Assembly: GCF_964204865.1 (NCBI RefSeq) | Contig: NC_135257.1 | Location: 9,570,151-9,634,150 of the forward strand | Direction of reading: 5' to 3' | DNA: 64,000 bases | Source: Styela clava | Lineage: Eukaryota > Chordata > Ascidiacea > Stolidobranchia > Styelidae | Part shown: positions 1-64,000 of the stretch, piece by piece | Layout of the letters: each line of letters begins with the position of its first letter | Position numbering within the stretch: the first letter of the stretch is position 1 | Translations under genes and position numbers: made by a program | Notes under the pieces: model-generated | What the model saw: the letters and a program-made list of their open reading frames with translations, nothing else | What the model was told of the DNA's origin: nothing | Database searches by the model: none

Positions 1-1180
1 TTTTCTGCAATTGGAACTGCCCATCAAATTCATGTTGGAGACTTCATTGAGATTTTCAATTCATTTTTTTCCCTCGACTATGAAGATCTTTTGAGGTTAA
101 CGAGGTATTAATAAATAAAGCTGAGGAATTTGAAGAAGATATGAAGAATGTAAATGATACGGTACCAGGGCACGTCTATTTAACACTGTCAAACATAAGG
201 ATTATACTCTCCACCCAACAATGATTCACTGAAGAAGCATGTGGCCCTCAAATCAGTTCTTGAGTTGGCAAACTGCAAAGAAAAATAGTCAAAATAATTT
301 ATGAAAGTGTGCCAAAATCAACTTAAATTGCACAGATTTTTGTTTTTGTATTGACTGCAGAAATCACAGTACACCTATAGAGGAAAAGTCGATTTTTGAG
401 ATAGTGGATTTCGAAAACAATTCAGAAGAAAGTGAATTAGATATTACAGTTGATTTAATAAGTATCATACATTTGTTTTTTTTCGGACATTTGTTAGTGT
501 CGTAGTCCTGTTTCTAGAAATATTATTGCCTTTGTTCAAATACATAACCACATAAACTAAAAAAAGATTAATTGTAAGTTGTAATATTTCTGTTCACTGT
601 GTTATGTACATATTGTACATTCATTTAATTTTCTTGACTTTTGCGGTAAATTTCTAAGTGAGAAATAACTGATTTATTTGTGTTTTCGTGCTCACGATGT
701 TAATTTGTGACTTCATTGCTTAAAAATAAATACGTTTGATACTTGATAGCTTCCATAAAATGGATGTAGCTTTTTATGCTGTTCTTGTTGTAAACTGCTT
801 GTGGTTATTACATAAAATTTATTCTCAAATGTGAATCGGCGTTGTTGGTGTCGCTGCTTTCGAGGTCACTCCCGACTCCTGTCACACAATTAAAGTATTT
901 TTTGTTGTTGGTTACATGTATGCCATATTTTTCGTAATCTACCTAATAAATTATGATTGACTGAGGAAGTCCGATTTTGGTCAGGCAAAACATTACAGGA
1001 ATACATTTGTGTTAGTGTGCTGTAGGGCTCTCGAATTGTATAGTTCTTATGTATGCGTTGTAAACTTATGGTTATTGAATTTCCGGGAACCTCTTATATT
1101 CAATTTCGCACCAGGATTGTGGAACAAGCTGTAATGCGTTCATTATGTTCGTTTTCACACAAAACTGAAGAATTTATTTA

Positions 1181-1230
1181 GTTACCAGATGTGCGCTACG
1201 AAACTCATTTTCTGGGCGTTTTCATGGTTT
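1181..1230 (+). repeat. Short dispersed repeat, copy 1
   Basis: The sequence beginning GTTACCAGATGTGCGCTACG is nearly repeated at 1605-1655, with similar G/C-rich tails containing CGGCCC or CGGCCT. It is probably a fragment of an uncharacterised interspersed element. Confidence 0.55.
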
Positions 1231-1604
1231 CGTCTCACGGCCCATATCCGTGGTAAGGATCTACAAGTGTTTAATAATTTACTTATACATTTTTCAACAA
1301 CGTCTTAGCATAACTTAACTAATAATAACTAAACAGGGCTATGGAAAGCCTGTCCAACTCAGCGCAAGGTCGAGCAGAAATAACTAATATTCATCCGCTC
1401 GCTAACAGCTGGTTTAATTCAATTGTTACGTCATGCAGAAGTCATTGTTCAGTGCCGAAAATGTAGAGAATATAGGACAGATCGTAGCACATATTTCTTG
1501 TAGTAAAAGCGTCTTTTCCGTAAAACGTGCAACTTTTGGAAGTGGGAACAAGGCAATATTTGTTACTAAATTTTTAAGGAACATTTTAAAATCATTTTCA
1601 GGTA

Positions 1605-1655
1605 GTTACCTGATGTGCGCTACGAAACTCACTTTCTAGGCGTTTTTCAGGGCCT
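1605..1655 (+). repeat. Short dispersed repeat, copy 2
   Basis: About 50 bases closely matching 1181-1230, including the shared core TGATGTGCGCTACGAAACTC (one base differs in copy 1). Both copies lie in the same orientation about 425 bases apart. Confidence 0.55.
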
Positions 1656-3904
1656 CGGCTCGCGGCCTAATAGGGTAGGATCAACATATCTCTTCCTATG
1701 GGGAAATCCGATAAGGCGGTTCAACAACGTGGCGAACCACGGCCTATCCTCCGGTCACCAGTCCATATCGGTATCGGGTTGGTTAGCCAGTACACTGAAA
1801 ATTTTATTTCGAATTTAACTATTAGAGCAATGAAATAGTTGGTGAAATTAAATTAAAACTGATTATAAAATTAAAAAATAAAACAAGTAATTTAGCAGCT
1901 CATAAAAAAAAAATTATTTAGTCAAATAATTCAAAAGAAAAGCATATGTTCACATCATTTTGATCAAATTCACTTTGATTTTGATCCTAGGCTTTGATTT
2001 TGATGATGACTTGCTAGTGACATCATGCGGTGGTGACCTCATATATTACGAAACGATTGCAAAGGGTAAACCCGCGATGCCGTTTCTAGATTTGGTGGCG
2101 CCACGCCCCTTGTTTATTTGCTGCGCCATACATAGGTATTTTAACCCATTTATCACTGTTTCCGCTGTTAGGGTGCAGGTATTTAATTCCTACTTTTAGG
2201 CGTATGTATTTTATGAGTCCAGGAAAACCATTAAACGTGAAATCTATAACTTCAAAACCGAATTATGAGCGGCTGTTGCCAGGTGATATCGTTATGCAAT
2301 ATACAGATTACTGGATCTAGCAATTCGTCAGTCTATCAGTTCACTTGGGTGAAAACAGAAATGGTGTAAATTGCAAATAGTATGGGTAATTGACTCATAT
2401 TCAGCTAGGAAGTGATCTTAACACTGACATAACGAAATTGAGGGCAGACTCAACTTCATTTCAAGGTCCCTTTCTTTTTTCAAATTGATGTTTTTCGACT
2501 GTTGAGCTTCATAATGCCCAACTGTTTAGCTCCAAGCTGTGCTAGAAGAAAATGGTTGCACCGGCATTGCACAGCGTCGAATCGGATTATTGCTATGAAA
2601 TCTTCTAAAAACAGAAAAATGGTGTAACGTTGTCTTTGCAACCAAATTTATGTCATTCAGTCATTAGATAGTTTTACATTCTACTTTCGCTATACTACAT
2701 ACTGCTGTACTGACATATGGCCGTATGGTAGGCCATTCAAATTCCTTCCTTTGGTTTTATTCTGTTATTCTAATAGTCCCTATAACAGCTGACTTATTTG
2801 ATCCGGTGCAACAACACAAAAAAATTCCTGTTATCCAAAGTTGCCACAACATGGTGTCCATTGGCTTTTTCAACATTAAGCAAGTTCGTTGCCGCCCATT
2901 TGTGAGACCTAACTCTTTTCATTAGTTGTAAGACTAATTTAATACACAACTCAATAGTTTATCAATCTGATTCCCAGATTACGAGGCGCAGTTCTTACCA
3001 CTTCATGGCAGCTCCTGCCACGAACGAACCGCGGCAGCTCTCGCCATGGTTTTATAGCGCTATCCAGTAATCAGTATTAACGGTATATTCACAAAACAAT
3101 GCACCAGATTTTAATTTATCATGAGGAATTATATCTACTTATACCCTAACCCCAAATCCATCAAAACTGTATCCATAGGAAAAATGTTCCAACACACCCA
3201 ATATTTATCACCATAAGGGACAGCCCTGTCGTTACGGCCCACCTTCCGTGGTTATGGGAGCAAAATTTTACCTGCCATTGGTTATCAATTTGCTGCCGCG
3301 GTAATAGCAGCTCATTGGTTTGTGGCAGTTAAAAAGTCAGTCGCCATTAAAACTGCACTTGCAGATTACTGGAGTAGTATCCACTAAAAGCGTTTGTTAA
3401 AATTAGCAAATCGAGGGCTTCAACCCAAAAAGGCGAAGCTTGAAAAGCTTCTTCGCAAAAAATGAGTGAAAATATATTTTTGATTTTTAAACTTCTGTAA
3501 CTTTTTATTGAAAATTTTGCTGACTATTGATTCATTCAACTATGCACTTTGGTATATCTTTGTAATATTTTCAAATAAAACTTCAACTTTCCATTTTGTC
3601 TTAAAACCCCATATTTAATACTGATATAGCATTTAGCAAGGAAAATTCATATTTGCCCAATTTAGTAATATGTGTTTGATAAATTTTCTGCAATTATTCT
3701 TTTTTGTATAAATGTGTGGAAAGAATGAATTTGGTGAATGCGTCAGTAATTTATAATATGAATGAATGATTCAACGCAATTCAAATACCGTATATTCGAT
3801 ACATTTGAATAGAATTCATCTAGATTTTTATAAATGAACAGGCGCATTTACATTTATCTGCCTAAAAAAAGCCTGGCTTATGATAACTGTAGAAAATACA
3901 GTAA

Positions 3905-7780
<3,876 letters not shown>

Positions 7781-9271
7781 TTTTCCAACAATTCCTTTTC
7801 TATCTGTGTTTGACGTATGAATTTGAAGTAAACAGGAAGCTCACGGTTTATATCTCGTCTGATGGCTGAAATGCATGCTCATAGAACAATGATTGATCAA
7901 AGTCAAGGGTTTTCAAAGACATTCAAGTATTGAAAAAAGAGTTATTTCACTCCGTGCATATATTTTGTTGGATGGACATTGTCACGCAATTATTGATGTA
8001 AAGACAGTTATGACTAAAGAGATTTCATTCTCATTTGTACATATATATTCAAGAAAGTTTAATCACCGTTCATATCCTTAATGTGTAACATAGTATTAAT
8101 ATAGTGAATTGTGTACAGCTGCAGAAGTGGATTCAATATTTGACGCATTTGTGCTGAAAATACCACATCTTAACTGGACTGAATGGCCCAAAACACACAA
8201 CCATACTGTAATTATTCACTGGCATCTAATTAAACCAACTGCATAATATTTCATGCTGTACCCCTTATATACTTCGAATAAGTTACCACAAGCTAAATAT
8301 ATACATATTAAAGCTTATGAGGAAGAAGAAATGTTTTGCATAACATAAGAATGATTGAAATTACTTTCATCAAGGAGTTTATTTATGACCAACTCAAGTC
8401 AATGCATCTGAAAACAAACAACTTGCTAACTAATCCCACACATGCATGGACTGGTCACTGCACAAAAGGTCATAGTTCGGCAAATGATTAAGCCACATAA
8501 TTGGTTTTCCTCTCCCCCGAGATAAACATGTAAATCCTAATTTGGGATATCAATTGTAATCACAATATAATTAATATCATTCATTTTTCAGTTTAAAAAT
8601 ATTTTGATTGAATATATTTGAATTTTATGGTTATTGCAAATGGGGTCATTTCAATACATTTTTATGTGAAATTTCCCCATTTACTTAGACAATAGTCAAT
8701 TTGGGCCAAGTAGAATAAGTTAATATTTGATGTAAACTTCTGCTATAGTGATTGCTACATGTTTTTCTGACTATTTGTTTTTCTATTCAACCAGAATTTC
8801 CATTTGTCTACTAAGTGCATGTATCATGCTTTGATTGTTGAACTATTTTTCAATTGTTTAATTCTATTAGATCACGATGCAAATTTATTGGGAAAAAGAT
8901 TCAATATTTATATTCATGCAATTCACTTGTGATTTTCTAACCGCAACTGGACGAGTAATTTGCCTATCCGAACCTCAAATTGCTGCGGGATGAGAAATTA
9001 AACTCTCTATTTACACTCTGCTACCCGAATCAAAGCAATCCATGTGCTCCAAAATTGTAGTTTTATTTTAACGCTGTACTTTTTGTCTGTATAATCGAGA
9101 ATTTTGTTCCTCTTATTGTATTTATTTTATACTGAATTGTACCATGCCCAGTCTTACTACGTTATTGATAATAATAATAATAATCATTGTTATTAAATTT
9201 TGCTGCTTTTACATTGTTTGAATGGATTATTTAAGGAGACCTTGAAGCAATAGCAGCTTTATAGCAATAAA
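7781..9271 (+). other. CYFIP 3'UTR, about 1.5 kb
   Basis: AT-rich noncoding sequence follows the CYFIP stop codon with no credible ORF. The first convincing AATAAA is at 9266-9271, followed by a GT-rich stretch, which would give a 3'UTR of about 1.5 kb. Earlier cleavage at a variant signal is possible. Confidence 0.5.
9266..9271 (+). terminator. Candidate poly(A) signal for CYFIP
   Basis: AATAAA in the context TAGCAATAAAATGATGC, with GT-rich sequence 40 to 60 bases downstream. Confidence 0.45.
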
Positions 9272-9762
9272 ATGATGCTTATTAATATATGCTATGCATC
9301 AGTTGTGTAAGGCCTGATGCTCCCAGTGTTTCTATGTTATAGTCAACTTCCTGTCTAATCGAAGAATTGCGTGGCAAACAGGAAATATTGATCTTTCTGT
9401 GCCACCACAATTGAGATGCCATAATTGCTGACTGGGTTCAAAACAAAGGTGTTCTGATTTAATAGTATGTATACATTAAGCCTCGTTGACACATGGAGAA
9501 ATTTTAGCCTTTCAAAATGAATGCTGCCATTAAAATGAATTCTGCGTTGTATTGAAATAAATTTTTGTAGATGTCAAATTATTCGGATTTGCCATCCTAG
9601 CTGGATCATTAGTGAAATCGGCTATTCTGATAACAATTGAAAAAAAAAAAGGATTTTGCTCAGAATAAGATGTTGTTTGTCAAAGTCCGTTTCAATAGTT
9701 GGGAAAGCCTCTATAGAGTCTATATATCATGTTCCAGTCGTAAGGAAAAAAACGTTTGCCCC

Positions 9763-11289
9763 AAAAAAACAAAAGGTTGCATTTGATAACCATTCAGTCC
9801 TGGTTAGAGCACATTTGCACCCACGGACAATCGCACGCTCGTGAACATTTGCATTCAAAGATATCAGTACTTCAATAAAGAACATTGTGTCACACGTCCA
9901 TAAGTTTTAAATAAATTAACTGTTATGCTCGAAATATCAAAAAATGAAACAACTATTTCCTATGCCTCTTCAGCAACTGTTGATCAAGCTTTGTATGCTC
10001 TAATATTCCTGCGACGCATGAAAGAATTATGAATATATTAGCGCACTTATGATTGAAACTTATTAGGATTGTGTGCCACTTGCTGTTTTACATTCTGCAA
10101 GCGCTTTAAAACATGCTGTATTTTTTTAGATTTGTAGGATTTCATGAAAGAGGTCATCCATGTTTAAAGCAAGTCTGCCGTTTAGTTTATATTTTTCTAC
10201 AATTCACGCAAATTGTTCGTATTTTCAAAAAGTTTTACCTGCAATACTTAGACTTCATAGTATTACCAATTTTCGTCAATCGAACTTTTTTTCAAATATA
10301 TTGCTGAATTGAGAAACGATCTAAATTCGTCAGTTTCGCGACTCACAACTCATAAGGCTATCGGTATTTGTAAAAAGTTGATGTACACTATATCCAAATG
10401 CACATACTTCGGGAGCGCCGAGGTTTCATTCTCCAGTTCATATCATCTTAACACGGCGGGCACGCGCACTTCTGTCGGTGCTCCCTTGGTATGTGCATCA
10501 AGATGGCGCACAACCTGAACCCTAATCTGGTGCACATACTATGTTCAGGATGTGCGCCATATTGGTGCACATACTTCTAGAGCTTTATCGGTGCTCCCGG
10601 AGTATGGTAACTTCAACTTGTGATTTGTCGTCCTGGTTGACTCCTGGCCAACAGAAAACGAAACTAGTATATATATTCAATATTTCATTTACTGTTTTGC
10701 ATCTTTTGTAGCAAATGCTATACATAAAAAACAATTTGCGTCCATTCAACTCCATTAAAGCACAAGGACAGAAGAGCTTAAAGGGACTGTTCTTTAAAAT
10801 GAACGCAACCCTACTTAAAAGTAATAATCCTAATTCCTATCCCACATTCACCTTTGTGACAATCATCTTTACAACGAAATTCTACCACAAAGTTGAATCG
10901 TATATCCTCTCCACCAAATTGTTTAATGGAACACTGTAGCAATAGCACCTTATGAAAACTACATCAACTCCATGCGTAGGGTTACTTATTGCACACGTAA
11001 ACGCGCTGAAATTTAGGAAAGCAAAATTTAAGTCGAGCAGTCATTTGTTGTACCTAAAAATACAACCATGTGTTTACGTCACTTGTGCCAATTTCATAAT
11101 GTTATTTCATATTAGCGTAACCAACCTGCTTTCAACAAAAAAATCTGCCGCTGCCAATAAGGAGGCTTTGTGGGCGGATTCTTAACACAATCGACAAAAA
11201 TTTATATTTTTATGTTCCATTTTGGTTCTTGATTTGATTATTCTATTGTACCCGGAGTAAATGATTCAACATTTATCTAACATTTAGTC
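9763..11289 (+). repeat. Tandem segmental duplication, copy 1 (1527 bp)
   Basis: This stretch is repeated head to tail at 11290-12980. I count under ten differences by eye outside one 162-bp insertion, so the event is recent. The unit starts at an A-run followed by CAAAAGGTTGC and ends in CATTTAGTCA. It contains a relic of the 16-bp fold-back minisatellite (about 9795-9850), a member of the GTGCACCAAGATGGCGCAC fold-back family (10490-10576), and short ORFs that occur in both copies but resemble nothing I know. Confidence 0.95.
10490..10576. repeat. Fold-back repeat inside duplication copy 1
   Basis: Imperfect inverted repeat: a left arm TATGTGCATCAAGATGGCGC and a right arm reading back GCGCCATATTGGTGCACATA. 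It belongs to the same family as the elements at 45802 and 59367. The second copy of the duplication has it at about 12018-12104. Confidence 0.7.
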
Positions 11290-12980
11290 AAAAAAACAAA
11301 AGGTTGCATTTGATAACCATTCAGTCCTGGTGAGAGCACATTTGCACCCACGGACAATCGCACGCTCGTGAACATTTGCATTCAAAGATATCAGTACTTC
11401 AATAAAGAACATTGTGTCACACGTCCATAAGTTTTAAATAAATTAACTGTTATGCTCGAAATATCAAAAAATGAAACAACTATTTCCTATGCCTCTTCAG
11501 CAACTGTTGATCAAGCTTTGTATGCTCTAATATTCCTGCGACGCATGAAAGCATTATGAATATATTAGCGCACTTATGATTGAAACTTATTAGGATTGTG
11601 TGCCACTTGCTGTTTTACATTCTGCAAGCGCTTTAAATCATGCTGTATTTTTTTTAGATTTGTAGGATTCCATGAAAGAGGTCATCCATGTTTAAAGCAA
11701 GTCTGCCGTTTAGTTTATATTTTTCTACAATTCACGCAAATTGTTCGTATTTTTAAAAAGTTTTACCTGCAATACTTAGACTTCATAGTATTACCAATTT
11801 TCGTCAATCGAACTTTTTTTCAAATATATTGCTGAATTGAGAAACGATCTAAATTCGTCAGTTTCGCGACTCACAACTCATAAGGCTATCGGTATTTGTA
11901 AAAAGTTGATGTACACTATATCCAAATGCACATACTTCGGGAGCGCCGAGGTTTCATTCTCCAGTTCATATCATCTTAACACGGCGGGCACGCGCACTTC
12001 TGTCGGTGCTCCCTTGGTATGTGCATCAAGATGGCGCACAACCTGAACCCTAATCTGGTGCACATACTATGTTCAGGATGTGCGCCATATTGGTGCACAT
12101 ACTTCTAGAGCTTTATCGCATATAGGTGTCGCTGACACGATGACTTAATAGTCTTTCGCGACTCCTCGTCAATTGCGAAACATTGTGTATTTTTGATTTA
12201 TTTAAATTTATTATTATTTGTTGACAATGTTTCATGCACGACGAAATAAAATATCTGAATCTGAATCTGAATCTGAATCGGTGCTCCCGGAGTATGGTAA
12301 CTTCAACTTGTGATTTGTCGTCCTGGTTGACTCCTCGCCAACAGAAAACGAAACTAGTATATATATTCAATATTTCATTTACTGTTTTGCATCTTTTGTA
12401 GCAAATGCTATACATAAAAAACAATTTGCGTCCATTCAACTCCATTAAAGCACAAGGACAGAAGAGCTTAAAGGGACTGTTCTTTAAAATGAACGCAACC
12501 CTACTTAAAAGTAATAATCCTAATTCCTATCCCACATTCACCTTTGTGACAATCATCTTTACAACGAAATTCTACCACAAAGTTGAATCGTATATCCTCT
12601 CCACCAAATTGTTTAATGGAACACTGTAGCAATAGCACCTTATGAAAACTACATCAACTCCATGCGTAGGGTTACTTATTGCACACGTAAACGCGCTGAA
12701 ATTTAGGAAAGCAAAATTTAAGTCGAGCAGTCATTTGTTGTACCTAAAAATACAACCATGTGTTTACGTCACTTGTGCCAATTTCATAATGTTATTTCAT
12801 ATTAGCGTAACCAACCTGCTTTCAACAAAAAAATCTGCCGCTGCCAATAAGGAGGCTTTGTGGGCGGATTCTTAACACAATCGACAAAAATTTATATTTT
12901 TATGTTCCATTTTGGTTCTTGATTTGATTATTCTATTGTACCCGGAGTAAATGATTCAACATTTATCTAACATTTAGTCA
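11290..12980 (+). repeat. Tandem segmental duplication, copy 2 (1691 bp, with insertion)
   Basis: Direct repeat of 9763-11289. It is longer by one T in a T-run plus a 162-bp insertion at 12119-12280. The right end is CATTTAGTCA followed by unique sequence, and the same ten bases end copy 1, which fixes the junction at about 11290. Confidence 0.95.
12119..12280 (+). mobile_element. Retroelement tail (5'-truncated LINE or SINE) inserted in duplication copy 2
   Basis: A 162-bp block is present in copy 2 and absent from copy 1, so its ends are defined exactly. It ends in AAATAAAATAT followed by four tandem CTGAAT hexamers, the short-repeat 3' end typical of CR1/L2-type LINEs and the SINEs they mobilise. 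ATCG occurs on both sides and may be a short target duplication. It carries no coding capacity of its own. Confidence 0.75.
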
Positions 12981-13356
12981 ATTCAGATATTATGCGTGCC
13001 TAATTTTCAGTGGCGAGTGTTGAAAATTCTTCAAAAAACCTTGCTATGTATTCATGTTTTATTTAAACAGCGAAAAATAAATATACTAAAAACATGAATG
13101 TTACATGACTGCTCAAACTTCAGTATCTAATTTATAATTTCCTCCAAGTGCGATTCTTCGCTCGCAAAAAAATGGGCATTTGTATGACACTGCTATTATT
13201 GCGAATACAATTTATAACACTACTCTTGGAGTGAGACAATAACTTTCGCATACTGCAGAAGTTATTGTAGGATCGTTGGTTAGTCAAGACACGATATATT
13301 CGGCAATTCATTTTCAAATCTTGACAGAGACAAAACTTGCATTTGTTACGTAACTA

Positions 13357-13445
13357 GGCTCCATCGGGCTCGCCTACTACATGTATTTATTATATTGTAT
13401 TAGGCTTCATCGGGCTCGCATACTGTATGTGTATATTGTATTTAG
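13357..13445 (+). repeat. Two-copy tandem repeat, about 42-46 bp unit
   Basis: Two adjacent units begin AGGCTCCATCGGGCTCGCC and AGGCTTCATCGGGCTCGCA, each followed by a TACTACATGTAT-like AT-rich tail ending in ATTGTATT. Confidence 0.75.
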
Positions 13446-13562
13446 CGCATGTATAGTACTGTATTCTTCCTCTTTAAAACACACAACTGGTTCAAGGCAA
13501 TTTTTTGGGGTATTTTATTAAATTCACTTAACATCAGACGCGATCGACTTCTCGAGACGTGG

Positions 13563-13598
13563 CGATCGACCGGTCGATCGTGGTGTTGGCCACCCCTG
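13563..13598. mobile_element. Remnant of a hAT-type MITE terminus with an 18-bp perfect palindrome
   Basis: CGATCGACCGGTCGATCG (13563-13580) is a perfect palindrome, followed by TGGTGTTGGCCACCCCTG. The reverse complement of that end, CAGGGGTGGCCAAC, has the form of hAT terminal repeats. No matching left terminus is visible nearby, so the copy looks truncated. Confidence 0.45.
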
Positions 13599-14720
13599 GC
13601 GTATACCATTGCGGGATGTGTTCAAATGTTCCTAGGTTTTGCCTAAAAACGTTGATGGAGGGAAAGTGGAAACACAAACTACGGTAATAGTATGCAGGTG
13701 TGCAATTGTAGTTAAAAGTAGAGGAATTACACATAGAAACATGTTAAATCACCAAACCGCAACGAAGCGAAATAAGTTGACATTATATTTATATTATGAG
13801 GATTTTTAAGAAAAGGGCTGCTACATCAACTATGTTAATTATTTAATGTCCATGTTGCTGGAATTCTGATTCTATATATATATAGGCTTACCATAAATCT
13901 GAAACAAAAAACCGGGACGGTGCGATTTGGCAAACATTCGGTTGATTGCCAGTCTTTGTAATATTGAAACGTCTACCAAGCCATTGCGGGTATATACGGC
14001 TCTAAATCTCTATACTGATCATTGAATTAGAAAAAACACAAAAAAATAGTTTGTATTATTTATTTAGACCAAAAGTATTTGTTCGCAGATGGAACCCTTC
14101 TCAAAAATTCTTGTTTTGATTTTGTCATAAAACTGATAACAAGAGACATCACCATTAAATTTGCAGGTTACGAGTGCTTTTATATTTTCTTCTGGCATTC
14201 TGAACCTGCTTCCAGACCAGAAAGTTTTAACAATGGAGAAAAAATCTGTTCAACAGATGCCGATGTTCCGGCAAACAAAATCAACGAGTTTCTGCAAATT
14301 CGAAATGCTAATATTTCTGTTAGAAAAAACGTTAAACATCTCTGTCCACTTAAATTCAACCGCAAAGTAAGCCAAATTGCATTTGAACCATGCTCAGATA
14401 AATATCTCCTTATCAGTATTCGTCGAAAAGTGCATCTCTATTCAAAACCTGACTAGCTAACCGAACATATCATTTATCAATTTTGCAAACCAAACACTTT
14501 AGTCCAGTTTAAATCACCCATAATTTGTCCATATGTGGGGCCTGGGGAGCATTTTAGGCTTCATCATGCAGCTCTATATACCGCAAACATTCTTTTTAAA
14601 TACAGTTACATCGATTTCGCCAGAGCGTTCCAAGGATTCCAGAAGTACAAGTGATTGCGACGGAATTAACAGTCTTCACCCTTTTTCCTTCAAATTTAGC
14701 TTCACCTCTGACATCTACGG

Positions 14721-15169
14721 CAGGGCTTGGCAACCTTTTGTCGCTCGCGGGACAAAATTAAGGGCTGCGAGTCATTGGCGGGCCGTACATATTTTTAGAA
14801 AGCTGAAACCGAACGAATGATACTTTTTATAATAAAAATCAAGCAGTAATACATCTTTCGAATAGAATATAGATTTATTTCCTCATTGCATCGCAAAAAA
14901 TTGCATTTGAATATTTTCAGCGCCATTGAACCCTTTGCACTTCGTTTTTCTGCGTTTTGTTGCCATTTGTCTAATTATAATTAAATTATAGGCTCATTAA
15001 ACGAGTAGTTGTGAATTATATACTTGTTAGGTTATAATATAATTTAGTTTAAAAAATATAATCGTCAAAACGGCTGTTTTGTTACTATAATTTAGTGAAG
15101 CGTCACGAGCCGGATTATAATATTCTGCGGGCCGGATCCGACCCTGGAACCGTAAGTTGCCGACCCCTG
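14721..15169. mobile_element. Non-autonomous hAT (MITE), copy 1
   Basis: It begins CAGGGCTTGGCAACC and ends TTGCCGACCCCTG, imperfect terminal inverted repeats of the CAGGGGTCGGCAACC type. ATCTACGG flanks it on both sides (14713-14720 and 15170-15177), an exact 8-bp target duplication. The 449-bp body matches 28458-28920 and 56780-57223. It is inserted in the larger hAT at 13885-20677. Confidence 0.92.
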
Positions 15170-15406
15170 ATCTACGGCATTAGTATTATCTTTTTTCAAA
15201 ATTAAAATAATTTTGTTGAAGTAGGTGAGCTGGCAAAGGACAAATTTAAAGTGAAGTTCGTACGCTGGAACATTTAAGCATAAGAGTAGGACATCCTTCT
15301 TGAGAATTTGAATAACTTATCAAGCTTTCAAACAGTTCCGTAATCCTTTGCAAAGCAGGTAATAAAGGGAAAACCCGAGTGTTGCCATGCTGTAATAGCC
15401 GTTGAT

Positions 15407-15925
15407 GGTGACAGCACATTTGAACCTACGTACATTTGAACCCGTACATCTGAACCCGTAATTTGAACCCAGGACAATTGCACCTGTATACTATTGCACC
15501 TATGGACATTTGCACCTACGGACATTTGAACCCATACATTTCCACCCATGGATTTTAGCACCCGCATATAGATTGAACCCGCGGACATTTGAACCCGTGT
15601 ACGTTTGCACCCGCGTACATTTGAACCCATGTACATTTGCACCCGCGGACATTTGAACCCGTGGACGTTTGCACCCGCGTACATTTGAACCCATGTACAT
15701 TTGCACCCGCGGACATTTGAACCCATGTACATTTGAACCCACGAACATTTGCACCCGCGGACATTTGAACCCATGTACAATTGCACCCACGGACATTTGA
15801 ACCCACGTACATTTGAACCCGCGTACATTTGAACCTACATACATTTACACCCGCGTACAATTGTACCCACAGACATTTGCACCCATGAACATCTACACCC
15901 ATGGGCATTTGCATTTACGGATATA
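15407..15925 (-). repeat. Left arm of the MULE: 16-bp minisatellite
   Basis: About 30 head-to-tail 16-mers of the form ACATTTGAACCCGCGT or ACATTTGCACCCATGG, alternating GAACCC and GCACCC. The outer 180 bases are less regular and contain a block reading GGATTTTAGCACCCGCATAT that recurs in every family member in this window. The arm is the reverse complement of 18975-19483, with local differences in unit number. Confidence 0.95.
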
Positions 15926-16402
15926 TGCGTCTTTATATATACACCCTTATCCTTCCATGCTATATACTATAGTATATAGGATTGGAAGGTACACTTAGGA
16001 TTTTTTGTCCAAATGCATACGTTGCGAAAACACCATGGAATTCTCGATTATATACTCGAAGGCTTTATTACAACTATTTTCTATATATTTAAATTATATT
16101 ATATATTTATATTATACTCCGTCTGTCATTGTCATCGCAATTGTCGATATCATAAGACTCAATGGACAAAATGTTCCGCTGTAGAATGCGAGCCAAAATT
16201 GGGGAGTATGATTTGTGCTTTGAACGGTCGACGACTCTTGAAGAGCGCGAGCAAGGATTTTAATTGATGTGTTAGTTCGATCCCGCGCAAAGTTTTTCCT
16301 CGCATCAATGCCCTTTTCCCCTCGCAGACAATTCCAAACTGTTTCTTTAGGACGTTGCAGCTGCGAAGATGACAAGTCCCTTTGCGAAAATAAGTTGGAA
16401 AC

Positions 16403-17754
16403 ATGGCGCCTACATTTTCCAAGACCACAAGAGGAAACGACTTACTGATTTACAAAGGCCACGAATATTGTAAGCGAAATGATCGGGTTTCAGATGCTAC
16501 TCATTGGCGCTGCCGTCAGTTTAGGAAATTTCGATGTAAATCGACTGTTGTTACAATCGGTGAAAATGTAATAAAAGAACTAGGATATCACAGTCATTCT
16601 GGCGACAGCATTAAGGCTGAAGTTGGGATCATCCGTGCAACATTAAAAGAAGCAGCATCAACACCATCAAATACATCGACAAGATATATTTTAGGTGAAG
16701 TATTGAATAATAGATCAACAGATGTAGTAATGCGCTTGCCAGGCAAGTCGACTCTGGAGGCCAATATACGCAGAGTAAGGCGACAGAAAATTTGTTCACG
16801 TACGAATCCTACAAGTGCAAGCTTTGATATTCCGAGCGAATATTTAGATATCATTTTGCATGACACTGGCTCGGAGGATCGTCATCGGATAATGGCCATT
16901 GGAGATCGATCACTACTTGCACATCTAGATAGTGACCCATATCTTGGCGACGGTACATTTGATGTGGTGCCCGATATTTTCTTCCAGTTGTATACAATTC
17001 ACTGTAAAGTGGGCGCATCCTATCCACCATGCGTATATTTCCTATTACGAGACAAGCGACAAGAAACATACGTTCAGATGTTGGAAGCGTTGAAAATCAT
17101 TTTCCCAAATGCTAACCCCACCAAAATCATTGTTGATTTTGAAATAGCAGCTATCAATGCATTCCATGCACATTTTCCTCTGGCCGATTTTAAAGAATGT
17201 TATTTTCACCTGTCACAAGCTATTTCGAAAAGTTGGTTCTATCGGATTAAAAGAGAAGTTTGAATGTTTACCTTCTTTCAATCTGAAAATTAGAAGTTTG
17301 GCAGCTCTGGCTTTTGTTCCCATTAACGAGGTTGCCGAAGTCTTCCCCTTGCTTTGCGACACCTTTGAAGATTTGCCCGAATGCAATCAACTTTTGCAAT
17401 ATTTTGAATCTACCTACATTCGTGGACCTCAAGTGGGTTCACGTCCAAGAGAAACAAGATTTCCCCCTCGATTGTGGAACTATGCCAAAGAGATTGAAAT
17501 GGTGCCTTCGGCCCCAAGAACAACAAACGCTGTAGAAGGATTTCACAACGTCTTACAAGGAATGTTCCGATGCAAACATCCGAGTATATATATGGGGTTT
17601 GCTGAATGGCCTACGAAAAGACATTGCGGTCCACAAACTGACTGCGGCAAATGCTCATGTAGGAGTTACGGCCCACCAAAGATCAAAGTATGTACAACTT
17701 GCCGTTAGGTTGACAGTTGAGTTTTTTCATATGGAACTGAAACCGACAAGCTGA
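16403..17754 (+). pseudogene. FLYWCH-MULE transposase, frameshifted
   Basis: The open frame from ATG at 16403 runs 286 codons. Residues 15-66 look like a FLYWCH zinc finger (YKGHEY, WRC, C45, HSH). A MULE DDE domain follows, with first aspartate D183 in YLGDGTFDVV, second D245 in KIIVDFEIAA and the family motif CYFHLSQAI at 266-274. A frame change near 17225 moves the reading to NLKIRSLAALAFVPINE and then TTNAVEGFHNVLQG, which supplies the expected glutamate. A second shift near 17595, at a TATATATA run, is needed to reach GLLNGLRKDIAVHKL and the stop at 17752. With two frameshifts the gene is dead, although the conserved residues remain. It would have cut and re-inserted the surrounding element. 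Confidence 0.88.
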
Positions 17755-18974
17755 GGTATCTCCACTCAATAGCTCAAATGCAGTCTATTTGATTTTGATC
17801 GTGATATCGTAAAATTTCGTTTATCGTCATTACTTTGATTTGTTGTTTAACTATTGTATCATAATTGATAAATTCCTATTTTGTAAAACGTCCATAGCTA
17901 CTCTATCTCAAAATTGATCGCCCATTCGACACAAATTTGTGAGTGATAACTTTATTGAGATATTAAAATAAATGTAATCCGTAACCTATGACGTCGTTTG
18001 TAAATTGCAATATCATATTTAACAGACCCTATATGCTGAATATGTTCGATTCACTCTAAATAGTGTAAACAGCAAAAAACATTTTTGGCCACGATAATGA
18101 TTTTAAAACTTCTTCACTTTCGAATATTCAACATATTTACATGACTTACGATTTCTATGTATAGTTTTGTTCTGACATTCTAATGAAACAATACTTCAAT
18201 AAAACTGGCATTTGGCTATGAACATGTTGTTACAAAAATGGCATAGTTTCATTATCTTAATTTCATATTTTCTTAGAAACGAAGAATCTGTGAGTTTATT
18301 TATTTATATACAGACAATAGTATTCAATTTATAGATTGATTTTAGGAAAAATGTCAGAACCTGATTTGAGACAACACTCATTTTCAACAGTAAAGCGTGG
18401 TCGTGTATGCATACATATAACAATTTTGTAAACATGCTAGCAAGAAAACATGAAGTGGCCACAGAGCTCCCAAATCTCATGCTGGGCGGGATATCATAGT
18501 AGGCGTTTTCGGTGCAATAATTTCAGAACAAATTTATAGGAGTTGACCACTAAAAATATTACTGTAAAGCTAGTTTTAGTAAGACCCTCATTTAAGACTT
18601 CATTGGTCTGTGAGATATTTGTTCCGTATTAGCCCTGGTTTCAGGTATTTCAACGAAATACCGCTTTCTAGGTCATCGTCTGTTTTGGAGATCGCGGCTA
18701 ACGAATGAAATAAGGTTTTACAAATGTCAATGTAAAAAAACAGCAAAAGAAAAAAGACTTTGGCAGAACAATGTTGTTTATATCGTTAAGAGACGTTTAT
18801 CCCTCGAACTACAATGACACTCAAAAATGCTTGCTTCGTAGAAGCGGATAAATGCATATACACCAAAACTAACTACAAGTGAAACAGTGTTGAAATTTAG
18901 AATATTGAGCTTGCGCCTGTAACATGAAAATTATTTGCGACTGGAAATTGCCGTTGGGGCAAACATTTTTTGTG
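17755..18974. other. Noncoding interior of the MULE
   Basis: About 1.2 kb of AT-rich sequence between the transposase pseudogene and the right arm. I see no gene and no recognisable repeat. Confidence 0.6.
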
Positions 18975-19483
18975 AAAATGTACGTGTGTTCAAATGTACG
19001 CGGGTTCAAATTAAGCGAGTTCAAATATAATATACGTTGGTTCAAATATACCCGGGTTCAAATGTCCGTGGGTTCAAATGTACGCGGGTTCAAATATACG
19101 TGGGTTCAAATGTCTGTGGGTGGAAATATACATGGGTTCAAATGTCCGCGGGTGCAAATGTTCGTGGGTTCAAATGTCCGCGGGTGCAAATGTACATGGG
19201 TTCAAATGTACGCGGGTGCAAACGTACACGGGTTCAAATGTCCGCGGGTGCAAATGTACATGGGTTCAAATGTACGCGGGTGCAAACGTACACGGGTTCA
19301 AATGTCCGCGGGTTCAATCTATATGCGGGTGCTAAAATCCATGGGTGGAAATGTATGGGTTCAAATGTCCGTAGGTGCAAATGTCCATAGGTGCAATAGT
19401 ATACAGGTGCAATTGTCCTGGGTTCAAATTACGGGTTCAGATGTACGGGTTCAAATGTACGCGGGTTCAAAGATAATGGAACC
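18975..19483 (+). repeat. Right arm of the MULE: 16-bp minisatellite, inverted
   Basis: Tandem 16-mers such as GTTCAAATGTACGCGG and GTGCAAATGTCCGCGG, the reverse complement of the left arm. It includes the diagnostic core TATATGCGGGTGCTAAAATC near 19320 and the terminal ATAATGGAACC. The + strand is stop-free in three frames over much of the array. Confidence 0.95.
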
Positions 19484-20677
19484 GCCGTTGATACTATCAA
19501 CAAAATCGCAGAATGATTTCTCCTCTGTTACTCGGACAGTGTATATGTAATAATATTTATACATTTTGACAACAACACAAACAGGCAAAGTATCTACGAC
19601 ATGTTGAAAATGGCATCGCAGTGCACAGTTGAACTACATGGTATGCACAATCTATACCGGTTATATTTCTTTTAGTTTGAAAAAAGCATTATTTGTTTTT
19701 CGTCTTTTTACGCCTCCAAAGTTGATGTTGCAATTATCCGCACAGAATCCAACAACTTTTCCGAGAAAAGAGAGCAAGTATTCAGTAAAAGTTTTGGCGG
19801 TTTCCCTGGGTAAAGATTTGAATTCTAATAGTTTTATCTTCACACCAACATCAGGTAAAAAAATAACGAACCACAACTGGAACAAGCTTTAAATTCTTTC
19901 TGTTTGATGCATCGAAGGTTACTGATACGAAACTGGTTTAAAGTAAATCATCATTAGGTTCAGAGGAGAACAGCGGAGCAATTCAATTAAAAATCACCGA
20001 CTCTCATTTATTTCTGGCTAAACGTGCAAAATCAGCGAATCCGCTTATCAGACAGCGGACATCAGAAATTCTAACTGTGTATATTTACAAGTTAATGCAA
20101 ATTTAGGCTAAAAAAATCAAAATTAATTCAGAGGTGCAGTCAAAACTTTGTGTGATAAGCAAATGTCGGCTGCCAACGACAAACAATCATCCGAATTTGT
20201 TATCGCAAAAAATTGGTCAGTCGAGTCGATGCCTCAATTAATGTTTTGTGCTTCCTGCTTTGGATAAGATCGTTGACATCAGAACGACCATCTTATTCTT
20301 GACTAATAGAAAAACAGATCTGCAATGCGTACAGTGACCTTTCCTCCTTCAGTTTGCGCAAAATAAGGAAAATCTCCTTTCAACTCATTAGAAAATTTGT
20401 ACTTTTTCTTATGGCATTTCGACAACTTAACGGCATTGTAGTTAACGCCAGAAAACGCATTAAAACATATACCGATTGTGACATAACAATAGAGCAATTT
20501 TTTACTCTCTGAATTAGCGAAGTGTGTCGCAAAACAGTGGTAAATGGGCTGCCACCGTTAAAAAATTGTAACAATAAGGAATATGAATTTTTCACCCATG
20601 ACAGCCGTGCTGACAAACCGGGACATTTGAGTCGACCGGCCGGGACAGCTCGTCAAAACCGGGACGTATGGTAAGCC

Positions 20678-22318
20678 TATATATATATATAGCTTCTGAA
20701 ATATCAGAATAAGTGATGATGCATATTGCATAACAATATTTTAGTTTCGTAGTAACACGATCTTAACAAGAAATTGATTCTAGTTGGGTCATTGAATGGA
20801 CGATATGAACACTTTTATGCCGGTGTTTCTCAATCTGGACTCAATCGAACTTAGGATTTTTCCTATCATCGCCTAGGACAGAGAAGCCATTAATTGATGC
20901 GGAAATCATATAATAAAGCAGTCACTTTTCCAGTTACATAACGATTATGAAAATGGTCAACCAGCTGTTCCATCCAAACGCACAGGCTTTACGGTACATG
21001 AACAATGAGTGATTGAACTATCCTGCGAAAATCAAACATCTCTTTATCAGACTTTTGCACATATTCATGGAGATGAACCTGAACACCACAATGGGAAATC
21101 TGAGGTAGATGCCAAAAATGTTGATTGTGCCAAACATGATACTGTAAAGGCGTTCTACAGCATATTACCCATCAGACAAAATGAAACACTAGTCAAGGTC
21201 CCTCACAAACACCAATAAGCATCTATCACACATTGATTTACAAAGGCTGAACTGCAGTTCGGCCATATATATATATATAATTGTACGAAGCAGAGTGAAC
21301 ACAAATAAGGTTGGAAGAACATTATATACGGTACACAAGTAAATCAGGATTAAAAATACACCATGCAAAAACAAGAAGGGAGGGTTGAAGTATTTGGTAG
21401 TGAATAAAGGTGGACAAAAAATCTTCTAGTCGTTACACCCAAATCATATATTACCAGTGAAAACCCAATTTATTTAATTTAATGCGGTCGAGTAGGCAGA
21501 GACGTCCGTTTTCTGTGCCTTATTTGACGTGGCTACACAGACATAGCACACTTTTCTCATGAGCAATGATTGCATTTCCCATACACCTGGGACAAGTATT
21601 AGAAACTCAAATAGGATTTACATCTGCTTCCTAGAAAGTCCCATCTCCAGTAACTAGTTATTACTATCAAAAAGGCTCATAGGTTCACATTGTTAGCGAC
21701 CATTGAAAGGTTTGCGATCAGTTGTCAGCTTTATTTTTTTTAATCTATTACATCAGCTGTAACTGTCATGTGATGAAAAATTGAAAACACAAAATACATC
21801 ATGTTCAGCATTGGCAACAAAATCATGTGGAACTTTATGATAAAGCTAAATTTGAAACTCTTAGGAAGCAACAGTAAAACTGTTGCTTATCGGACTAAAA
21901 AATAATTCTGCAAGAAGTTGAACATGGCTGTTCATAAATCAGAACTTTTAACAGATAAAATCCAGTAACCCCAATATAGTCTAGTGTCTTTTTACTGGTA
22001 GAACAAGTTGCATATGCTTGAAAATAATAAGCCCATGGTTCTGGTTTAACCATGATACAATGTGGCCATGTATGCCAAAATAAAGAGGTTAATCCAAACC
22101 TTCTGGCCCTATTTGATAAAGAATATGCAATATTTTAACCAAACATAGGAAAAACGTGACGTGCCAAACATACGTATTGCTTCATACAGCGTAAGTAATA
22201 ATACATAAGTATAAGTAATAATAAACAAAAAAGATACCCGATAATTTTTGAAAAAGATTTCAGTTGAGACCAGCAAAAAAACAACGTGCTATAAATTGTG
22301 GATTTATATAATCACAGA
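20678..22318. other. Intergenic, between hAT element and BTBD1/2
   Basis: AT-rich sequence with short TA runs near 20680 and 21265. I see no gene, transposon end or RNA gene. Confidence 0.5.
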
Positions 22319-22324
22319 TTTATT
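22319..22324 (-). terminator. Candidate poly(A) signal for BTBD1/2
   Basis: AATAAA on the minus strand, about 165 bases past the stop codon. Confidence 0.55.
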
Positions 22325-22489
22325 TTGAATGGAATGATGAGCAATTTACAGAATATAGAATTTCTGCGAAATACGGAAGTTGGTGAAAATAATAAAACGA
22401 GTAGAATAAGTGCCATTGCAGGTGGTGTTGTCCCTTGAGCATTGCCTTTCCTTTCATGTATGAAATATGAAACAAGCCCAATATATAGG

Positions 22490-25400
22490 TCATGTATAAA
22501 ATATTATTTCAGGAATCTGTCCATCATCCGGTGAAGTACCATTGTTATTTCCAGACGCATATGTGAAGCAAAATTGAGTTTTAGTTCCATTTGGTGATTC
22601 ATGAGTAACCTTTCGATGTCCTCTTGTCCCATAGTAACTATCAGGACCCTAAGACAAACAAAGATGTGTATTACAAAATGAAACAAAGAACATTGTTGCC
22701 TAATTCAACATGTAATTCAAATGTTTGGCACTCCTAATAAATAGCACAAGCTAGGAAGGAAAAGTTTGATAATAGAATGTAACTAGGCCGCCATAATAGT
22801 GAACTTTGGTGCTGCCAACATGAAGAATTTGACTCTAATAGAGAGCACACAAAATGCAGAGAGACACTGAATGTCTGAACGCCAGATGATGTCCTTCAAA
22901 ATAGACTACGGTTTATGATTAAAAGTGGAAAATATGCAATGCATTTGAATTTTTAGTTCATTTTAGTTTAGGTCAGAATTTATGAAAATCTCATTATTAC
23001 ATGTTTGCATACACAGCCCTCATACTACAAAGCTATAGATTGAAATGTCAAGTGAGTGAAATTAAAAAATGCTTAAATTGGAAAAACTATGATTACATCT
23101 TACATGCATACAAAGTTGACTAATTCAACTAGAATAATTTTTTTGATATTAATGTACAGTGTAACCAAAACCCCACTTGCCAATCAAAAAACATAGAGCA
23201 AAAAACAAATTCCACGGCAAAACACAAATTCACAGTGATAACCCTCCCGTGACATTTGAAACTAATAAAATATTCATATCATGGTGCAGCAACTCACATT
23301 CAATGTAGCACAAGCAGCATATGTTACATTTGGTAAAATCTCGACAGGTTCTTTAAACATTACGCGAAACTTTTTATCTGAACCATCTGAACTGAATCCA
23401 GTATCATTTTGCCCAATAACAACACCAGTGTCTGTGACAACAATCTGCATATAATAAATACAAAATTAGCAGAAATCATGAATACTGCAAATCCATCAGT
23501 CTATTGAATTATTGACCATCAAGTTTCATATTTGTTCATAAACACATATTCTATATGTAAATACTTAACCATGAGAAAACGGTTTTCTTCCTATTCGCCT
23601 CAAATTTGAATTTTCCTGAAGGGCTTGAGCCTTGGTGAAATCACTATAAAGATATGGTAATTTCGTGATGTATAGGAATTTTGTATGATGTTATAGTACT
23701 ATTACTTACTTGTAAATTAACTTGATAATCAGCAGGTCCATGTATTGCTCCATATAAACCAAAACCAACAATATATATTTTTCTGTTGATTCTAAATCTT
23801 ATTCGATCACTGGTGCCTGAATAACCCCATCTATATTCGAAAAAATGTTGGACTGTTCTGTCAGTTTATCAATCTATTGCTTTGCATGGAGAGGCAAAAT
23901 AAAATGATTTTTATTCTGAGAAAGAATAATTAAATTCCAACTGATTATAGCAAATTCAGCGATATTGAACAATACTGGATATGCATTTGTCGCATTAGTC
24001 AGACTTGTTCTTTAATTCAATCTATTGTAGTAAAAAGAGTTTCCATATTGAATGATTTTGATTTTGCATTATAAAATTCATGATATTTTGGTTATTTCAA
24101 ATTCATGAAATAGATACTGAAATGCACATAACATTAAAAAAGCTATCTTGTGTGGTGCATCGACTGATGCCAAATTTATCACTCTAAATGATTATTCAAG
24201 AAATGATCATCCAAGTATGTGATTCTTGTTTAGACATCCATATTCTGATATACAGCAATATCCTACTTTCCTTTGAATGGAATTAAATAAGCGCAACAGC
24301 ACATTCTTGAAGTTGATTCTGTGTTCTGGCCACTTTAACACAAGTTTACATTTACCGTAATCTGTGCTAAATATTTTGATTTGAAAAAGTTAGGAATTCA
24401 GGATCAATAAAATGGAAAGAGAAACAAAAAATAATGTTCGATGTGCCAGCTCAACTAAGATCGATAATATTTTCTGAACAAGAACTGATTTATTTTAATC
24501 ATACAATATTAAAGTTTGTACCTCTGCGCAACCTCCATGAAGCGATGAACACACTGTTCCTTTCCTGTCAGACAACAACGAGGTCGATCCGAGAAACGGA
24601 CCTGGAGATAACACAATAGAAATTTTTTTAAAAATAGACATGTCATAGCAAGTTACACAAGCAATACTACAGTTAATAATAGACCAAAAATGTTTATTTA
24701 TTACCAATACTTCACACAGAGTGAAAATTACTATTTTATATTCCATCTCTGCGAAGAAAAAATTGTTGTTGAATAAAGATATTGTAATTATCAAATTTTA
24801 GACCATCATACTATTTGAATAACAATTATAATAATAGATACAATGAACGTTTCAAACAAGATAGTTTGCCTAAATTAAAAGCTGATTCCTATATCTATTA
24901 TATGGATTTCTCCAATCTTATTGATGATAAAATTTAAATGAAATCTTGTTAATAACAAAGATACCAAAATAACAAGTCCTAGTCCTATTTTTCAATATGT
25001 TTAACCATGGAATGAATCAGGTTTCAAATGCAAAATTATAACTCACTCTTGGTTTAGGATTTAGATGAAAATACAAAAAGAGTTCGACGACTTCTCTCTC
25101 TGTTAATATTCCCGATTGTGCAGGTCCTTGTGCAAACTCTTCTATTGACATTATTGGAAATCGTATCCAATTGATTGCATTTCCCAAAACTTTTCTTTTA
25201 TTGTCCTTTGTAACTTCAAGTTCTTGCCTCTCACATTCGGCTTCTGCCCAACTACAAATTAACAAAATATATTATAATGAATAATAATGTTGCAACTGCC
25301 AACAAACAGGTCTAAATTAAAATCAATGGTTTCTGCTTCCTAAATTATATGACTATTATTACATATTTATCTTAGTTATATTGCCTATCAGTAATATTAC

Positions 25401-27289
25401 AGATATACCATAATTGAGTAAGAAATTGCATATAGTATGCAGCATCATTTGAAGCTTGACCTAGAAGTAAAGTTGGTCTGTCATATAGCCATAATTCCCC
25501 GCTTGAAAACGACTTGAGAGTCAAGTCATAGAGTTAGAATCTCAATTCTTTAAGAAAAAAAAAACATTAAACACAGTGAGTAAATAATAAGTTCATGAAT
25601 TATCCTTGCAAACAAAGTGTGTAAACCCTCACTTTTCAGCTGCAACAAATAGTTTGCTTTCCCGGATTCCGAGTGTATCCCGCTCCAACACTGATTTTAA
25701 AGTTTCATAGTCTATGTCAGTAAAACCTGAGAAACAAAGAAATAATGAAGCGATGAGAGCATTAATATTACCTCAATGGTAGCCTTTAAATGTGTACAAA
25801 ACAAGTGTTCTTATACAAAGGTCAGAATTATTCAATTATGAATTATAGATCTTTCTTCCCTTACAATTAATAAAGTTGGTAATATCTTAAAATATTTGAA
25901 TGTAGAAATATTTCAAAAAATTTTCATAGCTATTATCGATGAAAGAGAAATGGAAAAGATGATGTAATCATATAGAAAGTACAGCATATAGTTAACGATC
26001 CTGTTCGGGTATGTGCTAGTCACTAAATTGTTTTAGCGACTTAGCGTAGACATTAAAGTATTCACAATGAAAATATTCTACTGAATAACAAGCTTATATA
26101 CAGGATACTGGACAAAACGATGATACTCATCCATTTAAATTTATAAATGATAAAGTGGCAATATAATAAAATACCATCTGCACTCAATGCTTCAGCAGTG
26201 TTTTGATCGATGCTTTCAAGACAAAGCGATGCAAGTTGTGGTTCATCAAATAATCTTGCTTGAGTCAAGAGCATGAAAGCATTATGTGGTCCTAGATTTT
26301 TCTTCAGAAAATCGACACAATGAGATTCAAGCGCAGGTACTGCATACTTTTTTGCTGTATATCTGATAACAAATAAATTAATTAATCTCAATCAATAGAA
26401 AAAATAATGAGGTATTCAAGTGAATCAAGCATTAGGAATAATATATTGGTCTTGATAAGGAATAAAGCAAGTGTTCTATCAGCGTTATTCGAAATGAACA
26501 AAATATGGAGGTCAAGACACTTCATGCTTCAAATAGACTGTTACATCATCAAATCCGGAAAATATGACTGTAACTTACAAAGTTGTCATGACTGTTTCAG
26601 GCCCAATGTTCACTTCATCGGTGTATAAAAATCGCAATAATTCTAAAAATGCAGCAGCTTCAACATCAGGCAATTCAACCTCATTTGATTGTGTAGCAAG
26701 TATTCCATTGAACATTGCATCAAAAACTGCACTTCCAGCAGACAACACAAACTGTAAGAAAAAACATACAAATATTGTTACCAAAAAACTTCTTGTAAAT
26801 AAATAAAGTGTACTGATCACAAAAATTTCCCACCTTATGAGCTGGTATTCGCTGTGTCTGTATTCCTCTTCCAACAATGAACCGAACATCTGATAAGATT
26901 TCATTGTTATGAAGATATTGGAATCTTTCTTTCAAGGTAGCTTTTGTAGCTTGCCAGTTATAAAGTGGTCTCGATGATGCCACCGGGCGCACACCAACCA
27001 CTGGCTGTGGTCGTGGCTCTCTATCTCTCACTATAATTCCTTGGGCAGCAGCACCCTCCGCCCTAGGAGCAGCATTTGCCATCAGGTTTCTATTCGGAAT
27101 TCCAGCAACAGCACCTACAGGTGGTCTATGATTTGAATTGTTTCCATTTCCTGCACCATTATTACCATTCGCTGGATTGCCTTCTATCTCATTTTCACCA
27201 ACATCATTTATATTATTTTGTTCATTTTCTTCAATTTGCATTGGCCCAGCCAAAACCAGATTTTGTGGAGCTGCATTATTTTGTGCCAT
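22490..27289 (-). CDS. BTBD2: BTBD1/2-type BTB-BACK-PHR domain protein (9 exons)
   Basis: Exons: 27289-26834, 26751-26579, 26362-26175, 25726-25633, 25251-25047, 24601-24522, 23830-23710, 23444-23298, 22648-22490. All introns are GT-AG, phases agree, and the sum is 1623 nt, 540 residues (human BTBD2 525). Residues 1-100 are a low-complexity Asn/Gly-rich leader. The BTB domain (about 110-240) includes [38 protein letters not shown] and [23 protein letters not shown] follows ([39 protein letters not shown]). The PHR domain has [54 protein letters not shown] and [16 protein letters not shown]. Human BTBD1 and BTBD2 bind topoisomerase I and are thought to act as Cul3 substrate adaptors. The PHR sequence and YNWQATKA block favour BTBD1/2 over BTBD3/6. 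Start codon: first ATG of the open exon; no upstream exon was identified. Confidence 0.95.
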
Positions 27290-28457
27290 GCCTCATTAAT
27301 ATAACAAATCACCACAGTATTGATAGAAACATTATAGGTACCAGGTATCAACACCTAAATACAGAAATATTTAGTTATATTGTTATACAGTCGGACAGTA
27401 TGTGTGTGTGTGTGTGAAATAATTCATTAATTTTAGGTGAAGTGAACACATACTATATTCTGTATGTTTTAAACCTTACTAATAAACTCATTATTTATTA
27501 TAGTTACTGTATGCTGGTAATAGTGTATAACTGTGTGGGAATCGAGGATACCACAATGCAGTAAGCTGGTACAGTACTGGGCAAAGTGAAAGGTTCTATT
27601 GTATATTATATTTTGCTAAATAAAAAAAAACATCATTAGCAAGCACAATGCCAAAAACATAATTTCTTGAATATTTTTAAAAATTAGGTCAAAAAATTCA
27701 CCACAACATGCCATATCCAGACATCACAATATAGAGATATAGCTGACTGAGCTGGGATAGATATTTACCAGTAAATATTAAATAAAGAATTATAGACATA
27801 AAAGTAAACAATCATATACGCCAATAACATCAGAATATTTTTATCAGGGGCATTATTTCCCTGTTATTCCTAGTTTTATTTGTTGATTTTGTTGTACAAA
27901 TTAGTAGTTTTTTTTAATTTTTTTTTTTAATGATGATAAAAAACATAAATAAAATATTATCAAAAAATATGACCAACAGTACATTAATAATATGATATAC
28001 ATGGTTATTATAAATCCAAGGAAAAACTCGTCACCGTCATTATCCTTTTTTTTATGATTTCCATAGGTCACCATCATTTATATGATTACAATAGTAGTAT
28101 TTTTAGATAAAGCATGTATTAACAAGTTTTTCCAATTAACATTTATCTACCTATTACGATATACACATACACCTATATATACATTTGGATACATACTTCT
28201 ATATATTATATAGATAACTGGCTTTAGACAGAGTTACACAATAAATTTAGCTCTCTTGCAAAATTAGGAAATTTCGTAAGTTGTTCAATTTTATTTCCAC
28301 ATTTCGAAGTATTGTTACTCCTCATCGAGTTGACTATTTTATCATTTGCTTTTCTTGCCTAGCGTCTTGCAAAGTAATTTTTTTCAATTTCATGAATTCT
28401 ATGATAACTTTATAATACTCACGAGTTTGTAGACTACCGTATGGCCTATGCTCTACA
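27290..28457. other. Intergenic, upstream of BTBD1/2
   Basis: AT-rich with homopolymer runs and a short (TG)n tract at about 27401-27415. It probably includes 5'UTR or leader-intron sequence of BTBD1/2. No clear promoter motif was found near the start codon. Confidence 0.45.
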
Positions 28458-28920
28458 CCGGGGGTCGGCAACCTTTTGTCGCTCGTGGGCCGAAATTAAA
28501 GGTTGCAAGTCATTGGCGGGTCGCACATATTTTTGGAAAGTTAAAAATCGAATGGATGACCGATGAATCACATTTTATCACACAGATCAGAAGTAAAATT
28601 TTAAGCAGTGCGCGAAGACTGACCATTTTACTGTTCTAATATTTTTTGCGCCATTAAACCATCTGCACTTAGCATCAACTTTTCTGCGTTTTGTTGCCAT
28701 TTGTCTAAATTATAATTAAATTATAGGCTCATGAAACGAGTAATTGTGAATTATATAGACTACTTTTTAGGTTATAATATAATTTAGTAATAAAAGAATT
28801 TTTGTGTAAAGAATATAATCGACAAAACAGCTATAATTTGTTACTATAATTCAGTGAAGCGTCATGGGCCGGATTATATTCCTCCGCGGGCCGGATCCGG
28901 CCCGCAGGTTGCCGACCTCT
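28458..28920. mobile_element. Non-autonomous hAT (MITE), copy 2
   Basis: Terminal inverted repeats GGGGTCGGCAACC and GGTTGCCGACCTC bound a 463-bp body. GCTCTACA flanks it exactly at 28450-28457 and 28921-28928, an 8-bp hAT-type target duplication. Subterminal sequence CGCGGGCCGGATCCGGCCCG is shared with copies 1 and 3. Confidence 0.95.
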
Positions 28921-28928
28921 GCTCTACA

Positions 28929-30190
28929 CTATTACAGTATTATTTAGACTACAGATATACCATAATATAAGCCTAATTTTGTAATCGTTATCCTATTTTG
29001 AACTCTCTAAAATTTAAGACAGTTAGCCTATTGCGTGTGGGCTGAGCGAGAGCCGAGAGTGGGCTGGGGTAACATTGGTCTATTGCAGTATTGTTGTGGT
29101 TATCACTATCATCGCATATATCAGTACCGTATATATTCCTACTGATATAGACTAATATATTGCCGACACAGTGATAGGAATCGCATCGGGCAGTGGGGGC
29201 AACGGTCCCATTATGGACAGTGCAATTTTACTAGCGGACTAAGGACAATCAGTTACATTTAATGTTTCGCTGACCCCTATCTTAACTTCGTAAAAATTCT
29301 ATGTAGGCCTATAATGGCATACCGGTACCTGTAATTGACACTCGACCATCACAAATCTCTTTCCCTTTTTCACTAGATGGCGCTTGTAAACTGTGTCGGT
29401 GTCGGGGTGTCACACAGCCTCTACCAGCCTAGCCGCGGATCACGCAGAACCGCCGTAGCCATGCAGGCGATGTTGATCGAAAATGGCGGCCATTTTCCAT
29501 TGTTGCGCAACTTGGGTATATATGGGCTTTGGTGTCACATATTGGAAACTTTCATTTTATCAAATGCTCAAACAAATGTCAATATAAATTTTTTGATATC
29601 TTCAATTATGAAAACAAACTACAAAAAAACGAGTCCATGTTATAATCATGCTTGAAAATCTTACGCTACTGTTGAATGCGTAATGACATCGAGAACAAGA
29701 AAGTCGTGGAAATATCCTATAGTGATTTATTCTTGACAACATTGTATATTTATCGTGTATACGGTAAACCTCAATGCTTGGCAAGCTAATATGACTCCTC
29801 GCGCTCCAACAATGTGAGGAGTTGCAATAATATTGAGTGAAGGACAGTGACTTGCAGCCCAGGGAAGCTAAGGGAAAGCTCTGTTTAATGGATCGATGTG
29901 CGGTAGTTTGTTGACTTTGTAATACATCCATGTATTTGCGTCACTACCAAAATCAATATGTATTACCCGGACCAGACACTGGGAAGGGGATGTAGATACA
30001 ACTGACATGACGCTCTGAATAGGTATGATAAATAGAACAAACACGTAGATTATGTTATTAAAAAAACACCCCCCTCCAAAAAAGGGTTCAGAACCGATGC
30101 AATACGTGGTATCAATGTATTCGAGATAGATTTTTTTTAAATGTATCCTCATCTACGAACTCACTGAATGGACCCGGTGCTCACTGAAGC
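28929..30190. other. Intergenic, between BTBD1/2 and the desaturase 3' end
   Basis: No gene is supported. A G/C-richer island at 29330-29520 looks promoter-like (separate entry). The remainder is AT-rich, with only short, unrecognised ORFs. Confidence 0.45.
29330..29520. promoter_or_regulatory. Candidate promoter island with paired YY1-like sites
   Basis: A locally G/C- and CpG-rich block. AAAATGGCGGCCATTTT (29480-29496) has perfect 7-bp arms and places two opposed AANATGGC cores, the YY1 consensus, face to face. TTGCGCAAC lies 10 bases on and CTAGATGGCGC at about 29375. It could drive BTBD1/2 (minus strand, 2.1 kb away) through a leader exon, or an unannotated transcript. Confidence 0.3.
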
Positions 30191-30196
30191 TTTATT
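30191..30196 (-). terminator. Candidate poly(A) signal for the desaturase
   Basis: AATAAA on the minus strand (TTTATT on +), about 290 bases past the stop codon. Confidence 0.45.
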
Positions 30197-30483
30197 ACCA
30201 AATGACGCAGAAATAAGTAGGATATTCATTAATTCATTTCTTCACCATACTGAAAATACAAACTATACATACACAAATTCAGAGAAAATAAAAAATCGCA
30301 CTTCAGGATGAAAGGAGACGCCGAAAACCAATTCGGGTTATCGAGCGCGGCACCCTTGGAACAGTCTAACAACGCAATATATCACAATATATATATATAT
30401 ATATGTAGGAATGTTCTCATTGTAAAACTACTAAACAAAATTATTGCATGTACAAAATCACCAAAAGACAGGAAATGTCTTTT

Positions 30484-33080
30484 TCACCATCCTATTTCTT
30501 GAACGTCAGAATACATTCCCGTTCTTCGTTTACGGGCTTCAATAACTTCTTTGCTCATCGATCGACGGTCATAAGCTTGACCAATAAGGGCCATGAAATC
30601 GATAAAAATTGTTGCCAGATTAAGTTTCATTCCGTATTCACTTGCTGCATAGTCGTGAGGAAATGTATGATGATAATTGTGAAATCCCTCACCTGCGAAA
30701 AAATATCAAGTTGAACTGCCTGGCCTAGTACTTCTTGTCACTTAATTCTCCAATGTGAATCTCATAGGCTTATTACTATTTAACCAAATGCAATTCAAAG
30801 ATGAGGTTAGTCAAAAATAAAATGAAGTAGCGTATATGATGCTTGCATATGCCCACTCACCTAACACGATCCACGTCAAAAATAAATTTTCAACAGGGTG
30901 TATGCTTCTGTCGTAAGGACGATTTCCATACATATGTGCAACGCTGTTAACGCACCATGCTAGGTGCAATGAAACGCAGTAGCGCAATGCAGCCATACAA
31001 TATGCATTCCAAATGGTCTCTCCACCAAAATACCACGGTATCACCGACGGCAACACAAAGCAAATCGAGATAGCCAAGGGAACGTAAAATCTGAATACAA
31101 AAATATAAACTTTAGGTTAATTTTACTGTAGTTCGTATTACAGAATTCTAACCTTGTCAGAATTGTCACCTTTCCACTCTCTCGGACTAAATATGAAACC
31201 TATCCGAAAATGTCATATGAAACTTAGCTGTGCGCAACATATATATATATAGAGTCTCAATACGGTTTTTTGTGATCGAATAAATTCATATAAACATTAT
31301 TATTGATCCCACCTGTGTTGAAATCGAACCACTGGATCCTTCATCAAATCATCTATTTGAATAGTTCGTCCTTTCTTTGCAACGTCTGGATGTTTTCGAA
31401 TGAGCAACCAACCCATATGACTGAAGAAAAATCCACGGCATGCGTTATGTGGGTCTGCGTCCGTCTCTGAATATTTGTGATGAGTTCGATGATCTCGGCA
31501 CCAATCAAATAATGAATTCTGAAAATAAAGTTATGAAGTGTTGATCTGTATGGCCATAGGTTATAATATATAAGCGCATTTAAAATTGTTTTGCAAATTA
31601 TACCTGAAGAGCCAAGCAATCCAAAATCATCAAAAAGATCCGCAGCGGAAGTTTTGCTTTGTATGCTCTGTGCGTCCACAAGCGATGTGCTCCCGCAGTT
31701 ACTCCGAGTAGAGCCAGTACATGAGATACAATGGCTGAAATGGAAATTTCGATAAATGATCTTCTATCCGCGTGGTATTATCAATATATCTGCCGTATAT
31801 TATATATGTGCAATTTAAAAAATTTCAGTCCACTAAATTAAATTTCTGGATTAAAAGAATACTTGTTTGAAAACACATTCCCTATATATTTGCACATATT
31901 GTAATGCACTTCCTTCTCCAAACAAACCCACGACATTGTTTGTTTTACAGTAATAAATCAATGTTGAACCCTTGATCAACGAGAATGCAAACAATATGCC
32001 GACTGACCTTGGTTTCGCTGGAATTATAGGAAAGCCTTGGTTCGAAAGATTATTATAGGAAGTCCACAATAGATACCAAAGTTTGTTTTCACAATACCAC
32101 TGAAGTGTGAAATTTACTGGTAATTTCTTGGTATTTGTATTACGAATTTTCAGAAAAATAATAGATAAGAACACCATTAGACAAGAAAAGATTTTAGCTT
32201 GCAATTTTCGGGAAATATCTATGTTTGAAAATTATCTTCAATGAACTCCGCAGTATATTAGCAACCATATGGTATTTTTCAAATCGGAAAGAGTAATTTC
32301 CCATTGGATTTACTAATTGAAAAATTCCCAAAAAAATTTCTAGTATAACTTGGTCGAAAATCTTTTTTATCAACCTTCAGCTATAATTTATTTACCGAAA
32401 AATATTAGTGTGACATCTTACATTTTAGTGACGTAAACCTAAATAAAAAAAAATAGATATACATACCACTTAAGATTGTGAACATTTTCATGTGAGGAAG
32501 CCGAAAGATCGCATATATGCTGATAATATGAAGTCCAGACATCAGAATTACGTTTTTCAATATAAATTTCCAAACGTATTTCTTCTGTGGAGCTGAAGAT
32601 GTATAGTAACAATTTAAATAAAAACATATCCGCTATAATGAAATGCTGAAAACCCATACAACGAAGTTAAAACTCCCCGCTGACGCAAAACCTTTTTAAT
32701 CTATTGGTCCTATTAAGATATATGACCCGTAACCAATTAAAAATTTCGGTTGAAACAATGGTATCATAGGAAATGTTCTTTTTTATATAGATGAGATTGT
32801 GTTTATGTTTTGTCATGAATACGCCACATTTATTTACATATCCTAAATGAAAATAGAATCAATCTTGCTTTAGTTCAACATTTATAGGACAAATATCTTT
32901 ACCTTTTTCCGATTGATGTACTTCTTCAGAAGAATTTTCTGTTGCTGGTTCTTGCTTAATTTTTTCTCTTTGATTAGCAATAGTATCTGATGTTTCGCAT
33001 TTTGATGACGGAAACGTGAAGTCAATGAACGACTCCTGTTGACAGGCTTGGTTCGACAGTTCAGAAGTTAAGATATTCAT
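30484..33080 (-). CDS. SCD: Stearoyl-CoA (delta-9) desaturase, 6 exons
   Basis: Exons: 33080-32903, 32592-32467, 31734-31604, 31518-31313, 31090-30861, 30692-30484. GT-AG borders and phases fit, totalling 1080 nt and 359 residues, the same length as human SCD. The enzyme is an ER-membrane di-iron protein that puts a cis-9 double bond into stearoyl- and palmitoyl-CoA using cytochrome b5. All three histidine boxes are present: HRLWTH at 118-123, HRTHH at 155-159 and HNYHH at 295-299. Other family marks are YVWKFILKNVILMS (first membrane segment), TDADPHNACRGFFFSH, GWLLIRKHPDV, WCVNSVAHMYGNRPYD and LGEGFHNYHHTFPHDYA. The first exon supplies a polar 59-residue N-terminus specific to this species. 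An acceptor-like TTTTTAG lies 22 bases upstream of the ATG, so a 5'UTR intron or a trans-splice site is possible. A large minus-strand ORF at 31353-31679 is a wrong-frame overlap. Confidence 0.96.
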
Positions 33081-35446
33081 GTTTGGCGCTGTAGAAGCTC
33101 TAAAAATAGGTCCAGGAACGAAATTATATTAAAAGTAAATTTAAAAGCTACTAAAAGGCACTGTGAATTGTGGTCACATTCACATTTGTGAATTTTAAGT
33201 GTTATCTGCTTCAGTGTGTCAGTGTATAAACTAGAGTGGCACGTTTGATATAAAACGTTAAATCCTATTTATTAATATTAAGTTTTGTAATAGTCCCACA
33301 ATCTCAAAATTTGCAATGATGTACTGAAAAAGTTGTAATCGGCCAATTTTTAACTTGAGTTTGCAAATTGCGGCTCCGTAACTTGGCCTAACGCTGAAAT
33401 TGGCGCTGATAGTAACAACGCAAATTTTTCAGCGTCAACGAAAAATCTTCTGGTAATAAGATGATGAACTGATCTATCTGTATTATCTAGAACTTTCCAG
33501 CGTCACCTGTAAATGCTTACTTGGTGAAAATAGAGATTATCTGAAAAGTAGACAGTGTTTTATAGATTCCAACTTATTTGTTTTTCAATACGTTATATGT
33601 TCATTACGAATATCGAAATTATGAGAAATTTTATGCTTGCAGTTATAGAGGATTCAAGGTCACAAAATTAATAACTCATCATGTAAGATACGAGAGTATA
33701 TTTTATCAAACAACGCGCCTGTCACGACATTGCTTGTGTCAGTAACCGCTTATCTGTGGCCTGAATATGGAGAAGACTATAAAAACGAGAGAAGTTTTTT
33801 TACTTTTTACTATTTTTGAACAAATAATTAGTGGAACATGCCTTCTTTTGCTACTTCGACCACTTTAAAAAGAATAGCGTTGTAATAATTGTAATGACCT
33901 GTAACCGACCTTGCACGACACACAATTCTTGTAACGAACGACAATTACAATAACTGCAGTCGAAGTTGTGTCACTATTCCAGTAAATTCTGAAGCGTTGG
34001 TGATTGCACAGAGATTCCAGTTAATCAGCTTCGAGGAACTTCAAACACAACGTTAGGGTAGACGTTTGAACTCTGTGAATATTTGAGATTGCTGAATCAT
34101 CCATCATTCCGATGCGGTTCTGGAAGTATATTCTATAAGCACTAATCAAAACATACATATTTATTAATTTCAGAAACTAATTTTAGCTTTATAATATAAC
34201 GATCAAAAACGTCCCTCTCATCTGAAGCCTATGTAAACACGTCGTGATTTTGTGACATTTTATGAGTTTTATGAGGTGATATACCATTCCTTAATTCCAT
34301 TTGAATTTACAGTTACTTGCGAATTGTGATATCGAAATTATTCGAAGGCGACAAGTCACTAGAGGACTAGACCAAAGTCCACCAATAATTTACCAGAATT
34401 TACTCGTCATCTGAAAGCGGGGGCCACGTGATCCCGCTTTGTCTGACCTCGGGACACGCGTTCGGACTCGGGATAGTGTTCAAAAAAGCGTTTTATAGTA
34501 ATCGGTAAAATCCGCGACTTTTTAAATGATGTAGTGGTATCAATGCATTATCGGGAAATAGACTATTACAATATACTGTTTCGATTTTGACGTCAAATAT
34601 GTAGGAAAGCGTTTAAAAAATATGGTTTTTGAAAGCTGTTAAAAAGGGGGCTGTAACTAAGTCTTGCTTGGCACCGTAAATACTGCAAGAAATGGCGATG
34701 TCTGATGCTCGTCGGAGAAAATATTAGCTGTTTTTAAGATTTTTCTCACGCAAAATGGCCTTTGAAACTATGATTGTACGCAGTTAAAATAGGGCGCACT
34801 TTTTTTACTCACATTTCGGTTATTTGTGCAGAGGGGACTATTGGCTCAGTTTCCTGAATAAAAGTCATATTGTATAGAATCTTAGACTTAAAACTTGAAT
34901 TCTAAACGAGTGAGGTTAGTAATGTCCAACGTTATCACCAGATTATTTGTGCAGGGCGATAGCGAAGCTTTTTAAAAATTATACAAAGTATAACGTGAAT
35001 TTGCGCTATACTTTAATCTGATGGACAAACAAAAGTTTATTCATAAAAGAATTCCACTATTATTGCTGCTTTATCGTATCCCTCATGGCATGAAATGATT
35101 ATCTGCTCTGCTGTTGTGTGGCATTATTATTTTTAGATTGCGACTTCCTAATTGAATTTACTCGACCTGCTTACCTGCATCGATGCTTGATGAAAAAAAG
35201 CTTGGAAAAATTAGTCAGTGATCCCATTGTTTTGAAGCAATAGACCCGTATAAAGGTAATCGACAGAAAATAGTTATAGAAATTGTAGATTAGAAAATTA
35301 ATGTTACAATCAATTGGCTGAACACAGTTTATTTCCCTTAAAAATCCACCAAACCCACTGCACATCATCAATATTACTTAAGGCATGAACAGTATAATGC
35401 TGATAAATTTTTGAAAAACTTGCAGGAATGGAAGTATTGAAACAAT

Positions 35447-35692
35447 GGTACTCCCGTAGTATGTGAACCAAAGTGGCGGACACCGGAACGTAGTATATAT
35501 GTGTACCAGGTTCGGGTTAGGCCATAATTTCAGTTACAAATACTACGGGAGTCACTTGGCTAGTTCCCGAACTCGTAATAGAACTAAAAATATGGAAAAT
35601 TGGAATTAAATTATGTTCTAACGCTAACCTGATACACATACTACGTTCCGGTGTCCATCATATAGGACGGGTTCACATACTTCGGGAGTACC
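35447..35692. mobile_element. Fold-back (MITE-like) element, 246 bp
   Basis: The ends are inverted copies of GGTACTCCCGWAGTATGTGA, and the arms of about 75 bases remain alignable (shared ACACCGGAACGTAGTAT). The loop includes CCCGAACTCGTAATAGAAC, which recurs near 54220. No clear target duplication. Confidence 0.75.
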
Positions 35693-37112
35693 GAAAGAAC
35701 TGCAAAACTACAAATTGTCTCATTTGAAAATTTGCCTAATTTGCATTAAAATACACCTACAGGCTATTTAGCATATTGACTACTTATTTTTATAATACAA
35801 TGAATAGAAGACATTTCAAAATTCCCAACAACTATTAAAATCTCGAATATTACAACCCGAAATGGCGGGTCCCTGACACGCATTATTGCATAACGCAGCT
35901 CAACTGAGTATTTCTGAATCGGAACCATTTTTCAAATTCATGGATCTTCCAGGTGGCACACATCCTATAGCTACGCACTGACATGATGAACAACAAAATA
36001 TGATAATAATAAGTGTTTCAAATAACCATAAAGAGTAGACCATGGATCACCAAACTATGGCCAAATATGGAGATAACTCATCCGCACTTCGCTTTCGATT
36101 ATGAAAGTTCAATTGACGAAATCCACTCATGCTCTTACCCAAAATGGAGGGTGGTAGAAAATTTCCTTGTTAAAAGAGCTGATATTTTCAACTGGTATTG
36201 ATTAATCCACGTCCGGTAATCTAATCGCTAAATAGTAAATACCATAGCCATTGCATTTAACTTCAACGAGCGACTACATTAATTAATAACGCTTCCATCC
36301 CAAATACAGTCCCGAAGAATTTTAATATATATATTCATGTAGAATACAAAATCTATTGAACATTCCTAACATTTTATTTCATCGTGCTTCGGAATAAATT
36401 CCTAGCGATAATAGGACACGAAATAGACCTATGGATCGTTTTGTTATTATGATAGTGTTGTTGCTATTGTTGTTGTGAAAAAAATCGCCTTTATTTTTAC
36501 CAACTGGGCTAATTGCTTTGAAATTTGCAGTGGTTAAAGATTGTACTTTTCCCTACGGGGCTATTTCGAAAATTTCTGTGGCCTCTATGGGATTTTTGTG
36601 TATGTGATGACGCCATCAGAATAAATATTGGGCACCCTGTAGCGGCTCTGCGTTCGCAATCGTTGCGAACTGGTGGTCAGTCGACGTCGGGAAAACTGTA
36701 CGAGTAATGCAGGGGACCAGATACCCGTACTACTTCGTTTCGGTCGTCGTGTCCATATATTCAAGCATTGCTCTCTCGTTTAGTAGAATCAAAGTGAATA
36801 TAGTCACTTTGAGTAGAACACGTCTGAAGCGGACAATGGATCAGAGGGCACATTGCGGAGAAAGGAGTGTTTTTCATCTTCAGTGCGTACGGTATCGTTT
36901 CCGTTGGTACCAAACAGAACGCAAAATTTTTGGGATGCAGATTATCGAGAATAGCGCTAAATATAGCATTTTTATCTGTTGCGGAAATTTCAAGCAAATT
37001 TTACGCTGAATTTTTTCGTTTCATATTTTTAGTGTGTTGTAGTTCACTTTACTTAGATAGATAGTATTCGAATACTCCATAATATACACAAATTTAAAAT
37101 GGAGAATTCTGC

Positions 37113-37169
37113 AGGGCGAGCAAAACCTTTAAAAAAGTTTAAAACATGAGAAATATCATGTGCTCGCCC
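37113..37169. repeat. Small inverted repeat (9-bp arms)
   Basis: GGGCGAGCA near the left end and TGCTCGCCC at the right end can form a stem around a 39-base AT-rich loop. Confidence 0.5.
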
Positions 37170-38351
37170 ACCAGCACACATACACCAATACAATACAAAA
37201 AACACAAACCTAGTTAAACGCAAGGCTTGGGCCAGAAATATATAAATAAAAGAGACTCAAATGTTTAGGAACTTCCCGGCTGTTATACTTTTGAAACACC
37301 CAAGCCATTGCAGTAATGATCAATTCAATATGTGAAATATCATACAGAAAAACAACATCAACTGCGAACATTGAATAAACGATTTTGCAATAAAATCGTG
37401 AACAATAAGTTCTTACCGTAAACTGATTCTCAATATATCATTGTCAAATCTTCATAATCGGCAATCTTGGTACTTCAATTGTTTTACACATGTATTATGT
37501 CCTTACCAATGCAGTTGGTGCTATTCTTTTGAATTAAACGACACAGGAGAGAAATTTGCGATGACGTAATCATTTTTGAAGAAACTGTACATTATAAAGA
37601 TGATTTGTACCTGGGATGTCAGTTAACGGTTAAAATAAATCGTAACTGTTAATAACTTAGACTGAATAGTTGTGAAAACAAGGACGAAAGAACAGCAGAC
37701 GTTAGGTTGAACTTAAAAAAAAGTAATATCGTTGTTGTCCACGATTAGCAATCTTCACCACCGCCAGGTGATGATGTGGAGTAATCACGATTTGGTCAAA
37801 GCCATGATTTACACGCCGCCAATCATTCTGGCCAATGGCATGTGAGAACGAAAACACACCTACGTCTTTATTAAAGCGACAATTTCAAGCATGTCATCAT
37901 TCCTTTATTCACGCATGTTGGCCGCTCGTTCTGTGCGAGATATAGTTCTGACTATATGTTTAATAGTGTGAATCGCAAGGAATGAATTCAGTACTTTTAT
38001 AACAAAATTCAAGATAGTTCACATAGTGAGAAAACTACAGAAAGCAGTTAGACACATGTACCATGTACCGGCTATAATTTACGTCATTGTTACGTCATTA
38101 TTCATTGTTTACAATGTAGGGTTACTTCACGTTTTTAGTCTACTGTTGCTTATCGCAATTGATAGCCATTCCTTTTATACAAGCAGCTATATATTATATA
38201 TGGAAGTGATTTTAAGGGACCGTCTGAGAGCGGCGAAACACCGCGTAAAACTAATTACCTAATTAGTCAATCCGTCGTTTTTACTAATTTCGTTTTATAA
38301 TTGATAAACAGTAGCGTAGTATAATTTAGGTATTAGCAGCGGTACACTGAA

Positions 38352-41300
38352 ATGGCTTTAACGTTACGTCCGAAGCTGGGGGCTCGTTTCGTGGAGATAC
38401 TGCGTACAACACAGGTGTGTATTCGATAGTGATAGTTATATTATTGCATTTTCAATATACTACAGCCTAATACTGTTATATAGCAACTGCACTAAATATT
38501 ATAACTAAATTAACGGAAATGAATATGGGACGAGCAATCGTTTTTTCGTTTGTTTGTTGTGCTTAACTCTTTTCCTGATCTCATAGTTTGGTATACCATC
38601 AAGAAAAATGCACTAATTTAGTTAGCTCGTATGTATACCTAAACATGTATACTTGGATAAAATAATATCAGTCAAAGCTCAATCACGAAAAACTCTCCCC
38701 AAACTTATTTTATCATCGATTCAACTTGTCAACACTAGCAGTGGAAATGTTCCCAGTACTTTTCCACGTAGTTATATAGTTCATTATTCCAGTAGACGAT
38801 TGGCACTCCATTTTGTCGATCTTCATGCGCGTCGTTGAAATATACGCCGTTTTAAGTAAATATGAAATGATAAAATAGTACATTCGTGCCAAACCGACTG
38901 GCCTGAGATCTGAAAAATAGTAATAATCATCTTATACGGCGTAGGCTCCAACCACGCGAAATGATGCTATTTGTCGGGTGTCAGGCCAGTCGGTTCGGCA
39001 CATTCAAACACAATTTGGTTCACTTCTCGATCCCTGATAGCTTTACATAAAACGATTTTTAGCTTTCATCGTGATACAAACGTGGCTTTTTGACCGTCCG
39101 AATGTAACCTAAGCTTCGCGTAATCGAACGAGGTCATTGAACCGAGTTGTCTTTCAAATGACATTTTGTTCGCATGTATCGTGCTGCTTTCCTGTGGGAT
39201 ATAATACGTGCGCATGCTGCCCGAAGTGAAAGAATTATTATGAACATGCTCCTACTCATTAATAACAATCACTTGTGGTATGTACCCAAAGTACAATTAG
39301 TAGCAATTTCCATTATATGTCGCGCAATAAATTGTACCAGTTTCATAAGACTCTTGAACCAACTCCAAATCAAATGATATCATTTTTATTGACATTTTTA
39401 TTGAATTTTGGAAAATTAAAAATCCCATGCTTGGAAGAAAATATTTATGAAATGGGTTCAGTCACTTCATCACCATCTGTTTCAGATATTTTGCAATGTG
39501 AGCAAAAGAGGTTAGATGCCATTGGTGTTTTCTGTTTTGGTGTATTTAATCCTTGTTTTTTCTGTTTCAGAAAAGATGTGCTTCCGGTGCTTCATTTAAC
39601 GTGAGTCTTATGTTTTATTGTTTTGCCGCCCAAAGCTGTAATTGTATTGCCCCGACTTGACTCATATAGAATTGATTGTTTTTAATACCTTTTTGTTTTA
39701 TTTGTTTTAAATACTTTGCTAAACATAGCCTGGATAGACCAAAAAAAAGTTGAATTACCCTTGGAAACAATTTTCAAATTGAAAAACCTTTCGAACACTT
39801 TCTGAATTTATGGCCCTATTTTCGTCCGGCGCAGGCCTCAGATTTGATAGTCGACCTATCCAACAGGCTGAATGAAAAGCCGACCAATCCAGAACAATGT
39901 CTTTTTGGAAAACAATTCACGGATCACATGTTTGCCGTTGAATGGACGAGAAAGAAAGGATGGGGAATTCCACAGATCAAGCCGCTTCAAAATCTGAGCA
40001 TGCATCCCGCTACTTCAGCACTTCACTATGCCATCCAGGTTGTTAACTTTTATGTGCAAATAAGAGTGTCATGTTGTCAAATATTGACCGATGACTACAG
40101 ACTGGATCTTGTTGTCAAATATTGACAGATGTTAGTTTACAATAGGTTATTGGATTAACTCAATTCGTCATTTTCTTCATGCGTCAATCTTGGTATGCCA
40201 CAGTAACAGGTGATTTTTGTTATTCAAAAAAATTGGATTTGGAAGGTGGATCAATACCTATTCTTTCTTAGCTTTTACCGGTCTGTTTCGTAAGTCCGTT
40301 CAGTGTTTACCCTATTACACTCGATAATTACTAATCCTATTTTCAATACAATTAACAAACAGCTGTTCGAAGGTATGAAAGCATATCGCACGGTCGATAA
40401 TCGAATCGCCATGTTTCGCCCCATGCATAATATGGACAGAATGCTAAGGACAGCTCAAAGAGCAGCACTACCGGTAAGTGACAATTTGAACCATTTGAAA
40501 GTGATGTATCCAGATGTCGTTAACTTGTAGTTTTCATTGTGACATAAGAAGAAATCGATTGCCGCCAATCGGCATATGTATGCACGTTTGCTTATCCACG
40601 TGATACGTAACATTTCGTGCTGCTCAAATATGCAGGTGCATTTTTTATTTCAAAACCAAAACACCTTTGTTGCAACAAAATTAATCGAATTAAGCTCTTT
40701 GTTTTCCTATTTCTAATTTCGACCAAATCCACTCTGTGAATTAGGACGTCAACTCTTGTTTAAATTTATCCAATTTACTTGTATTGAATTTTTGTCAAAA
40801 ACAGTAATTCATAATGAGCGCGGGCAACAGACATGTCGTCTTTCTGCAAATCAGAAAAGTAGTTCTCATAAAAGCTTGAGAAGTTGAGAACAATGATTGC
40901 CGCTTTGAGCGAAAGCTACATTTGTTTAGAATGAATTAGGTCAAATTTTGAAGGACACTCAACGCACGATGAAGGCTGGCAACATAATACATCATTGAAA
41001 GTTCTTTTCGCTTTGCCATATGACAAGGTATACTTTCGCAATATTATGTTTGTAATATTTTCGTACTGGCTTGTAAAAGCTAGTTTTCCATACGAAGTTA
41101 TCAAAATATTACAAGAATAAAAATCACAAATAACACTCATTCAATATTGGTACATCCTATGTCATCGTTGCATCATATTTCGGTTGTTTACACATTCAGT
41201 GGTATTTTTCTTCCGGCGTTTTCAAAAGCGTAACCGGAATGGAGCTTCGCCTTCAGGCCAGCGTATGATGCAACGATTACTCACTAACTTGCTATGATGA

Positions 41301-44300
41301 TCGGTCTATGATGTCATATATTGTTATACGAGTCTCGGATGATAAATTACACCAAAAATAGAGGTCGAAAAACATTTGCTTCCATTCTAAGCGCATTATC
41401 AACTCTGATGGACTATAATATTTGATTTTCCTCTATCGTGACTGGATGAAAACCTTTAATGTATGCGATCATTGTAGTAATACGATATATACACAGCTTT
41501 TAATTCCATTTATTTCCGTTGCGTTGACTTATATCTAAATAAATCATTTGCTACCCTGCAATTCCGAAATTAGTTTTACGTACATGAGCGAAAAACAAAT
41601 TTTGACTGAATTATTCTTGTGAAGTATGAATCCCATTTAGAAGCCCGCAGTACATCATCTCTCGTGAGAAAATGACTATGTATATTTCATATATGAAGGC
41701 AAAGCTAAATAGCGGAATTAGAAATAGGAAAACTCCATTTGCTTGTTTGAAATGTTATTTATTTCCTTACAAAAGTGTACCTTTTTCGGGGAATACTGAA
41801 GAAACGCAACGAATTCAGTGGAACTTATGAATGACTAATTAATTTATTGTTGTCACAAATATGATCAGTGTTTTGAGTATTGTTCATATTGTAGTTTTTC
41901 GATGATCTTTAATCAGAATATAATTTCAGTTGCGAGACGGCTTGTTCTTAGTTAAATGCTCGTTTTTCCTTTTCTAGGAATTTGATAAAGAAGAATTTTT
42001 GAAATGCATTTCCGAATTAATTAGAGTCGACAACGAATGGGTCCCATTTTCAACCAAAGCTTCTCTGTACATAAGACCAACCTTCATAAGCACAGAGGTA
42101 AAGTACACTTATCTTTGCTAAAATTTGATCTCCTTCAAGCATGATTTAAAGTTTTGATTCGGTTTATGTGGCGTTATCACTCTTTACAACTGAACTGTTA
42201 CTTTCATTTGATAATCAAAACATATCACTATTTTGCAGCAAACGCTTGGAGTTAACGTACCAAATTCAGCTTTATTATACTGCATTTTATGCCCGGTCGG
42301 CCCCTACTTCGAAACAGGAGCATTCGAACCAGTCTCACTTATGGCAGATCCAAAATATATAAGAGCTTTCCCAGGCGGTGTTGGAGCTTACAAATTAGGA
42401 AGGTATGTATGTAGTTTTTATCGAATTTCATATTTCCACTTATAATTTCTCCGCAAATGCTCGCTGGCTTGAACTGTTTGTCAAATGGTCGGTTCGTATT
42501 TCCCTCATTCAGGATTAACAGACTCTGTATCATTTCCTGTTAGATGCATTGCTCGCGTAATATAGAAACAGCTCACTCGCCCCCGAACGACTCTATGATG
42601 CTATTTTATTTAAATACATACGTCATCTTCGATTTTACAAACCGAGGTTATTTTTCAGTACTTTTCCATTAATCTATCAATTTGTTTCGACTCTAATCGA
42701 TATAATAATCACGCACCAATCTTATATTTAAATATATTGTTATTTATGGGCGGCTGATGGTGATAAATTCAGGTGATTACCTATGAAATTGTATGAACTT
42801 AAAAAGCCTACGACACTCGGCTGTGACCTTGCTGTGTTGTATTATTACACGTTATTTTCAACCTTATTTTCAGCAACTACGGTCCAACGATAGAGGTTCA
42901 ACAAGAAGCGCAATCTCGAGGTTGTCAGCAAGTTTTGTGGTTGTACGGTGATGATCACGAGGTAACAGAAGTCGGGACAATGAATGTTTTTGTATACTGG
43001 ATCAATGAAGAAGGAGGTGAGTTCTTCTTAGATGCTTACGGCTTATGCTTACGATTACCTATCGAATCGTGATCCATCTTTGGATATTTTAGGCAAAAAT
43101 ATTATTTATTATTCGGATAATTCTTGACAAACCCATTTCTGAATACTCATCAACAATCAGGTTAGAAATCAAAATCATCTTTCTGTGAAAATTTAACGCT
43201 TTGCTGTGTACCCGTTGCGGCCTACCGCAATATTAAGATTTTATTCCTCACTCTACAGAAGTGTTTCTGTATTTTGGGGATCACTTTCTGAATCTAAAAG
43301 TAGCCTAGGTTTTAGTAATTAGCTAGTAATTTTGAAACTATTCGCTGTTGATGAATGGTGATTGGTCTTGCAGTTTCGATTTTTACGGCATTATCATTAA
43401 AACAAGACATGGTGAATTGTGGCTTCGAGACTTGTCGGCTGAACGCGAAAATTTATTTTTAATTCGAGCCTTGTGCAATACATCCTCAATTATGGTATTT
43501 GAGGCTAACCACTAATCACATCCTTTCAATTGTATGTTCCATTTGTATGGAATAACAGATTTGAAGGTATTTTAGGCTTGGTGTACTCTGCGCCATACTC
43601 ATATGCTAATACTGCAATTTGTCATTTAGTTTGTCACTATGAGATTAAAAAACTATTCATTTTGTATCACGATTTAATGACTACATGATTCGTTGGTTAA
43701 TATTAGATTCATGATTCATTGTACATGTCTCGTTACATTTGATGACAGGTACATGCAATAAATCTTTTTCCCACGAAACTTAACAAAAACTTGTAGTTTA
43801 TGATTGGATTTGAATAAAAATCAAATCGAGAGAAGCATCTGGCTACATGTCGTGTTTCATCTTATGTCATAGCGCCCAAACTCGTGTTCAATATCTGCTT
43901 TTGAGATTTGAATCTATCAATTCGCCTTCAAAGCATAAAAAATGTATGTATGCTGCCAGTGCAGTATGCTCATATTTCAATGCCATAAGACAAAGACATA
44001 AAATAGAGTAATAGACAGTAAAATACATCTTCTTCATGAAATTAGCGATGTAATTAAATAATTCTTGGAACTGATCCTCGGGGATGGCAGCGTAATTACA
44101 TGGTCAACATGCAGATTTGCAGCATTTCTAACCGTATGATGACCAATGAATGATAATTCAGTTATGTGCGTTCACATTGCAACAATCGTTAACATTATGC
44201 CCTGCAAAAAACAACTGGTGTTGTAAGGCATCACGACCCGGCACATGTAACCTATAATTACCGGTCATAGAATGAAGTACCGTCTGATTGTTGCAAATGA

Positions 44301-47300
44301 ATCGTGTATACGAGAATTGTAATGTCACGTGTATTATCCAAAATTGTCAGCCAAACAAAATTTCGTGATTCGAGGAACCGGTAGAAGTTTTATATAATGT
44401 TTACAACTCAAAGTGCTATTGAATTATATATATTGAATAAATATATTCAATGAATTGTGGTATGCTAAAACTACATGACAAGCCATACCTAGTTTGGACT
44501 ATTTTTTTTTCAGCTAGGTACCATCAGCCATGATAGCCTCCCTCGATAGGGCAGACTGCATTCCACATTAAAAATTTCCAATTGCTATTTATCACATGGT
44601 CTCGTTTTTCAATTTCAGATTTGATGATTACCATTCGCTTTGAGTGAGACTCTAAATATCTTCATTTTTGTTTGAATGAAATTTCTTTCCAAAATTTACC
44701 CAGTGAAACCATATGATCTTGTGGAGTTTAACTGCAAGCATGTCAGCAAAACTAACTTTAATGCACTAATGAAATCTATTTTATTTTAGAGAAAGAACTC
44801 GTCACCATGCCACTGAGTACAGGAATTATTCTTCCGGGTGTGACACGTAACAGTCTTATCGAACTCGCGAGTGACTGGGGTGAGTTCAAAGTAACTGAAA
44901 GAAGGTTCAACATGGGTGATGTGAAGAAAGCTCTCAAAGAAAACAGGGTGAGACCTTTTTAATTTAATATTGTGGAAATTTTTTGAAACGAAATGGCATA
45001 GTTTTCCAGTAATAACCCTTTGTACAGCCTGATTAAAGGGGGCGTCGACGTATCCCACTTAGCATCAAATTTAATGTTCACAATATAATGTTTAGTTACG
45101 GTCCATGTGAACAGTTTTTCCATAAGCTAGAAGCTGTGGCCATTTTTTAAATTTATTTTATTTGGAACAATAAAGCACAACATGATTGTTACAATACCTA
45201 TCAGCCCCTATGCCAATATGCTAATGTAGCTTCATATTGATTCCGTAACCCTCGGGATTCAAGTATACCTAATATCAGAAGGTCGCTAGAGGTGCCCGGT
45301 ATTATTTTGTTTGCGCTATTTTCCGAAATTAAAGTCTATGACTACTAACGTAACTTACTCCCGTTAATTTTAGCATAATGAGGCTAATTTTCTAACTAGT
45401 TCTTTAGAGAAACCCGTTTTCGGCCTGTGCGTTTACATATAATTTTACTTACTGAATTGAATATGTTTGGTTACAAATATTTACGCCTTTGCAAGGATTC
45501 GATGAACCATTCACAGCTTGGAATGATAATATAAAAACCTCCACTAGACTAGTCGAACATGTTTCCTTTTTTACAGAAGTTTTCATTTTTATATTACAGT
45601 TGATAGAAATGTTTGGCGCTGGTACAGCTTGCGTAGTTTGTCCAATAAATCGTATTTTATATATGGATGAAGAATTACTTATTCCTACAATGGACAGCGG
45701 TGCAGAATTATCAAAACGATTTTTAAACGTTCTTACCGATATTCAGGTAACTGGAATATTAATGAAATTGATATAGTTTCCTTATATTGCAAAAAAAAAA
45801 CGAAGTTTGTGCACCAAGATGGCGCACAACCTGAACATAGTATGTGTACCAGGTTAGGCTTATCAGGTTGAGTGCCATCTTGGTGCACATACTTCTGGAG
45901 CGCCAAAAATCTTCCGCAGCAACAGTATGCGAAGACCCCCCTTGTACTACGAAACAATTGTTCCGAGAATAGAATGTTGAAATTCTAAAGATGTATAGAA
46001 TTCCCAGTGTTGGGAATAGCTCGTTTTGTTTCTTATATAATCGAACAATTGGAAATGCGATATTCGGATGACTGGTGAAAATTAGGTCATCCACCGTTCG
46101 ACGAATTGTTTGATTGTGTTGGTTGAAAGTCTAAATTTAATTCCAACGTTGTTACACTCTGTGGGGGGCTTCTATTAGTCTTTGCAGGTTCTAGGTATAT
46201 AGCTCCATAGAAGGATATTGAAGTTGAGACGTTAAATAGTTAGAATAACATTCATAGTTTATATCGGTACCTAAAACCTATTTTCACTACAAAAGGTTTA
46301 TCTTTTTCGATAATACCCAGGCGCACACTTGACGTACACACTCTGAGCATTGTCAAGTTGTGTCGCTAAAATGGATTGCAAATGAGTTTAAGTGTGGACT
46401 GATTCTATATAATTGATTCTCCTCGTTAGGAAGCGTGACTCTTATCCGCGATCGGCATCTTAACAACGCCTCCATTTTGTAGACCAATCAGGATGCAAAA
46501 TAAATACAAAATGTTTATATTTTTCGATAATACCCAGGAGCACACTTGACGTTCACACTCTGTGAATTGTCAAGCTGTGTCGCTAAAAATACGATTGCGA
46601 AAGAGTTTAGCGAGCGGTAGTCTGATTCTATATCATTGATTCTTCTCGTTAAGGGCGTGACTCTATCAGCGATCGGCATCTTAACAACGCCTCCATTTTG
46701 TAGGCCAATCAGGATAAAGACAAAAAAATGAAACATTGTCTGCGTTGCGCATTATGCTGATGCTATGATGTTTTATTCATTTAACCCAATCTGAAAAATC
46801 AATATATACTGATATTTGCATATGCTGCGCCAAAGCGCGTGGATTTATTATTTCATGTACTGACTTAACTTATTTTATGACCAAATAAACAAGCCGATAA
46901 GCCGATTTTAATTATATGGAACACTTTTTACAATTACCATGGCATGGAATAGGTAATATTATATATACTCCAAATTCTTATCGCGTAACTTAGTTTACAG
47001 TAACTCGTGTCATATAACGATTTATAAATCAGACTTCCATTTCGTCTTAGATTAGACTCATTTCTACCCATTTTATTTTTATGACTTGTGAAAAAAATGG
47101 TTCAATATTGTAACAGTTGGATTGGTTGTTTTTTCAAAGACCCAATAATATTGCTAAAAGCAACCGTTTCACCATAAATAATTCAGTACTTGCATTTTAG
47201 AAACGTAGGATACGTTTTATTGGAATTGATCAGACGACAATCTTTATTACCAGCCCGGATAAATTGTACATCTTGCAAATTAAAATATAATCATAGTCAC

Positions 47301-47841
47301 AAAACATAATTTACTAATAAAGATATGTATCATAGATAGAAGTAGCATTTCATAAGTATATTGATAAGTACATTTTTTCTGCTATTTGCGATGCGACTAA
47401 CGACTTGTAGTAATATACTGATATCCGGTTTAAACTGCAGCCTGATTAGCAATTTGCTTAGTCATGCTGCCTTACAAATATTTTTATTATTTGTTATTTG
47501 TAACGATCATATCTTTGCCCATTGGCGACTGGATCATGTCATCAAGCCTTGCGTGAAGTATAAATGAACGCAGCCATTTTAACCGTGCAATTATGAATAT
47601 ATATCGGAGGCAAGTTTGTATTATACCATTTTACAGCGTATGTATATGGCGTTATTTCCGCGTTTGTCTCACAATGAGTAGCCTCCCATTGTTTTACTGT
47701 CTGTATATGATATTCATAGCTATATCAAGTTTCCGTTTACTCAGGAACTCAACTTTGTATTTTCAGTACGGAAGAGTGGAGAGTGACTGGTCGCATACTG
47801 TCATGGATAGTTCCGAAGCCGCACGTATTCATAGCATTTGA
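38352..47841 (+). CDS. BCAT2: Branched-chain amino acid aminotransferase, mitochondrial type (10 exons)
   Basis: Exons: 38352-38414, 39571-39600, 39835-40038, 40363-40473, 41978-42097, 42239-42402, 42874-43016, 44790-44947, 45600-45746, 47767-47841. All are GT-AG with matching phases, 1215 nt, 404 residues (human BCAT2 392). It is a fold-type IV PLP enzyme that moves amino groups between Leu/Ile/Val and 2-oxoglutarate. Family marks are [73 protein letters not shown] with the PLP lysine K228, [25 protein letters not shown] and [11 protein letters not shown], whose CVVC (342-345) is the redox CXXC of animal BCATs. The first exon, [17 protein letters not shown], is Arg-rich and fits a mitochondrial presequence. 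Exon 2 is only 30 nt. Introns carry MITE-like repeats at 38886, 41164 and 45802. Confidence 0.95.
38886..39001. mobile_element. Small MITE in BCAT intron 1
   Basis: Terminal inverted repeats of about 20 bases, GTGCCAAACCGACTGGCCTG at the left and the reverse complement of GTGCCGAACCGACTGGCCTG at the right, enclose a 116-bp element. ATTC (or ACATTC, if the ends overlap) flanks it on both sides. Confidence 0.7.
41164..41277. mobile_element. Small inverted-repeat element in BCAT intron 4
   Basis: TCGTTGCATCATA at the left and TATGATGCAACGA at the right are perfect 13-bp inverted repeats about 114 bp apart end to end. No clear target duplication. Confidence 0.5.
45802..45895. repeat. Fold-back element in BCAT intron 9
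   Basis: 33-bp arms (45802-45834 and 45863-45895) beginning GAAGTWTGTGCACCAAGATG and mirrored at the right, with a 28-base loop. Same family as 59367-59458 and 10490-10576. Confidence 0.85.
46296..46718 (+). repeat. Tandem duplication of about 217 bp in BCAT intron 9
   Basis: Copy 1 runs from 46296 to about 46512 and copy 2 from 46513 to about 46718. Both begin GGTTTAT- or TGTTTAT-like, then TTTTTCGATAATACCCAGG, and share CGATCGGCATCTTAACAACG and CCTCCATTTTGTAG. They differ at many positions, so the duplication is older than the one at 9.8-13.0 kb. Confidence 0.85.
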
Positions 47842-50800
47842 ATTTGAGAACAAGATAAACCTGGCACTCTTATCGACCAATAAGCGTTTTGTAGACGACC
47901 ATACCTCCTCCAGTCAACATAGACAAACCTTGATACACGAGGGCTTTCAAATATAAAAATCAATGTCTGTGGAACACGTATATAGTTTGCCTTTAGGCAG
48001 CACCGGAGATTTTGTGTTCGTATTCCATTTGAAAATTTAATATTATTCACTGCTTATTTACATATTGTTGAAAATCAGGATCAATGGCTTAGAATTTTGA
48101 AATCTAGACGAAGAATCTGATTGTTTCAATTCATAACCTGTTTGAAATTCAATCGTTTTTCTCATGAACGCAACACTATTTATTGGCTCATGCGTCTACA
48201 GAAGTTTGAAGATTTTATCAGCTTTCAGTTTATTTTGTTTTTTTCCCTAAGTACAGGCGTTTGATCTTTACATCATGACACATTTTGTCTTTTATGGCAG
48301 ATTTCGTGATGCCGTTGTTTTTTGCTTTTCGTTTTAATTACAAAATTTCGTTCTTTATTTTTTTAGATTGCTTATGTTTGCCGTGCTAATACGATATCAC
48401 ACCGAGTACACACCTAAATTTTTCCATGTGGGATATTTTTGATCTTTTTTCTTTGTTCTTCAACATTTGGTCAATCTGTCTCGTGAAACTTTTCTATCAA
48501 TGGCCCTTGTTTAGCTAATTCAATTTTCAACCGACCTTGCTTGTCATGATTCAGTCCCGAAATCAGCTAAACCTGTTTTAATATACACAGATTTCATTTG
48601 ATTTTCTCACGTATACACAAAGTCTTGTATGCTTGCCTATTTATTTAGTTTTTAAGTTATGCTTTTCACGTTCATATACACAATTTTGTTGCTTTAGTTT
48701 TAGCTATCCGCTTTATCGCCAAATAAAGTTGAAGCCACAACTGTTGAATGATATACTTTTTTTCACTTCATAAAGGATGTCATAGGATTTTATTTTTACC
48801 GGCTATAAGATTATCCATTTCCACGCAGGCTTGTCACATTTGATATTTCTTATCAATGTTCGCAGGCTTTTGTTATCATTTACACATGCAGCTATAAGAA
48901 CATCATACACTGTCGAAAATAACCACCAAATGTAGCAAAATCCGATATGGAGTGTTCCATTTTTATGAAGCGTATTAAACATTGAATATATTACAGAGGA
49001 CGCGCCATTTACAAACAACTTCATGTATATCTTTTTTGATCGCAAGCAACATATAAATTTCAATCTTTGCGTTCAGAGTGTTTAAAATATAGACTATTTG
49101 GTATATTTTCAAAAAATTAATGCTCCCGCCCGCCATCTAGCGTTGTGCTATTTCTTATGCTATGGTAAAATTATTATAAAGAAGCCCAGTTTATACACAA
49201 AGAATATTAATTATATTTGCTTTGAATGTTATAATGTGTTTGCTGTATATAATTGATAGTGCGTTTTGTATTTATTATAGTATTCTTTAATTTACAAAAC
49301 GAGTACAATCTCGACTGTAATCGCCTGGTCAACTTAAGACACTGATTTTCTGTATTTCTTTCGCAGAGTTAATAATTGTTTGTTTGTCTCGCTAGTTAAT
49401 GTATGTTGAATCAGACAATAATTCTAGTATTTTCATGGCATTAAATGACAATAATTTTTTGTATATGGATTTTTCCAAAATCTGCGATATGCATTCAAGA
49501 ATACTGAATTCGATATTAGCTGGACTATAGATGTCGTTTAGTAGTGTCAAATTATGTTCATATAGAATTAAATTGCTTATTTCAACGAATAATCTAAAAC
49601 TGTCAGAAACACCCATTTTCTTGGTACCCCATTTTACAATTTGTAACTGCAAACACTCGAGTTTTCTTGCTTAAAGGTAAATGTTTCTCCTTGCCCAAAA
49701 TAAACTGTGTTCGCCGATATTGCTGTAAATTTTGTAGATATCAATATGTATGTAGATTAGGTTTCATTTTGTTGTTTTGTGAAAATAAAAGTTCACGAAA
49801 ATCCAGATGTCTGTTTCTTGATGGCTAGCGACGATTTGAGAAGATGTTCATTCAGTGTTCATTGTCATTACATAGGAGATGTTTTGCACTGTTTGAATTA
49901 TACTACCTATTACCTAATGAAATTTTGCTTGTCATGTGCAGGTTTTTTTAAACCTTTTATCAGGGCCCGCCTCATGAATCGCCAGTAATTTCCTGCACGC
50001 CTCATTCAGTGTTAACCGGCACCAATGATTTCCCTACACCCCCTACAGTCATTGTCTTCTCGCTTTTAAACTATTTACCAGATATTTGAGCTTACATTTA
50101 ATTAATTGATAACTACGAAAAAATAAAAGAAGGCAACAATCCATACGAAACTTATCAATAAGATGTTATCAGTCTGATTATTTATATCAATTTGTCGTTC
50201 GGTTACCCCGCTTCAACAGGTGAAGAGACAAGGCGTATTATAGTTAATATAATACGCTTTATTATTCAGTTAAACGACCTAATTCTTTTCGAAAACGTGT
50301 CAATAATATATAATTGAAATTTTTTCATCGTTATTGTTAATGTTCACTCATCGTTTCATTCGTGTACATTAAATAAAAATAACGATATTATATGGAATAT
50401 TAAAAAATCCGGAATCTAGAACATTTTCAATCCTCCAAAAAATCATAATGGTTATTGAAAGAGAAGTAAAATTTTCTGTGCATTCACTATTTTTTTTTTT
50501 GAGATTAAATTTGTACACAGGCGCTTCCGTAATCTTGCTGGTAAATAAAAGACGCTTGTTCATTCATGAAATGTGTATTTTACTCATTATTATTGGATCG
50601 AACATTTGATAATTCATGGAGATATGTTACAATGCTTTTATCCAATTTAAAACTTCCCCCAAATTATACATTTACAATTTCAGCCAAATATTTTTTTGGT
50701 GAAAAAACATTGTGAGGCGATTCAGGTATCCCTGTTGCGTCATTGCCACGAAAATATATCATTTTAATATGTATTATGCTGAATAAGAGAACACAGTAAA

Positions 50801-50850
50801 TGTTATAGTCGCCTACAGTAAAGTATTTGAAATATTTCATATAACTAGAA
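47842..50850. other. Intergenic, BCAT 3' region to lipocalin-like gene
   Basis: AT-rich. AATAAA at 48722-48727 is a candidate BCAT poly(A) site, giving a 3'UTR near 0.9 kb. Minus-strand ORFs of 86 codons at 48803-49063 and 49392-49652 have no recognisable domain or splice context and are treated as chance. A minus-strand AATAAA at 50258-50263 is one possible end for the lipocalin-like transcript. Confidence 0.4.
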
Positions 50851-52589
50851 CTATCCTCTTCTTCCAGCTTTTCCATTTCTCACAAGTGGGCAGTAAGTTC
50901 GGACGACATGAGTCTTGATTCCTGCTTTTTTTAGTTGTCTCTGGATGAGCTTTCTCAATGTTGGCGTGTTGCGCCTGAGTTTGGTCAAAACCCATACAGC
51001 TCGCTCGTCTTAACGTGGGATATAATATAATAAATATTTATGAAACTACCTGTCGAGAAGAAGAATAAATTTGTCGAGAAGAATTTACACTTACTATTTG
51101 GGAGGCAAAGTGAAGCGATGAGAAAGCGACGTCGTCTATCAGCGTAAAAAGAGACAAGGTTGCGGTGACCTTTAACCTCTGTAATAAAAATGAAAAAGAA
51201 ATCAGTGAAAGTATTCAGTTATGGGGAGAGTTAGATTTGAATTGATTATAAATTTCGCCGTTTCTTATTCTTCGTGCTAACAATGTCTTTGCGCAATTTT
51301 AATGCAAATTTCAACTCACCCTTTGACAGAATTGACTTGCTGGTTTTGGGATAGTTGTATCGTATGATGTTTCTCCAGGAAGCAGCTGTAATATAGTAGA
51401 ATAAACGGCGTCATCAAGACGTTGTTAGGGTCCTAACATTTTGGAATACGGACTTGATAGTTGCAATGATATTTTAATATGAGTGAGTGTGAGTTCGCCT
51501 ACATGTAGATAACTAAAATGAATGGCGTTAGCAAGACAATGTTAGAATACTAACTTATTTCATATATAGATCTCATAGTAGAAATTATTTGCTCATTACA
51601 GGTCAGTGACTGCTCATACATAGCCCTATTTAGAGTGAAAAGCGTTGTATGATTACTCTCGTCGCAAAGTCATAATTTTGCAGTGATAAAAAAGCCATGA
51701 AATTTCGAGAACTGAATATGCAAATTATTCGTAATCTAGAGGAGACAGATACAATTGAAAAAGGTGTATTTTTATGCTTCGACTGACTGTCATATTGCAA
51801 TATTTTATTTTTGCAAGAAAAAGTGATATAATTTCCATGCAGAGCAGAAATAAATGGTATACTCACTGAAATCTTTTGACAGATCATATACGTTTCCACT
51901 GATATGCTTGGCATCGATCTGATATACTTGATGTGGATTAGGTCTGCAATTCAAAAATAGTTTTACTATGTTAGGTTTTCCATAAAAATAGTCATATTTT
52001 TGTTTTTTCTCACCCGTATTTTAAGCTGATTTTGATCGCAGATTTCTTTCCTCTTTGCACAACACTAAAACGACTGCATTTATACAAGTCAGTAAATTCA
52101 TCCTTACTGTTCATTGCCCAATTCCAACCTCCGGAATACTGAATTTAGAATATATAAATAGTACAATATTTGAAAGTTATATCAAAAATTTTCAGAATAT
52201 TTGAGTAAAATAACCGAACATTTAGCACGATAGCGCAAAAATTCTGAGCAAGAGAAACAGCGATAATTATTAATTTTCATAACGTTGGCGTATATATTTC
52301 AAGATAAGTCCTACTTATACAAGCTTTTTAGTAGCAAGTCCAAATATATGAATGCAATAAATACATAAAATTCTGATTTATTTTACAGTTAGTGTATTTA
52401 AATAAGGTTTTAGGTAGATGTGATATCATAAATGCATACAGTAAGTTTAATTGTGCATAGATATTCAGGAATTATGTTCCTTACCTGCTTGAAATCAATA
52501 GCTGCCGTCTTTTTCAACTTCTCGCAGGCCAAAACCCCCCAATTGGATATTTGGACAATTACAGCAATGAAAATTAGCAACTTCAACAT
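50851..52589 (-). CDS. Secreted lipocalin-like protein, 6 exons
   Basis: Exons: 52589-52485, 52138-52014, 51943-51867, 51385-51320, 51178-51095, 51008-50851, all GT-AG with consistent phases; 615 nt and 204 residues, a normal lipocalin size. Residues 1-21, MLKLLIFIAVIVQISNWGVLA, form a signal peptide followed by C22. The next exon opens YSGGWNW, in the place of the lipocalin GxW motif. KCSRFSV and IKISLKYG suit early barrel strands. LVSFYADRRRRFLIASLCLP and AVWVLTKLR resemble the late strands, followed by an amphipathic helix (TLRKLIQRQLKKAGI) and a late Cys (RTYC), as in apolipoprotein D-like proteins. The C-terminus is very basic. Exon structure is convincing; family assignment rests on pattern only, and ligand or role cannot be told. 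It could instead belong to another small secreted barrel family. Confidence 0.6.
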
Positions 52590-53519
52590 TTTTTAGATGT
52601 TTTCGGTCCGCCAGACAATCCTAAAATGTTCAAATATTAACTATCGACGATAATTATACCAAAGACACTTTATCATTAAAATATTACTATGAAAAAATGC
52701 AAGTAAAAAGCAATTGCCTTTGCGTGACATTTAGACGACTGATAGTAGCCACACACTTGTAAAAATATTGCTGGAATCGCAGACTAATCCAATGTTTTTT
52801 TAAGTAGTGTGCCATCTGTTTTATATGGGTCATAGTCATATTGAGTAGAAGCATGTATATGTTTACGGAAATGACTAGGACCTACCATAATCTCACGAAA
52901 ACTTCAATATGTTATTTGCGTGAGTTTACGATAGAAAACAGGGATATTAAAGCTGTTCGGAATAAAAAATGTTTAAAATATTGGGTGAGATATAGTTTTA
53001 GAATTGCATAATATTTAGTATCAATACGTGACATGTAATCAATCAGGCACAAGATTATTATATCTGACTCTACATTCAAGAGTATGATATTATATGATGT
53101 ACTGATGTATAGGATATATATATAAAGAATATCAGAAAAGTTTAGTCATAAAAAACACACAATCTGGTTCATACACACGTATGGTGTTTACGGAAATGGT
53201 ACTAATCTCATGAGCGTGTCTCTGAGATTTGCGTAATCTTTCGTTTTATTTTCCTGAAACTGTTTTAAATATTATACTATTATCGATATTTATATATATG
53301 TAATTTTCCATGGTGTTTTAGGGTCTGTTATTCGCTGTCGATACATGATTCATTTGGCACGAGACGAAACAAAGAAGCGTGAGACAGTTCTGGTACAAGT
53401 CCCCGTGAGTCCGAGCTCCTTCAAATTTTAAAGCTCGATTCTCATGTACGGCCCAGTTACCTGTTGTCACGTCAAATGTCGAGTCGCTGATAGTGGTGCT
53501 GATTCTTGTAAGCCACAAA
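52590..53519. other. Intergenic, upstream of the lipocalin-like gene
   Basis: No gene seen. AT-rich, with a TA run near 53120. The last 200 bases are probably the left part of the hAT remnant that follows. Confidence 0.4.
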
Positions 53520-53681
53520 ATGAATAATCTTTCAAAAAGAAAAGGTAACAGAAAATATAATCCTGATTACATTAACTGTGGTTTCATGGAGGCAGGAAAT
53601 GACTTTGAGCCAATAGCACAATGTGTTGAGTGTCAATGCTTCGTTGCGCGTGAGCTTGTCTCCTATCAAGCCACGACTTGA
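53520..53681 (+). pseudogene. Fragment of a ZBED5/Buster-like hAT transposase N-terminus
   Basis: The frame from ATG at 53520 reads SKRKGNRKYNPDYINCGF, then QCVECQCF, the start of the hAT family whose domesticated members include ZBED5 and FAM200 (RKYNPDYxxxGF followed by a CxxC finger). The match fades after the first CxxC and the frame stops at 53681, so only a remnant of the gene remains. A G/T-rich stretch ending GGGTTGGGAGCATCGAACTAAA near 53815-53836 may be the element's other terminus, making this an internally deleted copy. Confidence 0.5.
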
Positions 53682-54214
53682 TCTGAAAATACACAATATG
53701 CAAGCTCAAATTTTTCATTAGTACACTACATGTGGATTATCTCTTTTCTCATTTATTAACATTTGATTGTGGGTCGCACAGAAAAAGGGCAATAAGAGTG
53801 GGTTAGGACTGAAACGGGTTGGGAGCATCGAACTAAATCATCCACTAATAATCTTGGTTGCACATTATTTATTGGACATGAAGCGTATATATGGATCGTT
53901 TTACTAATTTCAGCAGTCGATGCTGAGAAAAATTGCTATTTTCCAGAATGAAATAATTAATCGCTTACATTTCCATTAGTTGAAGAAGTTAGACAACTAT
54001 TACTTTATTCCAAATTCCTAATTCTGGACCCGTGGTCTTAGTCTAGAGTAGACCAACTTGCGCGATATTATTTTTTCGTTAAATAAAAATAAAATCCAAG
54101 GCAAGCAAATCAATTGAAATTACAAATGTATGTTATTCACGTAACATAATTTCACTCTTTTAAATGTAACATAAAATTCCACTCTTTATTATGTGAAGCT
54201 AATTTGGCTAACAC

Positions 54215-54330
54215 AGACAGTCCCCGAACTCGTAATCGAACTAAAATATGAAAAATCGGAATAAAATTATGGCCTAACCCTAACCTGGTACACATATTAC
54301 GGCCTTACGGGAGTACCCTTTTTTGCTCAC
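54215..54330. repeat. Fragment of the 35447-type fold-back element
   Basis: CCCCGAACTCGTAATCGAAC through TTACGGGAGTACCC corresponds to the right half of the element at 35447-35692. The left arm is missing. Confidence 0.7.
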
Positions 54331-54357
54331 AGTAAATGCCGAATTGTCAGTAATAAC

Positions 54358-54386
54358 GTATATATATATATATATATATATATATA
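54358..54386. repeat. (TA)n microsatellite
   Basis: About 14 uninterrupted TA units. Confidence 0.9.
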
Positions 54387-56170
54387 CCGTATTTATTAAC
54401 TCGTGTCCAAAAATCTTGGGTGATTGAACAATCAAAAAATAAATGAAATTGGTCTTCAATTACATTTTCACAAAATCCACACAGATTTGAATTCCACAAG
54501 TTAAATTCATATAAAATGTTATTTAGAACAATGACTTCAAGAAAATATTTTATTTAAAAAGATCTCAGTCTAGTTTCAATAGTTGAAAAATAATTACCGT
54601 ATTTGAAAATTATGGCAGTCAATTAAAGTCATTAGGTAAATTTATTTTATTTTTTTCCAAAACCTCTGTTGTTTTTTCAGACAATAAATTTATTTTCTAT
54701 TATATATATTTATACGATAAGCGGCACGTATCTTCACACAATGTACTGAATAAAAAATCATGAAAATCAAAAACCAATGTTCATATTGTGCAAACAATTA
54801 AAATCTCTAGACTTCTTAATATAATCCAACATTTTGCAGCCAATTAATCTATAGTAGTCCAAATACTCATTTGCACTTTATTCTATACACCGAAATGTTT
54901 TATCAGTTGAAAATAAGAGGCTTTCTGTTCACCAAATGATGTAATTCACAGACTACAAGCTTTTATAAAGAAGATTTTCTATGAATCGAGAATTAAACCA
55001 AAGTTTCCTTTCAATGAATAATGCAGTTCTATGTCTCGTAAATAATAACGTTCAATGGTCTTTCAATTGCTCTCTTTCGACTGATCAATGAGGTGATACA
55101 ATCATTTCAGTTTTCGAGAAATAATGATATGCTTAACGTATCAATCCCATCTTTTATTTTCGGGCCAATCAGTGTTTTACGTCCACAGGAAACAAAATAT
55201 TAAAGAGTTCAGTGATTTCACGAATTTTTGGGAATAAAAGCCGGTAAAAATGTAAATTGATATATATATATATATATGTAAAACGAGAATTGTTAAATTT
55301 TTCATACGTCAAATTTGGATAATGTTTTGTATTTCACCCCAAATTTCATATCTCCACAAATATTGCGCCATTAATTCAAAACAATCAGTCATCTTTTCGC
55401 TCGGATCCAATAGTACTCATATCAATAGCTCCGGCGGTTGTACTTAATTTTGAATCAAACTAATCTTTTCAATGAATAAATAAGGGTTTAAATTTATGGT
55501 TTGGGTGTAGGTCGAATAGGCTATATATACTAGTAGTGCGGTTAGTCACTGAACTTTCGTGTCCGTATATCGAGACCATTGCTCTCTTCAAGTAACTACA
55601 GGCTTTTAGAAAGGAGAAGGGGGAAAAGGTGACTTAGAGAAAAAGACACAAATGAAAACACCATGCCCATTAAAGTTTCAACAAACAATTATTAAAAAAC
55701 TTGTGTTTATTATGTGAAAAATAAAAGCACCAACAAAATTCCTGTCGTTAAAAATGGTCACGTTTACATCAACCAGAAAACTACATGAATGCATCTGATG
55801 ACCACATTGCCCAAAAAGCTGAGATTAAAATTGTTTTGTTTGTGCCACTTTGAGTTTTCCCTCGTGGGATGGGTTTCAAACGACTGTGCTAAGAAATTGG
55901 TTCCTTCCACATCAGTTCCTTGTTTTCAACGAACGTTGGACGGTTTTTTCGACGGGAACAATAAAGACTGGGAGCACAGTTCATAGAATTTACACCGCGA
56001 TACTGACATTTATATAACTACTTGAATATCATTCAATCTTCGAATGAAAACACGGCTATTCTTGAATACAATAAAGGCAACCGACACCGACATAATGGGC
56101 GGATTATCAAGGGAATGCTGCACGCCCAACAAAGCATCACAAGTCTATTTACTGGAGTCTCTTGTGTGAT

Positions 56171-56431
56171 CTACAAGGAGGGGGAAAACAACGTCCGAAA
56201 TAAGGTATTCTCTACAACTTGTATGGTTCCAAGAGTAAATGCGATTTCACCGGTATGAACAGATAAACCATTCATATCTCCCCTGGATGTAATGAGGTAT
56301 ATATAATAAGAATTCACCAATGACATAATGCTGTTAGCACGTATGGCACTTACAGAACTAGCGACAAGCATAAAAATCATGGCTACAACTACAGAAAATA
56401 AAAACTTTTCACCGTACCAGCCGTTAGACAA
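56171..56431 (-). other. Weak candidate membrane-protein exon
   Basis: An 86-codon minus-strand open frame without an ATG at its start contains a hydrophobic run (FSVVVAMIFMLVASSVSA) and a second milder one (EIAFTLGTIQVVE). A polypyrimidine-AG lies at its 3' end (CCCCCTCCTTGTAG). This could be part of a four-helix membrane protein, but no family is recognised and no flanking exon was confirmed. Confidence 0.2.
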
Positions 56432-56604
56432 AATGAAATTAATAAAACTGGGTTGCCGGAGAATTTGGTCGCCATATTCGAACTACATTCCAGATGTTAC
56501 ACTAACATTAAGCATCGGTCGTATACATCCATTTTTAAGATTTCCGTCTTCAAGGAAGCCGAGTTTCATGTAAGCTCTAAAAATTATTGTCACATTCGAT
56601 AGGT

Positions 56605-56735
56605 TAAAATTCATTTTGCACCCAGGATATGTGCACCTGTATACTTATACACGCACCAATAGACAATCACACCCGCAGATTTTATCACCCAGATACAGAT
56701 TGCATCCGCAGATTTCAGCAACCAGGTTACACCAT
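56605..56735. repeat. Degenerate relic of the 16-bp fold-back minisatellite
   Basis: Spaced motifs TTTTGCACCCAGGATATGTG, CACCCGCAGATTTTATCACC and AGATACAGATTGCATCCGCA match the family core (GGATTTTAGCACCCGCATAT, AGATTGAACCCGC) with many substitutions. Confidence 0.6.
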
Positions 56736-56779
56736 CCTAATGTTAGAAATAAAAACGAACTCACTGCAAACACGTACGC

Positions 56780-57223
56780 CAGGGGTCGGCAACCTTTTGT
56801 CGCTCGCGGGCCAAAATAAGGGTTGCAAGTCATTGGCGGGCCGCACATATTTTTAGAAAGTTCAAAACCCAACGGATGATTCTTTTTATAATAAAAATGA
56901 AGCAGTAATACATCTCTCGAATAGAATATAGATTTATTACCTCATTGCATCGCATTTTCGGCGCCATTGAACCCTTTGCACTTAGCATCAACTTTTCTGC
57001 GTTTTGTTGCCCTTTGTCTAATTATAATTAAATTATAGGCTCATTAAACGAGTAATTGTGAATTTCATACTTGTTAGATCATAATATAATTTAGTCTACA
57101 CGCGTCTCACAATAAATTGTGTAACGTGAAAATATAATCGTTAAAACAGCTGTTTTGTGACTATAATTCAGTGAACCGCCGCGGGCCGGATTATGTTACT
57201 CCGCGGGCCGGACCAGACCCCTG
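56780..57223. mobile_element. Non-autonomous hAT (MITE), copy 3
   Basis: It starts CAGGGGTCGGCAACC and matches copies 1 and 2 through the body. The right end is shortened to CCAGACCCCTG, lacking the GGTTGCCG segment. Flanks ACGTACGC (56772-56779) and CCGTACGC (57224-57231) match at 7 of 8 bases, an aged target duplication. Confidence 0.88.
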
Positions 57224-57600
57224 CCGTACGCGATTAATTTAGATCTTCATGATTAATTTCGATCAAAAGAAAACTCGAAACAGGCGAGAAATAAAACGCA
57301 TATACGGGCACCATTATGGCTCAATACAACTTGCTTCACATAAATCCTACATTTGCCCTGTCGGGATCCTTCCTCGCTTTTTATTTTCTCCACCGTTCGG
57401 CATTAATGTTAAAACCTCGCTCTCAACCTGCCAACAACTTTTATAGCACAGCTTCTTTACCAAACGTATTTCGTTCGATGACCAAACCAACGATCGAAAT
57501 CGATGAAATAAAATTTGTATGTTTGTGGACACATATTTTACTCTAGCAGTGATATTTAACAACAACATTCTATGCAACACAACAGACAATAATAATATTG

Positions 57601-57606
57601 TTTATT
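57601..57606 (-). terminator. Candidate poly(A) signal for GAPDH
   Basis: AATAAA on the minus strand, about 175 bases past the GAPDH stop codon. Confidence 0.6.
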
Positions 57607-57780
57607 TCAGCTAATACGAACACGCTAATTAAATATAGGTCTTAAACGAGAAAAAAGACTGAACTTATATTGGGAGAACGGAACTGCAGTACAGAAATCA
57701 AAAATACTTGCTTTCAGATCAAAAACATTGAAAATGTTGCTGCGATTAATGACTTCAATAAATTCAACCATGAATCAAAA

Positions 57781-58803
<1,023 letters not shown>

Positions 58804-58971
58804 TTAGAATAAATGTGATTAGGTAACAAAACTGAAAATGCGACAAACTGACTGATACAAGACATAAAAAGTAAGTATTTGATACATACATGTACATGAT
58901 CTGATTGACACAAGATAATAGAAATCTCGCTTTTGCTGCGATAACAATAACTCTTTAATGAAAATGCGCAC

Positions 58972-59059
58972 AAAATATAAGGTGTCATATTCTACGACCT
59001 CTGTTTTCTACTCCAGCATTCTGTGCAGATCGCCGATCGATTTTAATTGTTTTCATTGG
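58972..59059 (-). promoter_or_regulatory. Candidate GAPDH promoter: TATA-like and CCAAT boxes
   Basis: On the minus strand ACCAATG (CCAAT at 59059-59055) lies about 75 bases before TATATTTT (58979-58972), the normal order and spacing. A start near 58950 would leave a leader of about 160 bases, possibly with a small intron (acceptor-like ATTTTCAG close to the ATG). Confidence 0.4.
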
Positions 59060-59366
59060 TCAATATACCACGCCTCTGTTTACTAGCAGGCGCAAGAGCA
59101 CACATAAATCGTTCATTTACGTTTCGAGGTGCACGTTCTTTGCGCATGATGACTCATAGCCACTGGCGTATTTTGAGGAAATATGCTAGCAATTTCCTGG
59201 TTGCCTTTTAAAAAGGCAAATTTTCAGCATAAACCTACTACTGGAGTGCTTTGAGTGATGCACTATACAAACATTTCCTAAAAATAGTATGGAGGAAAAG
59301 TAGGAAAGGAACCTTAAGCTTTCATTATTCACTTTTGGGGAATGGAACACAAAATTCGGAACTCCA

Positions 59367-59458
59367 GAAGTATGTGCACCAAGATGGCGCACAACCTGAA
59401 CATAGTTTGTGTACCAGGTTAGGGTTCAGGTTGTGCGCCATCTTGGTGCACATACTTC
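59367..59458. repeat. Fold-back element with perfect 35-bp arms
   Basis: Arms at 59367-59401 and 59424-59458 are exact reverse complements, each containing GTGCACCAAGATGGCGCAC. The loop is 22 bases (TGTGTACCAGGTTAGG). Related copies: 45802-45895, 10490-10576 and its duplicate at 12018. Confidence 0.93.
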
Positions 59459-60885
59459 GCGAGCGCTCAAAATACAGTCATTCATGTTCACTGATATTCC
59501 TGGCTACAAAGTATTGGGAATATGGAAAACATATTATACTAAGATTTATGGTTGCAGTAAGTAACTATGATTTTCCTACACTCGAAACAAAGTCAATGTG
59601 TCCACCTGCATGAATTGAAATTCCACTGCAAGAGGCCATAAGTTGTTTATGTGTTATGTACCTTTTAGTGACAATTCCAGTCTGAATAGATCACAACCAT
59701 TATACTAGTACTCAGTGATACTTAAACGAAATGAATGTTGAGACACTAAACAAAATATCGCAATCAGTAGGCAGCCATGATTCAGTTATATTCAGTAATC
59801 ATCATTTGATTACACTTGGTGGGCCGAAAAGAAAGGACAGGAAAGCTATTGAAAAATAATGTACCAAGAAGTTTAATTAAAATAACTCAATCTATTTGTC
59901 TTTGAAACATTGATGTATATATAAACAATGTTAAGGTTTTGAGCATCGAAACAGCTAGTCATGGAATAAATATCTTCCCATTGATTATATTGCTTCAAAT
60001 GCCTTATCTTATAGCTATGTTTACTAAATACAGTAATAAGGAGGAAATGGGTTCAAGATGGTATGGAATATCCATACTTAAAAACATCCACAAACTATCA
60101 GCATTAAAAACTGGAGTAAGTATCACAGTATAACAAATTTGGTGCACGCAACGTCAGTATAAATACATCGACAACACTGTAATAGATTGCAAGGGAAGCA
60201 CTTTAATCGGGAATTATTTATTTTAACAAGAAAGTTCATCTGGCACACAAACATTTTCAGTGATTCTGGCAGAATTAAGCAATCTAAACTAGCTATAGAA
60301 TATTGTGCTAACTGATATTCAAAGTACATGTGAAAACAGTCTAAACTATATCTACAAGTACTTTCAATAATTTAAAGTTTTGATATAGTCTGCCAACTTC
60401 ACTTGTTGTACAATTTTTATATAAAAAGTCCTAGTGGGAAAATAAACACTACAAACTGTTCTGCAATGCCAATTCGAAATATACACGACAGTTTGAAGTA
60501 ACGATATAATGTCTTTTAATCACATGAAAAAGTGACGGTTTAATTTGACACGCCCCTTTCTTATGGCCTTGAATTTCTTTCGGCGATTGGCTATCCATTA
60601 CCTACACCAAAACCGCCCACGCGGTCAAAACTGCTAACTTGCATTAATTGCACATGCCCCTATGTTGTAATAAATTCCTTCTTATCATATTGCGGCAAAC
60701 CTGGATTCCAGGGCTAAACTATCAGTCGGTAACGCTTTTACCACCAATGCAGTTAAGTTAACTCTTCAACTGAACTTGCGGGTCAGACTGGTCCTAAATC
60801 ATTTAATCGTTCGTATTTCAACATTCAGACATTCAAACACACATTCAGCTTTCACCAATATAGGTTTAAACATTTTCAAATACCT
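59459..60885. other. Intergenic AT-rich stretch
   Basis: No gene or transposon recognised. Short ORFs at 59939-60133 and 60123-60329 have no family resemblance. Confidence 0.45.
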
Positions 60886-61270
60886 GGGGATCTAATAGGA
60901 AGACCATCTTCAACCTTCGCATCAGACTGGTACGTGCGTTATACACGAAGATGCCGGTTGTTTTATGGCGATACGTGACCTCAGGAACGTGCCGATTGTC
61001 GAGAAGGTTGCGGATTTCACAGTCTCGTCGCGCACACACACGTTCACTTGTGCCAATGAGGCGTCGAATTTGCACGTGAATCCACCACGACTTTCCGCAC
61101 AATCACACGTATCGGTGGAGGGCGCGGAGTGAAGTCGGCGCAGCTGCAATATGTTACTGCGACAGGGAAGTATACTCTTGACTTCGTGCCTGTTCTTGTC
61201 GTCATTTCCTATTACCGTTAAACCTTTCAACAGCAACAACCATTCAAAAGTTGCATCTCCTGTTCGTTGA
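60886..61270 (-). other. G/C-rich open region, possible unidentified exon
   Basis: Two overlapping minus-strand frames are open. One (from an internal ATG near 61284) has a Cys-rich run DTCDCAESRGGFTCKFD. The other (to 60886) reads NLLDNRHVPEVTYRHKTTG and MRRLKMVFLLDPQ and meets a good donor (CAG|GTATTTG). High local G/C content alone can open several frames, and no family is recognised. It may also be a CpG-rich promoter. Confidence 0.25.
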
Positions 61271-61299
61271 GGCCTATGGACCATTAGTAACTGGATCAA

Positions 61300-62053
61300 T
61301 AAGTTCTACTCATGTGTTATCTCCCGAGATAGCAACTGATGTCGTTCCTCGCGTTCTTGCCCACAGATACTCTTCGAGTTTCATTTCGCTATGAAAAGGA
61401 TGACGTGCCGGCTGTATCACTGTGCGAATTAATCATTCACGTTGTGCAACTGTGATAACAACAAAAACGACATGTGAATATTTAGGAAATGCTTGCAGAT
61501 AACATTATCTACCGAGGCTTTTCATTTTTCGCAACAGTACCCGACATTTCGAATCTACTCATCGTCGTAGTTACTCGCAGACGATACTATTATGTAACAT
61601 TTTGAATCAAACATGTTGCAAACCAGACACTCTTTATTTTTTGACCGAATGATGCGAAGCCCAGACACCGCCACTAACTCTTTGCGATGTATAGCTATAA
61701 GACGCATGGATACTGTGAGTTTTTAGTTGTAATTGTTTCCCAGTTGTCGCGACTGTTCTGTTAAACAGACTGACCAGTGACCATATACTATACTTGAGTT
61801 ATATTATCCCGAATTCAACCTCGTACGTGTGACTCCACCGTGTAGCTCGAACGTTCCTACAAGTCCGGTGAACCGACCAGCATAATTCAATGCCACTGAG
61901 CGCACGTGTACAAACACGACGTGAGCATATTTTCTAACAGCGGGCGGATCGGAACGCCGATTTTCCCTATTCAAATGCGTCTTACACACAGTCACTTACG
62001 GACTGTTTTTTCCCATCCTTGTCGCCATTTTCATGTTTACTTTTGTTATATTT
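61300..62053. other. Intergenic, no feature recognised
   Basis: No gene or repeat could be supported before the fold-back cluster begins. Confidence 0.45.
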
Positions 62054-62240
62054 GGTTCCATTACATTTGAACCTACGTACATTTGAACTCACGACGATTG
62101 CATCTGCATACTATTGCACCTACAGAATTTTTTTTTGTTTTACGGATATTTGAACCTATACTAACCTAACCCGCATATAGATTGAACCCGCGGATATACA
62201 CATGGGTTCAAATGTACTTGGTTTCAAATGTACGGTCACC
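62054..62240. mobile_element. Short non-autonomous fold-back MULE, copy B (187 bp)
   Basis: It begins GGTTCCATTACATTTGAACC and ends CAAATGTACGGTCACC, the same two termini as the 4.1-kb element in the opposite orientation. GTTATATTT flanks it exactly at 62045-62053 and 62241-62249, a 9-bp target duplication. No coding sequence. Confidence 0.93.
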
Positions 62241-62359
62241 GTTATATTTACATTCAAATACTTTAAAAACAAACACCATGGCATGCCTTTTTGAAAATTT
62301 TTGATAACAACACTACAGTTCTGTCACAGTTGACAAACGGTAAAAGAATACGTTATCAC

Positions 62360-62766
62360 GGTGACAGCACATTTGAACCTTTGAACTTAAATTTGAACCC
62401 ATACATTTACACCCGTAAATTGTACCCAAGACATTTGAACCTCCATATGTTTGCACCCACCGACATCTGCACCTTCGGACATTTGAACCCATACATTTCC
62501 ACCCATGGATTTTAGCATCCGCATATAGATTGAACCCGTGGACATTTGAACCCATGTACATTTGAACCCACGAACATTTGAACCCGCGTACATTTGAACC
62601 CATGTGTATATCCGCGGGTTCAATCTATATTCGGGTGCTAAAACCCATGGGTTAGGGTTGGTATGGGTTCAAATATCCGTAAAACAAAAAAATTCCATAC
62701 GTGCAATTGTCGTGGGTTCAAATGTACGTGGGTCCAAATGTACATGGGTTCAAAAGTAATGGAACC
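62360..62766. mobile_element. Non-autonomous fold-back MULE, copy C (407 bp)
   Basis: Ends GGTGACAGCACATTTGAACC and CAAAAGTAATGGAACC correspond to the left and right termini of 15407-19483. The interior is a palindromic array of the 16-bp units with the core GGATTTTAGCATCCGCATAT and its inverse. The flanking 9-mers do not match, so it may have been rearranged with copy B. Confidence 0.85.
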
Positions 62767-63516
62767 AATAAATTCATTTTACCATGCTATGTCGTTTACT
62801 TTCTCTTGCTTATGGCTGTCCCTATTGCTATGTAACAATGAAGGTGGCCACTACTCTCTGCAGTTTATTTATTTGATTAACCGTATTAGTATTCATTTAC
62901 GGCTTAACCGAGTTTTTAGTATTTAGTAGGAAAATCAAGCAGAAATGAGGAATAGGAATTGACGTTTCGCCTTTATTCTTCAGGTCTTACAAACTTCGAA
63001 AGGCATAAAGTACACATTAACGATCACAAAATTGAGTTCTATTTGGAGGCGGCAATTTTGTTTTAGTGTGTAAGTGCGCCGTCGCCGCCGAGTTTTTTCC
63101 CTGATAATTTTGCGCCACACGAACTAGAAGTTTAGGAACCGCTGATGTAGTGTATAACGCTCAAATATTAAACTGTGTCTTTACTAAAAAAAAACTATGC
63201 AATATTGTTTTGATAATTTATTCACCAACTCTTTTGGTTGGGTTAATAAAATTTTGATCACACGTCTGAAAGAGGTATAATATATTACTTGTAGGTAAAA
63301 CTTACAATATATGACAATTACTTATGGATGCTCGAGAACCGTATTGGAGGGCTCGCAGGTTTGACACCCCCGCAAACGAGCTCGTATAAGACCTAATGTA
63401 AAAGCTAAGTGATGATTAAAAAAAAAACGAAGCATCAAAACATCCTAGAAAACCAATGCAGAGGTGCACAAGTAGCAGCTTATTGCTCGCGTCATTATTT
63501 TTGATTTGTGAAAAAT
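62767..63516. other. Spacer between fold-back elements
   Basis: No gene. The stretch GAACTAGAAGTTTAGGAACC followed by GCTG near 63121-63144 could be an eroded hAT terminus, but this is too short to call. Confidence 0.4.
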
Positions 63517-63684
63517 GAAACATTACATTTGAACCCGTAATTTGAACTCACGACTATTGCACCTATGGGATTTTACTGATATTTGAACCCATACTAACCC
63601 TAACTCATAGATTTTAGCACCCTCATATAGATTGAACCCGCGGATATACGGGTGCAAATGTATGGGTTCAAATGTACGGTCACC
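63517..63684. mobile_element. Non-autonomous fold-back MULE, copy D (about 168 bp)
   Basis: CATTACATTTGAACCCG at the left and CAAATGTACGGTCACC at the right match copy B. The core TAGATTTTAGCACCCTCAT and AGATTGAACCCGCGG are present. The left tip is mutated and the flanks share only AAAAA, so no secure target duplication. Confidence 0.8.
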
Positions 63685-64000
63685 AAAAAGTGGCAAAAGC
63701 GGAATTAAAGCAAAACGCCAAAATGAATGAATAACGACGCATTTGCTCTGCACATTAAATATCACAAGTTCAAGAACTAAGTATAAAATATAAAAGACCA
63801 AACTTAAGTACATCTATTGCGGATAAATGGGGGAGTAAGAAGAAGTTAGCAAGTACAATAAAGTTTGCCAATTGCCCAAACCCAATTGAACAACATGGAA
63901 GCTCATATTAAAACCATTGTGTCCCATTATTTCAGAAAAGGCGCCAAATATATCTCCCTCTTAGACTCCGCTAGAATGTATGGTGATGGCTATTATTCGA
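63685..64000. other. Window end, no feature
   Basis: AT-rich; nothing recognised. Confidence 0.45.

Follow-up and report, generated by a model that had tools for sequence, protein, structure and literature searches.

A putative FLYWCH-MULE transposon with tandem-repeat arms and two unlike tips in Styela clava

The 64,000-nt stretch of Styela clava DNA analyzed here (hereafter, the window) contains a genuine, complete-looking DNA transposon of 4,077 bp, E1, which carries a transposase gene (15407–19483, plus strand). Judging from its sequence, E1 is very probably a cut-and-paste element of the Mutator superfamily and of the animal FLYWCH-MULE kind (Phantom/Muta/Tm1), a placement made by domain content and anatomy and not by a tree. 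As far as could be checked in a literature searchable by text and not by sequence, E1 represents an undescribed family of this already known kind, and would add one family to the fold-back-like FLYWCH-MULEs.

Limits, arms and transposase gene of E1

E1 lies between two exactly matching copies of the 9-mer GCCGTTGAT, the left and right target site duplications (15398–15406 and 19484–19492), and a search of both strands of the whole window returned these two occurrences only. As a chance control, we looked for exact 9-bp direct repeats at the E1 spacing, and the single one among 59,899 tested positions was 15398 itself. The original prediction of a 4077-bp unit with identical 9-mers directly outside each end is thus confirmed by the GCCGTTGAT pair. 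Duplications of 8–11 bp next to the terminal inverted repeats (TIRs) are characteristic of the Mutator superfamily, and exactly 9 bp were found at E1 and at one of its short relatives, M1 (see below).

The two arms of E1, each ~0.45–0.5 kb, are inverted relative to one another and consist of the same ACATTTG(A/C)ACCCRYG-like 16-bp tandem repeat. Tandem Repeats Finder, used together with a unit table on the left and an inverted-repeat alignment on the right, located ~30 units in the left arm (15416–15885, plus strand; period 16, 29.8 copies) and ~31 in the right arm (18976–19471, minus strand; period 16, 31.2 copies). Without gaps the arms are 92% complementary over 439 nt, as expected from the claim that they are reverse complements built of 16-bp repeats, and the gapped arm-to-arm alignment that the original prediction had called for gave 418 identical columns out of 452; a local alignment of the arms starts at base 13. 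Immediately inside the left arm is an AT-rich hairpin (15951–15989, plus strand; DNA fold z-score −3.78), and none of 200 shuffles folded equally well.

In their outermost ~8 bp the two ends are unlike: tip A1, upstream of the transposase and outside the inverted alignment, is GGTGACAG (15407–15414, plus strand), whereas tip A2, the outermost bases of the right end, reads GGTTCCAT inward (19476–19483, minus strand). With inverted identity starting no further out than base 13, neither tip is a reverse-complement copy of its counterpart, and symmetric TIR tips were ruled out. Short-tandem-repeat arms and asymmetric tips beyond the inverted part, both features of Tm1-like fold-back MULEs, are present in E1.

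The transposase gene is spread over three plus-strand frames. Frame 1 (16403–17263) has an N-terminal FLYWCH zinc finger (Pfam PF04500, E 2.3e-11, above the curated cut-off; residues 5–65) ahead of a MULE domain (PF10551, E 1.2e-9; score 38.9 bits, cut-off 27.6; residues 183–272), the order found in Phantom/FLYWCH-MULEs, and contains the first two presumed catalytic D residues (codons 16949 and 17135). Frame 2 (17157–17708), which joins frame 1 at ~17.23 kb, supplies the presumed catalytic E within TTNAVEG (codon 17535), and frame 3 (17596–17754), after a second frame break at ~17.59 kb, the presumed C-terminus; frame 2 matched no Pfam family above cut-off and frame 3 had no Pfam match. The presumed D, D, E triad of a Mutator-type MULE/DDE transposase is thus present, as D183, D244 and E378 of the read-through protein (spacing 61 and 134). 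With the Pfam MULE match, the inverted arms and the GCCGTTGAT pair, the predicted combination held up, namely a MULE-type transposon whose arms are fold-back-like and whose target duplication is 9 bp long, and the view that arms and transposase are parts of one mobile unit is supported.

The gene had also been called a relic, which fits its two frame breaks but not the three frame segments, in which we found no in-frame stop. The E1 copy has probably lost the capacity to produce a functional transposase, unless sequencing errors account for the frame breaks, and because of these breaks it offers no argument for activity. Two structure predictions had mean pLDDT values of 31.1 and 32.5, too low for use, and the only match in a PDB sequence search (E up to 1) was a weak one to the FLYWCH domain (E 0.006). 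A protein pattern search for relatives of the transposase in viral contigs gave two pattern matches, neither confirmed, and tblastn against phages gave no match at an E limit of 0.01. The DDE-motif pattern hit 3 viral and 13 prokaryote loci, none of the 16 related by tblastn (best E 0.035, L016), and the arm pattern matched no viral and no prokaryote contig.

Mosaic arm identity and likeness to fold-back elements

The identity of the two arms is nearly complete across ~350 bp and then drops sharply. From base 23 to base 371, the left arm differs from the right by one substitution and one 16-bp indel, while the stretch from base 371 to base 464 has 15 substitutions (3 of 294 outer versus 15 of 142 inner columns; Fisher p 9e-6, with the split point picked post hoc). 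This near-identity followed by abrupt divergence suggests gene conversion between the arms, which, together with unit slippage, would let them change in step. A different explanation, which we consider possible but doubtful, is that the arms are near-identical because E1 inserted very recently, without any conversion, and that errors of sequencing or assembly introduced the frame breaks into what is really an intact element. The exact target duplication, the single substitution between bases 23 and 371 and the transposase segments free of in-frame stops would all agree with it; however, the inner arm portions differ in 15 of 142 columns, and uniform recency predicts no such step unless the inner parts of the parent copy already differed. 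The mosaic is well suited to testing for conversion-driven evolution of fold-back arms.

Drosophila FB/NOF elements combine a MULE-type gene and 9-bp duplications with fold-back arms made of short tandem repeats, and their arm units differ from those of E1. E1 has this arm architecture too, and the likeness to FB/NOF that had been proposed is valid for this general plan. The plan is also what speaks for E1 being a member of the FB/NOF lineage by descent, beyond structural likeness, which we nevertheless regard as improbable. Tm1 and Muta are closer to E1 in anatomy and domains, and the nearest published match, in the portions of the reports available, is Tm1 and Muta1/Muta5, not FB/NOF. Moreover, FB-like plans are discussed in PMC3169594, where fold-back elements need not be kin because differing transposase classes sit in such arms, and a FLYWCH domain in NOF is not mentioned in the available parts of the fold-back and MULE literature.

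Rehavkus has a 9-bp duplication and a minisatellite TIR of 26–400 bp, like E1, but a PHD finger in place of FLYWCH (PMC6446971, in part); Pfam matched no PHD finger in the three E1 frames, and E1 as Rehavkus was ruled out. Tetris of Drosophila virilis is a fold-back element with tandem repeats in its TIRs and 8–10-bp duplications, but its repeats are ~220 bp and its transposase gene was not found, according to the available part of PMC4079207. Galileo, which belongs to a different superfamily with a P-element transposase and THAP domain, carries extended TIRs of internally repetitive sequence that offer its transposase several sites to bind (PMC3688188, in part), and its arms serve as a model for how those of E1 may work. 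By this likeness, it is plausible that many transposase molecules are bound to the E1 arms. The FLYWCH finger would bind the repeated ATTTG(A/C)ACCC core many times, and the transposase would gather along each arm. The DDE domain would then cut at the GGT- tips, in a complex pairing one A1 end with one A2 end, and insertion would occur with a 9-bp stagger; short elements could be mobilized in trans.

Short relatives and the two tips

Most of the repeat-unit matches in the window (77 of 88, both strands) lie within E1 or three short non-autonomous relatives, M1–M3, clustered close to the window end; in 20 first-order Markov sequences, 1 to 9 matches were found in each, on a single strand. M1 (62054–62240, minus strand; 187 bp), recognized by its tips and target duplication, has A2 on the left and A1 (GGTGACCG) on the right and is flanked by the exact 9-bp duplication GTTATATTT (62045–62053 and 62241–62249). 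M2 (62360–62766, plus strand; 407 bp), recognized by its tips and arm identity, has A1 on the left and A2 on the right, and its A1 half is 85.5% identical to the left arm of E1. M3 (63516–63684, minus strand; ~169 bp) ends on the right in A1 (GGTGACCG), and its left tip, presumably A2, has decayed. A probable decayed arm remnant (56614–56715, plus strand), found by repeat-family comparison, has 67–73% identity to arm segments. The window also includes a CYFIP gene and a GAPDH gene, and a scan of all of it against Rfam at gathering thresholds gave no match.

The original prediction had staked the element on the ends and duplications of other copies, and in the window this was borne out in part: the tips are shared and M1 has its duplication, but none was found at M2 or M3, leaving 9-bp duplications in two of the four copies. 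At the M1 spacing, an exact 9-mer pair occurred at 5 of 63,699 positions (M1, three sites within the right arm of E1, and a single site outside both); the chance control for the M1 duplication is weaker than that for E1. That the MULE gene merely landed by chance inside an inverted satellite array whose arms are not its termini, as their minisatellite-like look and the further 16-bp units elsewhere in the window might suggest, is highly unlikely and was rejected, because an exact 9-bp duplication stands directly outside both E1 arms and the remote units are mostly in short elements with E1 tips, M1 even with its own perfect 9-bp duplication.

Among E1 and M1–M3, the A1 tip adjoins the repeat in all four copies and an intact A2 tip in three. 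The bare A1 pattern GGTGAC(A/C) has ten matches in the window, six without a repeat alongside, and the A2 pattern has four, one without. Being small (187, 407 and ~169 bp), M1–M3 are natural substrates for testing which arm units and which tips are required by a MULE transposase.

Comparison with Phantom, Muta and Tm1

The original prediction took a non-insect host as a sign of convergence or of an old, undescribed clade. This was not upheld, since the same plan is already published, in the source portions available, for Tm1 of Meloidogyne and for Muta1/Muta5. Phantom MULEs occur in several animal phyla, have FLYWCH in some but not all members, a TIR of 18–613 bp or none and duplications of 8–10 bp, and include aphid members with a minisatellite (MULE survey, PMC6446971, in part); the animal host, FLYWCH and duplication length are like those of E1, by description and not by a tree. 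The Aedes aegypti elements Muta1 and Muta5 have long TIRs that contain tandem repeats (12 and 15 bp), duplications of 8–9 bp and many non-autonomous derivatives, and 13 of 14 Aedes families have a FLYWCH N-terminus (PMC5225508, in part). The Muta1 triad (D214, D283, E419) is spaced comparably to that of E1. On the other hand, the Muta1/Muta5 TIRs are 145 and 151 bp, against ~450–500 bp in E1, and Muta1 ends in a palindromic motif and is able to transpose in yeast (PMC5225508, in part).

Tm1 (Tm1-A, GenBank ADM16638.1, and Tm1-ML) of Meloidogyne root-knot nematodes has a FLYWCH+MULE transposase, arms of ~14-bp tandem repeats in numbers unequal between the arms, asymmetric 7-bp tip motifs (also named A1 and A2), MITE-like derivatives and mostly 9-bp duplications (8–10 bp in 45 of 53 complete elements; PMC3169594, in part). 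E1 resembles it in the FLYWCH-MULE gene, short-tandem-repeat arms with repeat numbers that are not equal, unlike tips, 9-bp duplications and short derivatives, and differs in its 16-bp unit of other sequence. The Tm1-A transcript has seven exons (PMC3169594, in part), while the first 286 codons of the E1 gene are open. The printed Tm1 unit (motif C) matched neither strand of E1 even when as many as 3 mismatches were allowed, the Tm1 tip motifs were not found at the E1 tips, and the Tm1 purine-rich motif had one minus-strand match with up to 2 mismatches. As the repeat unit is absent and the tips differ, E1 is not the Tm1 family itself.

We tentatively propose that two tips on one type of arm, in E1 and in nematode Tm1, might stem from a functional polarity that is old among animal FLYWCH-MULEs. 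On this view, the transposase would assemble on the shared repeats and pair only A1 with A2, the arms serving binding and the tips handedness, and conversion would homogenize the arms but stop before the tips. Tandem-repeat arms with unlike tips are, in any case, not peculiar to root-knot nematodes.

Structure and gene content of E1

The transposase-bearing transposon E1 (15407-19483, 4,077 bp, + strand) is flanked on both sides by the exact 9-bp word GCCGTTGAT, in agreement with the original observation of a 4,077-bp unit bounded by a 9-bp duplication. With both strands searched, the window contains only these two copies of GCCGTTGAT, and an exact 9-bp direct repeat at E1's distance was found at one of the 59,899 window positions tested, which was E1 itself. 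Tandem Repeats Finder located period-16 arrays at 15416-15885 (left arm) and 18976-19471 (right arm). As originally observed, each arm is the inverted copy of the other (92% over 439 nt ungapped; 418 of 452 columns identical in the gapped alignment). The repeat unit is roughly TACATTTG(A/C)ACCCRYG; when units were anchored on ACC, an anchor that itself fixes the ACC columns of the unit table, the spacing was exactly 16 in 25/30 cases in the left arm and 22/28 in the right arm. Allowing one mismatch at most, the window contains 48 plus-strand and 40 minus-strand matches to the core ATTTG(A/C)ACCC, and 77 of these 88 lie inside E1 or its three short non-autonomous relatives (M1-M3); in the control, each of 20 first-order Markov sequences had 1 to 9 matches on the one strand counted. 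An AT-rich imperfect palindrome (15951-15989), immediately inward of the left arm, folds far better than its shuffles (z -3.78).

The differences between the arms are unevenly placed: one substitution and one 16-bp unit separate them over left-arm bases 23 to 371, and 15 substitutions over bases 372 to 464, the longest exact match being 235 bp. Splitting the alignment at base 320, a point picked after inspection, gave 3/294 versus 15/142 differing columns (Fisher p 9e-6). Gene conversion copying one arm onto the other accounts for such a step more readily than age alone does; inner arms that were already unlike in the parent copy would account for it too.

We took over the tip names A1 (upstream of the transposase) and A2 (at the right end) from the Tm1 element (PMC3169594). 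Read inward, E1 starts with GGTGACAG at its left end and with GGTTCCAT at its right; both open with GGT, their outermost bases are not inverted copies, and alignable inverted sequence starts from base 13. The bare word GGTGAC(A/C) has ten matches in the window, four of which adjoin the repeat, and GGTTCCAT has four, three of which do.

Between the arms, the ORF at 16403-17263 encodes a FLYWCH zinc finger at residues 5-65 (E 2.3e-11) and a Mutator-superfamily (MULE) domain at residues 183-272 (E 1.2e-9), both above the Pfam cut-offs, which bears out the expected FLYWCH-MULE transposase. The protein appears to run on into a second frame (within 17157-17708) and from there into a third (17596-17754). 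The frame segments, separated by breaks at about 17.23 and 17.59 kb, are free of internal stops; since neither later frame has a Pfam match above the cut-off, their membership in the gene is a judgement from sequence. The two breaks in this one copy may be real or sequencing errors. In the read-through protein, D183, D244 and E378 (61 and 134 residues apart) are presumed to form the catalytic triad, which in Muta1 is D214, D283 and E419 (PMC5225508). Structure prediction from single sequences gave models of low quality (mean pLDDT 31.1 and 32.5), which were left out of the reading. Overall, the original observation on E1 is confirmed and slightly enriched.

Short relatives near the window end

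M1, M2 and M3 have the same tips and repeat units as E1. M1 (62054-62240) has GGTTCCAT as one tip and GGTGACCG as the other, and is flanked by the exact 9-bp duplication GTTATATTT; exact 9-mer pairs at M1's distance occur at 5 of 63,699 positions: that of M1, three within the right arm of E1 and a single further one. M2 (62360-62766) has the tips GGTGACAG and GGTTCCAT, and in M3 (63516-63684) one tip is GGTGACCG while the opposite end has decayed. All four copies were searched for duplications of 8-10 bp, allowing one mismatch at most and shifting the ends by as many as six bases; none was found at M2 or M3, so that a target duplication is present in two of the four (E1 and M1). Both tips, one of each kind, are intact in three of the four. 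M1 and M3 consist largely of a single arm that a short inverted end closes (best self-inverted matches of 26/30 and 22/25 columns, respectively). In M2, the A1 half shares 85.5% identity with the left arm of E1. The A2 half of M2 is more like M3 (83.0% over 141 columns) than like E1 or M1 (76.4% over 165 columns each), and has a T-rich stretch in common with M1 that was not seen by eye in E1. The match of the two halves to different copies, the T-rich stretch common with M1 and the missing duplication suggest that M2 is a recombinant.

Other repeats and genes in the window

Three related repeats of ~0.45 kb (14713-15177, 28451-28929 and 56772-57231), the first ~220 bp upstream of E1, begin and end like CAGGGGTCGGCAACC...CCCCTG and are flanked by 8-bp duplications (ATCTACGG on both sides of one, CTCTACAC on both sides of another, 7/8 bases at the third); they resemble non-autonomous hAT elements. 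A tandem duplication at 9762-12981 has a unit of about 1.53 kb, and its copies are 99.3-99.9% identical, the second being longer by about 158 bases; it may have arisen recently or may stem from assembly or haplotype effects. Another dispersed repeat, around ATGGCGCACAACCTGAAC, lies at 45802-45908, 59367-59472, 10489-10582 and 12017-12110 (84-93% identical, both orientations), and 46288-46494 and 46505-46715 form a direct local duplication (about 210 bp, 87% identical). The CYFIP (3932-7780, 1,282 aa) and GAPDH (57781-58788, 335 aa) genes, which mark the host as an animal, are each a single ORF without introns, a notable feature in such a host.

Proposed mechanism and comparison with known elements

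From the boundaries, duplications, arms, tips and gene content observed here, we infer how E1 might move. The FLYWCH finger would bind the repeated arm core, by analogy with Galileo, whose THAP domain binds repeats in its long terminal inverted repeats (TIRs) (PMC3688188). The DDE domain would cut at the GGT tips and insert with a 9-bp stagger, one A1 end would be paired with one A2 end, and M1-M3 would have been moved in trans.

Tm1 of Meloidogyne combines a FLYWCH-MULE transposase with arms of tandemly repeated ~14-bp units; its tips carry the unlike 7-bp motifs A1 and A2, it has MITE-like derivatives, and of 53 complete elements 45 show 8-10-bp duplications (PMC3169594). E1 is not a Tm1, because nothing in E1 matches the printed Tm1 repeat unit at up to three mismatches and the Tm1 motifs are absent from the E1 tips. 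In Aedes, FLYWCH occurs in 13/14 MULE families and 9-15-bp subterminal tandem repeats in 10/12 long-TIR families, and Muta1 transposes in yeast (PMC5225508). A MULE survey puts Phantom together with Muta, lists Platyhelminthes, Crustacea, Arthropoda and Tunicata as Phantom hosts, and reports Phantom TIRs of up to 613 bp, with minisatellite in aphid members (PMC6446971). Among arthropod MULEs surveyed in 2026, TIRs span 13-1193 bp, and the long ones were suggested to provide several binding sites (PMC13359780).

The E1 arm pattern and protein had no match in the collections scanned, which hold few or no animal genomes. Compared with those collections and the elements cited here, E1 is a new family of a known kind; its membership in Phantom is putative, judged by domains and anatomy, as would be any kinship to NOF. 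The original interpretation is partly supported: it holds for a MULE-type element with repeat arms and a 9-bp duplication, and finds no support where it treated a non-insect host as special, since Tm1 and the MULE survey show that this plan is already known in non-insect animals.
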